Source: Bacteroidia bacterium (lineage in GTDB: Bacteria; Bacteroidota; Bacteroidia; UKL13-3). From it: a DNA stretch of 64,000 nucleotides. The notes beneath the pieces are model-generated. The model saw only the letters and a program-made list of their open reading frames with translations, did no database searches and was not told the origin of the DNA. Both the position numbers and the translations under genes were made by a program. Below, in pieces: positions 1-64,000 of this stretch. Numbering within the stretch: the first letter of the stretch is position 1; every line of letters starts with the position of its first letter. The stretch covers positions 1 through 64,000 of the forward strand of contig JAGVLJ010000009.1 of assembly GCA_020049855.1 (NCBI GenBank). Direction: 5' to 3'.

Positions 1-159
1 AATGTTGTTCATTTTGAACTTTACCGCAGGTTGTTGCTTTGCCCCGCTGTACATCCATTGCATAAGGCTGGCAGAAAAACGCGTATTGTTTGTTTGTGCC
101 TTTAGTTGAAATACAAGGATGGATAGTAGCAGAGTTGCTTTAAGAGTACTGATTCGCAT
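1..159 (-). CDS. Secreted protein of unknown function, N-terminal part only
   Basis: The reading frame starts with an ATG at 159 and stays open for 53 codons to the window edge, so only the N-terminus is visible. It begins with a typical signal peptide (MRISTLKATLLLSILVFQ, cleavage probably after LKA before QTNN), so the product is exported to the periplasm, outer membrane or beyond. It lies 53 bp downstream of another small secreted protein gene on the same strand and probably shares its promoter near 650 and the palindromic site at 670-719. No domain can be recognised in the 53 residues available, and no function is assigned. Confidence 0.6.
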   Translation of the reverse strand, partial: MRISTLKATLLLSILVFQLKAQTNNTRFSASLMQWMYSGAKQQPAVKFKMNNI

Positions 160-212
160 ATTATTTGTTTTAAGTTGGTTATGAACAAATTTAATTTAAA
201 TAGTAAATATAT

Positions 213-599
213 TTATTTTTTTTTGAAGTTAATGGTGTCGCCCCGCGCAGAACCGAGATCACCTGTTGCCTGTTCATGGGTAAACAACGTAATTCTGGCA
301 TACGCTTTATTCAGTTTCATGTTGGTTTCACCGAGTCGGAATTTGCGGGTCAAATCTGAGTTGCCTACTACACTCACTATTTTAGCAGCATTGTAGTGCG
401 TGGTGTAGGTCAATCCATTTGCTAACGAATAATTGGTGTTTATTTCTTGTTGAGGGTATTTTTCAATATTCGCCAATCCGTTTTTATACCCCCTTCCAAT
501 GTGTACCCCATTTGTGTTTAAAAAAATGTTTTGGGCAAGGACTGCCAATTTCATTGGTATGGTAGCTAAAAGAATAACGATGATATGAACTGTTTTCAT
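213..599 (-). CDS. Small secreted protein of unknown function
   Basis: A 128-residue product if translation starts at MKTVHIIVILLA; an in-frame ATG 12 bases upstream is less likely because it puts extra residues before the signal peptide. The N-terminal hydrophobic stretch followed by VLAQ looks like a signal peptide. The rest is polar with short hydrophobic alternations (for example KIVSVVGNSDLTRKF), compatible with a small beta-rich domain, but no family is recognised. It is first in a likely two-gene leftward unit with the truncated gene at 1-159. A TAACTTTG -7 box lies upstream at 651-644, and the palindrome at 670-719 sits where a -33 element or activator site would be. Confidence 0.6.
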   Translation of the reverse strand: MKTVHIIVILLATIPMKLAVLAQNIFLNTNGVHIGRGYKNGLANIEKYPQQEINTNYSLANGLTYTTHYNAAKIVSVVGNSDLTRKFRLGETNMKLNKAYARITLFTHEQATGDLGSARGDTINFKKK

Positions 600-643
600 G
601 GCATTAATCATTTACTTCGTGCAATTATTTTGAATCGCATGAA

Positions 644-651
644 CAAAGTTA
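644..651 (-). promoter_or_regulatory. Bacteroidota-type -7 promoter box
   Basis: On the minus strand the sequence TAACTTTG matches the TAnnTTTG -7 consensus exactly. No TTG -33 element lies 19-20 bp upstream. Instead an operator half-site (CAGGGATAGG, 679-670 on this strand) occupies that place, which suggests an activator-dependent promoter for the leftward genes ending at 213 and running off at 1. Confidence 0.45.
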
Positions 652-669
652 TGAGCTACATGCTAATTG

Positions 670-719
670 CCTATCCCTGAAAATAGTGAAATTAACCTAT
701 CCCTGAAAACAGGGATAGG
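670..719. promoter_or_regulatory. Palindromic operator-like site with an extra half-site
   Basis: A perfect 10-bp inverted repeat, CCTATCCCTG (696-705) and CAGGGATAGG (710-719), is separated by AAAA. A third, directly repeated copy of the left arm followed by AAAA lies at 670-683. No T-run follows on either side, so a terminator is unlikely. The position, 20-70 bp upstream of a -7 box for the leftward secreted-protein genes, fits binding sites for a dimeric regulator. The regulator itself is not identifiable from the window. Confidence 0.5.
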
Positions 720-962
720 TACACTGATTTCATCTCACAAAGTGCTTCGGGATAGAATTGGCAACAAGGAGGGATTGGAGGGTAATTTATTTAATCAATG
801 AAAATGCATGCGTATGATTATTACCTATTAGGAAAATGGCCGTAGTAATCATATTTTATTTTTATGGTGCAACATTTTTCCTTTCTATTTATACTTACTG
901 CTGAATGTAATAAAATAATAGGGTTATGCTTTAAAAGTACAAACGGTTGCTTACCTTGCGGT

Positions 963-1349
963 ATGAGTTCACGAATTGGGTTAATTTTTCTGGGGCTTTT
1001 TTGCAGCTATTTCAGTATGGCTTGCGGTTGTCCTGAGGTAATGGGTAAACAAAGTGCCGGGGTAATAGTAACAGGGCAGGTAACGGCCGTGCGTAAATTT
1101 AAAAACGGGTATCAGGTACGTTTTGCTACCGATAGTATTTTTAAAGGGGAGGTAAAAAAAAATCTCGTAATTAAAACTCCCTCATTGAGCAAATGTGGCT
1201 TTCTTTTTAAAAAAGGAGCAAGATATATTGTGTATGCCAGTCGCAGGTCGGAGAGAGCCATTGTGGTTACTTCCTGTAGCTTCACCCGTCAGATAAGCCC
1301 GCATGTAAAAGTCAATACTTTTTATTTGCAGGATGATAAAATGGATTAA
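963..1349 (+). CDS. Secreted TIMP/netrin (NTR)-like domain protein
   Basis: About 128 residues from the ATG chosen because it gives a clean signal peptide (MSSRIGLIFLGLFCSYFSMA) ending directly before CGCP. A mature N-terminal Cys-X-Cys followed by a beta-rich domain with VIVTGQVTAV, FKGE, a central CGFLF and a later SCS cysteine is the layout of TIMP/NTR OB-fold domains, where the first cysteine must be exposed. A lipoprotein anchor at the same cysteine is the alternative, but the lipobox is poor. In animals this fold inhibits metalloproteases; in bacteria its role is not established, so no function is claimed. It stands alone. Confidence 0.6.
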   Translation: MSSRIGLIFLGLFCSYFSMACGCPEVMGKQSAGVIVTGQVTAVRKFKNGYQVRFATDSIFKGEVKKNLVIKTPSLSKCGFLFKKGARYIVYASRRSERAIVVTSCSFTRQISPHVKVNTFYLQDDKMD

Positions 1350-1581
1350 GCTTTTAAAGGTTGTGCGATCAGCAAAGAAAGAGGGTATGTTTGTGTCTAT
1401 TCTTTATTTATCATATAGCAAGTACTTGTCAGATTCTCTATATAAACACATAGGCGCAAAGATTTTTTGTTGTTGAATCGTTGGGTTTAACTATGTTTTT
1501 TATCTGCTTTTCTTCTTTTATCACAGTGACACATAAAACCGGGTTAATGTACTCTAAGGCTTCAGGCGAACTGAAATTGAA

Positions 1582-2181
1582 TTAAAAGTTTATTTTAGGT
1601 ATTTCCATCTGATTGAGTTGCTGAATAAGGCTCATTCGTTCGCGCTGAATGGTGCTGTTAAAGCCATCAACGTATTTACCATTCGCGTGCGTATGGTAAC
1701 CTATAATCATCACACCTGATTTGTTGTTTACGTCTTTCAGATTGATATATCGGTAAATATTCCATTCCATATAGGTAGTTTCTCCCCTAATTGTTTCGCT
1801 GCTGCTGAATTCGAGGATATATTCATTCGGCCTTAGTTTTTCCATTAATTCGTATTTGGCCAGTTCGTCATATAATTTACGTTCGCGCAATTGTTTTGTT
1901 TGTATGGCAATTTGTTCGCGCTGGGTATTTTTCCCTTTCACCACTTCAATCATTAAAAAGCGATCATAGTTTTTCATGCTTTGCCTGGGCGGAAGGTATT
2001 GTTGCCGATAATAGTTATGTCCGGTGCGGGTAGTCCACACCAGTTGGTAATTCGTTTCATTAAATGCCAGTGGGCCCGGAACTTTCAAATAGTCTTTAAG
2101 GGGTTCATCCTCCTGTAGTGGAATAAACGAGGTGAGTGTTACGAGGAACACACTGCAAAGAAAATAAATGAATTGTTTCAA
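1582..2181 (-). CDS. Secreted protein of unknown function
   Basis: A 199-residue product starting at an ATG with a signal peptide (MKQFIYFLCSVFLVTLTSF). The mature part is rich in charged and aromatic residues, with a long helix-like stretch around residues 85-115 (REQIAIQTKQLRERKLYDEL) and a C-terminal segment containing IIGYHTHANGKYVDGFNS. The HTH there could be metal-binding but matches no motif I recognise. It follows a VOC gene on the same strand after 16 bp and is probably co-transcribed with it. Confidence 0.6.
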   Translation of the reverse strand: MKQFIYFLCSVFLVTLTSFIPLQEDEPLKDYLKVPGPLAFNETNYQLVWTTRTGHNYYRQQYLPPRQSMKNYDRFLMIEVVKGKNTQREQIAIQTKQLRERKLYDELAKYELMEKLRPNEYILEFSSSETIRGETTYMEWNIYRYINLKDVNNKSGVMIIGYHTHANGKYVDGFNSTIQRERMSLIQQLNQMEIPKINF

Positions 2182-2197
2182 GAATGCAAAAATAGTA

Positions 2198-2578
2198 CTA
2201 TTCCGCTGCCCATGCCAGTATATGTCCGTCAGGGTCGCTGCAATACCCCACTTTATGTCCCCAGTTGCGTGGCTGCACCGTGCTTATCAACTCAGCTCCC
2301 GCATTCAGGCAGCGGTCAATAGAGGCTTCTGCATTGGGGGTAAGCAAATATAATTCACAACGTGGAATTCCACTTCCCTGCGAAGGATGAGGCATGGGGG
2401 GCGAAATAATGCGGGCAATACCGCTTTCAGGCATAAGCCCCAGTTTGCAGTTATTGTTTAGCCTGAACTCGGTCATGCCTGCAACATGAAGATGGGGTTC
2501 CATTTGCAGTACTTCCGAATAAAAATCACGACTGCGCTGCTGGTCTTTAACGTATAAAATAAACTCAACGGATGGCAT
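2198..2578 (-). CDS. VOC superfamily (glyoxalase/bleomycin-resistance fold) protein
   Basis: A 126-residue single-module VOC protein: N-terminal SVEFILYVKDQQRSRDFYSEVL, the RCELYLLTPNAEASIDRCLNAGAEL helix-strand unit, and a C-terminal GYCSDPDGHILAWA strand, the usual beta-alpha-beta-beta-beta halves. Family members bind a divalent metal and act on small electrophiles or sequester drugs; substrate cannot be told here. The ATG at 2578 is preferred over a TTG two codons upstream. A minus-strand TAGATTTG box ends only 3 nt before this ATG, so the mRNA may be leaderless. It is divergent from the alkyltransferase gene 67 bp away. Confidence 0.75.
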   Translation of the reverse strand: MPSVEFILYVKDQQRSRDFYSEVLQMEPHLHVAGMTEFRLNNNCKLGLMPESGIARIISPPMPHPSQGSGIPRCELYLLTPNAEASIDRCLNAGAELISTVQPRNWGHKVGYCSDPDGHILAWAAE

Positions 2579-2581
2579 GTA

Positions 2582-2589
2582 CAAATCTA
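2582..2589 (-). promoter_or_regulatory. -7 box for the VOC gene
   Basis: TAGATTTG on the minus strand matches TAnnTTTG, 3 nt upstream of the ATG at 2578. No TTG -33 element is seen at the usual distance. Confidence 0.4.
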
Positions 2590-2608
2590 CGGATTTGAAA
2601 TGAAATAA

Positions 2609-2638
2609 TTGGTTGGGGTAATTAAGTCATTATCTTTG
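2609..2638 (+). promoter_or_regulatory. Promoter of the alkyltransferase gene
   Basis: TTG at 2609-2611, 19 bp, then TATCTTTG at 2631-2638: a full Bacteroidota -33/-7 promoter. The TTG start codon at 2646 is only 7 nt beyond the -7 box, so the transcript is leaderless or nearly so. Confidence 0.55.
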
Positions 2639-2645
2639 CTGTGTT

Positions 2646-3134
2646 TTGCAGGTAGCATCAGCCACACAATACTTAGAATCTCCAATAGGGTTATTAAAAA
2701 TAACGGCAAGCCAAAAAGGTATTGCTTCCGTAATTTTTCAGGATGATAAAACGGAAAATGAAACACCCTCTTTTCTAACTAATCAATGTGTGATTCAGTT
2801 GAGCGAGTATTATTTGGGTAAACGCAAAAAGTTTGAACTCCCTCTTTATCCCGAAGGTACTCCTTTTCAACAACGGGTTTGGGAGCAGTTGCTGAACATT
2901 CCTTATGCAAAAACAATTTCTTATAGGCAGTTGGCGGTAAGTTTGGGAGATACTAAATGCATCAGAGCGGCCGGCACAGCTAATGGCAAAAACCCCATTG
3001 CTGTGATTATTCCCTGCCACCGCATTATTGGTTCTCATGGCGAACTCATCGGCTATGCAGGAGGGCTTGCACGCAAAAAATGGTTACTCAATCATGAAGC
3101 GAAAGTGAACGGAACATTCGCTCAATTGTTTTAA
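2646..3134 (+). CDS. ogt: Methylated-DNA-[protein]-cysteine S-methyltransferase
   Basis: A 162-residue suicide DNA-repair enzyme that moves the alkyl group of O6-alkylguanine to its own cysteine. The active-site motif IPCHRII is present with the cysteine at residue 124; the helix-turn-helix region (GTPFQQRVWEQLLNIPYAKTIS) and the arginine-finger area (CIRAAGTANGKNP) precede it, and GYAGGLARKKWLL follows, as in Ogt/MGMT. The start is a TTG because an in-frame stop lies at 2619-2621 and no ATG or GTG falls between. Length is normal for the Ogt class without an Ada domain. Confidence 0.92.
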   Translation: MQVASATQYLESPIGLLKITASQKGIASVIFQDDKTENETPSFLTNQCVIQLSEYYLGKRKKFELPLYPEGTPFQQRVWEQLLNIPYAKTISYRQLAVSLGDTKCIRAAGTANGKNPIAVIIPCHRIIGSHGELIGYAGGLARKKWLLNHEAKVNGTFAQLF

Positions 3135-3182
3135 TTTCGTATTCTCCTTTTTCTCCTCTATTTTGGGTGCTAAATTCATCTA

Positions 3183-4916
3183 ATGAAGAAAATAATATTA
3201 TTTCTGGCTTTCGTCATGCCTTATCTGGCATTTGCTGTTTATGATACAACTTTAATAACACCTTTTGAGCACAGTAAGGGTTTAAAAACGGCCACCGTTG
3301 AAGAATGTTTTGCCTATTATCAATTGCTGGCTCAAAAATTCCCGCAGGTGGTGCAGTTGGTACAACCGCAGGGGCAACCATTTCCTTTGGTTTTGGTTAA
3401 GGGGAAATTGCCGGAGGAAGACCGTTTGGTAATCATGATTAACAACGCAATTCATCCGGGAGAGCCTGACGGAGTAGATGCAAGCATGATGCTTGTGCGC
3501 GATATATGCACCGGAAAAATAACCTTACATCCTCAAATGGAATTGCGTATCATTCCTTTTTATAATGTGGCTGGTGGTTTACGAAGGGGAAAATATTCCA
3601 GAGTAAATCAGGATGGACCGATAGAGTGTGGGTTTCGTGCCAACGGGCAAAATCTTGATTTAAACAGAGACTTGATGAAAGGCGATGCGATGGAAACACG
3701 GTGGTTTAAAGAAGTTTTCTTGTACAATGGGGTATCACCAGATTTATTTATTGAAACTCATGTAAGCAACGGAGCCGACTATCAGCATACGTTAACTGTA
3801 CTTTCTACACAACATAATCAGTTAAGTGGGGTTTTGGGAGTATATCAGCACGACAGTTTGATGCCTGCTGTTTACAATATGCTGCGTGAGCGAAAAATTG
3901 AAGCTTGCCCATACGTCAATCATTTCAGCACTACTCCCGACAGTGGCTGGGTGGAGTTTTTTGATTTGCCCCGCTTTTCATCGGGTTATGCCTCGCTTAA
4001 CAATTGCATGGCTATATTAGCTGAAACACACATGCTCAAACCGTTTAAACAACGTGTGGAAAATACATGCACATTTCTTGAGGTGATGCTAACCTTTTGC
4101 GGCCAACACAAAAAAGAAATCAAAGACGTGCGTATTAAACAGTGGTATTGGTTGCTCACAACTACCCTGAAACTTCCATTGGATTGGGAGATCGACTCCT
4201 CCCAATATTCCCTTATTCACTTCAAGGGATACCATGCAGCACATAAACCCAGCTCGGTATCCGATTCCCCGCGATTATACTATGACCGAAACAAACCTTA
4301 TGAGCGAATAGTAAAGTTTTATGATACCTATAAACCTACACTGGAGGTAAGTGTACCTAAAATGTACCTTGTTCCATTGGGGTATATTCGCGTCATCGAG
4401 CAATTGCGGCAAAATGGGATGTTTCCATCAGGCTTGAAAGAAAGTGTTTTTCCAACCGATACATTTATTACAGTAACCGTATATCATATCGATTCGTTTA
4501 AAACTGTAAACTGGCCTTATGAAGGACATTACTTTCATTATCATACTGTGGTAAGCCGTAAACAAAAGCGGGTATTTATTTCCGGAGGAACTTACGTGAT
4601 GATGGATGCACAGAATCCGGTGGTGAAAAAGTTTCTGGTTAATGTTTTTGAACCTTCAGCCCCCGATAGTTATTTTAACTGGAACTTTTTTGACGGCATT
4701 TTGCAGCAAAAAGAAGGATACAGTGATTATGTATTTGAAGATATTGCAGCTGAATTACTAAAAAAGGATACAGTGTTATGCAATGAGTTTGAAACATTGA
4801 AAGAAAAGGATGTAACTTTTGCTGCAAACCCTAAAGCGCAATTGGACTGGATCTACAAACATTCTGTATATTATGAAGGTACGGTGAATGAGTATCCGGT
4901 TTACCTCATTTATTAG
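3183..4916 (+). CDS. Secreted M14 family zinc carboxypeptidase-like protein
   Basis: A 577-residue protein with a signal peptide (MKKIILFLAFVMPYLAFA). The zinc-site motif of M14 peptidases is visible as NAIHPGEPDG (His and Glu ligands), the substrate-binding arginine region as NLDLNRD, the third ligand as IETHVSNG, and a likely catalytic Glu in ILAETHML. The C-terminal half (residues about 330-577) is a beta-rich extension without a recognised name, also seen in long Bacteroidota M14 proteins. It probably trims peptides in the periplasm or outside the cell. The gene stands alone between convergent and codirectional neighbours. Confidence 0.85.
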   Translation: MKKIILFLAFVMPYLAFAVYDTTLITPFEHSKGLKTATVEECFAYYQLLAQKFPQVVQLVQPQGQPFPLVLVKGKLPEEDRLVIMINNAIHPGEPDGVDASMMLVRDICTGKITLHPQMELRIIPFYNVAGGLRRGKYSRVNQDGPIECGFRANGQNLDLNRDLMKGDAMETRWFKEVFLYNGVSPDLFIETHVSNGADYQHTLTVLSTQHNQLSGVLGVYQHDSLMPAVYNMLRERKIEACPYVNHFSTTPDSGWVEFFDLPRFSSGYASLNNCMAILAETHMLKPFKQRVENTCTFLEVMLTFCGQHKKEIKDVRIKQWYWLLTTTLKLPLDWEIDSSQYSLIHFKGYHAAHKPSSVSDSPRLYYDRNKPYERIVKFYDTYKPTLEVSVPKMYLVPLGYIRVIEQLRQNGMFPSGLKESVFPTDTFITVTVYHIDSFKTVNWPYEGHYFHYHTVVSRKQKRVFISGGTYVMMDAQNPVVKKFLVNVFEPSAPDSYFNWNFFDGILQQKEGYSDYVFEDIAAELLKKDTVLCNEFETLKEKDVTFAANPKAQLDWIYKHSVYYEGTVNEYPVYLIY

Positions 4917-4951
4917 AGGTTAGAAAACTGGGTGGTAGGGAATTCAGTTTA

Positions 4952-5335
4952 TTATCCCTTTGGGGGCTCCCAAAGTTCAATTTTGTTTCCTTCTGGATCT
5001 ATAATCCATCCAAATTTTCCAAACTCATTTTCATCGGTTTTATCAAGTACATGCACTCCTTCCGCTCTCAAAGTTTTTAATAGAGCCGATAAATCTTTCA
5101 CTACAAAATTGATCATAAAAGGTTTATCGGAGGGATCAAAATAGGAGGAGTCGTTTGCAAATGGGCTCCAAATAGTATAAGCTTTTTCATTCTTATGGGA
5201 TAATGTTTCCCACGGGAATGCCGCACCGCCCCAATTATCAACAGGGAGTCCTAAATGTTTTTTATACCATTCCGCTAACGTTTTTTTATCGGTTGATTTA
5301 AAGAAAATTCCTCCCAGGCCAATTACTCTTTCCAT
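4952..5335 (-). CDS. VOC superfamily protein
   Basis: A 127-residue one-module VOC protein: VIGLGGIFFKSTDKKTLAEWYKKHLG at the start, a middle strand FMINFVVKDLSALLKTLRAEG, and a C-terminal GWIIDPEGNKIELWEPP with the Glu that often ligates the metal. The pattern resembles glyoxalase-like proteins of unknown substrate. It is not closely similar to the VOC protein at 2198-2578. It converges with the M14 gene and lies 52 bp from the 3' end-side oxidoreductase gene on the same strand. Confidence 0.78.
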   Translation of the reverse strand: MERVIGLGGIFFKSTDKKTLAEWYKKHLGLPVDNWGGAAFPWETLSHKNEKAYTIWSPFANDSSYFDPSDKPFMINFVVKDLSALLKTLRAEGVHVLDKTDENEFGKFGWIIDPEGNKIELWEPPKG

Positions 5336-5387
5336 AGGCTAAAAGTTTGTTGTGAATTGAGAATGATAAATTTACATCAATCTAAAC

Positions 5388-6524
5388 TTAAGTTATCGAT
5401 AAGAGGGCAAGTTCTTCTCCTATTTTACTTCCCAAAGCTACACCCATTCCGTTTAATTTTACACCAATGCATATCCGTTCGGAGTAACGCCTAACCTCCG
5501 GTGTTTTATCTATCCCAAATCCCATAATTCCGGCCCAGCGCTCTGTAATGGAAAAGGGTTTATCCGGCACAATCATTTCGCGAAGATACCATTCTAGTTT
5601 ATGTTGTACGGTTTGGGTGATTTTTAATTCGATGGTGTTTTCGGCTTCAAAATTTAAATTGCGCCCGCCCCCAAATAAGATGCGGTTGTTAAGATTTCGA
5701 AAATAATAATAACCTTCATCAAAATTAAAGGTTCCTTTAAAAGGTAAATTAGGAATAGGAGAAGTGGTAAGCACTTGCCCTCGGGCAGGGCATACCTTTA
5801 CATCAGGGAGCAGTTTTTTGATGAACGCATTTGTGCAAATCAATAGTTGGGATGTACCAAAAGATATGACCGATTCAGGTGTATTTAGCAACTGGGTTAC
5901 AACCTGCAACTTTTGGCTGCTTTCAGGCACACTAATCACTTCGGCTCCGGTTATAATTTTAATTCGTTGTTCTCCGCACAACTGCCAAAGTTTATGAATC
6001 ATTTTTCCGCTATGCAATTGCCCGTCAATATGGTTAAACACCATTCCTTTCACCATTTTCTTATTAAACCCAAATGTAGGAATCAGGGGAGTTGCATCTG
6101 AGTAAATCGGTTTTTTAAAATGGGGTTTTAATAAAGTATTCAGGTAGTTTATTTTATCTAGGGTTTCATTTTTATTTTCAATCAATAATTCGTAGCCTCC
6201 GTTTTGCTCAAAATCAATTGAAGAATCTCCCGTGCGTTTACGTGTCAGTTGTAAGCCTTCCCATCGTTTTATCATAAGTTGTATAACCCGATCTTCTCCC
6301 AGTAAGGCAATATCGTTTAGGTTTTCTCCTATGGTTCCAATGCAGGCAAATCCGGCATTTTTAGTGCTGGCTCCAGTGGGTAATAATCCCCTCTCCAAAA
6401 TAAGGATAGATGCATGTGGTTTTTTTTCGCGCAAAGAAAGTGCGGCTGATAATCCGGTGATTCCTGCTCCTATAATTATAAAATCATACTCCAGAAGTGC
6501 TTCTTTTTCCCAAATACTCAGCAT
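5388..6524 (-). CDS. FAD-dependent oxidoreductase (DAO family)
   Basis: A 378-residue flavoprotein of the D-amino-acid oxidase/glycine oxidase type. The N-terminal dinucleotide-binding motif IIIGAGITGLSAALSLRE and the ILERG strand are clear, followed by TGASTKNAGFACIG, a segment typical of amine-oxidising DAO members, and a C-terminal GMGVALGSKIGEELA flavin motif. The ATG at 6524 overlaps the stop of the Nudix gene by 7 nt, so translation is probably coupled; upstream in-frame codons would add a poor N-terminus. The substrate, likely an amino acid or secondary amine, is not predictable from sequence. Confidence 0.82.
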   Translation of the reverse strand: MLSIWEKEALLEYDFIIIGAGITGLSAALSLREKKPHASILILERGLLPTGASTKNAGFACIGTIGENLNDIALLGEDRVIQLMIKRWEGLQLTRKRTGDSSIDFEQNGGYELLIENKNETLDKINYLNTLLKPHFKKPIYSDATPLIPTFGFNKKMVKGMVFNHIDGQLHSGKMIHKLWQLCGEQRIKIITGAEVISVPESSQKLQVVTQLLNTPESVISFGTSQLLICTNAFIKKLLPDVKVCPARGQVLTTSPIPNLPFKGTFNFDEGYYYFRNLNNRILFGGGRNLNFEAENTIELKITQTVQHKLEWYLREMIVPDKPFSITERWAGIMGFGIDKTPEVRRYSERICIGVKLNGMGVALGSKIGEELALLSIT

Positions 6525-6973
6525 AGCGAATGAGCCTGTATTAATAGGTTGCAAACATATTTATCAATTGGAAATGTCATCATGTCAATGGTTAGGGCTT
6601 CAATAGGAATCCATTCAAAGCGCATGATGGCTGTTTTGTCGCCAAATGATTCAACTTGGTTGGGGAATAATATTTTTTCAGTTAGGGGTTCTATTGAATA
6701 ATATACTGATATAATTTGTTCGCCCTTGTAAAAGGCACTCTCCTGAAAAAAATGGGTAGTGTAAAAATGGTTTTTAATTTTTATTTCTAAATTTAGCTCT
6801 TCCCTGAATTCACGTTTCAAACACTCTTCCAGTCCTTCTCCCAATTCAAGTCCGCCACCCGGAAATTTAGTAAAGTGAAAATCGTTAATGGATTCATGAA
6901 CAATAAGAATTTCGTTATAGGCATTGGGGAGAAGGCCGTATACACGCAGATTAAATTTTTTAATCTCGTTCAA
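6518..6973 (-). CDS. Nudix hydrolase
   Basis: A 151-residue Nudix protein. The Nudix box reads GGGLELGEGLEECLKREFREEL, with the REFREE metal-binding glutamates intact and the glycine that normally follows EEx replaced by Asn. Such enzymes hydrolyse nucleoside diphosphates linked to another moiety; the substrate is unknown. The start is TTG, overlapping the upstream stop as TTGA (4 nt), and the 3' end overlaps the FAD oxidoreductase gene, so OMP, Nudix and oxidoreductase form one coupled leftward unit. Confidence 0.85.
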   Translation of the reverse strand: MNEIKKFNLRVYGLLPNAYNEILIVHESINDFHFTKFPGGGLELGEGLEECLKREFREELNLEIKIKNHFYTTHFFQESAFYKGEQIISVYYSIEPLTEKILFPNQVESFGDKTAIMRFEWIPIEALTIDMMTFPIDKYVCNLLIQAHSLC

Positions 6974-7773
6974 TTTTTCTTTTTGTCATCAGGTTTTTGG
7001 AAACGATAATTTACACCCAATGCTATTATAAGAGTTGTTCCTCTCATTTTTAAGTCGCCCTTTGTTAATGGAATCAGGTTGTAACTTAATAATGGCTGTG
7101 CACTTAGAATAATTTTATTTTTCATCAGATATTCGAAGCGGAAACCTATGCTGGCATTTACATTTATTTTGTTCATATTAAAACCCGTGCTGTCAAATGT
7201 AGCCTTATCTTTTCCATTCACGGTAAAACCTTCGAACTGGCTTTTTATTTTACTTCCGGCATAGTAATTTACCTGTAAACCTGTTGTGCCATAGATATTG
7301 TACTGAAAATTCATATTTTTAAACGGGATGCCGAAATTAAGCATTACAGGTACCTGAATATAATTGAAACGGTAGTTGAAAAAAATGGTACGACTGGTGC
7401 TTTGATCATTAATTTTAGGGCCTCCTGGATAAATTGGGTCAAGAAACTTAAGGTTAGAAATGCTCCGTACAAATCCAATCTGAGAATAAGAGATGCCAGT
7501 TTGAAATTCTATATCCTGTTTGATATTGTACATAAAAGTGAGACCAATCCCCAGTCCCCAATCAATTTTATCTCCCCCCTTCACCGAGTCGGCTACTTGC
7601 TTAAAGGTAACAGTGCTTTGAGGGTTAATAAAATTATTACTTCCTGAAACAATATTAAAGGAGGATATATTTGGGAGGACAGATAAACCAAGTTTAAAAC
7701 CTGTCTGTTTAGTTTGTCCACTGGCTGTCAGCACGCTTAATGCTATCAGGCAATATGTAACGATTTTTTTCAT
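6970..7773 (-). CDS. Outer-membrane beta-barrel protein (porin-like family)
   Basis: A 267-residue protein with a signal peptide (MKKIVTYCLIALSVLTASGQ) and alternating strands typical of the small outer-membrane beta-barrel family: FKLGLSVLPNISS, GLGIGLTFMYNI, FQTGISYSQIGF, IQVPVMLNFGIPFK, ASIGFRFEYLM, IIALGVNYRF. The last strand ends in an aromatic residue near the C-terminus followed by a lysine-rich tail. The ATG at 7773 is chosen because it starts the signal peptide. First gene of the coupled OMP-Nudix-oxidoreductase unit; divergent from the sirtuin gene. Confidence 0.78.
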   Translation of the reverse strand: MKKIVTYCLIALSVLTASGQTKQTGFKLGLSVLPNISSFNIVSGSNNFINPQSTVTFKQVADSVKGGDKIDWGLGIGLTFMYNIKQDIEFQTGISYSQIGFVRSISNLKFLDPIYPGGPKINDQSTSRTIFFNYRFNYIQVPVMLNFGIPFKNMNFQYNIYGTTGLQVNYYAGSKIKSQFEGFTVNGKDKATFDSTGFNMNKINVNASIGFRFEYLMKNKIILSAQPLLSYNLIPLTKGDLKMRGTTLIIALGVNYRFQKPDDKKKN

Positions 7774-7841
7774 GAAGTTTATTTGATGGGACAAAATTAC
7801 CTAAAAATTGCACAATGCCCGAAAATAAGTAATTTGCCCTA

Positions 7842-8531
7842 ATGAAAAAATTGGTTGTACTCACCGGTGCAGGCATTAGTGCAGAAAGTGGATTACAAAC
7901 TTTCAGAGACGAAGGTGGATTGTGGGAAGGCTATAATGTATATGATGTAGCCACTCCGGGGGCTTGGTTTAAAAATCCGAGGATGGTTCAGGATTTTTAT
8001 AATTTGCGCAGAAAAGCGGTGCTTGAGGCACAACCAAATTCTGCCCATATAGGCTTGGCCGAACTGGAACACTATTATGATATAACCATCATAACCCAGA
8101 ATATTGATGACCTTCATGAACGAGCAGGCTCAACCAACGTACTGCACCTGCATGGAGAAATTACCAAGGCGCAAAGTTCATCTAACCCTGAATTGATTTA
8201 TCCCATTGATGGATGGGAGTTGAAAATGGGGGATACCTGCGAATTGGGCTCCCAACTAAGGCCACACATAGTTTGGTTTGGCGAGCAGGTACCCCGGATG
8301 TATGAGGCCGAGAAAATTACTGAAAAGGCTGAACTGTTTGCTGTAATTGGTACATCGTTGCAGGTGTATCCGGCAGCCGGACTCATACATTCAGCAATGC
8401 AGTCTGTTCCTAAGATTTTACTCGATCCAAAGCCCGGTGTTATTGGGAATGTACAAAACCTTACGGTAATTGCTGATAAGGCCGGAACCGGCATTAAGCG
8501 GCTTATGGAATTATTATTGGCTATAAACTAA
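7842..8531 (+). CDS. cobB: Sir2-family NAD-dependent protein deacylase, zinc-site cysteines missing
   Basis: A 229-residue sirtuin. The NAD-binding GAGISAESGLQTFRD, the TQNIDDLHERAG motif and catalytic His104 in LHLHGE are intact. Tyr53 and Arg56 (FYNLRR) are the residues that in SIRT5/CobB bind acidic acyl groups, so desuccinylase or demalonylase activity is plausible. The four cysteines of the zinc ribbon are not there: the region between HGE and LRPHIVWFGE holds only one cysteine. I recall related Bacteroidota proteins lacking them too. ATG start; divergent from the OMP gene. Confidence 0.85.
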   Translation: MKKLVVLTGAGISAESGLQTFRDEGGLWEGYNVYDVATPGAWFKNPRMVQDFYNLRRKAVLEAQPNSAHIGLAELEHYYDITIITQNIDDLHERAGSTNVLHLHGEITKAQSSSNPELIYPIDGWELKMGDTCELGSQLRPHIVWFGEQVPRMYEAEKITEKAELFAVIGTSLQVYPAAGLIHSAMQSVPKILLDPKPGVIGNVQNLTVIADKAGTGIKRLMELLLAIN

Positions 8532-8794
8532 ACAGAGCTGATTTTATACGAATGATAGAACCATTTCACCTGTTTGATGTAAGTTTGACCATCAAAAATG
8601 TTAAGGGATGAACCATTTTACTATACGCTCCATACTGGTGCAGGGATGTAATCACACCTCCTATCATCCGGAGGTAAATAATAGACATGCTTCACGGGGT
8701 GGAGCAATGTGCTTAAAATCAACTAATCTGATAACTTTTTTAATAGGAAATTCGTTCTTAATGGTAAATTAATCTTGGTTTTATATCATTGTAT

Positions 8795-9826
8795 ATGACA
8801 CAAAATAAAATATTTAATCCCAATGCTCCGGGTACTGTTGTTAGCAATGTATTTGGACTTCCATACTCAGCCAATGAGGCAGAACTGGTGATTATTCCGG
8901 TGCCCTGGGAGGCTACCGTATCCTATGGAGCCGGAACCATTCATGCACCGGAGGCTATTTTGGAAGCATCTAAGCAAATTGATTTGTATCATCCGCTGGT
9001 TAAAGAGGTGTGGAAGTACAAAATGGCAATGTGCGAAGAGGAACCTTCTATTAGGAAGCTAAGTAAGGAAACTCGGAAATTGTCTAAAGAGATTATGGAG
9101 ACCTTATCCAAGGGCAAACAGGTTTCGGCCAAAAAAGCAGCCAAGGTAAATGAGGCCTGCGAAGCAATGGTACAGAGCGTGAACATTCAGGCCACGCACT
9201 GGATAAAAAAGGGAAAATTTGTAGCTACTTTGGGAGGAGATCATAGCACCCCATTGGGTTTAATGCAGGCATTAGCCTCCCAACACCAATTTGGTATTTT
9301 ACAAATTGATGCCCATTGCGATTTACGAAATGCTTACGAAGGATTTAAGTACTCCCATGCATCTATTATGTATAATGCTTTGAAGGAGAAAAAAATCACT
9401 TCCCTTACTCAGGTAGGTATTCGTGATTATTGCGAAGAGGAGATGTCCTTTATTGCAAAAAACAAATCGCGTATTAAAGTATTTTTTGATCGTGATATGC
9501 AGCAGGCAAAAATGGAAGGAACACCTTGGCTCAAGCTAGTGGCTGCCATCATCAAAACCCTACCGGAAAAAGTATTTATAAGCTTTGATATTGATGGACT
9601 CACCCCCGACCATTGCCCTCATACAGGCACTCCTGTTCCGGGTGGGTTAAGTTTTGCAGAGGTTACCTACCTTATTGAAAAAGTAGCTCAATCCGGAAAA
9701 CAACTTATAGGATTTGATTTGAATGAAGTTTCGCCTGGAAAACAGGATGAATGGGATGCAAATGTAGGAGCCAGGGTTTTATTTTTACTTTGCTGTAGCT
9801 GGATGATGAATCGGAAAAAAAAGTAA
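8795..9826 (+). CDS. Arginase/agmatinase/formimidoylglutamase (ureohydrolase) family enzyme
   Basis: A 343-residue manganese-dependent ureohydrolase. The metal motifs are present in order: LGGDHSTP, IDAHCDLR, and SFDIDGLTPDHCPHTGTPVPGG, followed by GFDLNEVSP. The family cleaves guanidino or formimino groups to release urea or formamide; which substrate is used here (agmatine, arginine or formiminoglutamate) cannot be settled. An insertion of about 60 lysine-rich residues (around 75-130, KLSKETRKLSKEIMETLSK) precedes the first metal motif. ATG at 8795 is preferred over a TTG two codons upstream. It converges with the histidine kinase gene after 13 bp. Confidence 0.82.
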   Translation: MTQNKIFNPNAPGTVVSNVFGLPYSANEAELVIIPVPWEATVSYGAGTIHAPEAILEASKQIDLYHPLVKEVWKYKMAMCEEEPSIRKLSKETRKLSKEIMETLSKGKQVSAKKAAKVNEACEAMVQSVNIQATHWIKKGKFVATLGGDHSTPLGLMQALASQHQFGILQIDAHCDLRNAYEGFKYSHASIMYNALKEKKITSLTQVGIRDYCEEEMSFIAKNKSRIKVFFDRDMQQAKMEGTPWLKLVAAIIKTLPEKVFISFDIDGLTPDHCPHTGTPVPGGLSFAEVTYLIEKVAQSGKQLIGFDLNEVSPGKQDEWDANVGARVLFLLCCSWMMNRKKK

Positions 9827-9839
9827 ATACGGCTATCTA

Positions 9840-11972
9840 TTAACCTTTATTTTTTTGGTTTCGGTTTTTGCATAAAAGCATCTTTTCCATCAGTTCGGTA
9901 TTGCTGTATGGTTTAGTAATGAATTCATCAAACCCGGCATCGGTTGCTTTTTTTCTACTTTCTTCAAATACATCAGCCGTGAGCGCAATCACTGAAATAT
10001 TTTTGTTATTATCACCGGCTTCTCCGCTCCTTATTTTTTTGGTAGCTGTAATGCCATCCATTTCTGGCATTTGTAAATCCATTATTACAATATCGTATTC
10101 CTGCTCCTGTAACATTTGCAATGCTTCTTTTCCGTTGGAGGCCATTTTGAGATTTATACCCCATTTTTTGAATAGTTGAATAGCCAGTTTTTGATTTACT
10201 AAATTATCTTCGGCCATTAGCACGCGGCAATTAAACGTACCTTTAGGTAAGTCGGCCTCGGTAAGGTGGGGTGTTTCTTCCAGAATAATAGCACCCGAGT
10301 TTGCCACTTCAAACGGAATACTTACAGTAAATGTACTTCCTTTGCCAAGTGCACTTTCAAAACTGATTTTGCCTCCCATTAAATGACAAAATTTTCTCGA
10401 AATATTCAGCCCTAGTCCTGTTCCTCCATATTTACGGTTTGTATATCCTTCGGCTTGCGTAAAACTGTCAAAAATTTCTTCTCTTTTGCTGGCAGGTATT
10501 CCAATTCCTGTATCGGAAATAATGAAATCAATCACTTGCTTTTTTTCAGCCGAGGATTTGCATATTGTTTTTAGTGTAACGCATCCGGTGTTGGTAAATT
10601 TTACCGCATTCGATGTAATGTTTAATAAAATCTGACGAAGCCTTCCCATATCGCCAGTTACAATTTCAGGAATGTCATTGTTGTGTTCAGCTATAAATTC
10701 AAGGTTTTTATTTTTTGCATCTAATTCTGTTTTCTTGGTAATTTCATCCAGCAGATGCCGCAGGTTAAAGGGTTTGTTTTCTAAAGTTATTTTGCCTTCA
10801 TCAAATTTAGAGAGGTCTAGTATATCATCAATCAAGGCAAGTAAATTATCTGCCGACTCCTTAATGATATGGAGGTTTTCCTGTTGGTTTATTGTGGGGG
10901 AATGAATTAATAAATCAGACATACCTATAATGGCATTCAACGGAGTTCTTATTTCGTGACTTACATTCGAAAGGAAATTACTTTTGGTTTTAGCAGTTTG
11001 CTCGGCCATTAGTTTAGAGTGCAGTAAACTTATTTGGGCTTCTTTTTGCGGAGTAATTTCAATTCCATATCCTATCACATACAGTACCTCCTCCGTGTCG
11101 CTTAAAATGGGGTGCATTCTGCGAATAAAATGGTGGGTTTTTCCTTGCCTATCAACAATGGCTTCTTCAAACTCAATTACTTTTTTAGAGGTTAATACAT
11201 CCTGAAATGCACGGTCTCTGATGGTCACAAATTCGGCCGTTTTTCTTCGGAAGTTCATGTATTCGGTTTCCGTTTTCCCAATCATCCATCTACGCATTTC
11301 GCTGTCTTTTACTGCAGCCTGATTCAGGTAAACGTATTCTCTTTTTCCGTTAAACACTACCAAATCGGTAGGCATTTCACCAAATATTTTTTCGAAGAAA
11401 TTTTTCTGCTGTCTCAATACTTTCTCAAAATCAATATTGGTTTCGCGCAGTTCAACGATGATAAAGGCAATCGAAAAAATAGATGTGAAAAGTGAAGCAT
11501 AAAAAAGGATATTATTTCCCCACTTTTCTAAATGAACCTGCTCCAAAATAAATGAATGATTGGTAAGCTCAAGTGCCGTAATGCAAATTAATGAAAGCAC
11601 TACCATGCCCCATGCCTTAAACTTTTCGCTTGCAGAGAACAGTACAAATGAGACTCCCATCAGCGGAATAAACAGTAGAAATAGTCCGCTATTTCTTCCA
11701 AGACGTAAATCAATAAAAAATACGCTTACGTTTAAAATAAAAATGGTAAGAACCCTTCCGGGATCGATTTTCCCTCTCCTATATAAAATATAAGCCCACC
11801 ACATCATTGCAGCCAACAAAAGGCAGCAGGTAACAAGGTTAATTTGTCCGGTAATACCAAACAATAGCGCATAAAACAAGGCAATGGATAGCCCAAGTAA
11901 ACTGAATTTCACACTCAGGCTTTCCGTTTTTTTGGTGATGCTGTAATTAAGTTCTTCCTTATCGGTTAACAT
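9840..11972 (-). CDS. Hybrid sensor histidine kinase/response regulator
   Basis: A 710-residue inner-membrane signalling protein. Residues about 20-180 hold six hydrophobic segments with short loops, so the sensor part is membrane-embedded. A PAS-like domain (about 190-310) is followed by a HisKA domain with phospho-acceptor His339 (NVSHEIRTPL), an HATPase domain with DTGIGI and GGTGLGLNIS, and a receiver domain from about 580 with Asp632 (IMDLQMPEMDG) and the conserved KPY lysine. No output domain follows, so phosphate is probably passed to a separate partner. It is the last gene of a leftward cluster; the signal is unknown. Confidence 0.92.
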   Translation of the reverse strand: MLTDKEELNYSITKKTESLSVKFSLLGLSIALFYALLFGITGQINLVTCCLLLAAMMWWAYILYRRGKIDPGRVLTIFILNVSVFFIDLRLGRNSGLFLLFIPLMGVSFVLFSASEKFKAWGMVVLSLICITALELTNHSFILEQVHLEKWGNNILFYASLFTSIFSIAFIIVELRETNIDFEKVLRQQKNFFEKIFGEMPTDLVVFNGKREYVYLNQAAVKDSEMRRWMIGKTETEYMNFRRKTAEFVTIRDRAFQDVLTSKKVIEFEEAIVDRQGKTHHFIRRMHPILSDTEEVLYVIGYGIEITPQKEAQISLLHSKLMAEQTAKTKSNFLSNVSHEIRTPLNAIIGMSDLLIHSPTINQQENLHIIKESADNLLALIDDILDLSKFDEGKITLENKPFNLRHLLDEITKKTELDAKNKNLEFIAEHNNDIPEIVTGDMGRLRQILLNITSNAVKFTNTGCVTLKTICKSSAEKKQVIDFIISDTGIGIPASKREEIFDSFTQAEGYTNRKYGGTGLGLNISRKFCHLMGGKISFESALGKGSTFTVSIPFEVANSGAIILEETPHLTEADLPKGTFNCRVLMAEDNLVNQKLAIQLFKKWGINLKMASNGKEALQMLQEQEYDIVIMDLQMPEMDGITATKKIRSGEAGDNNKNISVIALTADVFEESRKKATDAGFDEFITKPYSNTELMEKMLLCKNRNQKNKG

Positions 11973-11993
11973 TGCTAAAGCAAGCTAAATTTT

Positions 11994-12218
11994 TTATTTT
12001 TTTATTTTTGAACTTCCCTTCCCGCTTCGTATCACTTGCATTTGCTCTTTTGTGAATAAGGCATCATTTTTACGGTTTAGTTTTTTCTGTTTGGCATTGG
12101 TATAGGATTTTTTTACTCGCTCGTCAACCGAAGAATAGGCCGGGCATATATGCCTTTGGCAACTGCTCAGTTTAAGCAAACCAATAAGTAGAATAAAAAG
12201 TGTTGGTTTGGGTTGCAA
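11994..12218 (-). CDS. Small lipoprotein of unknown function
   Basis: A 74-residue product with a type II signal peptide: TLFILLIGLLKLSSC, lipidated Cys20, then RHICPAYSS. The remainder is lysine-rich and polar (KKSYTNAKQKKLNRKNDALF). Short lipoproteins with a CPAYS motif occur in Bacteroidota but have no known role that I can name. The start is TTG, placed directly after the pyrC stop codon, so the two genes are likely co-transcribed and may be translationally coupled. Confidence 0.6.
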   Translation of the reverse strand: MQPKPTLFILLIGLLKLSSCQRHICPAYSSVDERVKKSYTNAKQKKLNRKNDALFTKEQMQVIRSGKGSSKIKK

Positions 12219-12220
12219 AT

Positions 12221-13561
12221 TCAGTTTCGGTTAAAAGAAAGACGTTCTCCTTTTTTATCTTCGTTAAAATGTCCATTGGAATAAGCCAGATGTCCGCTCA
12301 CAATAGTATGCTCTATAGCTGAGGTGAAGGTGGTTCCTTCAAAGGGCGACCATCCGCATTTATACAACAAGGATTCCCGGGTTACAGTGTTCGACTTATT
12401 TAGATTGACCAATACCATATCTGCCCAGTATCCTTCCCTAAGGTAGCCTCTTTTTTCAATTTGGAAACAATCTGCTACGGCATGGCTCATTTTCTCTGCA
12501 ATTCGTTCAAGGGAAATTTTACCCTGATGATACAACTCGAGCATAGCCTGCATACTTTGTTGTACTAACGGCCCGCCTGAAGGTGCTTTGCCGTATGCGT
12601 TTGCTTTTTCTTCTAAGGTATGTGGGGCGTGGTCGGTGGCAATTACATCAATGCGGTTATCGAGTACCGCTTTTAAAATGGCATCACGGTCGGCCGCTGT
12701 TTTTACAGCAGGATTCCATTTAAGCAACATGCCTTTGGTTTTATAATCCTCATCGCAAAACCACAGGTGATGAATACACGCCTCGGCTGTAATGCGTTTT
12801 TCTTTTAGTGGAATATCATTTCTGAACAGGTGAAGTTCTTTGGCAGTGCTTATATGTAAAATGTGTAAACGGGTGTTGTTGCGTTTAGCCAAATCAATGG
12901 CAAATGATGAAGACAGGTAGCAGGCCTCTTCGCTGCGAATTACCGGATGAAACGAGGCTGGAATATCATCACCGAATTTTTGCTTATACACTTCGGTATT
13001 TCTGCGAATAGTAGGTTCGTGCTCGCAATGCGTAGCAATAAGTTGGTTGCACTGGGAGAATATTTTATCCAATACCATCGGGTCGTCTACCAGCATATCT
13101 CCGGTAGAGGCACCCATAAATATTTTGATACCGCACACTTTATTTGGGTCGGTTTTCATCAACTCCTCAAAATTATTGTTGCTTGTGCCCATATAAAAAG
13201 AATAATTGGCCAGCGAGCGATGAGAGGCAATTTGGTATTTTTCTTCTAATAATTCCTGTGTTAGGGCATTGGGAATGGTGTTTGGCATTTCCATATACGA
13301 GGTAATACCACCGGCTAGGGCTGCTTTGGCCTCGGTGTAAATTTCTCCTTTTTGAGTTAATCCAGGCTCCCGAAAATGCACCTGATCGTCAATGACTCCG
13401 GGAAACAAATGCAGTCCTTCTCCATTCAGTTCAATATCTGCTTTTTGGTTAATGGCAGCAGTTGAGATTTGCTCAATACGACCGTCTTTCACCAGCACAT
13501 CTGCGTATTGCTGCCTGCCTTCATTTACCAAACAAGCCTGTTTAATTAAAATTGTTTTCAT
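12221..13561 (-). CDS. pyrC: Dihydroorotase
   Basis: A 446-residue amidohydrolase for pyrimidine synthesis, cyclising carbamoyl aspartate to dihydroorotate. The metal-site segment reads GVIDDQVHFREPG: the first His of the usual HxH is Gln, which is the form found in the Bacteroidota dihydroorotases. The carboxylated-lysine region GIKIFMGAS, His motifs ATHCEHE and LHILHIST, and the catalytic DVIATDHAPHT are intact. ATG at 13561 begins the conserved KTILIKQ strand. It lies 24 bp downstream of a glycosyltransferase gene and 2 bp upstream of a small lipoprotein gene. Confidence 0.93.
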   Translation of the reverse strand: MKTILIKQACLVNEGRQQYADVLVKDGRIEQISTAAINQKADIELNGEGLHLFPGVIDDQVHFREPGLTQKGEIYTEAKAALAGGITSYMEMPNTIPNALTQELLEEKYQIASHRSLANYSFYMGTSNNNFEELMKTDPNKVCGIKIFMGASTGDMLVDDPMVLDKIFSQCNQLIATHCEHEPTIRRNTEVYKQKFGDDIPASFHPVIRSEEACYLSSSFAIDLAKRNNTRLHILHISTAKELHLFRNDIPLKEKRITAEACIHHLWFCDEDYKTKGMLLKWNPAVKTAADRDAILKAVLDNRIDVIATDHAPHTLEEKANAYGKAPSGGPLVQQSMQAMLELYHQGKISLERIAEKMSHAVADCFQIEKRGYLREGYWADMVLVNLNKSNTVTRESLLYKCGWSPFEGTTFTSAIEHTIVSGHLAYSNGHFNEDKKGERLSFNRN

Positions 13562-13585
13562 GCGCAACCTTTGCACAAAGGTAAC

Positions 13586-14818
13586 TTACTGCTGCCTAAA
13601 TCGCTTAATGATTTCAATCATTCCAGTAGCGGCCACTGGCAAAACAGCAATTTTCATTAGGGTTTGATACCGAGGAAGTGCAAAAAAGATGATGCAAGTG
13701 ATTGAACAACTTATTAGAAACAGATAAAGCGGGTACAATTGATGTCGGGGTTTGGAACGGAATAGTCCGTAAAAAAACCCAAGTAAAATAAATGCCCATG
13801 GTAACCAGTAGGCTATATGAAGGCTGCGCGGATCATTGGGTTGCAGCAACCATAAGTGACCCATTTTTTTGGCTGCATTCTGCAATACCTTTTTAGGGTT
13901 TAAGCTTATAAATTCAAGTGCCTTTTTTTTATAGGCTCCTGAAAAACGCAGTTCAAACAAGGAGTCTTGCATAAGGGAATTAGTGTTGTTGTATACATTT
14001 TTTTCCCATCCCCAGGTTCCAATGCCCTCTGCATTATTGCCACGGTATAAATTAATTCCGGTACTGGTGCTAATGGGTATATACTGGTGAAAAACGCTGT
14101 AATTTCTGATTTGCCAGGGCAATAGCAATAGCACCGAGGTGAGAAATAACAGTACCGAACTCAAAAATTTTCTTTGTACGATAAAAAATACCGTGATAAT
14201 GATCAAAAACAAGAATATTTCTCCTCTTAAATAAATGGCTAACGCAAATAAGCCGCCAATAGAAAGTACGCGGGGAAGTGAGGGGTCTTTTACTAACAGT
14301 TGAAGGAAAATAAGCACTACAATAAAATGATAAAAAACCGTAGGGCCAAAGCTATTGCTTGCATAGATCATTTCAGGCATTAAGGCAAATAACAACGCAG
14401 CTATCCAGGCTGCTTCCGAATTAAAAATAAGACGGGTGAGCCTGAAAATAAACTGACAGGTGAATGCAGCAATAAGGTGTTGAATAAGCAGGATAAGCAT
14501 ATTGCGCAGCACCATATTTTTGAGCAGCATAAAAGGGTACAGAAAAAATACATATCCGGGAGGCACATAAGCGGATGGATAAGGGTGTGCAGCGGAGTTA
14601 TAGTAAATATCAATTTTACCGTTAAGCAAATAAAAAAGGGAATACCCGCGGCCGGTGGTGAGGTTGCGTGCAATTTCACCATACTCCCAATAATTTTCCT
14701 CGTGCAAATCCACAAACACCAGCATAAAAAGCACACGAGCCGTCACCGTAAGTAAAGCCAGCCACCAAAGTGCTTTTTTGTCGGGTAATGCAAGGATATT
14801 TTGGAGCAATAACTTCAC
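13586..14818 (-). CDS. Membrane glycosyltransferase of the GT39/ArnT-like family
   Basis: A 410-residue multi-pass membrane protein with about 9-10 hydrophobic segments. The first extracytoplasmic loop holds DLHEENYWEYGEIARNLTTGRGYS, the acidic loop pattern of polyprenyl-phosphate-sugar transferases (PMT/ArnT), and a later loop has TGINLYRGNNAEGIGTWGWE, common in this family. It likely transfers a sugar from a lipid carrier to a periplasmic acceptor, which is not predictable. The start is GTG, overlapping the upstream SUMF-like stop as GTGA. Confidence 0.7.
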   Translation of the reverse strand: MKLLLQNILALPDKKALWWLALLTVTARVLFMLVFVDLHEENYWEYGEIARNLTTGRGYSLFYLLNGKIDIYYNSAAHPYPSAYVPPGYVFFLYPFMLLKNMVLRNMLILLIQHLIAAFTCQFIFRLTRLIFNSEAAWIAALLFALMPEMIYASNSFGPTVFYHFIVVLIFLQLLVKDPSLPRVLSIGGLFALAIYLRGEIFLFLIIITVFFIVQRKFLSSVLLFLTSVLLLLPWQIRNYSVFHQYIPISTSTGINLYRGNNAEGIGTWGWEKNVYNNTNSLMQDSLFELRFSGAYKKKALEFISLNPKKVLQNAAKKMGHLWLLQPNDPRSLHIAYWLPWAFILLGFFYGLFRSKPRHQLYPLYLFLISCSITCIIFFALPRYQTLMKIAVLPVAATGMIEIIKRFRQQ

Positions 14819-15648
14819 GGCATCACTTCCATAAATACCCTGAATCCGATATAAGGTGATGGTACAGGGGTTCCTTCGTATTCATCTAACGCTGTTATTG
14901 CCATAAATTTCCATTCGCTGTTCCAACTTCCACCTTTGGTACGTGAAGGCAATGCAAGCATTTCCGCCACATTGCCACTTAAATTGTATAAGCCTATACT
15001 GTTGGGCATGTATGATTTTACAGGACACAGCACAACGGCTCCGGTTTTTATGCGGGTTACCTCTAAATAAGTTCCATTATTCACTTTGCTCAATACCGAG
15101 TCGACAGGTTTTTGGGTAAGGCGGTTAAAATTGCACCGGTACTGTCCGTTTATCTCATGCGTGCTCTCGTTTCCCCACGGGTAGCGGGCGCCTTCGGGTT
15201 GAGTTCCAAGGGCGGCTAATGCCCATTCCTCATCATCTTTTGGCAGACGATATACCACGTTTTTGTATAATCTACCCTCTGCCTGCATATATTGCCGGGT
15301 AAGCCACTTGCAATAGGCCATAGCCGCCTGCTTTGAAATATTGACCACGGGGTAACTGTCATATTTTACCTGGCGATGATAGGAGTTGATTAAAAAAGAA
15401 GCACCCACCAAAAACCACTGATTGCTATCGGGCAGGCAGTCGCGATACAAGGCCGTATCATTGGCCTGAAGCCAGTTTAAAAAAATCAGGTATTGCCCGT
15501 TGCTCACTTCAGTTTCACACGCATACACGTTTCCGGTTACTTTTTTCATTGACAACTCTGTTTGTTTCCAAAACGGAAGTTGCTGGGCCTGTAGCGGTAA
15601 CCCAAAAGCCGGTAATATCAACAAAAAAATAGGTAGACGCCTAAACAT
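14815..15648 (-). CDS. Secreted SUMF1/formylglycine-generating-enzyme fold protein, probably non-catalytic
   Basis: A 277-residue protein with a signal peptide (MFRRLPIFLLILPAFGLPLQAQ). The FGE-sulfatase fold is shown by ETEVSNGQYLIFLNW, YPVVNISKQAAMAYCKWLTRQYM, YRLPKDDEEWALAA, YPWGNE, GLYNLSGNVAEM and KGGSWNSE, ending in IGFRVF. The copper-binding cysteine pair that follows GGSW in true formylglycine-generating enzymes is absent, so it is more like the GldJ/GldK type structural members than an enzyme. First of a leftward cluster; it overlaps the next gene by 4 nt. ATG at 15648 is chosen for the signal peptide. Confidence 0.75.
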   Translation of the reverse strand: MFRRLPIFLLILPAFGLPLQAQQLPFWKQTELSMKKVTGNVYACETEVSNGQYLIFLNWLQANDTALYRDCLPDSNQWFLVGASFLINSYHRQVKYDSYPVVNISKQAAMAYCKWLTRQYMQAEGRLYKNVVYRLPKDDEEWALAALGTQPEGARYPWGNESTHEINGQYRCNFNRLTQKPVDSVLSKVNNGTYLEVTRIKTGAVVLCPVKSYMPNSIGLYNLSGNVAEMLALPSRTKGGSWNSEWKFMAITALDEYEGTPVPSPYIGFRVFMEVMP

Positions 15649-15693
15649 GTGCCCGAAAATAAGGGAAAGAGGTGGTATAATGCGAATTGTTTT

Positions 15694-15701
15694 CATCTTT
15701 G
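15694..15701 (+). promoter_or_regulatory. Possible -7 box abutting the DUF421 start
   Basis: CATCTTTG matches TAnnTTTG except for the first base and ends 4 nt before the ATG at 15706. No -33 element is visible, so confidence is low. Confidence 0.3.
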
Positions 15702-15705
15702 CAGT

Positions 15706-16245
15706 ATGGTTAAATTTGATGATATGTCGGGTTCCCCTTATGCAAGCATTGTGCTAAACACCGTTTTGGTTTATGTTTTTATTCTGCTTGCCATTCGTTT
15801 GTTCGGCAAAAAAGAGTTATCGCAACTCTCGGTGGCCGATTTGGTACTTATTTTATTAATTAGTAATTCAGTGCAAAATGCAATGGTAGCTGGTGACAAT
15901 ACCCTATTGGGTGGACTGCTTGCTGCCTTAGTATTATTTGTTTTGAATTATTTGTTTAAACTCATCATGTTTAACAGTACGAGAGTAAAAGAATTGATAG
16001 AAGGGGAACCTGTTTTATTGGTATATAAGGGAAATGTTCATTCTCGAAATATGGAGAAGGAAAAGATTACCATGGATGAATTGGAAGCCGTGGTGCGCGA
16101 GCATGGAGTAGGAAAAATAGAAGATGTAGTACTATCTATGCTGGAGGTTGACGGAAATATAAGTGTGCTTTCAAAAAGTATTGCAGGACAAAGTTTTCAT
16201 AAACGCCAGCACAAACAATTACATCCTAAATATAAGAAGAATTAA
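15706..16245 (+). CDS. DUF421 (YetF/YcaP-type) membrane protein
   Basis: A 179-residue protein. Three hydrophobic segments lie in the first 85 residues, with RLFGKKELSQLSVADLVLILLISNSVQNAM between them, the signature of the DUF421 family; the soluble C-terminal domain has GEPVLLVYKGNV, ITMDELEAVVREHGVGKIEDVVLSMLEVDGNISVL, also typical. The molecular role of the family is not known; some members relate to spore or envelope stress. ATG at 15706 is chosen because upstream codons run into the opposite gene's promoter region. It is monocistronic and converges with a lipoprotein gene. Confidence 0.82.
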   Translation: MVKFDDMSGSPYASIVLNTVLVYVFILLAIRLFGKKELSQLSVADLVLILLISNSVQNAMVAGDNTLLGGLLAALVLFVLNYLFKLIMFNSTRVKELIEGEPVLLVYKGNVHSRNMEKEKITMDELEAVVREHGVGKIEDVVLSMLEVDGNISVLSKSIAGQSFHKRQHKQLHPKYKKN

Positions 16246-16262
16246 TGACCGCTGATTAGTCA

Positions 16263-16718
16263 TTACCATGAAAAATATTTGGTCTTTGTAATATTATTTG
16301 AATTTTCGTACATGTCCATTCTGCATCTGCCACTGCCTCCAAAACTATAGAATAAGAATTGCATATTTACGCGACCACTCATAACGGTCATGAATTTTTG
16401 ATTTGGGATTGAAAAATCATCATATGCAGTATTTTGCCAACCAATACTTTGAGAAAAAAACCATACTGGATTCATAAATGAATTAGAGTCGCGGGAGGAA
16501 AGGTTCGTAAAGGTAACTTTCAGTTCAGCATCTTTGCCTAGGATTGCTCCCATATCATAGTAGGCTCCATCTTGCAGAAATGCAGAGTCTGGCATCGCAA
16601 GTAAATTGAGTCCAAAGAAAATTGATTCAGGGTATTCAATACTTTTATCATTCGATTTTTTACACGATAAAATCAGCAAAGCTCCAAGTGTAAATAGTAA
16701 AATTAATTTTGTTTTCAT
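16263..16718 (-). CDS. Lipoprotein of unknown function
   Basis: A 151-residue product with a lipoprotein signal peptide (LILLFTLGALLILSC, lipidation at Cys19, then KKSNDKS). The mature part is aromatic- and serine-rich with likely beta strands (AELKVTFTNLSSRDS, RVNMQFLFYSFGGSGRC). No family recognised. It is 52 bp downstream of csaA on the same strand and could be a late member of the leuS operon or separate. Confidence 0.6.
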   Translation of the reverse strand: MKTKLILLFTLGALLILSCKKSNDKSIEYPESIFFGLNLLAMPDSAFLQDGAYYDMGAILGKDAELKVTFTNLSSRDSNSFMNPVWFFSQSIGWQNTAYDDFSIPNQKFMTVMSGRVNMQFLFYSFGGSGRCRMDMYENSNNITKTKYFSW

Positions 16719-16769
16719 AAATATGGTTTAAGCAAAGTTAGTCAAGTCAGAAAAGAAAACAAAACAATA

Positions 16770-17108
16770 TCAGATTAAACGACTCCCGTTAGGAACAGGC
16801 TGCTGGGTAGTGGCTACCACAATCGCACCGTTTTCATCAGGAAAACCGGTGAGCAAAAATTCAGAAATGAAATTCCCGATTTGTTTGGGTGCAAAATTCA
16901 CTACGCCTATTATTTGTTTTCCCGGTAAATCTTCTTTAGCGTAAAGAGTGGTAATCTGTGCGCTGGTTTTTTTTACGCCCAGCTCCTCACCAAAATCTAC
17001 CCATACTTTATAAGCCGGTTTACGTGCTTCCGGAAAATCTTCAGTCCGGATAATGGTTCCTGCCCTCAGATCCACTTGTTCAAAATCGGTCCATGTAATA
17101 GTATCCAT
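16770..17108 (-). CDS. csaA: CsaA-like tRNA-binding protein
   Basis: A 112-residue OB-fold protein of the tRNA-binding-domain family. [43 protein letters not shown], and [24 protein letters not shown] are the typical CsaA segments. The protein dimerises and binds tRNA-like ligands; a chaperone role in secretion was proposed in Bacillus but is unproven elsewhere. The ATG lies 4 bp after the stop of the upstream secreted-protein gene, so it sits at the end of the leuS operon, a sensible place for a tRNA-binding protein. Confidence 0.88.
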
Positions 17109-17112
17109 ACCG

Positions 17113-18114
17113 CTAAGGTAAGGAAGTGATCAGATAAATGGTGTGATAGGCAATATCCGGAATTATTTTTTCCATGAGCAGGTGATTGTTCACCCACGAA
17201 ACGGTTTTTTGTCCGGCATCGGTGTAGGTAATGATTAATCCGTTTCCTGTGGCGCATAACACTGACGGCCTATACGCTTCAAAGGAACTAAGCTCAATCA
17301 GTTCATCATTGTATAGGGTCAGTTGATTTTCGGTAGCTATGCAAAAACTATGTTCTGTGTTCCAACAACAATAGGGAGGGTGAGTGCCTATTTTTTTACG
17401 AAAGGTTTTCACGTCAGTTAGCAGTTGTACCGAAGATAAATCATCGGGCGGAGTGATTACGATATTTTTACTTTGGGCTCCGCAAATGTGAGCGGCTTCT
17501 GCTCCATAGGCAATTTCGCTTCTTTGTCCTCCAAAGTGGTAGGCCCATGTACAGATTTTATCTTTGGAAATGCTGTGAAAAAGGATGCCGTCACGGGTGG
17601 TTTCCAGATGCGATTCGTATTTGTTGATGTCAAGTTTTACGAGTGTGTCATTGCTAAGGCTTTTCAGGTTTTTTTCAATAAAGGTGGCTGATATTTCATC
17701 GTAATAAAGAATGGAGTTTCTTTCTTCAAGGTATTTCCAGATGAGGTATGACTGTCGGGCTACGTGAAAAAGTTTCGACACTTTTTTATTCTTTATGTCA
17801 AAACTGAAACAGGCCGTCCATCCTGATTTGGTGTTTGCAGGAAGCCTATCTGTAAGAAAAAAATACAAAAATGTGCCTTCGGTGTTTAGTTGCATACTGC
17901 GGCAGGCTCCCTTGCTGAAATAAGGGTTAGAAACAGGGATAGCATTCAGGTAGCCGATATTAAAGCTAATCTTACTTTCTACCTCTTCAAAATTATCCAT
18001 AAAATAATGCAGGGTGATCTCCTGACGACCCTCATTATATGTTGTAATCACTTGCTTGTGGGCATGTGCAGACAGCCACAGCAACAGTGCAGACAATAAA
18101 ATCAACTTTCTCAT
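17113..18114 (-). CDS. Secreted protein of unknown function, tandem paralog B
   Basis: A 333-residue protein with a signal peptide ([18 protein letters not shown]). It is clearly paralogous to the gene just upstream at 18176-19180: both share QxITLxYF near the N-terminus, GAxxSMQLN, and [15 protein letters not shown] near residues 140-155, in the same order. The repeated WxxxxSFDI-like strands suggest a beta-propeller or similar scaffold, but no family is recognised. It lies between leuS/its paralog and csaA in one leftward operon; the closeness to csaA (4 bp) supports co-expression. Confidence 0.6.
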
Positions 18115-18175
18115 GTCAAGTCGTGTTTAGTTAAACGACCTCCGTCACAAAGTAAATAAATTGGGATTTAAAAAG

Positions 18176-19180
18176 CTAATAACATTCTTCAACGAGGGAA
18201 ATAAAATTATCACGCACTTCTGGCAGGTCGGTTAAGGTGGTTAGTTCTTTATCTATAAATGCAAAACGGTGATCGCCATACGAGATTAAAAGTCCGGATG
18301 ACAGGCTTGCATAAATATGTGGCTGTACAAGGTAATACGATTTGATAAGTTGGAAACGGATGTTGTAGATTTCTATTCCCGTAGTTTGCATAATGTAAAA
18401 CTGGTTTTCATTTTTCCAGTAAGAGTTGAAGTTTTTAAAAGGAATATTAGCAGTGTATTTTTTATCGGGAGTAAGCATAAATGAAATACTTCCTTTCCAC
18501 CGAGATCCCAGCACCAGCAGGTTTCCGCGGTGGTAACTCGAGAAATCGGAATATCCGAATAGAAAAGTGGTTTGAGTGATGCCGTTGTGAAAAGTATAAA
18601 CCGTTTTCAGCACCGAGTCATTGCGCGTATACACAAATACAAAACCTGAGTCGGTAGTGGTAAGTTGTGAGGAAGTGCCAGTGAAAATTACAGGGCACAG
18701 AAGTGTTTTTAGTCTGGTTTGCAAACTAACCTCGGTAAATAAATCCATGCTGTCGTCATAGTACAAAATACTGTTTCTTTGTTCAAGGTATTGCCATATC
18801 ACATGGTTGGTGCGGGGTATATCAAAAAGTTTTTCCCCTTTTTGGGTGGTCAGGTCAAAAACGTACAGAGCGGTAAAACTTTGTGCAGGTTCTTGCTCCT
18901 CATCTGCTCCTTCGTAGCCATCATATAAAAATGCAAAAAGCCTATTGCCTTTTTTATTCAGTTGCATGCTCTGGTAAGCACCACTGGTGTGGTAAGCATC
19001 TGCCACCGGCCATCCGTTTGTTGATTTGATTTGAATATTAACTTCTTTTATTTTTTTCCATTCTTCAGAAAAATACTTTAGGGTAATTACCTGCACGGCA
19101 TGGGTTACCACCACGTTATTTTTTTGTGCAAATGTTGCTGTGCATGTACCCAGTAAAATAAAAAGTAAAACACGTCTCAA
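18176..19180 (-). CDS. Secreted protein of unknown function, tandem paralog A
   Basis: About 334 residues from a TTG start at 19180, chosen because it gives a compact signal peptide (RRVLLFILLGTCTATFAQ) preceded by a purine-rich AGGGGGA ribosome-binding-like sequence. An ATG at 19255 would add 25 residues encoded by a GC-rich, partly palindromic stretch. It shares order and motifs with the downstream paralog ([33 protein letters not shown]). An acidic insert (YEGADEEQEPAQS) is unique to this copy. Function unknown; it is 88 bp downstream of leuS. Confidence 0.58.
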   Translation of the reverse strand: MRRVLLFILLGTCTATFAQKNNVVVTHAVQVITLKYFSEEWKKIKEVNIQIKSTNGWPVADAYHTSGAYQSMQLNKKGNRLFAFLYDGYEGADEEQEPAQSFTALYVFDLTTQKGEKLFDIPRTNHVIWQYLEQRNSILYYDDSMDLFTEVSLQTRLKTLLCPVIFTGTSSQLTTTDSGFVFVYTRNDSVLKTVYTFHNGITQTTFLFGYSDFSSYHRGNLLVLGSRWKGSISFMLTPDKKYTANIPFKNFNSYWKNENQFYIMQTTGIEIYNIRFQLIKSYYLVQPHIYASLSSGLLISYGDHRFAFIDKELTTLTDLPEVRDNFISLVEECY

Positions 19181-19268
19181 CTGTCCCCCTTGCAGCGTGA
19201 GCCTGTGCGTAAGCGAAAGGGGTAGGGGGATGAATGCGAACTTCACTGATGCCACAACTTTTCCATTC

Positions 19269-22200
19269 TCACACTACCACATTCACAATGCGGCCTTTTA
19301 CATGAATCACCTTTTTGGGCTGTTTGCCCTCCAGCCATTTTTGTACGGTTGCATCGGCCAGCACAAGGGCTTCCACCTCCTTGCTTTCCAAACTTAAATC
19401 CATCTCTATGTTTACCCGTACTTTTCCGTTAATGGAAACAGGGTAACTAAAGCTGCTCTCGGCTAAATAGTCGGGGTTATGCACAGGGAAGTTTGCATTG
19501 GTAATACTTTCTTTATTTCCCAGTTGTTCCCACAGCTCTTCACAGATATGCGGAGCAAAAGGAGAGAGGAGGATAACCAAATCACTAAGTACACTTCGAT
19601 TGCTGCATTTTAAATCGCTCAGTTCATTTACACAAACCATAAATGCACTCACCGAGGTATTGAACGAAAGGTTCTCTATATCTTCCTGCACTTTTTTAAT
19701 GGTTTTATGAAGTACTTTCAGTTCGGCAGGGGCAGGTGTTTCATCGGTAACCAGCCATTCTCCGTTTTGATTGTAAAACAGTCGCCACAATTTTTTCAAA
19801 AACCGAAACGTGCCCTCAATACCTTGTGTGCTCCAGGGTTTGCTTTGTTCCAATGGTCCTAAAAACATTTCGTAGAGGCGAAGAGTATCGGCTCCGTACT
19901 GGTTGATGATTTCATCGGGGTTCACTACGTTCCATTTGGACTTGGACATTTTTTCTACTTCTGGGGAAGTCTTAAACTCATTGCTTCCTTCACCTAATCT
20001 GTGGAATTTACCTTTGAACCAAATACCACCCTCACATAAGAACAAATTATTTACTTGATTCGAAGAATTTTCACTTTCAAAGTACTTTTTAAAATTGACC
20101 TTGTTATTTTCTATCAATTTGATGTCAAGATTTATTTTTTGAAAGTTGTCCGTTGATTTAACAAGCTCAGCACTAAGAAAGGTTCTATTAATATCTTTTT
20201 TAATAAATGAATCATAGGGTTCAGGTATTGTAAGTTTAATTTCTTTTTCTTGCCCTCCTAGTTTCTCAATGTAATCGTCAACTTCAACTATTTGACTGCT
20301 ATAAAGTGATAAAGTACTGCATCCTGTACTGGAATCCTCGTCCAATGCTCCAATTGAATAATCAAGTTTAAAAAAGCTGAAGACTTTTTCAGAGATACCC
20401 TGAATCATCCCCTGATTCACCAACTTTTTTGCAGGTTCATTTACCGGAATAAGCCCAAGGTCGTATAAAAATTTTGTCCAGAAACGTACATATAGCAAGT
20501 GCCCCGTGGCATGTTCGCTGCCACCTAAGTATAAATCTACCTGTTGCCAGTAAGCTACCTCATCTTTCCCTGCAAAACGGTTTTTGTTTTGCGGATCCAT
20601 ATAGCGCAAAAAGTACCAGCTGCTGCCTGCCCATCCGGGCATGGTGGTATGTTCGTAGTCGTATTGTCCTTTGTATTTCCAGTTGTGTGCACGAGCCAAA
20701 GGGGGTTCTCCGTCTTCAGTGGGTAAGTACTTATTTACCTCGGGTAACAGCAGAGGCAATTCGTTTTCGGGCAACACGCACGGAAGTCCTTCTTTGTAAT
20801 ACACCGGTATGGGTTCGCCCCAGTATCGTTGGCGTCCAAACACGGCATCGCGAAGGCGGTAGTTTATTTTTCCTTCGCCAATTCCTTTTTGCTCAATGGC
20901 CTCAATGGCTTTTCTTATGGCGGCTTTTACCTCCAGCCCGTTTAAAAAATCAGAATTGATTAATGTACCCTCTTTCGCATCGTACGATTGCTCTAAATTT
21001 TTCTGGTTATTGGCTATTGCTTCGGCTGCGTGCACTACTTGTATTATCTCTAGTCCAAAATGTTTGGCAAAGGCAAAATCGCGGTTGTCGTGAGCCGGTA
21101 CACCCATTACTGCACCGGTACCATAGCCTACCAGCACATAATCACCAATCCATATGGGTACTTTTTTACGGCTAAACGGGTGAATGGCGTAGGCTCCGGT
21201 GAACTGTCCGGTGATCTTTCTTACCTCGGTTTGCCGTTCGCGTTCACTGCGGTTTTTGGCGTAGTGAACGTATTCGTCAACTAATGTTTTATATTCAGCG
21301 GTGGTGAGTTGTTCAATAAGTTCGTGCTCGGGTGCCAGGGTAATAAAGGTTACTCCAAAAATGGTATCGGGACGTGTGGTAAAAACGTCAATTTGCAATG
21401 GCAAATTATCCACTTTAAATGTTACACCGCTTCCTACCGACTTGCCTATCCAGTTGCGCTGTGCTTCTTTAATGCTGTCGCTCCACTCAATAGTATCAAG
21501 GTCATTGAGCAAACGTTCGGCATAGACAGTAATGCGAAGGCTCCATTGTTTCATTAGTTTTCGTTCTACGGGGTAGCCTCCGCGTTCGCTCACCCCATCT
21601 TTCACTTCGTCATTGGCCAGCACAGTGCCTAAAGCAGGGCACCAGTTCACAAATGCTTCATTAATATAAGCTAACCGAAAGTTGAGTAAAATGTCCTGTT
21701 GTTTTTCCTGAGGGAAACTTTCCCATTCTTCAGCCGTAAATGAGGCAATGGAGTGTTCAATATTTCCGGTAAGGATGGAGTGGTGGCTTTCATGAAACCC
21801 TTTGGTTTTAAAATGGGCGATGAGGGTTTGAATGGACTCGGCTTTGTTTGTTTCGTTATTGTACCAACTGTTGAACAACTGAATAAAAATCCATTGGGTC
21901 CAGTGGTAATATTCCGGGTCACAGGTTTTAATTTCACGATCCCAGTCGTAACCCAGTCCTATTTTATCTAGTTGCTGGCGGTAACGTTCTATATTATTTT
22001 TTGTGGTAATAGAAGGATGTTGTCCGGTTTGAATAGCATATTGTTCGGCAGGCAACCCAAAAGCATCATACCCCATGGGGTGCAACACATTAAATCCTTT
22101 AAGTTTTTTATAGCGGGCTACAATATCCGAAGCAATGTATCCCAGCGGATGCCCCACATGTAGTCCGGCTCCTGAGGGGTAGGGAAACATATCGAGTACA

Positions 22201-22304
22201 TAGTATTTGGGTTTGTCTTTGTCAATGGTGGTTTTATAAGTTTTTTGGGCAGCCCATCGCTGCTGCCACTTTTTCTCAATCTCACTAAATTGGTATTCCG
22301 TCAT
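19269..22304 (-). CDS. leuS: Leucyl-tRNA synthetase with an enlarged insert before KMSKS
   Basis: A 1,011-residue class I synthetase charging tRNA-Leu. The HIGH-type motif is PYPSGAGLHVGHPLGY (about residue 45-60), the CP1 editing domain includes TTRPDTIFGVTF and the GTGAVMGVPAHDNRDF motif, and KMSKS lies about residue 785. Between GMIQG and KMSKS there are about 150 residues (DNA 19953-20411), roughly twice what I expect for Bacteroidota LeuRS from memory, and this stretch is AT-rich and Asn/Ser/Lys-rich. All catalytic motifs are intact, so it is presumably functional. ATG at 22304 starts the conserved TEYQF segment. Confidence 0.95.
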   Translation of the reverse strand: MTEYQFSEIEKKWQQRWAAQKTYKTTIDKDKPKYYVLDMFPYPSGAGLHVGHPLGYIASDIVARYKKLKGFNVLHPMGYDAFGLPAEQYAIQTGQHPSITTKNNIERYRQQLDKIGLGYDWDREIKTCDPEYYHWTQWIFIQLFNSWYNNETNKAESIQTLIAHFKTKGFHESHHSILTGNIEHSIASFTAEEWESFPQEKQQDILLNFRLAYINEAFVNWCPALGTVLANDEVKDGVSERGGYPVERKLMKQWSLRITVYAERLLNDLDTIEWSDSIKEAQRNWIGKSVGSGVTFKVDNLPLQIDVFTTRPDTIFGVTFITLAPEHELIEQLTTAEYKTLVDEYVHYAKNRSERERQTEVRKITGQFTGAYAIHPFSRKKVPIWIGDYVLVGYGTGAVMGVPAHDNRDFAFAKHFGLEIIQVVHAAEAIANNQKNLEQSYDAKEGTLINSDFLNGLEVKAAIRKAIEAIEQKGIGEGKINYRLRDAVFGRQRYWGEPIPVYYKEGLPCVLPENELPLLLPEVNKYLPTEDGEPPLARAHNWKYKGQYDYEHTTMPGWAGSSWYFLRYMDPQNKNRFAGKDEVAYWQQVDLYLGGSEHATGHLLYVRFWTKFLYDLGLIPVNEPAKKLVNQGMIQGISEKVFSFFKLDYSIGALDEDSSTGCSTLSLYSSQIVEVDDYIEKLGGQEKEIKLTIPEPYDSFIKKDINRTFLSAELVKSTDNFQKINLDIKLIENNKVNFKKYFESENSSNQVNNLFLCEGGIWFKGKFHRLGEGSNEFKTSPEVEKMSKSKWNVVNPDEIINQYGADTLRLYEMFLGPLEQSKPWSTQGIEGTFRFLKKLWRLFYNQNGEWLVTDETPAPAELKVLHKTIKKVQEDIENLSFNTSVSAFMVCVNELSDLKCSNRSVLSDLVILLSPFAPHICEELWEQLGNKESITNANFPVHNPDYLAESSFSYPVSINGKVRVNIEMDLSLESKEVEALVLADATVQKWLEGKQPKKVIHVKGRIVNVVV

Positions 22305-22363
22305 ATTTACTCTTACTTGTTGCAATTGAGTCGCAAAATAGCAAAAAGCCCTTACAGTTTACT

Positions 22364-22371
22364 TAACTTTG
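22364..22371 (+). promoter_or_regulatory. Possible -7 box upstream of ftsX
   Basis: TAACTTTG matches TAnnTTTG exactly, about 96 bp upstream of the ftsX start and in the gap divergent from leuS. No TTG lies 19-20 bp before it, so only the -7 element supports it. Confidence 0.35.
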
Positions 22372-22467
22372 CGCTGTGCAAAACCCTGTGGATGCTAAAC
22401 AGGGCCAAAATCTTGCAGAGATTCTTTTATTACCTATTTTCGCAAGGCTAAATTAACAATCAATACA

Positions 22468-23340
22468 TTGAGTCAGCAAGAAGGACATTACAGCTACAGG
22501 CGCAGGCCTTCCTACCTGCCCTCCATTATCAGCATATCTTTGGTGTTATGTATGTTGGGAATTTTTGGAATTATTATTATATCGGGCAATAAACTCTCGG
22601 ATTATGTAAAGGAAAAGTTTAAGTTGGAAGTGTTTATGAAATCGGATATGCCCGAAGGGGACATCCTTCGTTTGCAAAAAAGCCTTGAAATGGAAACGTG
22701 GGCAAAAAAGGTAACTTACATTAGTGCCGATGAAGCCGCAAAGCAATTTACAACTGAGGTGGGGCATGATTTTGTTGGATTTATTGGGTATAATCCATTG
22801 TTACCTTCTCTCGAAGTTTATTTGAAATCGGATTTTGCCAATCAGGAGCACGCAGTTGAAATTGAAAAAATATTGAAGCAGAAAGTCGGGGTAAACGATG
22901 TAACTTATAGCCGCGACTATATAGCAAGAGTAAATGATAACCTAAGTAAAATTTCCCTTATCATTCTCATCATCAGTGGAGTATTTTTTATTATTTCCAT
23001 TACCCTTATCAATAATACCATTCGGTTAAATTTATATGCCCGCAGATTTTTAATAAAAAGTATGCAATTAGTGGGTGCTACCCAATGGTTTATTATTCGT
23101 CCGTTTATGCTTCGTTCCATACTTCATGGTGTGTATGGAGCTTTAATAGCAGCCTTGCTGCTGGGCAGTATGCTTTATGGATTAACCCAAAAGTATCAGG
23201 AAATCATTGCTTTTTACGATTATTCGCGGTTTGCACTGCTTTTTGTAGGGATTTTATCATTAGGGGTAATTATATCTATGCTAAGCAGCTTGATAGCAAC
23301 AAAACGCTATCTTCGTTTAAAACTCGATGATTTGTATTAA
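22468..23340 (+). CDS. ftsX: Cell division protein FtsX
   Basis: A 290-residue membrane partner of the FtsE ATPase that controls peptidoglycan hydrolases at the division site. A short basic cytoplasmic N-terminus (YRRRPSYLPS) precedes TM1, a periplasmic domain with the LEVFMKSDMPE and TYISADEAAKQF segments follows, and three C-terminal TM segments surround NNTIRLNLYARRFLIKSMQLVGAT, the family signature. The best start is a TTG, as no ATG or GTG is suitably placed. ftsE is not adjacent here. It leads a rightward operon with DUF3098, uppP, truB and ribF, a conserved Bacteroidota order. Confidence 0.9.
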   Translation: MSQQEGHYSYRRRPSYLPSIISISLVLCMLGIFGIIIISGNKLSDYVKEKFKLEVFMKSDMPEGDILRLQKSLEMETWAKKVTYISADEAAKQFTTEVGHDFVGFIGYNPLLPSLEVYLKSDFANQEHAVEIEKILKQKVGVNDVTYSRDYIARVNDNLSKISLIILIISGVFFIISITLINNTIRLNLYARRFLIKSMQLVGATQWFIIRPFMLRSILHGVYGALIAALLLGSMLYGLTQKYQEIIAFYDYSRFALLFVGILSLGVIISMLSSLIATKRYLRLKLDDLY

Positions 23341-23351
23341 ACTTGCAACTT

Positions 23352-23609
23352 ATGTCAACAAAAACAAAACAAACAACGCCCGATAAATCTTCGGCATCTC
23401 AGGGGAAAAAGCTGGATCAGGCTTTTGCTTTTAATAAGCAAAACTACCAACTTACCATAGCCAGCGTTGTGATTATATTTTTTGGGTTTTATCTTATGGC
23501 AGGTAAAGAAGATATTTTCAGCACAACTAAATTAACGGTAGCTCCTATTGTAATCGTTATCGGATTTGTAGTGGGAATATTTGCCATTATGAAAAAGCCT
23601 AAGCACTGA
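23352..23609 (+). CDS. DUF3098 family small membrane protein
   Basis: An 85-residue protein with two transmembrane segments ([18 protein letters not shown] and [20 protein letters not shown]), joined by a short loop with DIFSTTK. The FAFNKQNY motif before TM1 and the KPKH tail are typical of DUF3098, a Bacteroidota family nearly always encoded right after ftsX. A role in division or envelope growth is inferred from this linkage only. ATG at 23352 is preferred over a TTG at 23343. Confidence 0.85.
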
Positions 23610-23611
23610 AA

Positions 23612-24415
23612 ATGGATATAATCCAGAGTATCCTGTTAGCTATTATTGAAGGACTCACGGAGTTTTTGCCTGTTTCTTCAACCGGCCACATGATTATTGC
23701 TTCTCATTTTATGGGCATTGCTGGAAATGATTATGTAAAAATGTACACGGTAGCCATTCAGTTCGGAGCCATTCTGTCTGTGGTGGTATTATATTTCAAG
23801 CATTTTTTTCGTTCAATTAATTTTTACCTGAAGCTAGGGGCTGCGTTTATTCCTACTGCTATTATTGGGTTGTTGCTTAAGAGTAAAATTGACATGATGC
23901 TGGAGAATGTATGGGTAGTGGCCATAGCACTTTTATTGGGTGGGATTGTATTGTTGTTTGTAGATAAATGGTTTGAAATAAACGAAGACATAAGTGATAC
24001 CGACTCGGTAATTACCTATCGAAAAGGATTTTTTATTGGGTTGATTCAGGCAGTATCTATGATTCCCGGAGTTTCCCGGTCGGCCGCTACTATTATTGGA
24101 GGATTATCCCAAAAACTTAACCGGAAAACAGCAGCCGAATTTTCTTTTTTTCTGGCGGTACCTACTATGTTTGCCGCAACAGTAAAGAGTATTTTCGATA
24201 TTTATAAAGAACAGCCGCACTTACTGAGTATCCATAACCTGAATGCATTGCTGTTGGGAAATATGGTTGCTTTTGTGGTAGCCATGATTTCGATAAAGTC
24301 CTTTATTGCCTACCTCACCAAGTATGGATTTAAAGTATTCGGCTATTACCGCATTATTGCAGGCTCTTTGTTGCTAATTTTATTATTCAGCGGGCAGCAA
24401 TTAGAAATGTTTTAA
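23612..24415 (+). CDS. uppP: Undecaprenyl-diphosphatase
   Basis: A 267-residue integral membrane phosphatase that converts undecaprenyl diphosphate to the monophosphate for reuse in peptidoglycan and glycan synthesis; overproduction gives bacitracin resistance. The two family motifs are complete: [16 protein letters not shown] near the N-terminus and [10 protein letters not shown] about residue 150. Seven to eight hydrophobic segments and length fit BacA/UppP. It starts 2 bp after DUF3098 and ends 2 bp before truB, so it is inside the ftsX operon. Confidence 0.95.
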
Positions 24416-24417
24416 GT

Positions 24418-25110
24418 ATGGCAGTAGATTTTAACGAAGGGCAAATTATTCCGGTAAATAAACCTTACCAGTGGACTTCGACCAAGGTAGTAAGAAGGGT
24501 GAAAGGAATAACCAAGGCAAAAAAGGTAGGCCATGCTGGTACATTAGACCCTTTGGCCACCGGTTTACTAATTATTTGTACCGGAAAAGCCACCAAGCAG
24601 ATTGAGCAGATACAAGCACAGGAAAAAGAATACACAGGAACTATCATGTTGGGAGCAACTACCCCTACCTACGATAGGGAGATGGAACCCGATCAGTTGT
24701 TTCCATGGGAACATATTACCCATGAGTTGATAATGCAAACGGCAAAAGAATTTATTGGAGTGCAACTGCAGGTACCCCCCAAATATTCAGCGGTAAAAAT
24801 TGAAGGCCAACGAGGGTATGCATTATCACGCTCGGGCAAAGAATTTGAATTGAAAGCTAAGCCCATATTAATAAAGGTTTTTGAAATTAATAGAGTGGAC
24901 TTGCCTCAGGTTGATTTCAAAATAGTTTGCAGTAAAGGAACATATATTCGCAGTATCGCATTCGATTTTGGAAAAAAATTGCGATCGGGCGGGTATCTAT
25001 TTTCACTCACCCGTACCCGAATAGGAAACTATTTGTTGGAAAATGCGTTTGACACAAAAAAATTAATAGATTTGTTAACGGAATCAGAAAAAACTAATGA
25101 AGCTGTATAG
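24418..25110 (+). CDS. truB: tRNA pseudouridine(55) synthase
   Basis: A 230-residue enzyme that makes pseudouridine 55 in the T-loop of tRNA. Motif I KVGHAGTLDPLATGLLIICTGKATK contains the catalytic Asp; the YxG-like KEYTGTIMLGATTPTYDREME, PPKYSAVKIEGQRGYALSR and CSKGTYIRSIAFDFG segments follow in order. Length matches the short form without a long C-terminal PUA domain. It overlaps ribF by 14 nt, indicating coupling. Confidence 0.95.
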   Translation: MAVDFNEGQIIPVNKPYQWTSTKVVRRVKGITKAKKVGHAGTLDPLATGLLIICTGKATKQIEQIQAQEKEYTGTIMLGATTPTYDREMEPDQLFPWEHITHELIMQTAKEFIGVQLQVPPKYSAVKIEGQRGYALSRSGKEFELKAKPILIKVFEINRVDLPQVDFKIVCSKGTYIRSIAFDFGKKLRSGGYLFSLTRTRIGNYLLENAFDTKKLIDLLTESEKTNEAV

Positions 25111-26026
25111 AAGCCTGAATGATTTCACAAAACTCCACAATGCGGTTGTTTCGCAAGGTACATTTGACGGGGTGCATATTGGCCATCAGGAAATAATCAA
25201 ACAAATGAAGGAAGTGGCTGCCAAAACTGGTGGTTCAACGGTAATGCTCACCTTTTTTCCTCACCCACGAATGGTGCTGTATCCCGATAATGAAGATTTT
25301 AAATTGCTTCAGATTTATGAGGAAAAGGTGGAGCAATTTGATAAATACGGATTAGACCACTTGATTGTAGAACCTTTTACTGTTTCTTTTTCGCGTTTCA
25401 CTACCGAGAAGTTTGTAAAAGAAGTACTGGTTACTAAAATTGGAGCCAAACATATTGTGGTGGGGCATGATCATCGATTTGCCAAAAACCGAGAAGGAAC
25501 TTTTAAGGATTTACAAAATTTATCTTCTTCTTATGGGTTTACTGTTTCAGAAACTAATCCGGTGGTAGTGGAAGGAGTTGCAGTTAGCTCTACCAAAATA
25601 CGAAATGCATTGCTTAGCGGGGATGTTGGGCTTGCCAAACGATTATTAGGGTATGATTATCAGTTGAAGGGCGTGGTGAAGCACGGCAATAAAGTGGGAC
25701 GAACTATTGAGTTTCCTACCGCAAATATTTATGTGCTCGAAAAATTTAAATTGGTTCCGGGCGAAGGAGTGTATGCCGTAAAAGTAGATGTGCTTGGCGA
25801 AAAGTTCAATGGTATGCTTAATATTGGAAAAAGACCTACAGTAGGAGGATCGGGTGATGCAACTATTGAAGTTCATTTAATTGATTATAAAAAAGATCTC
25901 TATGGTAGGGTTATCAAGATAAATTTTGTTGAGAAAATAAGGAATGAAATCAAGTTTCCTACTATGGACGACCTGAAAAAACAACTCGAAAAGGATAAAT
26001 TTGAAGCACTCAGATTATTGGCATGA
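25097..26026 (+). CDS. ribF: Bifunctional riboflavin kinase/FAD synthetase
   Basis: A 309-residue enzyme making FMN then FAD. The N-terminal nucleotidyltransferase part has SQGTFDGVHIGHQEII and HDHRFAKNREG, and the SSTKIRNALLSGDVGLAKRLLGYDY segment; the C-terminal kinase part has GRTIEFPTANI, GVYAVKVDV, GMLNIGKRPTVGG and IEVHLIDY. Order and length match the bacterial bifunctional form. ATG at 25097 lies inside the end of truB. Confidence 0.95.
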   Translation: MKLYRSLNDFTKLHNAVVSQGTFDGVHIGHQEIIKQMKEVAAKTGGSTVMLTFFPHPRMVLYPDNEDFKLLQIYEEKVEQFDKYGLDHLIVEPFTVSFSRFTTEKFVKEVLVTKIGAKHIVVGHDHRFAKNREGTFKDLQNLSSSYGFTVSETNPVVVEGVAVSSTKIRNALLSGDVGLAKRLLGYDYQLKGVVKHGNKVGRTIEFPTANIYVLEKFKLVPGEGVYAVKVDVLGEKFNGMLNIGKRPTVGGSGDATIEVHLIDYKKDLYGRVIKINFVEKIRNEIKFPTMDDLKKQLEKDKFEALRLLA

Positions 26027-26047
26027 GTGATCTATTCTAATGTGTAG

Positions 26048-27040
26048 ATGAGGTTGAGGATTAATCACGTTTTATTTATTTTTTGCTTTGCTTTTTTCCC
26101 CCTGTTCTCATTAGCGCAAGTAGATGGAGAAGAGGATGTATTGCCTGATTCGACCGACATAGAAGAGGTAGACTCGGTAGAGTTTATTGCCGAAGATAAT
26201 CTCGAAATTTTGGAGGAAGATTTGGATTTTGACGAACGCTTAGCCTCCTACCTTGATTCACTTTATCAGAAGGATTTAAAATTAGGGTTTACCTTCGATT
26301 CAAGTATCATTCCCGGCCTTCAATTTTACACCATTTGGGACACCATCGTTATCAATCCATATAACGAGGATTTAACCAATATGGATGTGTCGGTTCCCAT
26401 CGCCTTGCAGGATGATGACGACTGTTACTTTTTCCCTCCCTGCAAGGGCGAAATTACTTCCGGTTTCGGATTCAGACGTTGGGGTCGAAGGCTCAAGTTT
26501 CATTACGGGGTAGATGTGCGGCTATATACCGGGGATCCCGTTTATGCAGCCTTTGACGGGGTGGTGCGGGTATCAAAACTCAGTACCGATTACGGCTATG
26601 TGGTACTCATTCGGCATTACAATGGGTTTGAAACACTTTATGCACATTTTTCCAAACTATTAGTAGCAACAGGGCAAACCGTGCGTGCCGGTGATATTAT
26701 TGGATTGGGAGGAAGTACCGGCCATTCAACAGGAAGTCACCTTCATTTTGAAGTTAGATTTAAAGGAGAGAAAATTGATCCTTCCCGGTTAATTTGTTTT
26801 CCCGAGAGCCGACTGTTTCAAGATACCGTTTTTATAGATAAATCTTTTTTTGTTCATAAAACAGCCGTTGCAAAAGTTCAGGCGGTTTCGCGGTACAGTA
26901 AGTTCCATTTAGTTCGTAAAGGCGATACGCTGGCCCACATTGCTTATCGTTACGGAACTTCTGTAAACCGATTATGCCAACTCAATCATATTAAACGAAC
27001 CACTTTGCTGCGGGCCGGGCGTAAAATACGGGTACGCTAA
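26048..27040 (+). CDS. Secreted M23 family peptidase with C-terminal LysM domain
   Basis: A 330-residue cell-wall protein. After a signal peptide (ending FSLAQ) comes a very acidic stretch (residues about 25-70). The M23 domain has FHYGVDVRLYTGDPVYA (zinc ligands His and Asp), YVVLIRHYNGFETLYAHF, and GSHLHFEVRF with the HxH ligands, so all zinc residues are present and it should cut peptide crosslinks in peptidoglycan. The last 50 residues are a LysM domain (HLVRKGDTLAHIAYRYGTS). It follows ribF by 21 bp and may be the last gene of the ftsX operon, near which murein enzymes make sense. Confidence 0.9.
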   Translation: MRLRINHVLFIFCFAFFPLFSLAQVDGEEDVLPDSTDIEEVDSVEFIAEDNLEILEEDLDFDERLASYLDSLYQKDLKLGFTFDSSIIPGLQFYTIWDTIVINPYNEDLTNMDVSVPIALQDDDDCYFFPPCKGEITSGFGFRRWGRRLKFHYGVDVRLYTGDPVYAAFDGVVRVSKLSTDYGYVVLIRHYNGFETLYAHFSKLLVATGQTVRAGDIIGLGGSTGHSTGSHLHFEVRFKGEKIDPSRLICFPESRLFQDTVFIDKSFFVHKTAVAKVQAVSRYSKFHLVRKGDTLAHIAYRYGTSVNRLCQLNHIKRTTLLRAGRKIRVR

Positions 27041-27105
27041 GTGTTTTTGAATAGTATTGGTTTACTTGGCTTTTTCTATTGAATATATTACCTTCGTTAA
27101 GCTTT

Positions 27106-30100
27106 ATGCGGCATTTAAAGGGGTTTATTTTTTTAGGAATTTTTTTAGTAACATTTTTTCAATGTAAGGCACAGGAGTATGTTTGGTCTAGAAAATCAAT
27201 TGATTCACTTTCTCAAACGAGCCTTTATTCTAATTGGTGGGGTAGTGGTTGCAATAACTGTAACGGGATTATTCGAACTAACGGTGCTTGGTCTACCGCA
27301 GTAGGACGAAGAAACTCCACAGTGGATAAAGACGGTAATGTATATGTAATCGGCACCTTCGTTGATTTGATTAAAATCGGTAATACTATCATAACTTCAA
27401 ATAACAGCAGTACATGTCAGTTCTGTGCATACAACTGGAATTACTACTGTCAGGATTTTTATGTTGCCAAGTACGATTCATCGGGGAATGCAATTTGGGC
27501 AATACCGGCTGGTGGGTCGGGAATGGATGTCGCTAATTCTATTTCAGTGGATGAACAGGGTTATGTTTACGTGGCCGGTACAATTAATGGAACAAATGCT
27601 TCCCCTGTTTATTTTGGCAGTATTGCTGTATATCCAACCGGTCAGGATGGTTTTGTCGGGAAAATCAGCCCTAGCGGTCAATGGGTGTGGGCTCATAAGT
27701 TAACTGGTTTGTCAGATGAATGTGCCACTTCTGTTAAAACAGATCGTTTCGGTAATGTTTATGTTGCCGGCAGCGGTCAGGGATTTATTAAAGTATCGAG
27801 TTCTATCACAGCCAGTACTCCGGCATTTAACGGAGGACGTGATATTTTTTTAGCCAAAATTGATGGTAACGGTTTACCTATCTGGATGAAATCAGGAGGT
27901 AGTACAGAAGATGATTATCCTTCCGATTTAGCAACAGATAATTCAGGGAATATTTACCTTACCGCAAACTTCAGAGGAAATAATGCCAACGCTAAATTTG
28001 GGATTGGAGCAGGAGCAGTGAATTTAATTGGAAGTATACCATTTGGTGGACTAATAAAGTATAATACAATTGGAACTCCATTATGGGGCATTAAAATAGG
28101 AACTTATACAATTGCCGCTACTACTGATTTATTTGGAAATACATTTATTACTGGTGTTTACAATACCACTAGCACTTTTGGCAGTACTGTTTTTACTCCT
28201 TTTTCTGCTAATAGAAATGATATTTTTATTTCAAAATTAACCCCTTCCGGCAGTTATGTGTGGACAAACAGGATTGGTAGCGATGAAACTGCTGTGGTAG
28301 CAGGGGATTGTTCATGGAACGGGGAATTATCAAATGATTGGCCTGCCGATATTGAGGTTGATGGAATTGGGAATGTATATGTTTCAGGAACTTTGGTTGA
28401 TGATTCAAAGCCTGGTTCAATATGCATGATTACTGGAGTTAAGAAGTATCCTTATTATACTTCAGGAGCATATAAGCGATCAGGCTTTGTAATTAAAATA
28501 AAGTCAGATGGAAGTTGTGGCTGGAATGTGCGATCAAGGGGTTATTATGGGTGTTACAATGAGAATTTAAATGGTATCGGATTAGACAATTTCGGGAATC
28601 TCTACTTTACTGGGATGGCTTGGATATTCCCTAATTACCCATTAGCTATCATGCTAAATAATGATACAATTCCTGACGGTACTTTGAACAGTAATTTCGG
28701 CTTTAATGCTCCCTGGTGGTTGTATTATTATTATGGAGAATATATTGTTCGGATTAGAAATAATCAGGTTATTTATATCAACAATATCGATAAATCAGCA
28801 TATTGTGTAGGGGATAGTATGGTTGTTGATTACACTAAGTATGGAATCTTTAACAGTACAAATGTGTTTTCTTTGGAACTGTCGGATAGCAATGGGGAGT
28901 TTAATAATCCAATTCTTTTAGGAACTAAGGCATCTAATCAATCCGGACAATTCAGGGTAAAACTTCCTGTAAATCTTTTGATGGGTTCTGGTTATAGAGT
29001 TAGGGTAAATGGAAATAATCCGGGCGTTATTGGTTATCCTAATAATAAATTTTTCTTTATTTCAGTTTACCCAAATGGAAATGCTGGGCCAGACCAAACA
29101 ATTTGCATTAGCGACAGCATTCTGGTGACGGGGACAAATGGCCGATATTACGAGTGGAGCCCTGCTAGTTTAACAAGCACACCAAATGCAGCCAGCCCAT
29201 ATTTAAAGCCCACCTCCACCACATCCTTTGTAATGAGAACATTTAATCCAGGGAATTGCTCAGGATATGATACAATAGTTGTAAGTGTAGTTAATAGACC
29301 TTCTCCACAGCTATTATCGGCTCCCAACGAAATATGTAAAAATGATACGGCAACTTTTCAAACTGCCACAGTAAATGCATTAGGGGTTAACTGGTTTCCT
29401 AATTACAATATTACTAAAGATACGGGCCATTTGGTTCTGGCTTTTCCTCAACTGGATACTCTGTATAAAGCGGCAGCCTACAATGCCTATTGTGCTGATA
29501 CATTACGAATCGAAATAAAGGTAAATCCGTTACCTGTTGCCCTCAATCTACATGATTCGTCCATTTGCCAGCGAGATAGTTTGGCTATTAGTTTTTCATC
29601 GAATGCTGTTTCATGGAATTGGACACCCAATTATAATATTATTAGCCGTAGTTCGGGCGTTCCGTTAGTTTATCCTGATTCAACGGTTACCTACACCTTG
29701 GATATGTTATCGGCCAAAGGATGTAAAAAAAGTGAAAATGTAAAAATTACCGTGTTTAATCTTCCTCCAATTGAGGTGATTCAGGATACTGATATTTGTT
29801 GGAACGAACAGATTACTCTCAAGGCTTTCGGTGCAATAAAATACCTTTGGGTAAACGATGCTTTTATTACATCAAGTGATACGTTAGGCAATGTGACTAT
29901 TCGCCCAACCTTAACAAAAACTTATATTGTACAGGGTACTGACGGACGTTGTTTTGATACAGCTTCGGTTCAGGTAAGAGTTAATGCGTTGCCATTGGTA
30001 GATGCAGGTACAGACACCTCCATCTGTTTTGCCGACACAATGGTTCTTCGCCCTTCCGGAGCAATTACTTACAAATGGGCATCTCATATCGCATTGGATG

Positions 30101-31434
30101 ACTCGACTGTTTTTAACCCTAAGGCTAGCCCATCACAAACTACATGGTTTAAAGTTACCGGAACTGATGGCAACTACTGTGTCAATAAAGATAGTATTAA
30201 GGTGGTTGTTTTTCCGTTGCCTATTGTTGGGATTACTCCGGATACCATTAGCTGTCCGGGACATGCAATTCAACTTTCGGCCTCAGGAGGTGAATTTTAT
30301 CAATGGTGGCCTACTACGTTCATGGCAAATAGCCAGTCTGCTAATCCTACCGTTAGTCCATATATGCAAATGCGTTATTACGTAATAGTAACGGATAGAA
30401 ATAAGTGCTCCAAAACAGATAGTATTTTGGTTAAGGTACGTGTGAGTCCTATACCCATTATTACCGGTAATACCACTATTTGCCGTACCGATACAACCAT
30501 TTTGGCTGCAACAAGGGGCTTGAGTAGTTATCGATGGACACCAACTAACGGGTTAGCTACTCCCAATGTGGAAACCACTCTGGCAATGCCTATTATTACT
30601 ACCGCTTATAGGTTGGAGGTAAAAGACCAATTTGGCTGCGAAGGAAGCGATACCGTTACCGTGAATGTGCTGCAACTTCCCGATGTGTCCTCGGTTGATG
30701 ACCAAACTATTTGCCAAAATGATAGTGTTGAACTTTCAGCCACTTCAACAAAAGGGATCTCTTACCAATGGAGTACAGGGCAAACTACTTCGAGTATCAC
30801 TGTTCATCCTGATAGTACTGTTCAGTATTTTGTCCGTTCATTTGACGGGAAATGTTGGAGTTTGCCCGAGCCTGTAAGTGTAAAAGTGGAAGAAATTCCA
30901 AATGCACGATTAAATTTTGCTCCTACTGAAGGTAGGCCTCCATTAAGAATAAAATTCAAAAATACCTCTTCAGGAAACGATATAATTGGCTACTTATGGG
31001 ATTTTGGCGATACACTTGGTACCTCTATCACCAAAGAACCGGAATATATATACGAAAAACCTGGACAGTATAAGGTAAAACTGAAAGTATTTACGGCTAA
31101 TGGTTGCTATGACGAAATAGAATCTTCAGTAATAACGGTGTATGATTTTTCTGATTTGTATGTACCTACTGCCTTTTCTCCCAACGCGGATGGGATAAAT
31201 GAACTTTTCATCATTCAGGCAGGTGAAATGAAATGGATGAAGGTTAAAATATTTAACCGTTGGGGTGCCATCATCAAAGAACTTAATTGGGAAGCCGGAC
31301 AGCCTTTACCTTCTTGGGATGGAAATTACTTAGGCGTCCCTGTGCAGGATGGAGCGTATGTGATAACTATTGAGGCAAAAGGATTGGATGGCAAATATCG
31401 GTATTACCAAAATGAAATAACCGTCATAAGATAA
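27106..31434 (+). CDS. Large type IX-secreted protein with SBBP-like repeats, PKD domain and gliding-motility C-terminal domain
   Basis: A 1,442-residue surface or released protein. A signal peptide (MRHLKGFIFLGIFLVTFF) is followed by SBBP-like repeats up to about residue 520 (for example DKDGNVYVIGTF, DEQGYVYVAGTI, DRFGNVYVAGS). Then eight tandem modules of about 80 residues each begin with a Cys-x-x-Asp pattern (ICISDS, ICKNDT, ICQRDS, ICWNEQ, ICFADT, SCPGHA, ICRTDT, ICQNDS) and carry a second cysteine near the end. A PKD domain (GYLWDFGD) and the type B sorting domain (VPTAFSPNADGINELF, FNRWGAII, WDGNYLGVPVQDGAYVI) close it. The ATG at 27106 starts the signal peptide. Confidence 0.88.
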   Translation: MRHLKGFIFLGIFLVTFFQCKAQEYVWSRKSIDSLSQTSLYSNWWGSGCNNCNGIIRTNGAWSTAVGRRNSTVDKDGNVYVIGTFVDLIKIGNTIITSNNSSTCQFCAYNWNYYCQDFYVAKYDSSGNAIWAIPAGGSGMDVANSISVDEQGYVYVAGTINGTNASPVYFGSIAVYPTGQDGFVGKISPSGQWVWAHKLTGLSDECATSVKTDRFGNVYVAGSGQGFIKVSSSITASTPAFNGGRDIFLAKIDGNGLPIWMKSGGSTEDDYPSDLATDNSGNIYLTANFRGNNANAKFGIGAGAVNLIGSIPFGGLIKYNTIGTPLWGIKIGTYTIAATTDLFGNTFITGVYNTTSTFGSTVFTPFSANRNDIFISKLTPSGSYVWTNRIGSDETAVVAGDCSWNGELSNDWPADIEVDGIGNVYVSGTLVDDSKPGSICMITGVKKYPYYTSGAYKRSGFVIKIKSDGSCGWNVRSRGYYGCYNENLNGIGLDNFGNLYFTGMAWIFPNYPLAIMLNNDTIPDGTLNSNFGFNAPWWLYYYYGEYIVRIRNNQVIYINNIDKSAYCVGDSMVVDYTKYGIFNSTNVFSLELSDSNGEFNNPILLGTKASNQSGQFRVKLPVNLLMGSGYRVRVNGNNPGVIGYPNNKFFFISVYPNGNAGPDQTICISDSILVTGTNGRYYEWSPASLTSTPNAASPYLKPTSTTSFVMRTFNPGNCSGYDTIVVSVVNRPSPQLLSAPNEICKNDTATFQTATVNALGVNWFPNYNITKDTGHLVLAFPQLDTLYKAAAYNAYCADTLRIEIKVNPLPVALNLHDSSICQRDSLAISFSSNAVSWNWTPNYNIISRSSGVPLVYPDSTVTYTLDMLSAKGCKKSENVKITVFNLPPIEVIQDTDICWNEQITLKAFGAIKYLWVNDAFITSSDTLGNVTIRPTLTKTYIVQGTDGRCFDTASVQVRVNALPLVDAGTDTSICFADTMVLRPSGAITYKWASHIALDDSTVFNPKASPSQTTWFKVTGTDGNYCVNKDSIKVVVFPLPIVGITPDTISCPGHAIQLSASGGEFYQWWPTTFMANSQSANPTVSPYMQMRYYVIVTDRNKCSKTDSILVKVRVSPIPIITGNTTICRTDTTILAATRGLSSYRWTPTNGLATPNVETTLAMPIITTAYRLEVKDQFGCEGSDTVTVNVLQLPDVSSVDDQTICQNDSVELSATSTKGISYQWSTGQTTSSITVHPDSTVQYFVRSFDGKCWSLPEPVSVKVEEIPNARLNFAPTEGRPPLRIKFKNTSSGNDIIGYLWDFGDTLGTSITKEPEYIYEKPGQYKVKLKVFTANGCYDEIESSVITVYDFSDLYVPTAFSPNADGINELFIIQAGEMKWMKVKIFNRWGAIIKELNWEAGQPLPSWDGNYLGVPVQDGAYVITIEAKGLDGKYRYYQNEITVIR

Positions 31435-31448
31435 GCAAAGATCAACTG

Positions 31449-32078
31449 CTAAAATTCCCCGAAACGTGCGGCCACATAAAACGATGGGGAAGAAATTTGC
31501 CCTGATGGAATTAAGTTGTTTTTATTGGTTTGATACATCGCCTTCAGGTACGAAAATCCTAAACAAGGTCTGAATCGTTTGGATACATTTAATTCATACT
31601 CAACAAATGGTTCTATAAGTGCAACATAGGTGTAAGAAGCATTGTAAAACTGATATGTGTATGGGTCTTCAATTCTTGCTTTAATCTCAGCTCCGCCAAA
31701 ACCAATGCCTAAAACAAGGTGTGTTAATTTATAAGTGGCAGGGGTGTACGAAATTTTCATAAGCCCGAATCGGTTTTCCCATTTTTGATTAAGGATTATT
31801 GGTTCAAAAGGGTTGTAGGGTAATTTGATGGAAGAAGTCATTATGTTGGCACTAGCTCCAATAAGCCATTTGTCGGTTATATTCCAACCGAAATCGGCAA
31901 ATGCACTTATGGCATCTTTATGATAAAACTGATGATACCTGATGCCAGCCCCCAAATACCCGATACTCCCACTCACGCCATCTTTTTTGAGGGTGATTTT
32001 TTGGTAAACGTATCTTTGCGCCAATAATGACTTTGTGCAGATTAATACGAGAAGAATGAAAAAGTATTTTCGCTGCAT
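31449..32078 (-). CDS. Outer-membrane beta-barrel-like protein
   Basis: A 209-residue protein with a signal peptide (YFFILLVLICTKSLLAQ). Alternating strands such as GSIGYLGAGIRYHQF, AFADFGWNITDKWLIGASANIM, LVLGIGFGGAEIKA and SFYVAARFGEF, ending in Phe, fit a small outer-membrane barrel. No name can be given. It converges with the large type IX cargo gene (14 bp apart) and is 9 bp downstream of an alpha/beta hydrolase gene on the same strand. Confidence 0.65.
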   Translation of the reverse strand: MQRKYFFILLVLICTKSLLAQRYVYQKITLKKDGVSGSIGYLGAGIRYHQFYHKDAISAFADFGWNITDKWLIGASANIMTSSIKLPYNPFEPIILNQKWENRFGLMKISYTPATYKLTHLVLGIGFGGAEIKARIEDPYTYQFYNASYTYVALIEPFVEYELNVSKRFRPCLGFSYLKAMYQTNKNNLIPSGQISSPSFYVAARFGEF

Positions 32079-32087
32079 GGTTCAATA

Positions 32088-32870
32088 TTACGATATATCA
32101 GAGATATTTTGGAGCAGAAATGTCATTACAGTATTGTAAAATAAATCAGGGTTGTCGTAATGTACCCAGTGCCCTGCCTCTGGAATAGTTTTGAAAACGG
32201 CTTTAGGAAACAGGTGCATAATTTCCGGTTCATCGCTCGTGCTTATATAATCAGAAAATTCTCCTTTTATGAATAAAGTGGGATTAGTGAAGGGGCGGTC
32301 AACTGTTATGGGGGCAATTACCTCCTGATAATGATTAAATAAAACTGGGAGATTCATTTTCCAAATAAAATTTCCCTGTTGATTGCGAATTAGATTTTTG
32401 AGCAGAAATTGACGAACAGCAAAATCGGGAGCGTGTGGAATCATAGCTTGTTCTATTTCTTTACGTGTTTGGGCTGTTTGTAAATTTACAGCCATTAGAG
32501 CGTCAAATACATCTTGATGCCCAGGCTTGTAGGCCCTGGGGGCAATATCAACCACTATTGGAATATGCACACGTTCAAAACGGGTTTGGCATAATTGCAT
32601 TAACACTTTTCCTCCCATAGAGTGACCGATAAAGTTGGCAGTAGAGATTGACAAGTCATTCATCAGCTCGGTTATGTCATCGGCCATTAGTTTAATGCTA
32701 TGGTAGTGGCTGTGCGGGGAACGTCCATGATTGCGAAGGTCAACGGCAATAGTCTTAAAATCAGATTGAAAACGTTGAGCGAGCGAGTGCCAATTATCGG
32801 CAGTCCCTAAAAAACCGTGTAGGATAATCAAAGGGAATCCATTACCATAACAAGTATAATGAAGCTTCAT
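32088..32870 (-). CDS. Alpha/beta-hydrolase, YbfF-like esterase
   Basis: A 260-residue cytoplasmic hydrolase. The oxyanion-hole strand ILHGFLGTADNWHSLA, VDLRNHGRSPH, nucleophile elbow GHSMGGK, and the final catalytic histidine in IPEAGHWVHYDNP are in order; an acid is expected in the FSDY or SDEPE region. This arrangement is that of the YbfF acyl-esterase group, whose physiological substrate is uncertain. ATG at 32870 begins the KLHYTCYG strand; four extra codons upstream are unlikely. Confidence 0.85.
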   Translation of the reverse strand: MKLHYTCYGNGFPLIILHGFLGTADNWHSLAQRFQSDFKTIAVDLRNHGRSPHSHYHSIKLMADDITELMNDLSISTANFIGHSMGGKVLMQLCQTRFERVHIPIVVDIAPRAYKPGHQDVFDALMAVNLQTAQTRKEIEQAMIPHAPDFAVRQFLLKNLIRNQQGNFIWKMNLPVLFNHYQEVIAPITVDRPFTNPTLFIKGEFSDYISTSDEPEIMHLFPKAVFKTIPEAGHWVHYDNPDLFYNTVMTFLLQNISDIS

Positions 32871-32981
32871 AAGTGCGAACAAAGATAGCTTTATGCTAAA
32901 TTTGTATGCTTATTTTTATTATAAATAACTGAAAAGCAGCAATTATATAGTTTGAGCAAGAATAAAAAAAAGGAAGAGATA

Positions 32982-33011
32982 TTGTTTATTAATCTGAATT
33001 GAGGATATTTG
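32982..33011 (+). promoter_or_regulatory. Promoter of the rpmB-rpmG-DUF4295 operon
   Basis: TTG at 32982-32984, 19 bp, then GATATTTG at 33004-33011 (one mismatch to TAnnTTTG). The ATG of rpmB follows 24 nt later, so a short leader is expected. Confidence 0.45.
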
Positions 33012-33035
33012 CACCTCAATTTTGCGGAAAGTACT

Positions 33036-33314
33036 ATGTCAAGAGTTTGTGATTTAACCGGCAAAAAGCCGATTGTAGGGAATAATGTTTCTCACTCAAA
33101 TAAGAGAACTAAGAGAAAATTCAATCCAAATTTGCAGGTAAAAAAATTCTGGTTACCTGAAGAAAGCCGTTGGATTACCCTTAAGGTATCTACTTCGGCT
33201 CTCAGAACCATTAACAAGAAGGGCATTACTGCATGCCTGAATGATTTAATTAAAAAGGAACCATTTAATTTCAATACCAGATTATGGCTAAAAGAGGTAA
33301 TAGGATACAGGTAA
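33036..33314 (+). CDS. rpmB: 50S ribosomal protein L28 (bL28), extended C-terminus
   Basis: A 92-residue ribosomal protein. [32 protein letters not shown], and [18 protein letters not shown] are diagnostic. After [10 protein letters not shown] the frame runs on for about ten codons into the next gene ([11 protein letters not shown]), overlapping rpmG by 31 nt; typical Bacteroidota L28 ends near 80-86 residues from memory. The overlap likely couples the translation of L28 and L33. ATG at 33036 is chosen because it begins the conserved N-terminus. Confidence 0.93.
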
Positions 33315-33466
33315 TTTTAGAATGTACCGAACACAAAGCATCAGGTATGCCCGGAACATCTCGCTACATTACCACAAAAAATAAAAAGAATACAACAGAG
33401 CGTATTGAATTGAAAAAGTTCAATGCTATTCTTAAAAAAGTAACAGTTCACAAAGAAATAAAGTAA
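33284..33466 (+). CDS. rpmG: 50S ribosomal protein L33 (bL33)
   Basis: A 60-residue ribosomal protein: [18 protein letters not shown], the [14 protein letters not shown] segment and [17 protein letters not shown] are typical. The zinc-binding CxxC pairs of the other L33 type are absent, with only one cysteine, so it is the C-minus form. The gene starts inside the end of rpmB and is followed 12 bp later by the DUF4295 gene, forming the conserved Bacteroidota trio. Confidence 0.95.
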
Positions 33467-33478
33467 TAATACACCAAC

Positions 33479-33631
33479 ATGGCTAAGAAAGTAGTTGCAA
33501 CACTTAAAACGGGAGCTGGTAAAGAGTTTGCCAAAATTATCCGTGCGGTTAAATCACCTAAATCAGGGGCCTATACCTTTAAAGAAGAAATGGTGCCTAA
33601 TGATAATATTAAGCAGTATTTCAAATCTTAA
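33479..33631 (+). CDS. DUF4295 family small basic protein
   Basis: A 50-residue basic protein reading MAKKVVATLKTGAGKEFAK at its start, then IIRAVKSPKSGAYTFKEEM and VPNDNIKQYFKS. This is the DUF4295 family, known only in Bacteroidota and nearly always encoded after L28 and L33, which suggests a ribosome-associated role; I know of no proof. ATG at 33479 is 12 bp after the rpmG stop. A strong terminator follows at 33650-33688. Confidence 0.85.
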   Translation: MAKKVVATLKTGAGKEFAKIIRAVKSPKSGAYTFKEEMVPNDNIKQYFKS

Positions 33632-33649
33632 TTCATTAAGAAATTAGTA

Positions 33650-33688
33650 AAAGAGCTTTTCGTTATCGAACGGAAAGCTCTTTTTTTT
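33650..33688 (+). terminator. Rho-independent terminator after the L28-L33-DUF4295 operon
   Basis: A 15-bp stem (AAAGAGCTTTTCGTT with AACGGAAAGCTCTTT, one G-U pair) with an ATCG loop, followed by eight T residues. It separates the ribosomal operon from ftsY. Confidence 0.88.
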
Positions 33689-33703
33689 TAAACCAGCTTT
33701 TGT

Positions 33704-34657
33704 ATGGCATTTTTTGGACTGTTTAGCAAAGAAAAAAAAGAGAAACTAAATCAGGGTCTTGAAAAGACAAAGACCTCTTTGTTTTCAAAAATTAGTAAGG
33801 CATTAATAGGTAAAAGCACGGTTGATGATTCATTTCTAGATGAGTTGGAAGAAATTCTGATTAGTTCAGATGTTGGTATTGGCACAACTTTGAAAGTAAT
33901 TGAACGCATCCAACAGCGCGTAGCCCGCGATAAGTATATCAATACTTCTGACCTGCATACGCTGTTGCGCAATGAAATGGTTAACTTGATGGAGGAAAAT
34001 GCCATTCAGCCCTCCTTATCAAAAGATTTTACATCCATTGGCAAGCCTTACGTCATTATGGTAGTTGGGGTAAATGGGGTTGGCAAAACTACTACCATTG
34101 GTAAATTAGCTAATCTTTTTAGAAACGAAGGTAAAAAGGTGGTGCTTGGAGCCGGTGACACGTTTCGGGCAGCCGCTGTTGAACAGTTGCGCATTTGGTC
34201 AGAACGGTCAGGAGTAGGTTTTATTGCTCATGGCATGAATACAGATCCGGCTGCTGTAGCTTTTGATGCCGTAAAAAAGGGAGTAGAGGAAGGAGCGGAT
34301 GTGGTAATTATTGATACGGCCGGGCGATTGCATACTAAAGTAAATTTGATGAACGAACTGTCAAAAATTAAACGAGTAGTTGCTAAAATAATTCCTGAAG
34401 CACCGCATGAAGTGTTGTTGGTGCTTGATGCATCTACCGGACAAAATGCTTTTGAGCAGGCACGTCAGTTTACAGCAGTTACGGATGTAAATGCACTTGC
34501 TCTTACCAAGCTTGACGGAACAGCAAAAGGTGGAGTGGTAATTGGAATTGCTGATCAGTTTAAAATACCCGTAAAATATATTGGCGTGGGAGAAGGGATT
34601 GACGACCTGCAATTGTTTAATAAAACGGAGTTTATTGATTCGCTGTTTAAATCATAA
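33704..34657 (+). CDS. ftsY: Signal recognition particle receptor FtsY
   Basis: A 317-residue SRP GTPase that docks ribosome-nascent chains at the membrane. The N domain (residues about 10-95) and G domain are complete: P-loop [10 protein letters not shown] (122-131), [38 protein letters not shown], and [12 protein letters not shown] at the end. The acidic A domain is almost missing, the N-terminus being a short lysine-rich stretch, as in many Bacteroidota FtsY. It starts 15 bp after the terminator and is followed 12 bp later by rimO. Confidence 0.96.
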
Positions 34658-34669
34658 TAAGGTCAGCAA

Positions 34670-35983
34670 ATGAAAACAAAAAGTGTAAAAAAACAGAAGG
34701 TAAATATCGTTACGCTCGGATGTTCAAAAAATATTGTTGATTCAGAGGTACTGTATAGCCAACTTAAAGCAAATTATATTGACGTAGAGCATGAATCGGC
34801 AAATGACGATGCGGATATAGTTGTGATAAATACCTGCGGCTTCATTGATAATGCAAAACAGGAATCGGTTGATACCATTTTACGGTATATTGATGCAAAG
34901 AAGGAAGGTTTGGTAAGCAAAGTATATGTTACAGGGTGTTTGTCGCAAAGGTACAAATCCGATTTGCAAAAAGAAATTCCGGAAGTAGACGAATACTTTG
35001 GCACCATGCACTTGCCACAACTTCTAGCAGTGTTGGGGGCAGATTACAAGCATGAGTTAATAGGGGAACGTTCATTAACAACCCCAAAGCACTATGCGTA
35101 TCTTAAAATTTCAGAAGGTTGCGATCGTCCATGTTCATTTTGTGCTATTCCTATTATGCGCGGAGGGCATTTGTCAAAACCAATTGAGGAATTAGTTACT
35201 GAAACTAAAAATCTGGTAAAAAGCGGAACAAAAGAATTGCTGCTGATTGCACAGGATAGTACCTACTACGGACTGGATATTTACAAGGAGCGTAAACTGG
35301 CTGATTTGTTGAAATCTCTCTCAGATATTGACGGAGTAGATTGGATTCGGTTACATTATGCCTATCCGTCTCAGTTTCCGTTAGAGGTGCTGGATGTAAT
35401 GCGTGAGCGTTCTAATATATGTAAATATATTGATATGCCTTTACAGCATATAAGTGATACTATGTTGAAGCTGATGCGAAGAGGAATTACCAAAAATCGC
35501 ACGCAGGAGTTGGTAGATACCGTTAGGGAGAAAGTTCCCGAAATCACGTTCCGAACTACATTGATTGCTGGTCATCCGGGTGAAACTGAAAAAGATTTTG
35601 AAGAACTTCTCCGGTTTGTGGAACAAAATAAATTTGAACGGTTGGGCGTATTCGGATACTCGCATGAAGAAGGTACCCATTCTTATTCAATGCAGGATAG
35701 TATAACTGCTGAAGAGAAAGAAGAACGCATAGCTCAATTAATGGAATTGCAGCAGGATATTTCAGCTTCAATTAACCAGTCAAAAATCGGAAAGACACTT
35801 AAAGTACTTTTTGATCGTAAAGAGGGGGATTACTTTATTGGCCGTACCGAGGCCGACTCGCCAGAGGTGGATAATGAAGTATTAGTAAAGGCAAATCATT
35901 ATGTTCGAATTGGTGATTTTGCCGACATCCGAATTACTCATGCCGAAGAATTCGACTTGTACGGTGAACCGATTTCTTTATAA
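34670..35983 (+). CDS. rimO: Ribosomal protein S12 (Asp) methylthiotransferase RimO
   Basis: A 437-residue radical-SAM enzyme that adds a methylthio group to an aspartate of ribosomal protein S12. The N-terminal cluster cysteines are Cys18 (LGCSKN), Cys56 (NTCGFI) and Cys90 (VTGCLSQRY); the radical-SAM cluster is CDRPCSFC at 151-158. MPLQHISDTMLKLMRRG and the C-terminal TRAM-like domain complete it. The DRPC SFCAIPIMRG context favours RimO over MiaB. ATG start, 12 bp after ftsY and 6 bp before bshC. Confidence 0.95.
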   Translation: MKTKSVKKQKVNIVTLGCSKNIVDSEVLYSQLKANYIDVEHESANDDADIVVINTCGFIDNAKQESVDTILRYIDAKKEGLVSKVYVTGCLSQRYKSDLQKEIPEVDEYFGTMHLPQLLAVLGADYKHELIGERSLTTPKHYAYLKISEGCDRPCSFCAIPIMRGGHLSKPIEELVTETKNLVKSGTKELLLIAQDSTYYGLDIYKERKLADLLKSLSDIDGVDWIRLHYAYPSQFPLEVLDVMRERSNICKYIDMPLQHISDTMLKLMRRGITKNRTQELVDTVREKVPEITFRTTLIAGHPGETEKDFEELLRFVEQNKFERLGVFGYSHEEGTHSYSMQDSITAEEKEERIAQLMELQQDISASINQSKIGKTLKVLFDRKEGDYFIGRTEADSPEVDNEVLVKANHYVRIGDFADIRITHAEEFDLYGEPISL

Positions 35984-35989
35984 TTTAAT

Positions 35990-37588
35990 ATGCTTAACTA
36001 CAAGGTAGCACCTAAACTCACCTATCAGTTTCCTAAATTGGTTATTGATTATGTGAATCAAAATCCAGCACTCGCCCCGTTTATTTCCAATTTCCCATCA
36101 CTTGAAGCATACCGCGAGATTTTAAAGAACAGAAACTATCCTGCCTATTCACGCGAGGTATTAAATGAAGTTTTAGATAAGCAGTACCATTCACTCGGGT
36201 TACTCACTGGTGAAGAAAATGAACCAGTTGTTAAAAACCTTTCCTTACTAAACGAAGCAACCACTTTTACGGTGTGTACCGGACATCAGTTAAATATATT
36301 TACAGGGCCGCTTTACACTATATATAAAGTAATAACCACCATAAGGCTTGCAGAAGAATTAGCTAAATATTATCCTGAATATAATTTTGTTCCGGTGTTT
36401 TGGTTGGCTACCGAAGATCATGATTTTGAAGAAATCAACCATTTTCACTTATTTGGAAAAACTTTTTCCTGGCCATATCCCGATGCTGTTCGCGGAAAAC
36501 CCGTTGGGAAGCTATCTACACAAGGCCTACACATTATTATAGAAGAATTAAAAAAACTCAATATTCCAGAGTCTTTGCTTCATGTGTTTGAGCAGGCTTA
36601 TACACAACATGAAAATCTCGCTGATGCAACTCTCAGTATTTATCATCAACTGTTCCGTTCATTCGGGTTGATAATACTTCAGCCGGATACCCCCGAACTA
36701 AAGAGAATATTTATCAATTATGCCAAAAGAGATATCCTTGAAAAGGTTAGTTATGCCGGGGTAAAACACACATCGGAATTATTATCAGCTGCAAAATATA
36801 ATATTCAGGTAAATCCGCGAGAAATCAACTACTTCTATATTACTGATGAGGGTAAAAGAGAAAGAATTATTCAGGATAATAATTATCAAATAAATAATTC
36901 TGATATAAAATTTTCAATAGCCGAATTACTTCTACGGCTCAATGAATCACCCGAGCGGTTTAGCCCGAATGTTATCACTAGGCCCATGTATCAGGAAGTA
37001 GTGCTTCCTAATCTTGCTTACGTTGGCGGACCGGGAGAAATTTCATATTGGATTGAATTGAAGCAAGCTTTCGCAACACATGGAATTCCATTTCCGGTTT
37101 TGCATCTGCGAAATAGTTTTGTGTTGATTGGATCAAAAATGCTGAAACAACTGCAAACAATCGGATTGCCTTTGGAAAGTTATTTTCTTGAAGAAGGGTT
37201 GTTGAAACGTAAATTCATTGAGCAGTTGCCTGTTAATTCGCGTGTAGAAAATGAAATTTCTGCAATAAATGCACTTTTTGATTCGATACTTACAAAAGTA
37301 GAAACTGTTGATAAGTCTAAAGTGGGGGAGTGGGTTAAGCGAATTAATGAGCAAAAAGCACTTATCAAGAAGTTGGATAAGGATTTTGTGGATATCGTAA
37401 GTCAAAAAATAGATAGTCAGTTAGGTAGCTTGTTTAAAATAAGGGAATCATTAATTCCTGGGGGCAAACTGTCAGAACGAAGCGAAAACCTCATAAGCAA
37501 AGTAAAAATACATCCTCTCGATTTCATCTTGTTTATTCATGAACACACCGATGTGTTCGATCAATCCGTTACTTGTTTGGAAATTTAG
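35990..37588 (+). CDS. bshC: Bacillithiol biosynthesis cysteine-adding enzyme BshC
   Basis: A 532-residue enzyme that catalyses the last step of bacillithiol synthesis, joining cysteine to glucosaminyl malate. The nucleotide-binding-like segment TVCTGHQLNIFTGPLYTIYKVITTIRLAEEL, the WLATEDHDFEEINHF motif and the YVGGPGEISYWIELKQAF segment are BshC hallmarks; a coiled-coil insertion lies about residues 410-480. It shows that the organism uses bacillithiol as a thiol buffer, as many Bacteroidota do. It shares an operon with ftsY and rimO by spacing. Confidence 0.93.
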   Translation: MLNYKVAPKLTYQFPKLVIDYVNQNPALAPFISNFPSLEAYREILKNRNYPAYSREVLNEVLDKQYHSLGLLTGEENEPVVKNLSLLNEATTFTVCTGHQLNIFTGPLYTIYKVITTIRLAEELAKYYPEYNFVPVFWLATEDHDFEEINHFHLFGKTFSWPYPDAVRGKPVGKLSTQGLHIIIEELKKLNIPESLLHVFEQAYTQHENLADATLSIYHQLFRSFGLIILQPDTPELKRIFINYAKRDILEKVSYAGVKHTSELLSAAKYNIQVNPREINYFYITDEGKRERIIQDNNYQINNSDIKFSIAELLLRLNESPERFSPNVITRPMYQEVVLPNLAYVGGPGEISYWIELKQAFATHGIPFPVLHLRNSFVLIGSKMLKQLQTIGLPLESYFLEEGLLKRKFIEQLPVNSRVENEISAINALFDSILTKVETVDKSKVGEWVKRINEQKALIKKLDKDFVDIVSQKIDSQLGSLFKIRESLIPGGKLSERSENLISKVKIHPLDFILFIHEHTDVFDQSVTCLEI

Positions 37589-37672
37589 ACAGCCTGTTCA
37601 TCCTGTGTAAACAATAGGTTTGGACTGCACTCTCGCGCAATAGAACTTTGTGTAGCCCTAAAAAAAAGCGCG

Positions 37673-39292
37673 ATGAAAAAATTAACCCTTTTCCTCTTTT
37701 GCATGCTGACAGCCTTTGCTGTGGTGTTTGCACAAGCCCCGGCTAAAAAGCCCACAACAAAAAAACCACCTCCTAAAAAGGCAGCACCTGCAAAAAAAGC
37801 CTCTCCGGCAAAAGCTGGCACAGCACCTGCAAAAAAACCACTTCCGGCCAAAAAGGGTACAGCCCCAGCAAAGGGGGGGAAAGCTCCAGTGAAAAAGGGA
37901 AATACTCCGGTAAAAAAAGTTAAAACACCTATCGTAAACAATTTTCCTAAAAAAGATTTCAAGCGGTTATCAATATCTGGTATGGTTGGGGTTACAATGC
38001 CATTTTTTGACTTAGCTAATTATAAAAATCAACCCGTATTTGGAGGCGCAATCAACTATAAAATTACTCATTCTTTAGGTATTCGCTTGGGCTTTATGGG
38101 TGGGCAGTTTTCTAGAGGGCAGGTTAAAACCGATACACTACGCCAACGTACGGTATTTAAAGAGATATCGGCTGTGTTAATATTTAACATAGGTAATATT
38201 AATTTTATTAGTCCAAGCAGGCCATTACAGATGTACGCCTTTGGAGGTTATGTTCTATTTATGCCAGAAGCTATAAGTTTCTCTCAGTGGTTTCCACCTA
38301 AGAAAGCCTATACTACTCAAGTTAACGCAGCACTTGTAGGAGCCGGATTTAAAATAAGGGTAAGCAATTCGTTTGATATTTTTGGTGAAGCAGGCTTGCG
38401 CATAACCCAAAATGACTCGCTTGATTTGTGGAATCCTTCAGGGGCATTTCTTAATCGGTCCTATGATTGGTATTTATTCCCAACGTTAGGATTTAGTTAC
38501 CATTTAGGTAAAAAAGCAAGCACACCAATAGAGTGGCATAATCCGGTTAAGTACATGTACGATGAATTGGCTTCGATGAAAAAAACCGTTGATGCAATGA
38601 AGATTGATAATGACAATGATGGGGTTTCTGACTTTTTTGACCGCGAGCCTACTACCCCCGATAGTGTTAGTGTATATGGAAGTGGTAAGGCTGTGGATAC
38701 GGATCGAGATGGAATACCAGATCACCAAGATGCCGAACCATATTCAGATCCAGGTGCTGTGGTAGATGCCAGTGGCCGTTCAAAAGATAGTGATGGTGAC
38801 GGAGTTCCTGATCACAGAGATATGGAGCCTAATACTGATACGTCTATGCTCGCCAATCATCAGGGTGTTGCAATTGTATCAAAAGCAATGGCTAAGCAAA
38901 TGCAAGCTATACCTGATAACAAGGCCGAAAAAATGTTCCAGCAGGTTGGCAAAATCGGGTATTTACCTGCCATATTCTTCGAAACCGATGAGTTTGCAGT
39001 TCCGTCAAAATATTATGCCGATTTATATGGGGTAGCGCACGCTATGCGTAATTTTCCTGAGGCAAAATTGTATATAATAGGGGGTGCAGATATGCGAAAA
39101 GATGAGGCCTACAACCTGGAGCTTGCCAGAAAACGCGCTCAGGCCGTAGCCGATATCTTATCAAAGAAATTTGGTATAGATAAGAACAGGTTGCTTGTGC
39201 AAACCATTGGTAAAAAAGATCCGCTGGTTGATGGTAAACGTAAAGATGCCTTAGCCGCCAACAGAAGGGTAACCTTCAAAGTAGTAGAGTAG
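37673..39292 (+). CDS. OmpA-family outer-membrane protein with Lys/Ala/Pro-rich linker and thrombospondin type 3 repeats
   Basis: A 539-residue protein. After a signal peptide (LTLFLFCMLTAFAVVFAQ), residues about 25-85 are a low-complexity run of KKPxPAKK and APAKK units. A beta-barrel domain (about 95-285, for example INYKITHSLGIRLGFMGG) follows, then calcium-type repeats (DNDNDGVSDFFDREPTTPD, DTDRDGIPDHQDAEP, DSDGDGVPDHRDMEP), and a C-terminal OmpA domain (ELARKRAQAVADILSKKFGI, NRRVTF) that binds peptidoglycan. The function is envelope anchoring. The basic linker could contact peptidoglycan or nucleic acid. It lies 84 bp after bshC. Confidence 0.88.
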   Translation: MKKLTLFLFCMLTAFAVVFAQAPAKKPTTKKPPPKKAAPAKKASPAKAGTAPAKKPLPAKKGTAPAKGGKAPVKKGNTPVKKVKTPIVNNFPKKDFKRLSISGMVGVTMPFFDLANYKNQPVFGGAINYKITHSLGIRLGFMGGQFSRGQVKTDTLRQRTVFKEISAVLIFNIGNINFISPSRPLQMYAFGGYVLFMPEAISFSQWFPPKKAYTTQVNAALVGAGFKIRVSNSFDIFGEAGLRITQNDSLDLWNPSGAFLNRSYDWYLFPTLGFSYHLGKKASTPIEWHNPVKYMYDELASMKKTVDAMKIDNDNDGVSDFFDREPTTPDSVSVYGSGKAVDTDRDGIPDHQDAEPYSDPGAVVDASGRSKDSDGDGVPDHRDMEPNTDTSMLANHQGVAIVSKAMAKQMQAIPDNKAEKMFQQVGKIGYLPAIFFETDEFAVPSKYYADLYGVAHAMRNFPEAKLYIIGGADMRKDEAYNLELARKRAQAVADILSKKFGIDKNRLLVQTIGKKDPLVDGKRKDALAANRRVTFKVVE

Positions 39293-39320
39293 TAGCAGAT
39301 TCTTCATATTGTTCGTTTTG

Positions 39321-39878
39321 TTAAATCCCCCGAGTAATCGGGGGATTTTTATTTACAGCAGTAAAGAAATGCCAGCAAACAATACCTGCACTTACGGCAA
39401 CATTCAATGAATGTTTACTTCCCTGTTGAGGAATTTCAATAAATCCATCGGCCAATGGAAATAACTTGTCATTTACTCCGTTCACTTCGTTTCCAAATAC
39501 GAGGGCATATTTCTGCGAGCTATTCGGAATAAATGTATTCAGCATTACGCTGGAGCTAGTTTGTTCTATGATTACAATACGGTATCCTTCTTTTTTCAAT
39601 TCATTAATTGCCTCTGCGGTGGATGGAGTATATTGCCATTTTACACTTTCATCTGCACCTAATGCGGTTTTTCTTATATCTTTATTTGGTGGGCAGGCTG
39701 TAATACCACATAAATAAACTCCCTCAAAAGCAAAGGAATCAATTGTTCGGAAAATCGACCCAACATTAAGCGCACTTCGTACATTGTCCAGCACTACCAT
39801 CACCGGGTTTTTCACAGTTTTCCTGAATTCATCCACAGTTAAACGGTTTAATTCAATATTCTTTAATTTGCGCGTCAT
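39321..39878 (-). CDS. TrmH/SpoU family RNA 2'-O-methyltransferase
   Basis: A 185-residue SPOUT methyltransferase. Motif 1 is VLDNVRSALNVGSIFRT with the conserved Asn and Arg, motif 2 ALVFGNEVNGVND, and motif 3 IPQQGSKHSLNVAVSAGIVCW, the SAM-binding knot. The RNA target (tRNA or rRNA) is not predictable. ATG at 39878 is preferred over an ATG seven codons upstream. Its last codons (KNPPITRGI) and the stop lie inside the hairpin at 39323-39348, which is also the terminator of the convergent ompA-like gene. Confidence 0.87.
   Translation of the reverse strand: MTRKLKNIELNRLTVDEFRKTVKNPVMVVLDNVRSALNVGSIFRTIDSFAFEGVYLCGITACPPNKDIRKTALGADESVKWQYTPSTAEAINELKKEGYRIVIIEQTSSSVMLNTFIPNSSQKYALVFGNEVNGVNDKLFPLADGFIEIPQQGSKHSLNVAVSAGIVCWHFFTAVNKNPPITRGI
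39323..39348. terminator. Bidirectional hairpin terminator overlapping the trmH-like 3' end
   Basis: An 11-bp stem, AAATCCCCCGA and TCGGGGGATTT, with a GTAA loop. It is followed by T-rich sequence rightwards and by TTTAAC leftwards, so it should stop transcripts of the ompA-like gene and perhaps the trmH-like gene, whose coding sequence runs through it. Confidence 0.8.
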
Positions 39879-39920
39879 GTTTAGTGCAATTATCCGCATT
39901 CTGTTTTAAAGCCACAAGTA

Positions 39921-42527
39921 TTGAAAACAACTGAAACGGCTGATACCCCTTTAATGCGCCAATACAACCAGATTAAGGCAAAGTATCCTGATGCTATCTT
40001 ATTATTCCGGGTAGGCGACTTTTATGAAACATTTGGGGATGATGCTATAAAAGCTTCCCAGATTTTGGGAATTGTTTTAACAAAACGAGCCAATGGTACT
40101 GCTGCTCATATTGAACTGGCCGGATTTCCGCATCATTCACTTGATGTTTATTTACCAAAACTGGTGCGTGCCGGGCAGCGCGTAGCTATTTGCGATCAAT
40201 TAGAGGATCCGAAACTTACCAAGAAAATTGTGAAGCGTGGGGTTACTGAATTGGTTTCGCCCGGTGTTTCGTACAACGATAAAGTTTTAGAGGTTAAACA
40301 AAATAACTATCTGGCCTCGGTTTTTCTCTCGGAAGATGCCGGAGGAATATCTTTTTTAGATATTTCAACTGGCGAGTTTTTTATGGCCGAGGGGAAAAAA
40401 GATTATATTGATAAATTATTGCATGGACTAAAACCTGCAGAAGTATTGGTAAGTAAACCGCAGTCAAAAGAGTTTATCAGAGATTTTGGAGATAAATTCT
40501 TTACTTTTTTAATTGATGACTGGGTATTTACCGATGATTATGCTACTGAAAAACTGTTAAAACATTTTGAAACGAAATCACTTAAGGGATTTGGGGTTGA
40601 TAAAATGAAATTGGGTATTCTGGCAGCAGGGGCTTCGCTGCATTACCTGCATGAAAATCAACATAAAAACATTGCACATATTGCATCGGTTTCACGATTG
40701 GAAGAAGATAAATATGTATGGCTCGATACATTCACTGTGCGTAATCTGGAACTGGTTTACAGCGCATCTGAACATGGAGTGCCGCTTATCCAAATCCTTG
40801 ATCACACGCTTACCCCAATGGGCGCGCGTTTATTGCGTAGGTGGATGGTAATGCCACTTAAAGAACAAAAACTCATTGAGGAAAGATTGGATGTGGTGGA
40901 GCAGTTCACTAAAAATGAACTGTTGGCAGATGGGGTAGCCGGTTTATTAAAACAAGTAGGAGATTTAGAACGTCTCGTTTCTAAAGTGGCCATGAAACGG
41001 GTAAATCCACGCGAGTTGATGCAGTTGAAACGCTCCTTAAAAATTATTGAGCCATTAAAGCAATTGTTGATTCAAACCAGTCATTTGCCTATGACCAAGG
41101 TTGCCGATCAGTTACTGCCCTGCTTAACTGCCATTCAACGGCTTGAACAAGTATTGATACCCGAACCCCCGGCTTTACTAGCTAAAGGGAGTGTAATTGC
41201 CGATGGTGTTCATGCCGAACTGGATGAATTACGTAAAATTGCTTATTCGGGTAAAGATTATTTGTTGCAGTTGCAGCAACGCGAGGTGCAACGAACCGGA
41301 ATTCCATCGCTAAAAATTTCGTACAATAATGTTTTTGGGTATTACCTGGAAGTAACCAATGTACATAAAGATAAAGTTCCGGTTGAATGGATTCGTAAAC
41401 AAACACTGGTCAATGCTGAACGATACATTACGCAGGAGTTAAAAGAATACGAAGAAAAAATTTTGGGTGCTGAGGAAAAAATATTTGCCATTGAAGAACG
41501 CCTGTTTAATGAACTGGTGTTGGAAATGAGTGACTACGTAACCGCAGTTCAGCAAAATGCATTACAATTGGCTCGCATTGATAGTTTGCTATCATTTGCC
41601 ACTGTATCTTTACGAAATCAGTATGTAAAGCCTGAGCTAAACAATTCATTTGAACTGATACTTAAAGATTGCCGCCATCCGGTAATTGAAAGGCATTTAC
41701 CTCCGGGTGAACCTTATATTCCTAATGATATTTATTTAGATAATATAAAACAACAGGTTATCATTCTCACCGGGCCCAATATGTCGGGTAAGTCGGCAGT
41801 GCTACGGCAAACGGCTCTTGCAGTGCTTATGGCTCAAATGGGTTGTTTTGTTCCAGCCACTTATGCACGCATAGGCTTAATTGATAAAGTTTTTACCCGT
41901 GTTGGCGCTTCTGATAATTTGAGTACGGGAGAATCAACTTTCATGGTAGAGATGACGGAAACAGCAAGTATTCTTAATAATCTCTCCAACCGAAGCCTCA
42001 TTTTATTAGATGAAATAGGGCGGGGTACCAGCACTTATGATGGAGTTTCGCTTGCCTGGTCTATTGCCGAGTATTTGACTAAAGTAAGTTTCAAACCCAA
42101 AACCCTTTTTGCCACGCACTATCATGAGTTGAATGAGTTGGAAGGGAAACTGGAAGGAATTAAAAACTATCACGTAGTGGTAAAAGAAACCGGCACCAAA
42201 GTTATCTTTCTGCGTAAGCTGAAAGAAGGAGGCAGCGAACATAGTTTTGGTATTCATGTGGCACGAATGGCAGGCATACCCAAAGAAGTATTGCACCGAG
42301 CCGAAGATATTCTACATTACCTCGAGGATAACAGATCTTCCATAAGCGGAACCGAAGCCGTTAGAAAATTATCTGCCGACCCTTTTCAGCTCAATATGTT
42401 TCAACTTGATGACCCGCTGGTGCAACGGGTAAAAGAAGAATTGCAAAAGGTAGAACCCGATTCTATTACTCCGCTCGAGGCTCTTATGAAACTGCATTAC
42501 CTGAAAAAAATTCTCGAGGGAAAATAA
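39921..42527 (+). CDS. mutS: DNA mismatch repair protein MutS
   Basis: An 868-residue mismatch sensor. The mismatch-reading Phe-X-Glu is Phe34 and Glu36 (GDFYETFG). The ATPase core has Walker A GPNMSGKSAVLRQTAL, the VGASDNLSTGESTFMVEM signature, Walker B LILLDEIGRGTSTYDG and FATHYHEL. The start is TTG at 39921, since the ATG eleven codons later would cut the N-terminal TPLMRQYNQIK segment. Divergent from the trmH-like gene with 42 bp between starts. It should act with MutL, not in this window. Confidence 0.96.
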   Translation: MKTTETADTPLMRQYNQIKAKYPDAILLFRVGDFYETFGDDAIKASQILGIVLTKRANGTAAHIELAGFPHHSLDVYLPKLVRAGQRVAICDQLEDPKLTKKIVKRGVTELVSPGVSYNDKVLEVKQNNYLASVFLSEDAGGISFLDISTGEFFMAEGKKDYIDKLLHGLKPAEVLVSKPQSKEFIRDFGDKFFTFLIDDWVFTDDYATEKLLKHFETKSLKGFGVDKMKLGILAAGASLHYLHENQHKNIAHIASVSRLEEDKYVWLDTFTVRNLELVYSASEHGVPLIQILDHTLTPMGARLLRRWMVMPLKEQKLIEERLDVVEQFTKNELLADGVAGLLKQVGDLERLVSKVAMKRVNPRELMQLKRSLKIIEPLKQLLIQTSHLPMTKVADQLLPCLTAIQRLEQVLIPEPPALLAKGSVIADGVHAELDELRKIAYSGKDYLLQLQQREVQRTGIPSLKISYNNVFGYYLEVTNVHKDKVPVEWIRKQTLVNAERYITQELKEYEEKILGAEEKIFAIEERLFNELVLEMSDYVTAVQQNALQLARIDSLLSFATVSLRNQYVKPELNNSFELILKDCRHPVIERHLPPGEPYIPNDIYLDNIKQQVIILTGPNMSGKSAVLRQTALAVLMAQMGCFVPATYARIGLIDKVFTRVGASDNLSTGESTFMVEMTETASILNNLSNRSLILLDEIGRGTSTYDGVSLAWSIAEYLTKVSFKPKTLFATHYHELNELEGKLEGIKNYHVVVKETGTKVIFLRKLKEGGSEHSFGIHVARMAGIPKEVLHRAEDILHYLEDNRSSISGTEAVRKLSADPFQLNMFQLDDPLVQRVKEELQKVEPDSITPLEALMKLHYLKKILEGK

Positions 42528-42593
42528 GTTCTTTGCTTTTTATCCATTGCAGGTTAGTTACTTACAGCTCACTTATTTTTTTTACCCGGGCCA

Positions 42594-42623
42594 TTGCAAA
42601 AAACAGGGCGTCCCTTATATTTG
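42594..42623 (+). promoter_or_regulatory. Promoter of the tRNA-Gly gene
   Basis: TTG at 42594-42596, 19 bp, and TATATTTG at 42616-42623, an exact Bacteroidota -33/-7 pair, 19 nt before the mature tRNA 5' end. Confidence 0.65.
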
Positions 42624-42642
42624 CAGTCCCTTCGGTGAAATT

Positions 42643-42718
42643 GCGAGAGTAGCTCAGTTGGTAGAGCGCAACCTTGCCAAGGTTGAGGTCGCGAGTTCGA
42701 GCCTCGTCTCTCGCTCCA
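42643..42718 (+). tRNA. tRNA-Gly (anticodon GCC), CCA encoded
   Basis: A complete cloverleaf: acceptor GCGAGAG paired with CTCTCGC, D stem GCTC/GAGC, anticodon arm CAACC-TTGCCAA-GGTTG with GCC at the anticodon, T arm GCGAG-TTCGAGC-CTCGT, discriminator T and an encoded CCA at 42716-42718. Confidence 0.95.
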
Positions 42719-42728
42719 ATTAAAAGTA

Positions 42729-42777
42729 AAGGTGTGAGTCAGCGAAAGATTAGTACACATCGCTTTCCTCACACCTT
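42729..42777 (+). terminator. Hairpin between tRNA-Gly and tRNA-Leu
   Basis: A perfect 10-bp stem, AAGGTGTGAG (42729-42738) and CTCACACCTT (42768-42777), with a 29-nt loop that can form an inner GAAAG/CTTTC pairing, followed by CTTTATT. It looks like a terminator or attenuator between the two tRNA genes. Confidence 0.55.
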
Positions 42778-42800
42778 CTTTATTAAGTTCTTTTGTTCAG

Positions 42801-42885
42801 GCTCGGGTGGTGGAACTGGTAGACACGCAGGACTTAAAATCCTGTGGCCTTAACAGCTGTGCGGGTTCGATTCCCGCCCCGAGTA
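42801..42885 (+). tRNA. tRNA-Leu (anticodon UAA), CCA not encoded
   Basis: Acceptor GCTCGGG pairs with CCCGAGT (G1-U72 wobble), D-loop with AACTGGTAGA, anticodon arm CAGGA-CTTAAAA-TCCTG giving UAA, a long variable arm (GGCCTTAACAGCTGT) as in class II tRNAs, and T arm GCGGG-TTCGATT-CCCGC. The discriminator is A and no CCA follows. Confidence 0.93.
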
Positions 42886-42886
42886 C

Positions 42887-42917
42887 AAAAGCCTCCCTGG
42901 CCAAGGGGGGCTTTTTT
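42887..42917 (+). terminator. Rho-independent terminator after tRNA-Leu
   Basis: Stem AAAAGCCTCCCT with AGGGGGGCTTTT around a short GGCCA loop, then T residues, immediately after the tRNA-Leu 3' end. Confidence 0.85.
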
Positions 42918-42943
42918 GTTACACCATATCCCTAACTTTTTCA

Positions 42944-43062
42944 TTCATTATTCGATGTTCGACATTCGCCATTGGATTACTTTAAATTTAGGAATATTGA
43001 ATAATGAACACTGAATATCGAACTCCGAATTTTAGAATCTTAAACTTCCAACCTCCAATCTG
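42944..43062. repeat. Intergenic inverted repeat and short degenerate repeats
   Basis: The arm TTCATTATTCGATGTTC (42944-42960) pairs with GAATATTGAATAATGAA (42992-43008) at 15 of 17 positions. It is followed by low-complexity TTCGAA/GAATAT-like and AAACTTCCAACCTCC sequence to about 43062. Comparable text occurs at 58991-59034. It resembles small non-coding interspersed elements of Bacteroidota genomes; it lies between the tRNA-Leu terminator and a truncated outer-membrane gene. Confidence 0.5.
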
Positions 43063-43087
43063 TAATTTTACTTATGCCTTGTATGAC

Positions 43088-43360
43088 TTATATAAGTTGC
43101 CAGCATAGACTGAAATGTTTCTCATGCGGACTGATGAGTGTAATGCCGGCTTCTATTCCCGGACTTGGGTTGTCAGCTGTTTGAAGTGGAGTAAAATGCG
43201 TAGATGTTTGGAACTTGTACCACCGAAATGCCGACTGATTGAATCCAACGGTAAAGTAAAGCTGCATTTTTTGTGTACTGCTGTCTTCTGAAAAAACGGT
43301 TGCCCCAAAAAGATTCAGGTAATTTACCAATATCAAAAACAGGCTCAGTTGTATTCTCAC
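43088..43360 (-). pseudogene. N-terminal fragment of an outer-membrane beta-barrel gene
   Basis: A 90-codon frame from a GTG at 43360 with a signal-peptide-like start (RIQLSLFLILVNYLNLFGA) and strands such as KMQLYFTVGFNQSAFRWYKFQ and GIEAGITLIS, as at the beginning of porin-like barrels. It stops after about a third of a normal barrel and is followed in its direction by the intergenic repeat at 42944-43062, suggesting that a deletion or insertion removed the rest. A short intact secreted protein is the alternative. Confidence 0.4.
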
Positions 43361-43432
43361 AGATCAAATATACCGAGTAATGGTTTTACAGGAAAGATTT
43401 CTTCATTCCCGGGTATTTCTTATCTTGCGTCC

Positions 43433-44383
43433 ATGATCACCGTTTATTACCGCGATAACGATAAACTGCAAAAGGTGCAGGGTGTAAATTGCCTGAATGG
43501 GATTGACTATAATCAAATTATTTGGGTTGATTTGAATCAGCTTAGTATAGAGGAAGAAAAGTATGTGGAGACTAAATTTCATGTCAATATTCCGGACGAT
43601 AAACAAATGATGGAAATTGAATCAAGTTCCCGTTATTTTGAAAACGACAGGCATATTATAGCCAACTCTAATTTCCTTGTTCCACTGAACGGAACTTACA
43701 AACCGGAACCAGCCTCCTTTATTCTTAAGGAAAAATACCTGATTACTTACCGTAATTATGATTTGCGTTCATTTAATGAAATGTTTAAGCGGTTGGAGGT
43801 TCAGGGTAAAATTTTTATTAACGGGTATCAGGTGTTACTTTCCATTTTTGAGATACGCATTGACCTTGATGCCGATTTAATCGAAGGAATTGCCAACGAC
43901 ATTACCCAAACAGGAAAGCTGGTAACCGATGATAAACGGATTAATAAGGATTTGATTTTTAAAATTTCTTTTTTTCAGGAAATGAATATGTTGCTGCGAC
44001 AAAATATTATGGATAAACAACGGGTTATGCAATCGTTGTTGCGTAGTGAGTATTTCCCTGAAGATTATAGCCTGCGGCTGCGGAGTATGCTTAAGGACAT
44101 CAGTTCGCTTATTGACCATACCGATTTTGGCTTTGAACGGCTCGAGTATTTGCAGGAAACATTTCTGGGGTTAATCAATCTGGAGCAAAATAAAATCATT
44201 AAAATTTTTACGGTGGTTTCGGTTATTTTTATGCCGCCTACGCTCATTGCAAGTATTTACGGAATGAACTTTAATATTATGCCCGAACTGGGATGGGATT
44301 ACGGATATTTATTTGCGATAGGTTTAATGGTACTTTCATCGGTTATTACATTGTATATTTTTAAGAAGAACAACTGGCTTTAG
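43433..44383 (+). CDS. corA: CorA family magnesium/divalent cation transporter
   Basis: A 316-residue pentameric channel-type transporter. The cytoplasmic funnel domain contains the long helix region with MLRQNIMDKQRVMQSLLRSE; the two C-terminal transmembrane segments are VVSVIFMPPTLIASIYGMNF and YLFAIGLMVLSSVITLYIF with the GMN selectivity motif between them and a basic tail (KKNNWL). ATG at 43433 is preferred since the longer frame from 43349 lacks a plausible N-terminus. Divergent from the truncated OMP gene and convergent with the next gene (1 bp between stops). Confidence 0.92.
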   Translation: MITVYYRDNDKLQKVQGVNCLNGIDYNQIIWVDLNQLSIEEEKYVETKFHVNIPDDKQMMEIESSSRYFENDRHIIANSNFLVPLNGTYKPEPASFILKEKYLITYRNYDLRSFNEMFKRLEVQGKIFINGYQVLLSIFEIRIDLDADLIEGIANDITQTGKLVTDDKRINKDLIFKISFFQEMNMLLRQNIMDKQRVMQSLLRSEYFPEDYSLRLRSMLKDISSLIDHTDFGFERLEYLQETFLGLINLEQNKIIKIFTVVSVIFMPPTLIASIYGMNFNIMPELGWDYGYLFAIGLMVLSSVITLYIFKKNNWL

Positions 44384-44384
44384 G

Positions 44385-45701
44385 TTATTCGTAAAATTCA
44401 ATTCCATACTTTTTCAGTTCTTTCAATATAGGTTGGTAAAATTCTTCTGTGAGTGGAATCACCACTCCCCTTGCTTTAATTTTGTTTTGTAAAATGAGTT
44501 TTACCGCAATAGCCATTGGCAGTCCAACAGTTTTGGCCATAGCCGTGTACACTTCATTTTCCCCTTTCACCACCAATGAACTGATACGTTTTTTTATTTT
44601 TCCGTTAAGCGAATAGGTAAGCTGATGTTGCATCACAATCATGTCTAATTCACCCTTGTTCAGTTTCCATTTTTCCTGAAGTAATTTCTGGAGTGCCTGT
44701 GCCGGACTACCTTCTGCAATGCCCAGTTTTTTTTCTTCCAAAATACCAAGCCACTGTAATTTTTTGAACTCAGCACTTTGTTTGCTGATGCCAAGAAAGG
44801 CACAAAGATTCTGTTCCACCGATCTGTTAGATGAGGGAAGTAGCGCACTAATCAATTCGCGCCAGGTAAGGCTGTCTGAATTGGTAAGTTTCAACTGATC
44901 ATCTGTAAGACCAAGTTTAATCAATTGATTCCATGATTTGCAAAAGCCTTTCCTGCGCAAAGTGCCACGCAACACAGTAGAGGTATTTTCAATTCCGTAA
45001 GGTTTAATGTAGCTGTTCGAGTCCCGGTTGGCATAGGCTTCAAACAAGCCGTATCCTTTTACCGGGATAGTTTCGGTTTGCAGAAAGATGCGGTTGTAAG
45101 GAATAAATTTGAGTTGACCATTCTCAGTATAGGTAGCTGTAGCATTTCCGGCTAAAATAACATTGCGCGGGTTCCAGGTAAATTTGTAATTCCAAGGATT
45201 GGTATCGTATTCCGGAGCCACCAATCCGCCACAATAGGATTTGAACGATTCAATTTGTCCGCCACCCGATTTAATTTCATTCAGCATTTGCATAGCCGAA
45301 AGGTGATCAATCCCGGGGTCTAATCCGATTTCATTTAATAACAATACATTTGCTTTTACGGCAGCCCCATGTAGTTTTTTCATTTCGGGCGAAATGTAAG
45401 AAGCGGTGACGAGGTGTTTTTTAAACTTCACACAATCCTTCGCAATAATGAGGTGCAGGGCAGGGGGCATCATGGAAACCACCAGTTCGTGTTTCTCAAT
45501 CAGGGTTGCGCGTTTTGCTTTATCAAGTATGTTAAGTTCAATGGCAGTGCCGCGCTCATGTTTTTTTATTTTTGATAATGCTAGAGCCAGCGATTGATCG
45601 GCTACGGTAATCTGCCAGTTTTCTTTTTTACTTTGAGCCAGTAAATATTTAATAAGGTATGAAGCGGATAATCCGGCTCCGAAAACCAGTATTTTTTTCA
45701 T
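44385..45701 (-). CDS. Saccharopine dehydrogenase family protein
   Basis: A 438-residue NAD(P)-dependent oxidoreductase. The N-terminal Rossmann motif is KILVFGAGLSASYLIKYLL, followed by VVSMMPPALHLIIAKDCVKF and LLNEIGLDPGIDHLSAMQML, then GGLVAPEYDTNPWNYKFTWNP, the signature of glutamate-forming saccharopine dehydrogenases (the LYS9 or LKR/SDH half). It would split saccharopine into lysine or aminoadipate semialdehyde and glutamate, hence lysine breakdown. ATG at 45701 begins the Rossmann strand. Divergent from cdd. Confidence 0.88.
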   Translation of the reverse strand: MKKILVFGAGLSASYLIKYLLAQSKKENWQITVADQSLALALSKIKKHERGTAIELNILDKAKRATLIEKHELVVSMMPPALHLIIAKDCVKFKKHLVTASYISPEMKKLHGAAVKANVLLLNEIGLDPGIDHLSAMQMLNEIKSGGGQIESFKSYCGGLVAPEYDTNPWNYKFTWNPRNVILAGNATATYTENGQLKFIPYNRIFLQTETIPVKGYGLFEAYANRDSNSYIKPYGIENTSTVLRGTLRRKGFCKSWNQLIKLGLTDDQLKLTNSDSLTWRELISALLPSSNRSVEQNLCAFLGISKQSAEFKKLQWLGILEEKKLGIAEGSPAQALQKLLQEKWKLNKGELDMIVMQHQLTYSLNGKIKKRISSLVVKGENEVYTAMAKTVGLPMAIAVKLILQNKIKARGVVIPLTEEFYQPILKELKKYGIEFYE

Positions 45702-45754
45702 GTGCACTAATTTCAATGCACAAAGCTAAGGTAATTATTGCGATGTGCCGATAC

Positions 45755-45785
45755 TTGTAGTTTTCCCATATTGGTTGTAAGTTTG
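45755..45785 (+). promoter_or_regulatory. Promoter of cdd
   Basis: TTG at 45755-45757, 20 bp, then TAAGTTTG at 45778-45785, an exact -33/-7 pair. The cdd ATG starts 9 nt beyond the -7 box, implying almost no 5' leader. Confidence 0.6.
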
Positions 45786-45794
45786 AGTGAAACC

Positions 45795-46277
45795 ATGGTA
45801 GAAAAAATTCAATACCAAAGCGAAGGAGTACTGGTTGATGAATCAGACCTTACCACCGACCAACGGCAGTTGTTACAGAAAACCCGAGGCCTGTTTGCAA
45901 ATGCCTATGCCCCCTACAGCCGTTTTAGGGTTGCCGCAATAGCCTTGCTTGAAAATGGCATCATGGTAACAGGAACAAATCAGGAAAATGCAGCCTATCC
46001 ATCGGGCTTGTGTGCAGAGCGGGTAGCCTTGTTTCAGGCGGGTTCTTTATATCCGGATATGGCTGTTAAAACACTATGTATTTCGGCAAAAAACGAGCAG
46101 AAGCTAACCGATAAACCGGTATCACCCTGCGGAGCCTGTTTGCAAGTGATAAGTGAAAGTGAATACCGCCAGCAAAAACCGATGACACTCATGCTGGCCG
46201 GAGAAAGCGGGAAAATTCTGTTGATTGAAGGGGTGAAAAATTTATTGCCATTCAGATTTTTGCCCCATGCGTTGTGA
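45795..46277 (+). CDS. cdd: Cytidine deaminase
   Basis: A 160-residue zinc enzyme converting cytidine and deoxycytidine to uridine forms. The AYAPYSRFRVAAIALLENG segment, the active site AAYPSGLCAERVALF with the catalytic Glu after Cys-Ala, and PCGACLQVISE with the other two zinc cysteines are complete, as in the homotetrameric class. ATG at 45795 fits both the family N-terminus and the promoter. Its end overlaps the next gene by 11 nt. Confidence 0.94.
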   Translation: MVEKIQYQSEGVLVDESDLTTDQRQLLQKTRGLFANAYAPYSRFRVAAIALLENGIMVTGTNQENAAYPSGLCAERVALFQAGSLYPDMAVKTLCISAKNEQKLTDKPVSPCGACLQVISESEYRQQKPMTLMLAGESGKILLIEGVKNLLPFRFLPHAL

Positions 46278-47019
46278 AATTATTTTTCTGAGCGTATTTT
46301 TTTTGTCTATTTTAAGCGGCAAGGCACAGCACGACACTACGCAGGTTTATGTAAAGGAGTTTTTACCTGCCGACAGCATTCATAAACTTTGGTTAGGTAT
46401 TGAAGGGGGATTAGAATATAGCGACCGTTATTTTAAAACCAGTGACCGCTATTATGCTTCGCGCACAAATTTTACCAATGTAGATAAGCGGATACCCGGA
46501 ATTTCTTTTCATATTGGAGTAGGTACTTATTATACGCTCAATCATGCCTGGAAAATGGAGTTAGGAGTTCAATTTTTAATGAACACATATTCCATTGTCA
46601 AATATAAACAGCCTTTTTTATCTAAATCAATTATAACCGGGAATGATTCACTTTTGTATAAAGATATAGGGTTTGATTATTATCAGTCCTATCTCTATTT
46701 CCCTTTATATATCAAGCATATTCTATATGAAAAATCAACTTTTTCCGTTTATGCCTCGGGCGGAACGGGGTTGCTGATTTTGCTCCTTGATGCTGACAGG
46801 AATGATTATGCCAATAGTTATACGCCTTATCAGCTTACCTATAATCCGCTTACCATTACCTGGCATGCTGGCGTGGGTATTTTTTATAAATTATCACCCG
46901 ATTTACTGCTTAAAATCGAACCTTCCTTCAGGGCAACCGTTACTTCTCCGTTACAACATCCTGACCGGGGTAATCTTTTCAATGCACTATTATCTTTGGG
47001 GTTGATTTATACTCAATAA
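46267..47019 (+). CDS. Outer-membrane beta-barrel-like protein
   Basis: A 250-residue protein with a signal peptide (IIFLSVFFLSILSGKAQ). The body has barrel-like strands: KLWLGIEGGLEYSDRYF, ISFHIGVGTYYTL, WKMELGVQFLMNTYS, FSVYASGGTGLLILLL, ITWHAGVGIFYKL and FNALLSLGLIYTQ. It belongs to the general Bacteroidota outer-membrane barrel type but to no family I can name. ATG at 46267 overlaps the end of cdd, giving a two-gene transcript. Confidence 0.7.
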   Translation: MRCEIIFLSVFFLSILSGKAQHDTTQVYVKEFLPADSIHKLWLGIEGGLEYSDRYFKTSDRYYASRTNFTNVDKRIPGISFHIGVGTYYTLNHAWKMELGVQFLMNTYSIVKYKQPFLSKSIITGNDSLLYKDIGFDYYQSYLYFPLYIKHILYEKSTFSVYASGGTGLLILLLDADRNDYANSYTPYQLTYNPLTITWHAGVGIFYKLSPDLLLKIEPSFRATVTSPLQHPDRGNLFNALLSLGLIYTQ

Positions 47020-47021
47020 AA

Positions 47022-47058
47022 AACCCTCCCTGATTATTTATCAGGACGGGTTGGGATT
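47022..47058 (+). terminator. Probable terminator after the cdd-OMP transcript
   Basis: Inverted arms AACCCTCCCTGAT and ATCAGGACGGGTT (two internal mismatches) around TATTT lie just after the stop codon, followed by GGGATTCTTTT. The T-run is short, so this is a weaker call. Confidence 0.5.
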
Positions 47059-47119
47059 CTTTTAAAATTTATTCATGATTTGAAACTTTTGATTGTAATA
47101 ATTGATAAAATGATTTGAT

Positions 47120-47461
47120 TTATGAAGGGACATCGCTTTTTTCAATTGACCATTGTACTTTGTGTGAGGTATTGTTATTTACCTCGCGGATATAGTATAG
47201 GTAATATTTCCGGTTATGTTTAGGTGGTAACTTTTCCGGTTTTGCTGAACAAGTTTTTGATAAATGGTTTTGCTTCTTTTTTTGGAATTGATTTTAATTC
47301 CTTTTTCTCTTTAATGAGCTAATTGAAAAAATAACTGCACATTGTATAGCAACAAGTTTTCATTCAATGAAGCCGTACCTCCTCCATCATTGCCAGAGAT
47401 GGGAAGGTAGTTGTATTGCTTTGCCGTTTTACAGCCTAACATGATTAATGCAATGGTTCAT
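47120..47461 (-). pseudogene. Decayed lipoprotein gene with several frameshifts
   Basis: Read leftwards, three frames join into one protein-like sequence. From an ATG at 47461 a small frameshift leads into TIALIMLGCKTAKQYNYLPI, a lipoprotein signal with its Cys, then SGNDGGGTASLNENLLLYNV. A second shift near 47310 gives LIKEKKELKSIPKKEAKPF then IKNLFSKT. A third near 47235 gives LPPKHNRKYYLYYIREVNNN and TSHKVQWSIEKSDVPS, ending at a stop at 47120-47122. The parts add up to about 110-115 residues. A -7 box (TACCTTTG) remains upstream. No intact frame spans the region, so the gene is broken, unless there are sequencing errors. Confidence 0.55.
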
Positions 47462-47467
47462 GGGAAA

Positions 47468-47475
47468 CAAAGGTA
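47468..47475 (-). promoter_or_regulatory. -7 box of the decayed lipoprotein gene
   Basis: TACCTTTG on the minus strand, exact match to TAnnTTTG, ends 6 nt before the relic ATG at 47461. No TTG lies at the -33 position. Confidence 0.35.
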
Positions 47476-47489
47476 ACTATTGAGTCGGA

Positions 47490-47882
47490 TTATTGTGCCG
47501 GGGACATTGTTTCTTTTGGTACAACTTCTACACGTACTCTGGCCAATCCGGATTGTATCATGTCCAGTTTTCGGGCAGCGGCTACCGATACATCAATAAT
47601 TCTTTTTTTGCTGGCAGGCCCGCGGTCGTTAATGCGCACTACAACGCTTTTCTGATTTTGCAAATTGGTTACTTTTACTCGTGTCCCAAACGGGAAGGTG
47701 CGGTGTGCGGCAGTGAGACTGTCGCGGTGCATGCGTTCGCCACTTGCAGTGCGGCTATTATGAAACTTTTTCGTTCCATAGTAGCTGGCCACCCCGGTTT
47801 GCGTAAGCGGGTATTTATTTTCCGGTTTGGGTTGTTTAACCGGAATAAAGGGCAGCAGAAAAAAAATAAGTGCGTATTTCAT
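47490..47882 (-). CDS. RlpA-like septal ring lytic transglycosylase domain protein
   Basis: A 130-residue secreted protein: a hydrophobic N-terminus (YALIFFLLPFIPV), then a double-psi beta-barrel with TGVASYYGTKKFHNSRTASGE, RMHRDSLTAAHRTFPFGTRV, and VVRINDRGPASKKRIIDVSVAAARKLDM. The Arg-x-Asn-Asp-Arg-Gly-Pro motif with the catalytic Asp is intact. RlpA proteins cleave peptidoglycan strands without stem peptides in some bacteria; this short form lacks the SPOR domain. ATG at 47882 is chosen as start. Confidence 0.9.
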   Translation of the reverse strand: MKYALIFFLLPFIPVKQPKPENKYPLTQTGVASYYGTKKFHNSRTASGERMHRDSLTAAHRTFPFGTRVKVTNLQNQKSVVVRINDRGPASKKRIIDVSVAAARKLDMIQSGLARVRVEVVPKETMSPAQ

Positions 47883-47988
47883 GCGGATAAGCAATCAAAA
47901 ATATCCGTGAGTATTCCCAAGGTACACACATGCTTTGGTACACCCAAAAAAATTAGCGGAATGTTGAAAACTTACAGGCCTCAGCGGG

Positions 47989-49170
47989 TTATTCTACTTC
48001 CAGCAATAATCCCTTAAGGTATTCACCCTCGGGATGAAAGATATTTACCGGATGATCGGCCGGTTGGGTAAACTGATACAGAATACGCACATTTCTGCGG
48101 GCATCGGCAGCTGCCGAAAAAACTATTTTGCGAAATAAATCCCTGTCAATATTTTGCGAACAGGAGAAGGTGAAAATTAACCCTCCGGCTTTTATTTTTT
48201 TAATGGCCGCCATATTCAGTTCCTTATATCCACGGGCTGCATTATCAACTGCCCTTGCATTTTTGGCAAAAGCTGGCGGATCAAGAATTATGATGTCATA
48301 GTCAGTATCAGCTGTTTTGATGTAATCAAAACAATCAGCTGCAAATGACTGATGCTTATTCAAGGAGGGGAAATTGAGTCTAATGTTTTCATCACAAAGC
48401 TGGCAGGCTTCTTTTGAGATATCTACGGAATGTACCAATGAAGCTCCTCCGGCTAAGGCATACGCGCTAAACCCACCGGTGTAACTGAATGTATTGAGTA
48501 TTTTTTTCCCCGAGCAAAATTGCTGAAGCAGTCTTCTGTTTTCGCGCTGGTCGATGAAAAAGCCTGTTTTTTGCCCTTTTTCTACATCAACAAAAAATTG
48601 CAATCCATGTTCCTTTACAATCGTTTTTACTTTCTCCGGAGGGTTAATCCAGTCGGTGGAGGCCGAAACTTGTTCGATTACCTTCGAACTTTTTTTCGTT
48701 TTAAGGTAAATATGTTTCACACCAGCAATGTCCATAATGGCATTCAGTAAGATGTCCTGAATAAGTTGAGTTCCTTTAACAAGAATTTGTACGGAAGCAA
48801 TGGAATTGTACACATCACAAATAATTCCGGGCAAAAAATCTCCTTCGGCATGAAGCAAGCGATACGCGTTGGTTTCGGTATTTAATACATATTTTTCTCG
48901 CAGTTCAAATGCGTGTTGTACTTTCTGATACCAATACGTTGCATCAGCGACAAATGTAGCATCCGTATTAAATTCAAACATGCGGCACACAATTTGGTTG
49001 GCAGAAGAGTAAAATCCATATGCCAATACATCGCCATGGTTGCTGCACACCTGAACAATATCGCCTTCCCCTGCATTGGGTAATTGTTTAACGGCTCCTG
49101 AAAATAACCAGGGGTGTCGGTTGTAAATTGATCGTTCGCGACCGGATTTAATAATTAATTGCTGATACAT
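47989..49170 (-). CDS. Class I SAM-dependent rRNA methyltransferase, RlmI-like
   Basis: A 393-residue enzyme. The N-terminal PUA domain (residues about 1-75: SGRERSIYNRHPWLFSGAVKQLP, YGFYSSANQIVCRMF) is followed by an EEHEE-like region and a Rossmann methyltransferase with KTGFFIDQRENRRLL, ILNTFSYTGGFSAYALAGGAS, YDIIILDPPAFAKNA and FTFSCSQNIDR. This matches RlmI, which makes m5C1962 in 23S rRNA; the catalytic cysteine is the FSCS one. ATG at 49170. Confidence 0.9.
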   Translation of the reverse strand: MYQQLIIKSGRERSIYNRHPWLFSGAVKQLPNAGEGDIVQVCSNHGDVLAYGFYSSANQIVCRMFEFNTDATFVADATYWYQKVQHAFELREKYVLNTETNAYRLLHAEGDFLPGIICDVYNSIASVQILVKGTQLIQDILLNAIMDIAGVKHIYLKTKKSSKVIEQVSASTDWINPPEKVKTIVKEHGLQFFVDVEKGQKTGFFIDQRENRRLLQQFCSGKKILNTFSYTGGFSAYALAGGASLVHSVDISKEACQLCDENIRLNFPSLNKHQSFAADCFDYIKTADTDYDIIILDPPAFAKNARAVDNAARGYKELNMAAIKKIKAGGLIFTFSCSQNIDRDLFRKIVFSAAADARRNVRILYQFTQPADHPVNIFHPEGEYLKGLLLEVE

Positions 49171-49184
49171 AATCTGTATGCAAA

Positions 49185-49220
49185 AATAAAAGCTCCCGTT
49201 TACTTACGGGAGCTTTTATT
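49185..49220 (-). terminator. Terminator downstream of the DUF4476 gene
   Basis: A perfect 15-bp stem (AATAAAAGCTCCCGT and ACGGGAGCTTTTATT) with a 6-nt loop. Leftwards it is followed by TTTTATTTTT, so it should end the transcript of the gene at 49241-50275 just before the RlmI-like start. Confidence 0.82.
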
Positions 49221-49240
49221 AGTTTTATGAAAGAAAACAC

Positions 49241-50275
49241 TTATTTGCTTTCGATAAATTCATTTAAATCATCTACTGAACTGGAGAATTCAAACGCATC
49301 ATTAATTAGGTAGTAATTGTTTTTTTCAACGCACTTACCATACGCTAATTTGGCAAAATCAAGCTTAGTTGCTTCGAATGAAAATAGCTTCATAACGGTT
49401 TTTATTTGGGCACAGTTTAAGTAGTTGCCTTTTAATACCTGTTTAGCAACCATCAGTTTATTTTCTTCAAATGATTGTGCCTTGATAGAAGCCACTGCCT
49501 TGTCAAAATCCATAGAGTACATGGCATGAACTGGTGTATTGGTTTTATCCGGTTCTGTAGAAGTTGAAGTTGTGGGAGTATGTCCAGTGGTAGTTTTAGT
49601 GGTAGTAGTTTTTGTTGTAGTGGTGGTAGTGGGTGAAGGGGAAGTAGTATTCGTATTTACATTCAATCCAGTGCCATTCATATTCAAGTTCATATTCCCG
49701 GAATTTGGATCTATGTTCATATTTAATGAAAATCCAGTATTGGGTGTTGTAGCAGTTTGACCACCTGTGGTGGTGGTGGTGGTATTTACAGTTACTGTGG
49801 ATATCGGACGAACAACTTGTTCTGTGTTTAGAGCTTCTCCCTGCCCATAAACTATTACCTCCTGATCTTTGGTTGGAGCTGCCATACCTCCGTTCTCTGC
49901 TGCCGAAAACGGACGCAATACATAACGTTCGTAAACTTTAGGATCTGGGGCGTTCGGTCCTTTAGTTTTTTTGAACGCGGCAGGAGTATTTTTTTTACGA
50001 ATAATGTAAACATAATCAACACCGGCATCCATTCCCACATTTTGATTTATTTCACCAAGTGAATCGATCTGGAAAACTATTTTTATTCGGTAGAAATTTG
50101 GAGAAAGACCCTGAACTTTTACATTGTTTTCTGGTACGGCATTTTGCACAACTCCGTTTACGAGCACCCAAAATTTTTCACCTTTATCGGAAAAAAAAGA
50201 AACGGTGCCGTTTTGAGCAACTGCAGATACTGAAAGTGCCAAAGCAAATAATGCTACGATGTATTTTTTTTTCAT
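49241..50275 (-). CDS. Secreted DUF4476 domain protein with a Thr-rich linker
   Basis: A 344-residue protein with a signal peptide (YIVALFALALSVSAVAQ). An N-terminal beta domain (about 20-90, FFSDKGEKFWVLVNGVVQN, NFYRIKIVFQ) is followed by a Thr/Asn-rich low-complexity linker (about 155-245) with runs of threonine, and a C-terminal DUF4476 helical domain (FDKAVASIKAQSFEENKLMVAKQ, KLFSFEATKLDFAKLAY, NYYLINDAFEFSSSVDDLNEFI). The domain is common in Bacteroidota secreted proteins and has no known function. It follows a lipoprotein gene 60 bp upstream. Confidence 0.82.
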   Translation of the reverse strand: MKKKYIVALFALALSVSAVAQNGTVSFFSDKGEKFWVLVNGVVQNAVPENNVKVQGLSPNFYRIKIVFQIDSLGEINQNVGMDAGVDYVYIIRKKNTPAAFKKTKGPNAPDPKVYERYVLRPFSAAENGGMAAPTKDQEVIVYGQGEALNTEQVVRPISTVTVNTTTTTTGGQTATTPNTGFSLNMNIDPNSGNMNLNMNGTGLNVNTNTTSPSPTTTTTTKTTTTKTTTGHTPTTSTSTEPDKTNTPVHAMYSMDFDKAVASIKAQSFEENKLMVAKQVLKGNYLNCAQIKTVMKLFSFEATKLDFAKLAYGKCVEKNNYYLINDAFEFSSSVDDLNEFIESK

Positions 50276-50335
50276 ACTGATTATAATATTTTAAAAGAAT
50301 CCTATAAAAAAAGGGACTATTCAGGTTATTTTTTG

Positions 50336-50950
50336 TTATTTGCCGTTTGATAATTTCTCCATTTCCTGATTGAAGATTTGCTCATACTTCATCTTATCGT
50401 AGTCTAACTGAAGTTTTGCATCAGAAGAGATTTTATTATTCAGGGCTGTAAGAACCGTAGATTTGTTGGCTTCATAAACCACCCATACTGTAAAGGCTCC
50501 GTCAGTTTCTTTAAAAACTTTTTGTGCCATTGGGTTCAGGTCATACAAGGTAAGGTTTACTACCTCTCTTGAGAGTTCTTCAAATTTGTTTTCAAACTCT
50601 TGTTTATTCCCAATTGAACGTTGATTGGTGTACTGATCGGTTACTCGTTTAATGGTGGCCTGAATGTTTCCGGCTAATGCAGCTTTGGTGTTTTGCTCGG
50701 CAATTTTTTGGGCAGTGGCTAAATCGGGGCTTTTACCCGACTGACGAGCTCTGAAAAAATCCTTATCCGATTTATACTCTTTGCTCTCAAATGGAAGAGC
50801 TACTTCTACTGAATTATTTAGTGCTTTAATTTCTGTAGGAGCCTCTTTTTTGGGCTTCTTTTTACATGAGGTAAGTGATGAAGTAGCTCCAACTGAAATA
50901 AACAGAATGGCGAGAAGAGTAGTTGTTTTGTTAATGTAAATGCTTTTCAT
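50336..50950 (-). CDS. Lipoprotein of unknown function, LPP20-like
   Basis: A 204-residue lipoprotein: LLAILFISVGATSSLTSC gives a lipidated cysteine followed by KKKPKK. The segment DKDFFRARQSGKSPDLATAQ followed by KIAEQNTKAALAGNIQATIK resembles the alanine-rich helix of LPP20-type lipoproteins, but the match is from general pattern only. A C-terminal helix rich in Lys/Gln/Glu closes it. It is probably in one transcript with the DUF4476 gene. Confidence 0.65.
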   Translation of the reverse strand: MKSIYINKTTTLLAILFISVGATSSLTSCKKKPKKEAPTEIKALNNSVEVALPFESKEYKSDKDFFRARQSGKSPDLATAQKIAEQNTKAALAGNIQATIKRVTDQYTNQRSIGNKQEFENKFEELSREVVNLTLYDLNPMAQKVFKETDGAFTVWVVYEANKSTVLTALNNKISSDAKLQLDYDKMKYEQIFNQEMEKLSNGK

Positions 50951-51106
50951 AAAATTATTATTTTAAGATGTTTGTTATTGCTTTGTCAAATTACTTGCCA
51001 AAAGAAAGAAATTGTGGGCGTATTCCCTACTAAGTTGATTCCAATATGCTGATAAAGTGTAGAATAAATTTTATTGAATCAACGAATGGGGGAATGTTGA
51101 AGATGA

Positions 51107-52276
51107 TCAGCGTTGGTGTGGAATGGATTTACGCACATAGTTTGCGACCACGCAACTGTAACACTGACCCATTAGATCAAACAGGAATGGTTGTGCGTTG
51201 CCTCTGTTTATTCCAACAAAAAAGGATGCATCATGCAATGGCAAATAGAAACAGGCACTATTATATCCGTGTAATGAACCTATGTGCCCATAGGCAATAA
51301 AACCATTTCCAAAATTATATTTCATAATACCCAAACCATATTCATATCCGTATTCATCCACGCTTTCCGGGGTAGTTTGCATCATGGCAAGTAGCGTTTC
51401 TCTTTTTTTGAAAAAATAACCGTGAAACAAAGTCTTTATAAATAAATTCATTTCGTCTGCTTGTGATACCACTCCTCCGGTTGCCCATGTCCAGCTTAAA
51501 TTATTATGGCTAATATCAACACCGTTATTATAACCGGCTGCCAATGGTGCTGCGGGTTGTTCATAGGTCCATACCGATGAGTTAAACATGTGCAAAGGTG
51601 TAAAAATCCGGTCTCTTAATACACTATGAAAGGGTTGTCCGGTTATTTTTTGAATAATCATGCCCAGCAAAATATAATTAGTGCTGCTGTAATGGTATTT
51701 ACCTGCTGTACCCGGAATAAAATAAGGCCGTCCGGCACATACGTTGTATATGAGCAGGTCTTCAGGGGTATAGTTTTTATCGGGAAAGTAAAGAGTTGAT
51801 TTTATAAAATTAGCATCAACAAAATCATAAATCCCGCTGGTATGCTTTAATAATTGGCGAATAGTGATAAGATTTCCATATGATATTCCGTTTAGCACAC
51901 AAATATTATCAGTAATAACATTTGGCAGGTATTTTCTCATTGGGTCGTTTAGTTTTAGTTTACCTTCTTCTTGCAACTGGAGGATAATGGTAGCCGTCAT
52001 CATTTTGGTGTTGCTGGCAACTCCCATTTTATGATATGTACTCATGCGTTCTTTTAGCTCGATATCTGCATAGCCCGAAGCTGCCTGAACAAGGCTGTTG
52101 TCCTTTAGTCGCCAAGACGACACAATGCCGGGAACTTCCGGATTGTTTTGCAAAAAAATATCAAGTTGTGCCTGTAATGTTTTTTGCCGAGCGAAATACT
52201 CTTTATCATCATCAGGTCTTACCTGGCAAGAGGTGAAAAAAAGTATCGCAATAAGTACTCTTACTAAATCTTTCAA
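51107..52276 (-). CDS. Serine hydrolase, beta-lactamase/penicillin-binding fold (class C type) lipoprotein
   Basis: A 389-residue exported enzyme. The start (TTG at 52276) gives VRVLIAILFFTSC, a lipobox with Cys17. The SxxK motif is Ser88-Lys91 (VASNTKMMTATI), the YxN motif is YHYSSTNY, and the KTG-type motif is probably HIG in YGHIGSLHG. RQLLKHTSGIYDF also fits the family. Members include esterases, D-aminopeptidases and carboxypeptidases; a true beta-lactamase role is not implied. It ends 52 bp before the beta-CASP gene's stop region on the same strand's upstream side. Confidence 0.85.
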   Translation of the reverse strand: MKDLVRVLIAILFFTSCQVRPDDDKEYFARQKTLQAQLDIFLQNNPEVPGIVSSWRLKDNSLVQAASGYADIELKERMSTYHKMGVASNTKMMTATIILQLQEEGKLKLNDPMRKYLPNVITDNICVLNGISYGNLITIRQLLKHTSGIYDFVDANFIKSTLYFPDKNYTPEDLLIYNVCAGRPYFIPGTAGKYHYSSTNYILLGMIIQKITGQPFHSVLRDRIFTPLHMFNSSVWTYEQPAAPLAAGYNNGVDISHNNLSWTWATGGVVSQADEMNLFIKTLFHGYFFKKRETLLAMMQTTPESVDEYGYEYGLGIMKYNFGNGFIAYGHIGSLHGYNSACFYLPLHDASFFVGINRGNAQPFLFDLMGQCYSCVVANYVRKSIPHQR

Positions 52277-52328
52277 AACCCAATTTTTGAGTAAGACCGT
52301 TGAGTTGGGTAAAACGCTGCATTGGCAA

Positions 52329-53735
52329 TTACAGCATAAATTCTTCGCCTTTGTTCGGGATGGTTGTTTTATCTAAATGTTTTTGGCTAAGCAAAGTCTT
52401 AAAGGTAGTCATTGATTGTTCATCGCCATGGGTAAGAAATACCTGTTTCAATTTTGACGAATTATATGAAAGAGTGTTTTGAATTAATTGCTCCTGATCG
52501 GCATGAGAGCTGAATACATCGGTTGCGGTAATCTGTGAATATACTCTCAGCTCTTTTCCTTTTATTTTTATGTTTTTTTGCCCGCTTAGTAACCGGGCTC
52601 CAAGCGTTCCTTCGGCACAGTATCCGGCAATAAGAATGGTGCTGAATGGATTCTGAACATGGTTCTTTACGTGTTCTTGTATTCTTCCTCCTTCCACCAT
52701 TCCGGCTGCAGAAATAATTACATAAGGCTCGTGACAGTAAAAAAGATCTTTTTCATCGGCAGGCGTTTGTACAAAGGTGAGGTTTTCAAAATCAAACAGG
52801 TCGCCTTGCCTGGAATAAAATGTTCTGGCTTCTTCATTTAACTGATGCTGGTATTGCTCGTAATAGGGAGTAGTACGTAAAGCCAGCGGACTATCAACAA
52901 AAACTTTTATACGCGGAAGTAATCCCTGTTTGTCTAATCGGTTAAGAGTGTAAATAATGGCCTGCGTTCTTCCTACGCTAAAGGCCGGAATAACAAGCTT
53001 GCCGTTAATTTTTACACAGGTTTCTTTTATGTGATACAATAATTCCGACTCAGCGTCATGTTGTACTTTATGCGTTCGTCCGCCATAGGTGCTTTCAGTT
53101 ATCAGGTAATTTAACTCGGGCATTTGCTCCGGGTTTTTTACCAGTTTTGAATTGTTTCGGCCAAGGTCACCTGTAAATCCAATGCTTTGGGTATGTCCAT
53201 TTTCAGTAAATTCTACTACTACACTGGCCGCTCCAAGCAAATGTCCCGCTTCATAAAATGTAAATTGCAGTGCATCATTCAGCCGGAAGGGTTTGTGAAA
53301 ATCAAGGGTAATTATTTGTTCCATGCTTTTCATAACATCTTTTTGAGTAAACAATGGAATAGCTTCCGGGTCTTTTCTCCCTTTTTTATACCTGTTTTTA
53401 ACTTTGCGTGCATCTCCTGCCTGAATATTGGCACTATCTAAAAGCAGGTGTTTAACAATGTCTGCTGTGGCAGGTGTGCAAAAAATATGTCCTCTAAAAC
53501 CCTGACTTACCAGATTTGGGATATTACCCGAATGATCAATATGGGCATGAGTTAAAATTAGGATGCTGATACTTGCCGGGGAGAAAGGAAAGTGGCGCGA
53601 AGGATTATCGTGAAGGTTACGTTGTTGCTCATAATCAAGGCCACAATCAATTAGAACCCGATAGCCCTTTTGGGTTTCAAGCATGTACATACTTCCGGTA
53701 ACCTGACGGGCAGCGCCCCAAAATGTTAATTTCAT
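52329..53735 (-). CDS. MBL-fold beta-CASP ribonuclease-like protein (CPSF73-like)
   Basis: A 468-residue metallo-beta-lactamase with a beta-CASP insertion. LTFWGAARQVTGSMYMLETQ opens it; zinc motifs are LTHAHIDHSG, the AGHLLGAASVV region, GFTGDLGRNN, the beta-CASP motif VIISAAGMVEGGRI, and the HSHAD-like VFSSHADQEQL and final LTHGDEQSM. The set matches RNA-processing exonuclease-like proteins of bacteria, which cleave RNA; the target is unknown. ATG at 53735 is chosen because it begins the conserved KLTFWGA strand. Divergent from guaA. Confidence 0.88.
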   Translation of the reverse strand: MKLTFWGAARQVTGSMYMLETQKGYRVLIDCGLDYEQQRNLHDNPSRHFPFSPASISILILTHAHIDHSGNIPNLVSQGFRGHIFCTPATADIVKHLLLDSANIQAGDARKVKNRYKKGRKDPEAIPLFTQKDVMKSMEQIITLDFHKPFRLNDALQFTFYEAGHLLGAASVVVEFTENGHTQSIGFTGDLGRNNSKLVKNPEQMPELNYLITESTYGGRTHKVQHDAESELLYHIKETCVKINGKLVIPAFSVGRTQAIIYTLNRLDKQGLLPRIKVFVDSPLALRTTPYYEQYQHQLNEEARTFYSRQGDLFDFENLTFVQTPADEKDLFYCHEPYVIISAAGMVEGGRIQEHVKNHVQNPFSTILIAGYCAEGTLGARLLSGQKNIKIKGKELRVYSQITATDVFSSHADQEQLIQNTLSYNSSKLKQVFLTHGDEQSMTTFKTLLSQKHLDKTTIPNKGEEFML

Positions 53736-53810
53736 AAAGCGGGCAAAGGTAATCAATCTGCCTATTGTAAACTCTTTCATTTAAGATTCGGTTCATACAA
53801 TGGAACTTTG

Positions 53811-53818
53811 TATTTTTG
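53811..53818 (+). promoter_or_regulatory. Probable -7 box of guaA
   Basis: TATTTTTG matches TAnnTTTG; the guaA ATG at 53830 is 11 nt further on. No TTG -33 element is evident. Confidence 0.4.
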
Positions 53819-53829
53819 CCGCAATTATC

Positions 53830-55356
53830 ATGGAAGAAAAAATTTTAATTCTCGACTTCGGTTCTCAATACACACAACTTATTGCCAGACGCCTTCGCGA
53901 ACTTCAGGTGTACAGTGAAATTTATCCTTTTAATCATTTTCCTAGCCCCGATGCTTCGGTGAAAGGAGTTATTCTTTCCGGAAGCCCTTTTTCAGTTAAT
54001 GATCCGGATTCTCCACGAATTGATTTGGGAAAGTTCAGGAAAAAACTACCGATTTTGGGGGTTTGCTACGGAGCGCAACTTATGGCACACGAAGGGGGAG
54101 GAAAGGTGCAGGCATCCAATACCCGCGAATATGGCCGCGCCAACTTAAACGCTATCAAGGACGATGTGTTGTTTAAAAATATTAAACCTGGAACTCAGGT
54201 ATGGATGAGCCATGGAGATACGATTAAAGAAGTTCCGGCCGGATTTGAGATTATTGCCGGTACCGAGAGCGTGGCATGTGCCGCCTATAAAATTAAAAAT
54301 GAATTAACGTATGCTATACAGTTTCATCCAGAGGTAACTCATTCATCTGACGGGAAAACATTACTGCACAATTTTATTACCGATATATGCGGGTGCTCGC
54401 AAAACTGGACTCCCGCTCATTTTATTGATACAACTGTTGCCGAATTGAAACAAAAATTAGGCAACGATAAAGTGGTGATTGGGTTAAGCGGAGGTGTAGA
54501 CTCATCAGTTGCAGCAATTCTGTTAAAAGAAGCCATTGCCTCAAACTTGTATTGCATTTTTATTGATAACGGATTGCTGCGCAAAGACGAATATGAAAAG
54601 GTATTGCATGGATACCAAAACATGGGATTAAATGTAATAGGGGTTAATGCCAAACAACAATTTCTTTCGCAGTTAAAAGGAGTTACCGATCCTGAACAAA
54701 AACGTAAAGCCATAGGGCGGGTGTTTATAGAGGTATTTGATCAGGAAGCACACAAAATTCAAGATGTAAGCTGGCTGGCACAGGGAACCATCTATCCTGA
54801 TGTAATCGAATCAGTATCGGTAAAAGGACCTTCGGCCACTATTAAATCACATCACAATGTGGGCGGTTTGCCTGAAACCATGAAACTGAAAATTGTGGAA
54901 CCCCTGCGCATGTTATTTAAAGATGAAGTGCGTGCCGTGGGAACTGCTTTAGGAATTGATCCGCTTATTTTAAAACGCCATCCGTTTCCGGGTCCGGGTC
55001 TTGCCATTCGGATATTGGGAGATATTACCGAAGAGAAAGTGCGTATTTTGCAGGAAGCAGATGCTATTTTTATTGATGAATTAAAAGAACATAACCTGTA
55101 TGATCAGGTGTGGCAGGCCGGAGCTGTTTTTCTTCCGGTTCAGTCGGTAGGAGTAATGGGTGATGAACGTACATACCAGCATGTAATTTGCTTACGTGCG
55201 GTAACTTCGGTTGATGGAATGACGGCCGACTGGTGTCATTTGCCTTATGAGTTTTTAGGTAGTGTCTCAAATAAAATTATCAATAAGGTGAAAGGAATAA
55301 ATCGGGTAGTATACGATATTAGTTCAAAACCACCGGCTACTATTGAATGGGAATAA
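53830..55356 (+). CDS. guaA: GMP synthase (glutamine-hydrolysing)
   Basis: A 508-residue enzyme converting XMP to GMP with glutamine. The GATase domain begins [19 protein letters not shown] and has its nucleophile in [16 protein letters not shown] and the His-Glu pair in QFHPEVTHS; the ATP pyrophosphatase domain has [15 protein letters not shown] and the C-terminal dimerisation domain has [16 protein letters not shown] and [17 protein letters not shown] at 53830 is favoured over the frame opening at 53800. It ends one base before the next gene's start. Confidence 0.96.
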
Positions 55357-55357
55357 A

Positions 55358-56491
55358 TTGAAAAAAATAAGTACGCTATTTCTTCTAACTGTTTTTGTCG
55401 GTAATGGATTTGCACAGAACGATAGCCTTCCGATTTCGTCCATACAATTCAGGGTGCAATTAGTGTTGCCTCTTTTTCTGGATAACGAAACAGAGTTGAA
55501 GGGAGCCGATGCACAGTGGCAAAAAATTGCCGTAAGTTATTATCAGGGAGTATTAACAGCTTTGGATTCGCTGGAGCGAGCAGGATTTAAACTGTTGTTG
55601 TTTATTGACGATTATAAAAGCGATACCAATCTTATAAAGGAAATTATGACCCGCCCCGACCGCCAAAACATGGATTTAATCATCGGGCCCTTGTATAAAA
55701 ACGGGTTTCATGTGGCCGAACGGTTTGCTGCTAAAAATAAAATCCCCATTTTGTCTCCGTTTCTTACTTTTCAAACACAAAGTACTAATGAATTTTCTGT
55801 TGCCGCCAACCCAACTATTGAATCTTATGGAAGGGAAATGGCCCGTTTTATAAACAACCACCTCGACAGTGTAAATATATTGCTGGTGCATGACGGGAGT
55901 GCTATGGACAAAAGTTTTACCAAAGCATTTAATAAGGTGTATAATACCGAAAAAAGAAATCTGCTAAAAGATTATACATACGCTCATGCCACCCACCCGG
56001 CCAAAGGATTAATGATGACTATGTACAATTGGGTGATTATTCCCTCTAAAGATGAAAAAACGGTAAACACGGTTTTATACCAATTGCACGATACCATTCA
56101 GGATAATCCAATGAGCGTGGTAGGTGTGCAACCCTGGCTCGAATTCAGCAATGTGAATTTTAAATTGTGGGACACCCTGGATATTCATTTACTCACTCCG
56201 TATTATATCAATTACCACGACTCCATTGTTCATGAGTTTGTTATGCGTTTTAGGGAGCATTACGCCACCGACCCTGATGAATATGTGTTCAGAGGGTATG
56301 ACCAGTTTTTAGTTATGATGTACATGTTGCGCAACCACGGTAAAACATTTCAGAGTGCCGTTGTAGGAAAAGAGTATCCGGCACTGCACACTCGGTTTCG
56401 CTTTAATCGGGAAGCTAAAAACAGCGGACTTGAAAACGGATACCTCGCAATTTTGCGCTACAATGAATTCAGATTTCATAAGCTGCAGTGA
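55358..56491 (+). CDS. Secreted type 1 periplasmic-binding-fold protein
   Basis: A 377-residue protein with a signal peptide (KKISTLFLLTVFVGNGFAQ) from a TTG at 55358, directly after the guaA stop. The body resembles Leu/Ile/Val-type periplasmic binding proteins: FRVQLVLPLFLDN, YYQGVLTALDSLERAGFKL, DLIIGPLYKNGFHVAERFA, NKIPILSPFL, RGYDQFLVMMYMLRNHG. No transporter genes are nearby, so a sensor or cell-wall associated role, as in related LysM-containing Bacteroidota proteins, is possible. It overlaps the next gene by 4 nt (GTGA). Confidence 0.75.
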   Translation: MKKISTLFLLTVFVGNGFAQNDSLPISSIQFRVQLVLPLFLDNETELKGADAQWQKIAVSYYQGVLTALDSLERAGFKLLLFIDDYKSDTNLIKEIMTRPDRQNMDLIIGPLYKNGFHVAERFAAKNKIPILSPFLTFQTQSTNEFSVAANPTIESYGREMARFINNHLDSVNILLVHDGSAMDKSFTKAFNKVYNTEKRNLLKDYTYAHATHPAKGLMMTMYNWVIIPSKDEKTVNTVLYQLHDTIQDNPMSVVGVQPWLEFSNVNFKLWDTLDIHLLTPYYINYHDSIVHEFVMRFREHYATDPDEYVFRGYDQFLVMMYMLRNHGKTFQSAVVGKEYPALHTRFRFNREAKNSGLENGYLAILRYNEFRFHKLQ

Positions 56492-57690
56492 GTCGTATTG
56501 AAGATATCAGGCTGGCACATGTGAAGCGCATATTGGAGGCTTACCATTTTGACATTCCGTTACACCATTTTCTCAAAAATTACTTTCGCGAAAACAAACA
56601 GATAGGTTCTAAAGACCGTAAGCTGCTCAGGCAATACACCTATTATTGGTTTCGGTTGGGTAAAGCCTGCGCCCTCGATGAGCCTGAGTTGCGTTTGGCA
56701 AAAGCTGTATTTTTAAACGAAACCAAAACTTCTCCTTTTTTCGATTACCTCTCGTTGCGCTGCCGGTGGACACCTGAAGTTGCCGCCTGGACTTATTCTA
56801 CCCGGGAAAAGTTAACATTTCTGAATATTTCTTTTTCCGAAATTTTCCCCTGGATGGATGAATTGTGTGACGGGCTGAATCAATCAAACTATATAGCAGG
56901 TTTTTTTTCACAACCGCGTTTGTGGTTGCGGGCACGTAGGGGGAAGGAGTCATTACTCGAGCAACAATTAGCGCAACAACAACTGCCTTTTGAACGCAAT
57001 GCAGAGTTACCTCAGGCATATGCTTTACCAAACGGATGTAATCCACAGGTGGAAGGTTTAGCGGAGGTACATGATTTAAGTTCGCAGCAGGCAACCGGTT
57101 TCTTTAAGCCGGCCTCCGGAATCAATGTATGGGATTGCTGCGCTGCTTCAGGCGGAAAGAGTTTGGCCCTTATGGATAGGCACCCGGGAATTAATTTGTA
57201 TGCTTCGGACGTGCGCGAACGAATACTCGAAAACCTGCAACAGCGTTTTGCCATTAACGGAATTAAAACCTATGCAACGGCTGCACTTGATTTAAACAGA
57301 CAGCATTCACGTATTTCTTTTACGCAATGGCCCGATAAAAAACAGATAACCGTTTCTCCTCATTTTTTTGATTTAATACTGGTAGATGCTCCCTGCAGCG
57401 GTTCGGGTACATGGGCCAGAACCCCCGAGCAATTACAGCAAATGAACGAACAAACCATTGCTCATTATGTTGCTTTGCAACGCAGCATTGTACAAAACGC
57501 GTTGCCCTTTTTAAAACCAAACGGACAATTGGTGTACAGTACCTGTTCGGTGTTTGCCAAAGAAAATGAAACGCAATCCGCTTTTTTTGCTGAACATTTC
57601 CACCTTAAATCAATTACAACGCAACTTATTCAGGGAACCCATCATGGGGCAGATACCTTATTTGTAGCTGTGTGCCTAAAGCCCCAATAA
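56488..57690 (+). CDS. RsmB/NOP family RNA (cytosine-5) methyltransferase
   Basis: A 400-residue enzyme with GTG start overlapping the upstream stop. An N-terminal helical part (to about 140) precedes the methyltransferase core: VWDCCAASGGKSLALMDRHPG (SAM motif), LILVDAPCSGSGTWARTPEQL with the release cysteine, and LVYSTCSVFAKENE with the catalytic Thr-Cys. It makes m5C in rRNA or tRNA; which position is not predictable. It sits in the guaA operon by spacing. Confidence 0.88.
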   Translation: MSRIEDIRLAHVKRILEAYHFDIPLHHFLKNYFRENKQIGSKDRKLLRQYTYYWFRLGKACALDEPELRLAKAVFLNETKTSPFFDYLSLRCRWTPEVAAWTYSTREKLTFLNISFSEIFPWMDELCDGLNQSNYIAGFFSQPRLWLRARRGKESLLEQQLAQQQLPFERNAELPQAYALPNGCNPQVEGLAEVHDLSSQQATGFFKPASGINVWDCCAASGGKSLALMDRHPGINLYASDVRERILENLQQRFAINGIKTYATAALDLNRQHSRISFTQWPDKKQITVSPHFFDLILVDAPCSGSGTWARTPEQLQQMNEQTIAHYVALQRSIVQNALPFLKPNGQLVYSTCSVFAKENETQSAFFAEHFHLKSITTQLIQGTHHGADTLFVAVCLKPQ

Positions 57691-57691
57691 C

Positions 57692-58665
57692 AAAACTGCG
57701 TATGAGTATAACTTTTCCGTGTTTGTTTTAAACAGTACGGCTCTCGTAATACTTTTGGTTGTAGCTATACGAAGTAAATACTTATACTACGATAAAGCCC
57801 TACTAGAACGCCCAGGTACACAAAATACATTTTCTACACACGAACAAAGTTCAAATGAGAATAAGGTTATAGCCATTTCTGGCGAAGTAAGAAAGGAGTT
57901 CAGTGTTATCATTGTAAATAGAATTGCGGATTTAGAAGTAATCGGCAGAGGACAATAGTTGCCATTATTTTTTACGAAGAAAACAACTCCATTCAAAAGG
58001 GAATGTTTGATACAGCAAACAATCAGAAATACGTTCGTAGAGATGCTATCAGTGATTTCATCTTAGAAAGAGCAAAAAAGCAGTACGGTAAGAATGTAAC
58101 CAAAGAAGATGTATTTTACTATGTGTATGGCTTTTTGCATAGCCCGGAGTACCGGGAAACTTTTGCCAATGATTTAAAGAAAATATTGCCCCGTTTGTCG
58201 TTAGTGGAGGAGGTAAAAGATTTTTGGGCATTTAGCAAGGCGGGAAGAAAATTAGCCGAACTGCATTTGAATTATGAAACCGTTGCACACTATGATGGGG
58301 TAGCTATTAAAGAGCCAGAAAAAATTTATATGATGCTACCTTAAGAATATTATAGGGTAGATAAAATGCGTTTCCCAAAAAAAGGGCAAACGGATACCAT
58401 CATTTACACTAATCGGACTACTATTTCGAACATTCCTGAAACAGCGTATGAATATATAGTGAACGGGAAAAGTGCCATTGAATGGATTATGGAGCGGTAT
58501 CAGATAACCATAAACAAGGAAAGTGGCATCAAAAACGACCCGAATGATTGGGCAACATAAGTTGGGAACCCGCGATATATTTTAGATTTGCTGTTAAGCA
58601 TCATCAATGTAAGTGCTCAGACAGTAAATATTGTAGCCGCCCTGCCTAAGGTTAAGTTTGACTGA
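57692..58665 (+). pseudogene. Relic of a type ISP restriction-modification/helicase gene (C-terminal part)
   Basis: Only the last 320 or so codons survive. In one frame, SKYLYYDKALLERPGTQNTF and VIAISGEVRKEFSVIIVNRI end at a TAG at 57955-57957; a +1 shift continues with IFYEENNSIQKGMFDTANNQ, RRDAISDFILERAKKQYG, VTKEDVFYYVYGFLHSPEYR and DFWAFSKAGRKLAELHLNYE. Stops at 58342 and 58558 interrupt, but the same frame goes on with DTIIYTNRTTISNIPETAYE, YIVNGKSAIEWIMERYQ, GIKNDPNDWAT and VGNPRYILDLLLSIINVS. This is the C-terminal target-recognition region of type ISP enzymes and related predicted helicases, so the gene is dead and 5'-deleted. Confidence 0.75.
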
Positions 58666-58675
58666 TAATTAAGTT

Positions 58676-58921
58676 ATGAAGAAGAAATATGCGACACTTT
58701 TAAAAGCGTTTATTGGGCTACAGGTTACCGTGCTGTTTGAAAACGGACTGTGCCGGATATTTGCGTCCCCTAACCCGGCTGTTGGTCCTTTGATAACAAT
58801 TGCAGGCGGAACCAGAATGGAAATAAAAGAAGCGAATGATGATTATATCGTGCTAGCCACTACCAGAACTGTTACTTCCTGTTCGCTGCATATCGTGGTT
58901 TTTGATTTCATACAGGGATAG
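58676..58921 (+). CDS. Orphan 81-residue protein, possibly a small beta-barrel fold
   Basis: ATG start, 81 residues. The pattern YATLLKAFIGLQVTVLFENG, then EIKEANDDYIVLATTR and SLHIVVFDFI, resembles Sm-like or DUF2642-style small barrels (helix, then strands around GxxVTV and DYIVL), but this is shape only. It begins 10 bp after the restriction-modification relic and stands alone in the accessory patch before parAB. It may be a leftover of the same island or a native small gene. No function is assigned. Confidence 0.45.
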   Translation: MKKKYATLLKAFIGLQVTVLFENGLCRIFASPNPAVGPLITIAGGTRMEIKEANDDYIVLATTRTVTSCSLHIVVFDFIQG

Positions 58922-58990
58922 CCTATACAACTATAGTTAGTTCCTGAAGCTCTTTGTTATCCCAAACGGCTCTGCACTTCACTTTAGGAG

Positions 58991-59034
58991 ATTAACTTTA
59001 AACTAGAAACTCTCAAACTTTAAACTTCAACTCC
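58991..59034. repeat. Degenerate short repeat, AACTTTAAAC-like
   Basis: Three imperfect copies of an AAACTTTAAACT-like unit in tandem (attaactttaaact, gaaactctcaaac, tttaaacttcaact). The composition resembles the tail of the intergenic repeat at 43031-43062. Confidence 0.4.
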
Positions 59035-59040
59035 CGTGGC

Positions 59041-59086
59041 TTATCCACAATTGCGCAAAAGCAATCCACAAATAACTTGTGTAAAA
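59041..59086. other. Cluster of DnaA-box-like sites
   Basis: TTATCCACA at 59041-59049 is the perfect DnaA box. TGTGTAAAA at 59078-59086 reads TTTTACACA on the minus strand, matching TTWTNCACA. CAATCCACA at 59062-59070 is a two-mismatch site 21 bp from the first. This could be part of a replication origin, a titration site or a DnaA-regulated promoter for the downstream parAB region; the window alone cannot tell. Confidence 0.4.
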
Positions 59087-59299
59087 GGATAGAAAAGCCT
59101 GATTGTGTTTAGGGTTTTGCGGGCTAAGAAATACACATTTTATATTTGGACAGTCATCTTTCAGTTAGTTAAGGCCTGAACAGCTGCAAGCGGCAAGTTT
59201 TGAGTTTGTTACTGTGTTGATAGAATGTACTTACCTACTATGGCTGAAAGTAGTAATTTTACCCTTCTGTTTAAAGCAAGATAGCAGGGAGTAAATTGC

Positions 59300-59980
59300 A
59301 TGAAGGTAAAGTATTTAGGTCATTCGTGTTTTCAGGTAGAGGCAGGGGGAGCAACTCTTTTGTTCGATCCCTTTATTACGCCCAATCAACTGGCATCGTC
59401 TATTGATATGAAACAGGTAAAGGCTGATTATATATTTATTTCGCACGCCCATCAAGACCATATGGCCGATGCCTTGCAACTTGCCAAACAGAACAACAGC
59501 ACCATGGTGGCCAACTGGGAAATATGTTCCTGGTTTAATACGCAGGGCTGGCACAAAACCCATCCCATGAATACGGGAGGCAAATGGACATTTGACTGGG
59601 GAGAGGTTAAATTCACCAATGCCATTCATTCCAGTTCATTTGGTGATGGCTGTGACGGGGGCAATCCGCAGGGATTTATTATTAAGGCTGACGGCAAAAC
59701 ATTTTATTATGCAGGAGATACCTCACTGCATATGGATATGCAACTGATAGGGAAGTACAACAAACCCGATTTTGCCTTTTTGCCTGTGGGCAGCAATTTT
59801 ACCATGAGTTATGAAGATGCCGTGATTGCAGCTGAGTTTATCCAATGTAATACAATCATCGGGATGCATTTTGATACATTTCCGTATATTGTAATCAATC
59901 ATGAGCAGGTGCAACAGGCTTTTACTGCTGCCGGAAAAACCATTAACCTGATGGAAATAGGAGCCACATTAGACATTTAA
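59300..59980 (+). CDS. Metal-dependent MBL-fold hydrolase (UPF0173 type)
   Basis: A 226-residue metallo-beta-lactamase: VKYLGHSCFQVEAGGATLLFDPFI, the zinc motif FISHAHQDHMADA, later ligands in YYAGDTSLHMDM and GMHFDTFPYI. This is the UPF0173 group, whose substrate is unknown. ATG at 59300. It ends 28 bp before parA and may share its transcript. Confidence 0.87.
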   Translation: MKVKYLGHSCFQVEAGGATLLFDPFITPNQLASSIDMKQVKADYIFISHAHQDHMADALQLAKQNNSTMVANWEICSWFNTQGWHKTHPMNTGGKWTFDWGEVKFTNAIHSSSFGDGCDGGNPQGFIIKADGKTFYYAGDTSLHMDMQLIGKYNKPDFAFLPVGSNFTMSYEDAVIAAEFIQCNTIIGMHFDTFPYIVINHEQVQQAFTAAGKTINLMEIGATLDI

Positions 59981-60008
59981 TTTTTATTTGAGAGGAATAT
60001 ATAGCGCA

Positions 60009-60812
60009 ATGGGAAAAATTATTGCAATTGCAAATCAAAAAGGTGGGGTAGGCAAAACCACCACAGCCATTAACTTGGCCGCAAGCTTAGCCGTATTGGA
60101 ATACAAAACATTATTGGTAGATGCCGACCCTCAGGCCAATTCCACATCGGGTACCGGATTCGACCCCAAGAATGTAAAAATAGGTATTTACGATACATTG
60201 ATAAATGATACCGAAGCACGGGATGTAATTTTGAAAACTGAAACCGATTTTTTGGATTTACTTCCGGCCAGTATTGATTTGGTGGGAGCCGAGATTGAAC
60301 TTATTGACAGGCCAAACCGCGAACGGATGATGAAAGCAACATTGGAAAAGGTGCGCGGAGATTATGATTTTATCATTATTGATTGTTCTCCATCACTGGG
60401 AATTATTACCACCAATGCGCTTACCGCTGCCGATTCGGTAATCATTCCGGTGCAGTGCGAATATTTTGCGCTAGAAGGATTGGGTAAATTACTTAATACT
60501 ATCAAAATTGTACAAAGCAATATCAATCAAAATTTGCAGATTGAGGGTATTTTACTAACCATGTACGATTCACGTTTGCGACTGAGTAATCAGGTGGTGG
60601 AAGAGGTAAAAATGCATTTTCAGCAACTGGTGTTTGATACCATTATTCAGCGTAATACCAAGCTAAGCGAAGCACCAAGTTTTGGGGTGCCGGTGATACA
60701 GCATGATGCAGCCAGCCGTGGCACGGTAAATTATTTAAACCTTGCTCGTGAATTGCTCACCAAAAACGGACTCACCAAAATGAGTGCAGTGGACAATGTA
60801 AGTAATAACTAA
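60009..60812 (+). CDS. parA: Chromosome partitioning protein ParA (Soj)
   Basis: A 267-residue deviant Walker ATPase that moves ParB-bound origin regions. KIIAIANQKGGVGKTTTAIN is the deviant Walker A motif with the signature lysine; LLVDADPQANSTSG, FIIIDCSPSLG and VIIPVQCEYFALEGLGKLL follow. Length and lack of an N-terminal DNA-binding domain fit chromosomal ParA. ATG at 60009 is preferred over one seven codons upstream. It is followed by parB after 73 bp containing a hairpin. Confidence 0.95.
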   Translation: MGKIIAIANQKGGVGKTTTAINLAASLAVLEYKTLLVDADPQANSTSGTGFDPKNVKIGIYDTLINDTEARDVILKTETDFLDLLPASIDLVGAEIELIDRPNRERMMKATLEKVRGDYDFIIIDCSPSLGIITTNALTAADSVIIPVQCEYFALEGLGKLLNTIKIVQSNINQNLQIEGILLTMYDSRLRLSNQVVEEVKMHFQQLVFDTIIQRNTKLSEAPSFGVPVIQHDAASRGTVNYLNLARELLTKNGLTKMSAVDNVSNN

Positions 60813-60830
60813 CTAAAGAAATTAGCAGGT

Positions 60831-60861
60831 AAGGCACAAACCTATGCAGGTTGCTGTGCTT
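60831..60861. repeat. Imperfect hairpin between parA and parB
   Basis: Arms AAGGCACAAACCT and AGGTTGCTGTGCTT around ATGC pair with a small bulge. No T-run follows, so it is more likely an RNA stabilising or attenuation element than a terminator. Confidence 0.35.
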
Positions 60862-60885
60862 TAGGCAGGAAATAAGAAAGAGAAG

Positions 60886-61806
60886 ATGACAGTAACAAAA
60901 AAAGGCGGACTGGGTAAAGGATTAGCAGCCCTGTTGCAAAATGCAGAAACAGACATAACCACTACACGCGACTCGAAACCTGTGGGTACTGTAAGCGAAA
61001 TAGAGATCAGTCAGATTGAGGCTAACCCGTTTCAACCTCGTACCGATTTTGATAAGCAAGCATTGCAGGAACTTTCGGCATCAATTAAAGTTCACGGACT
61101 GATTCAACCCATTACTGTGCGTAAAATGGGATATGATAAATACCAGATTATATCGGGTGAACGCAGAACTCGTGCCGCCATTGAAGCCGGATTAAAAACC
61201 CTACCTGCATACATCAGGTTGGCCAATGATCAGGAAATGCTGGAAATGGCCCTGATTGAAAACATACAGCGCCAAGATTTAAATGCCATTGAAGTAGCTT
61301 TAAGTTACAAGCGCCTTATTGATGAATGCACCATGACTCAGGAGCAGGTGGCTGAGCGTGTGGGTAAAGAACGAAGTACCATTACCAATTACCTTCGCTT
61401 GCTTAAATTACCGGTCGATATTCAGGCTGCTATACGCGATGGGCTGTTAAGTATGGGACATGCCCGTGCGATTATTGGCATAGAGAATGAAGCCGAGCAA
61501 CTCCGTATTTTTAATGAGATACGCGAAGGAAATTTGTCGGTGCGTATGGCCGAGGAACTGGCTCGCTTGCAAAAGGAACCGGATAAGGAAACCAAGCCTG
61601 TTTCATCCGTTGCCAACAAAAAAGGGAAACACAGTGACGGCCTTTTGCTTAATGATTATACCGTTTATCAGCGGGTATTAAGTGACCGTTTCAACGCTAA
61701 AGTTACCTTTAAAGCCAACGAAAAAGGGAAAGGGAATATCCAAATTCAATTTGAAGATCTGGATGAACTACAAAGACTGATTGATATGCTGGAAGAATCA
61801 AAATAA
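60886..61806 (+). CDS. parB: Chromosome partitioning protein ParB
   Basis: A 306-residue CTPase that loads at parS. KGGLGKGLAALL is the N-terminal ParA-contacting segment; EANPFQPRTDFD and SGERRTRAAIEAGL are the CTP-binding motifs, MALIENIQRQDLNAIEVALS leads into the helix-turn-helix (MTQEQVAERVGKERSTITNYLRLLKLP), and the C-terminus holds a dimerisation helix (DELQRLIDML). No parS site was identified in the window. It is 3 bp upstream of the DUF5683 gene. Confidence 0.95.
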   Translation: MTVTKKGGLGKGLAALLQNAETDITTTRDSKPVGTVSEIEISQIEANPFQPRTDFDKQALQELSASIKVHGLIQPITVRKMGYDKYQIISGERRTRAAIEAGLKTLPAYIRLANDQEMLEMALIENIQRQDLNAIEVALSYKRLIDECTMTQEQVAERVGKERSTITNYLRLLKLPVDIQAAIRDGLLSMGHARAIIGIENEAEQLRIFNEIREGNLSVRMAEELARLQKEPDKETKPVSSVANKKGKHSDGLLLNDYTVYQRVLSDRFNAKVTFKANEKGKGNIQIQFEDLDELQRLIDMLEESK

Positions 61807-61809
61807 ATC

Positions 61810-62430
61810 TTGAAAGCGACAATCATATTTATTATTTTGTTTGGGCTAAAAACTGTATCATCTTTTGCACAACAGCCTTTCCAGGACTCAGTAATGCAAT
61901 TAAAAAACGATAGCATAGCCCCCAAGGCTCGTTTTGATCAGGGGAAAACAAATCCCCCGATCAACCCCGTTCACTCGCCCCGACTGGCTACCTGGCGATC
62001 GGTACTGATACCCGGATGGGGGCAGGTTTACAACAAAAGGTATTGGAAAATTCCTGTTATTTATGTGGGAGCTGCCGGTTTGATTTTTGGACTGACGTGG
62101 AATCATCAAAATTATAAAGAGTTTAAACAGATTTATACTTTTCTTGAAGATAAAGACAGTTCTACTGTTCCTGTTTATCAAGGAAATGTACTTGATTCAC
62201 GCTATACCAATTGGGCTGCAAGCAATCGGGATTATTTTCGTAAAAACAGAGATATGTTTGCTATTGGTTTAGGTCTTCTCTATATTCTTAATATTGTGGA
62301 TGCCAATGTAGATGCACATTTATTTGAATTCAATGTGAATGATGACTTATCTTTGAGGGTAGAACCGAAAATTTTTGCCCTGAACGGAATTGCTTATAGC
62401 GGATTTGGGGCTACACTAAATATAAAATAA
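61810..62430 (+). CDS. DUF5683 family protein
   Basis: A 206-residue protein from a TTG start. A signal peptide (IIFIILFGLKTVSSFAQQ) is followed by RLATWRSVLIPGWGQVYNKR, a membrane segment (IPVIYVGAAGLIFGLTW), a central charged region, and a second hydrophobic segment (MFAIGLGLLYILNIVDANVDAHLF). This is the DUF5683 layout; the family sits between parB and dapB in many Bacteroidota and has no known function. Confidence 0.82.
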   Translation: MKATIIFIILFGLKTVSSFAQQPFQDSVMQLKNDSIAPKARFDQGKTNPPINPVHSPRLATWRSVLIPGWGQVYNKRYWKIPVIYVGAAGLIFGLTWNHQNYKEFKQIYTFLEDKDSSTVPVYQGNVLDSRYTNWAASNRDYFRKNRDMFAIGLGLLYILNIVDANVDAHLFEFNVNDDLSLRVEPKIFALNGIAYSGFGATLNIK

Positions 62431-62432
62431 AC

Positions 62433-63185
62433 GTGAGAATAGCATTACTTGGTTACGGAAAAATGGGCAAGGCGGTTGAACGTGTTGCGGAAGCCAAAGG
62501 GCACGAAATTGTTTATAAAATTAATTTGGAGAACGCCAATAATTTTTTAGCCATTAGTTTAAAAAATGTTGATGTGGCTATCGACTTCAGTATGCCTACA
62601 TCGGCTTACGACAATATTATGAAGTGTTTTGATGCCAATGTGCCTGTGGTGGTAGGTACTACCGGATGGTATGACCAGTTTGACGAAGTAAAAAAGCGCT
62701 GCATAAAGGAGGGGCAAAGTATGATTTACTCTTCCAATTTTAGTTTGGGTGTAAATATATTTTTCAAAATTAATAAACTGCTTGCACGCTACATGGGACA
62801 ACGCAAGGACTATGATGTGATGATTGAAGAAGTACATCATACCGAAAAAAAAGATCATCCCAGCGGAACAGCACTCTCTTTGGCCAAGCAAATACTGGAA
62901 CCGAGCCAAACAAAACACAGCTGGAAGGCGAGGTTGTTTTTTGATAAAAACGAGGACGTTCCCATGCAAAGTTTGCAACCGGATGAATTATTAATTGAAT
63001 CAAAACGAATCAAGGATGTACCAGGCGACCATACGGTAATTTACAGTTCGGCCAATGACTCAATAACCATAAAGCACTCGGCTATTACCCGCAATGGATT
63101 TGCCGAGGGGGCTGTGCTGGCTGCCGAATGGATATTGGGCAAAAAGGGAATTTATACCATGGAGGATCTTTTGAAGTTAGACTGA
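62433..63185 (+). CDS. dapB: 4-hydroxy-tetrahydrodipicolinate reductase
   Basis: A 250-residue enzyme of the diaminopimelate/lysine pathway. The NAD(P) motif is GYGKMGKAVERVAEAKG, the VVVGTTGWYDQ strand and SSNFSLGVNIFFKIN follow, and the catalytic segment EVHHTEKKDHPSGTALSLA carries the conserved His-His and Lys. It feeds peptidoglycan synthesis. Start GTG, 2 bp after the DUF5683 stop. Confidence 0.95.
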   Translation: MRIALLGYGKMGKAVERVAEAKGHEIVYKINLENANNFLAISLKNVDVAIDFSMPTSAYDNIMKCFDANVPVVVGTTGWYDQFDEVKKRCIKEGQSMIYSSNFSLGVNIFFKINKLLARYMGQRKDYDVMIEEVHHTEKKDHPSGTALSLAKQILEPSQTKHSWKARLFFDKNEDVPMQSLQPDELLIESKRIKDVPGDHTVIYSSANDSITIKHSAITRNGFAEGAVLAAEWILGKKGIYTMEDLLKLD

Positions 63186-63292
63186 TAGTCGTTTCAGTTG
63201 GCCGAATAAAGTATGAGTTTCACCATAGTATTATTTTAATCGTAAACTAAATGAATAACTTAGTACGTTAAGTCATTTGCAAAAAAAAATAT

Positions 63293-64000
63293 ATGGATTT
63301 TTTAAAGAATTTTTATAGTATCCTCACCAAGCGCGAACGTTTTGGTTTTTGGTTTCTTACCGCCATGAACCTCTTTTTGTTTATCATTCTCATTGGTCCA
63401 ACATCAGCTGGTGTGTTGCTTTCCGTACTTATGTTTTTGGGTACTCAGGTTATACTAGTGGCATATTACCATTTCATTAACAAGTTGGAGCGAAAAAGCC
63501 GCAACCGCGAATGGCTGGATGCCATAGCCTTTGCTATTGTAGCAGCGAGTTTAATCAGGGGTTTGCTGCTTGAAGCCTATACCATTCCTACGCCATCTAT
63601 GGAAAAATCGTTGTTGGTGGGTGATTTTTTATTTGTGAGTAAATACCATTACGGGCCTAGGATACCCATGACTCCGATTGCATTTCCATTTGCACACCAT
63701 ACCATGCCGGTAATTGAAACCAAGGCATATTCTGAATTAATCAAATTGCCTTATTACCGCCTTCCCGGTTTTCAAAAAATAAAAAACAATGATGTAGTAG
63801 TGTTTAATTATCCGGCCGATAAAGAGGGGCGACCCGTTGACAAAAAAGAAAATTATATTAAACGATGCATTGGAATTCCTGGCGATACTTTGCGAATTGT
63901 AGATGCACAGGTGTACATCAATGAAAAACTAAATCCAAATCCTCCGGGATTACAAGCCCGTTACCTAGTGAAGGCTGATCAATACGGATTTAACCGATTA
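63293..64000 (+). CDS. lepB: Signal peptidase I, cut by the window end
   Basis: The frame opens with ATG at 63293 and stays open for 236 codons to the edge, so the C-terminus is missing. Two hydrophobic segments (WFLTAMNLFLFIILIGPTSA, VLLSVLMFLGTQVILVAYY) precede a third (AIAFAIVAASLIRGLLLEAY) leading into the catalytic Ser102 (TIPTPSMEKSLLVGD) and Lys190 (NYIKRCIGIPGDTL). It removes signal peptides of exported proteins. It closes the conserved parA-parB-DUF5683-dapB-lepB order after a 107-bp gap. Confidence 0.93.
   Translation, partial: MDFLKNFYSILTKRERFGFWFLTAMNLFLFIILIGPTSAGVLLSVLMFLGTQVILVAYYHFINKLERKSRNREWLDAIAFAIVAASLIRGLLLEAYTIPTPSMEKSLLVGDFLFVSKYHYGPRIPMTPIAFPFAHHTMPVIETKAYSELIKLPYYRLPGFQKIKNNDVVVFNYPADKEGRPVDKKENYIKRCIGIPGDTLRIVDAQVYINEKLNPNPPGLQARYLVKADQYGFNRL

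What the first reader, a model, noticed from the sequence alone, without database searches (positions are those of the whole stretch)
59041..59086. DnaA-box cluster upstream of parA-parB
A perfect TTATCCACA, an oppositely oriented TTTTACACA (both fit TTWTNCACA) and a two-mismatch site lie within 46 bp of a 378-bp non-coding gap. ParAB genes often lie near the replication origin, so this gap is a candidate origin segment, a DnaA-titration site or a DnaA-controlled promoter.
Basis: partly seen in the sequence, partly recalled or inferred. Interest (0 to 1): 0.5.

Follow-up and report, generated by a model that had tools for sequence, protein, structure and literature searches.

The report
DnaA boxes at parAB promoter
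A small cluster of likely binding sites for the replication-starting protein DnaA sits in front of the chromosome-segregation genes parA-parB; it does not look like the place where replication starts but like one of several DnaA-operated gene switches (segregation, division, gyrase, DNA building blocks) conserved in this bacterial family.

Summary
The boxes are real: TTATCCACA at 59041-59049 (+), TTTTACACA at 59078-59086 (-), CAATCCACA between them. Counts alone are near chance, but a same-genus relative keeps both boxes at identical spacing in a gap aligned at 69% identity, and another keeps TTATCCACA plus a second ATCCACA. The origin reading is not supported. In the complete same-family genome UKL13-3 the GC-skew minimum is near 100 kb and parA lies at 762 kb; the window shows no skew switch; the assembly's only two parS-like sites lie on another contig, near its skew minimum. 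Best reading: a DnaA-controlled promoter. All 27 same-family par promoters read carry either TTWTCCACA (7) or a palindrome of two box-like halves, ATCMACA-N4-TGTKGAT (20). The same box stands upstream of gyrB (30 of 30 loci read), gyrA (22 of 30), B12-dependent ribonucleotide reductase (25 of 30, TTWTNCACA) and mraZ/dcw (25 of 29; 21 at the same spot). A variant (TTWTCMACA) is enriched at gyrB and parA in other Bacteroidia; the canonical box is not clearly so at gyrB. Binding and regulation are inferred, not shown. DnaA as a transcription factor is known; gyr, parA and Bacteroid gave no hit in the one review searched.

The parts
59041..59049 (+). DnaA box 1, perfect TTATCCACA
   Evidence: kept in G002 and G001
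59062..59070 (+). degenerate box 2, CAATCCACA (G002 CTATTCACA, G001 TCATCCACA)
59078..59086 (-). DnaA box 3, TTTTACACA (TGTGTAAAA on +); identical and equally spaced in G002, not kept in G001
59129..59137 (+). weak fourth box-like site AAATACACA (G002 AAATTCACA, G001 AAATCCACA)
   Evidence: (alignment)
59117..59148 (+). Bacteroidota-type promoter-like match TTG-N21-TATATTTG; the -7 part is not kept in G002
   Evidence: 18 such matches in the whole window, both strands; consensus recalled
59215..59229 (+). TGTTGATAGAATGTA: identical to the right half of the par palindrome and its flank in G012/G030; the left half is lost here
59300..59980 (+). metal-dependent hydrolase (PRK00685), first gene of the presumed par operon here
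60009..60812 (+). parA (segregation ATPase)
60886..61806 (+). parB
61810..62430 (+). DUF5683 protein, same strand behind parB
62433..63185 (+). dapB, same strand

Best explanation
The cluster is a cis-regulatory DnaA-binding site of the hydrolase-parA-parB operon, one member of a DnaA regulon that in this Bacteroidota family also covers gyrB, gyrA, the B12-dependent ribonucleotide reductase nrdJ and the mraZ-headed division (dcw) cluster. Shown here: the boxes, their conservation, their near-fixed positions before gyrB and mraZ, and a DnaA with a canonical C-terminal signature. Inferred: that DnaA binds them, and that the level or ATP/ADP state of DnaA thereby raises or lowers transcription of segregation, division, supercoiling and dNTP genes in step with replication initiation. 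In most other genera of the family the par site takes the form of two inverted box-like halves (ATCMACA-N4-TGTKGAT) 57-184 bp before the first gene.
For: Within the genus, boxes and spacing are kept. 27 of 27 same-family par promoters read (35 family genomes had a parA match) have either the N4 palindrome with at most 2 mismatches (20; permuted half-sites average 0.61 genomes, 1 of 400 permutations reaches 20) or TTWTCCACA (the other 7). In the final sets TTWTCCACA is within 320 bp of gyrB in 30 of 30 loci (13 genera; all on the same strand, 88-107 bp before the start but for one at 134) and of gyrA in 22 of 30; TTWTNCACA is before nrdJ in 25 of 30 and mraZ in 25 of 29, in 21 of them 74-87 bp before the start. 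Permuted patterns average 1.2-1.3 genomes per set; at most 2 of 2000 reach the observed number for these four genes, and for gyrB, gyrA and mraZ those top patterns are TTWTCNACA and TTWTCCANA, which match the same box. TTWTCNACA does as well or better than the textbook pattern at gyrB 30, gyrA 26, mraZ 28 and par 17 of 27. TTWTCCACA is rare elsewhere: 11 sites in 0.98 Mb sampled of G023 against a permutation mean of about 25; the only 2 intergenic ones are in the gap before nrdJ. In g14 mraZ promoters TTATCAACA stands where others have TTATCCACA or TTTTCCACA, and in two g8 genomes the N4 palindrome itself lies upstream of mraZ. TTTTCCACA and TTATCAACA are DnaA boxes of Cyanothece oriCs bound by DnaA domain IV in vitro (PMC4674748, passages). 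DnaA of G000 ends with GGRDHSTVIHACQ; that this is the box-reading motif is recalled.
Against: No binding or expression data. E. coli has three DnaA boxes upstream of ftsZ that were shown not to act in ftsZ transcription (PMC8203912, passage), so boxes alone do not prove control. With the canonical pattern the par set is weak (7 of 27; 25 of 2000 permutations as good by genomes, 73 by genera). The palindrome halves do not keep the TT of a DnaA box, and the family motif keeps C at position 5 and frees position 6, unlike the recalled E. coli consensus. In the window the boxes lie 259 bp before the hydrolase start, farther than at gyrB or mraZ. gyrA lacks the canonical box in the loci read of g4, g5, g6 and g14; nrdJ in g7, g8 and one g3 locus. 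nrdJ and mraZ sites also have conserved flanks, and at mraZ the CCAC core may partly reflect the neighbouring GTGG repeats. In the G023 sample intergenic TTWTCCACA is not in excess (2; permutation mean 3.9). In other Bacteroidia families canonical TTWTNCACA is found at gyrB in only 3 of 20 (35 of 600 permutations as good). gldK and miaB also have boxes in G000 and do not fit the theme.
Confidence: 0.7

Rival explanations
1. The gap is (part of) the chromosomal replication origin.
For: Perfect DnaA box, a somewhat AT-richer gap (37.6% GC), parAB next door.
Against: GC skew is positive on both sides of 59 kb (19 of 20 4-kb bins). In complete G023 the minimum is near 100 kb, the maximum near 1.84 Mb and parA at 761.6 kb. 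parS-like sites in G000 are only at C25:105794 and 105857, near that contig's skew minimum; in G022 too parS lies near a skew minimum, on a contig other than that of parA.
Confidence: 0.04
2. A DnaA-titration or DnaA-inactivating site (like datA or DARS of E. coli) that happens to lie before parAB.
For: Boxes lie 259 bp upstream of the first gene and form a small conserved cluster.
Against: Only two consensus boxes; in most other genera read the par element is a single two-half palindrome 57-184 bp before the first gene, which fits an operator better.
Confidence: 0.1
3. The par palindrome and boxes, and perhaps the boxes at gyrB, gyrA, nrdJ and mraZ, are operators of a transcription factor other than DnaA with a similar motif.
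For: Palindromic par sites with loose positions 1-2; the best family pattern is TTWTCNACA, not TTWTNCACA; in other Bacteroidia the enriched form at gyrB is TTATCAACA (7 of 20) while the canonical pattern is not clearly enriched.
Against: At gyrB, where no locus had to be left out, the invariant block is TTWTCCACA; TTTTCCACA and TTATCAACA are DnaA boxes in Cyanothece; DnaA is present with a canonical C-terminus.
Confidence: 0.15

Closest known systems
DnaA as transcription factor at E. coli nrdAB (review PMC8203912, passages read)
   Same: DnaA boxes before a ribonucleotide reductase operon, linked to replication
   Different: Here the enzyme is the B12-dependent class; in many genera the boxes form a pair about 57-59 bp apart; regulation untested
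Caulobacter DnaA regulon: gcrA, ftsZ, mipZ, podJ (PMC8203912, passages)
   Same: DnaA-linked division and cell-cycle genes
   Different: Targets here: mraZ/dcw, parAB, gyrA, gyrB, nrdJ; no gcrA-type relay was looked for
B. subtilis DnaA at the ftsL promoter region (Goranov 2005, as cited in PMC8203912, passage)
   Same: DnaA at a division operon; in B. subtilis ftsL follows the mraZ and rsmH homologues (recalled)
   Different: Different phylum; box here lies beside GTGG repeats that resemble MraZ sites (MraZ motif recalled)
oriC regions next to parAB (recalled: Bacillus, Pseudomonas and others)
   Same: parAB with DnaA boxes nearby
   Different: No skew minimum and no parS here

Membership tests
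Chromosomal origin (oriC) | lies at the cumulative GC-skew minimum | tested here: not met
   no switch over 80 kb of C8; about 660 kb from the minimum in complete G023
Chromosomal origin (oriC) | several DnaA boxes plus an AT-rich unwinding element | tested here: inconclusive
   2 consensus boxes and 2 degenerate ones; unwinding element not tested
Chromosomal origin (oriC) | parS sites nearby (usual, not strictly defining) | tested here: not met
   only C25:105794 and 105857 in the whole assembly, up to 1 mismatch
Chromosomal origin (oriC) | autonomous replication or highest copy number | not testable with these tools
   needs plasmid assay or read depth
DnaA-regulated promoter | consensus DnaA box upstream of the gene | tested here: met
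DnaA-regulated promoter | box conserved in relatives at the same gene | tested here: met
   genus; family: canonical box in 7 of 27, box or palindrome in 27 of 27
DnaA-regulated promoter | host DnaA able to read the box | tested here: inconclusive
   canonical GGRDHSTVIHACQ C-terminus; no binding test
DnaA-regulated promoter | transcription depends on DnaA and on the box | not testable with these tools
   experiment needed
datA/DARS-type DnaA control site | box cluster with IHF/Fis sites that changes the DnaA nucleotide state | not tested
   only few boxes seen; IHF/Fis sites not searched; function needs biochemistry

The most novel reading that the evidence does not exclude
DnaA is a conserved transcriptional hub in much of Bacteroidia: one box (TTWTCMACA) at the promoters of gyrB, gyrA, ribonucleotide reductase, the dcw division cluster and parAB lets the initiator set supercoiling, dNTP supply, division and segregation in one step, and the inverted N4 pair at par is a special two-headed DnaA operator.
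Probability: 0.4. Interest if true: 0.75.

Novelty: new variant of a known kind. Interest (0 to 1): 0.6.

Why it matters
DnaA regulons are known from a few model bacteria. A sequence-conserved set of DnaA-box promoters covering gyrase, dNTP synthesis, division and segregation would make the coupling of replication initiation to the rest of the cell cycle directly testable in Bacteroidota, a group for which the one review searched gave no hit. It also warns against calling parAB-linked DnaA boxes an origin.

Tried and rejected
Origin at the par gap: rejected by skew and parS. Exact origin: not settled. G000:C25 and G022:C7 have skew minima near their parS pairs, but G022:C2 also dips about 40 kb from nrdJ, and the densest box cluster in the origin-side pieces of G023 and on C25 is upstream of nrdJ, so that gap could itself be an origin candidate. 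No cluster of three or more boxes in 300 bp was found on C25 or in the 12 pieces of G023 around its skew minimum; the gap before nrdJ in G023 has two trios under the looser 1-mismatch count. TTATCCACA pair at C80:42099/42120 (upstream of gldK): conservation not tested. Rfam (gathering threshold) and tRNA searches of the window gave the same two tRNAs only. Palindrome search in 15 genomes (list cut off): of 10 non-par hits looked at, 8 lie inside ORFs and 2 lie before mraZ in g8. Nine of the 19 relatives searched have no perfect parS-like match, G023 among them.

Literature: no paper holding 'DnaA box', 'parAB', 'promoter' and 'Bacteroid' together, nor 'DnaA', 'Bacteroidetes', 'regulon', 'gyrB' and 'DnaA box' together, in the open-licence library. 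Searches were read as listings only. PMC8203912, PMC10532879 (nothing on DnaA control of gyr promoters in the passages shown) and PMC4674748 were read as found passages only.

Rows dropped and redone: the par set leaves out L021, L027 and L031 (other families). mraZ L220 was dropped because no start was found. In one search, 2 gyrB, 12 nrd and 10 mraZ starts failed; redid these and 6 doubtful ones (1 gyrB, 5 mraZ), giving 30, 30 and 29 loci; the permutation test rests on the smaller sets (gyrB 28, gyrA 30, nrd 18, mraZ 20, par 27) and was repeated on the full sets. The rows of the column table were chosen by the box pattern, so invariant box columns there mean something only for gyrB, where no locus fell out. 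The gyrB outgroup set is 20 of 23 loci (no start in 3). Gene starts are mechanical (first ATG or motif), so distances can be off by some codons.

Full report
Observation. Counts alone are near chance: 15 TTWTNCACA in the window against 10.85 expected, and 19 TTATCCACA in the assembly against 27 for the reversed pattern. The gap lies upstream of a metal-dependent hydrolase, parA, parB, a DUF5683 gene and dapB, all on one strand. To the left lies the remnant of a Type ISP restriction enzyme.

Conservation in the genus. The genome is a 2.91-Mb, 84-contig assembly and the window is the start of contig C8. G002 (ParA 99% identical) has TTATCCACA and TGTGTAAAA at identical spacing; G001 (ParA 91%) has TTATCCACA and TCATCCACA. 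Against G002, identity is 38/50 over 59031-59080, 11-16 of 25 per step from 59081 to 59180, 16-21 of 25 from 59181 to the gene start, and only 8-13 of 25 per step left of 59031. The conserved promoter segment therefore starts at about 59030.

Not the origin. GC skew over the first 80 kb of C8 is positive in 19 of 20 bins, with no switch at 59 kb. G023, a complete same-family genome, is CP012155.1, Bacteroidetes bacterium UKL13-3 (same length and parA coordinate). In 40 sampled stretches its cumulative skew has a minimum near 100 kb and a maximum near 1.84 Mb, while parA is at 761.6 kb. In G000 the only parS-like sites (up to 1 mismatch) are at C25:105794 and 105857, one overlapping the start of mnmG/gidA, and the cumulative skew of C25 is lowest near 110 kb. 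dnaA is on C50. Perfect parS-like sites occur in 10 of 19 relatives searched, in all 10 on a contig other than that of parA. The exact origin was not fixed.

The par element in the family. Twenty of 27 par promoters read have ATCMACA-N4-TGTKGAT with at most 2 mismatches. Permuted half-sites average 0.61 genomes, and one of 400 permutations reaches 20. The halves change together in some (CAAC..GTTG in most, CCAC..GTGG in L011, L012 and L030), while L020 and L048 are mixed. The other seven (G000, G002, G005, G006, G014, G018, G027) have TTWTCCACA. G001 has the palindrome at 2 mismatches and a TTATCCACA just beyond the 320 bp scanned. The window keeps TGTTGATAGAATGTA at 59215, identical to the right half and flank of the palindrome in G012 and G030. 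With the canonical pattern alone the par set is only mildly enriched (7 of 27; 25 of 2000 permutations as good); with TTWTCNACA it is 17 of 27.

The same box elsewhere. Of the 19 TTATCCACA in G000, 11 are inside ORFs. The rest are before par, mraZ, gyrB, gyrA, nrdJ, gldK (two) and miaB. In the family, TTWTCCACA is before gyrB in 30 of 30 loci read (32 of 34 genomes had a match) and before gyrA in 22 of 30 (33 of 34 had a match); TTWTNCACA is before nrdJ in 25 of 30 (33 of 34) and before mraZ in 25 of 29 (31 of 34). At mraZ 21 of 29 have it 74-87 bp before the start, six more have a TTWTNAACA variant in the same place, and the two g8 genomes read have the N4 palindrome. Permuted patterns average 1.2-1.3 genomes per set; 2, 2, 0 and 2 of 2000 reach the observed numbers for gyrB, gyrA, nrdJ and mraZ, and the top ones for gyrB, gyrA and mraZ are TTWTCNACA and TTWTCCANA, which match the same sites. 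At gyrB flanking columns reach at most 1.4 bits against 2.0 for eight of the nine box columns; nrdJ and mraZ have somewhat conserved flanks too. In 0.98 Mb of G023, a sample that holds the nrdJ promoter but not those of gyrB, gyrA and mraZ, TTWTCCACA occurs 11 times against a permutation mean of about 25; the two intergenic sites (permutation mean 3.9) are both in the pcrB-nrdJ gap.

Outside the family. TTWTCMACA is within 320 bp of gyrB in 11 of 20 class-level relatives (permutation mean 0.33, none of 600 as high) and of parA in 16 of 76 named Bacteroidia loci (mean 1.40, none of 600). Canonical TTWTNCACA is at gyrB in only 3 of 20 (35 of 600 as good) and at parA in 11 of 76 (4 of 600). TTATCAACA is at gyrB in 7 of 20 and at parA in 7 of 76. 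Three Bacteroidales loci (L110, L113, L117) have TTATCAACA-N11-TGTTGATAA about 100 bp before parA.

Interpretation. DnaA is the obvious reader of TTWTCCACA, and the genome's DnaA ends in GGRDHSTVIHACQ (its role is recalled). TTTTCCACA and TTATCAACA, the two variants seen here, are DnaA boxes of the Cyanothece origins, where DnaA domain IV bound them in vitro, the imperfect ones less well (PMC4674748, passages). The most economical model is a DnaA regulon in which par is one target. DnaA control of ribonucleotide reductase and of division genes is established or proposed in E. coli, Caulobacter and B. subtilis, but three boxes upstream of E. coli ftsZ were found to be idle (PMC8203912, passages). 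That review has no hit for gyr, parA or Bacteroid, and the targeted searches found no paper joining the terms. Whether DnaA activates or represses here cannot be told from sequence. The palindrome's loose positions 1-2, and a family motif that fixes position 5 and frees position 6, leave room for another regulator.

Noticed in passing
window 57690-58660: Remnant of a Type ISP restriction-modification enzyme (PF18135 match in ORF 58003-58344) left of the conserved promoter.
   Followed up: partly
L006, L009, L012, L020, L030, L042, L048 upstream of parA or the hydrolase: Half-parS sequences (GTTTCACG/GTTCCACG, some as widely spaced inverted pairs with CGTGAAAC) lie in the par promoter of several relatives; possible ParB autoregulation sites. 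Seen by eye, not tested statistically.
   Followed up: no
L232 and L236 (G000 gyrB and gyrA promoters): gyrA and gyrB share a second element, GCCTGTAAAnACnAGGGTT, between box and start; nrdJ has a related AACCCTTGT. Seen; not analysed.
   Followed up: no
G000:C25:79204-79261; G023:C1:148938-149512: The pcrB-nrdJ divergent gap holds the densest DnaA-box cluster found on C25 and in the origin-side pieces of G023; TTATNCACA and TTTTCCACA/TTATCCACA keep about 57-59 bp spacing in many genera. It could be nrdJ control or an origin candidate.
   Followed up: partly
L033 10794-10870 (G000:C25:105794-105870): Two perfect parS-like sites 63 bp apart, one overlapping the mnmG/gidA start codons; the only ones in the assembly.
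   Followed up: partly
L110, L113, L117: Bacteroidales parA promoters with TTATCAACA-N11-TGTTGATAA.
   Followed up: partly
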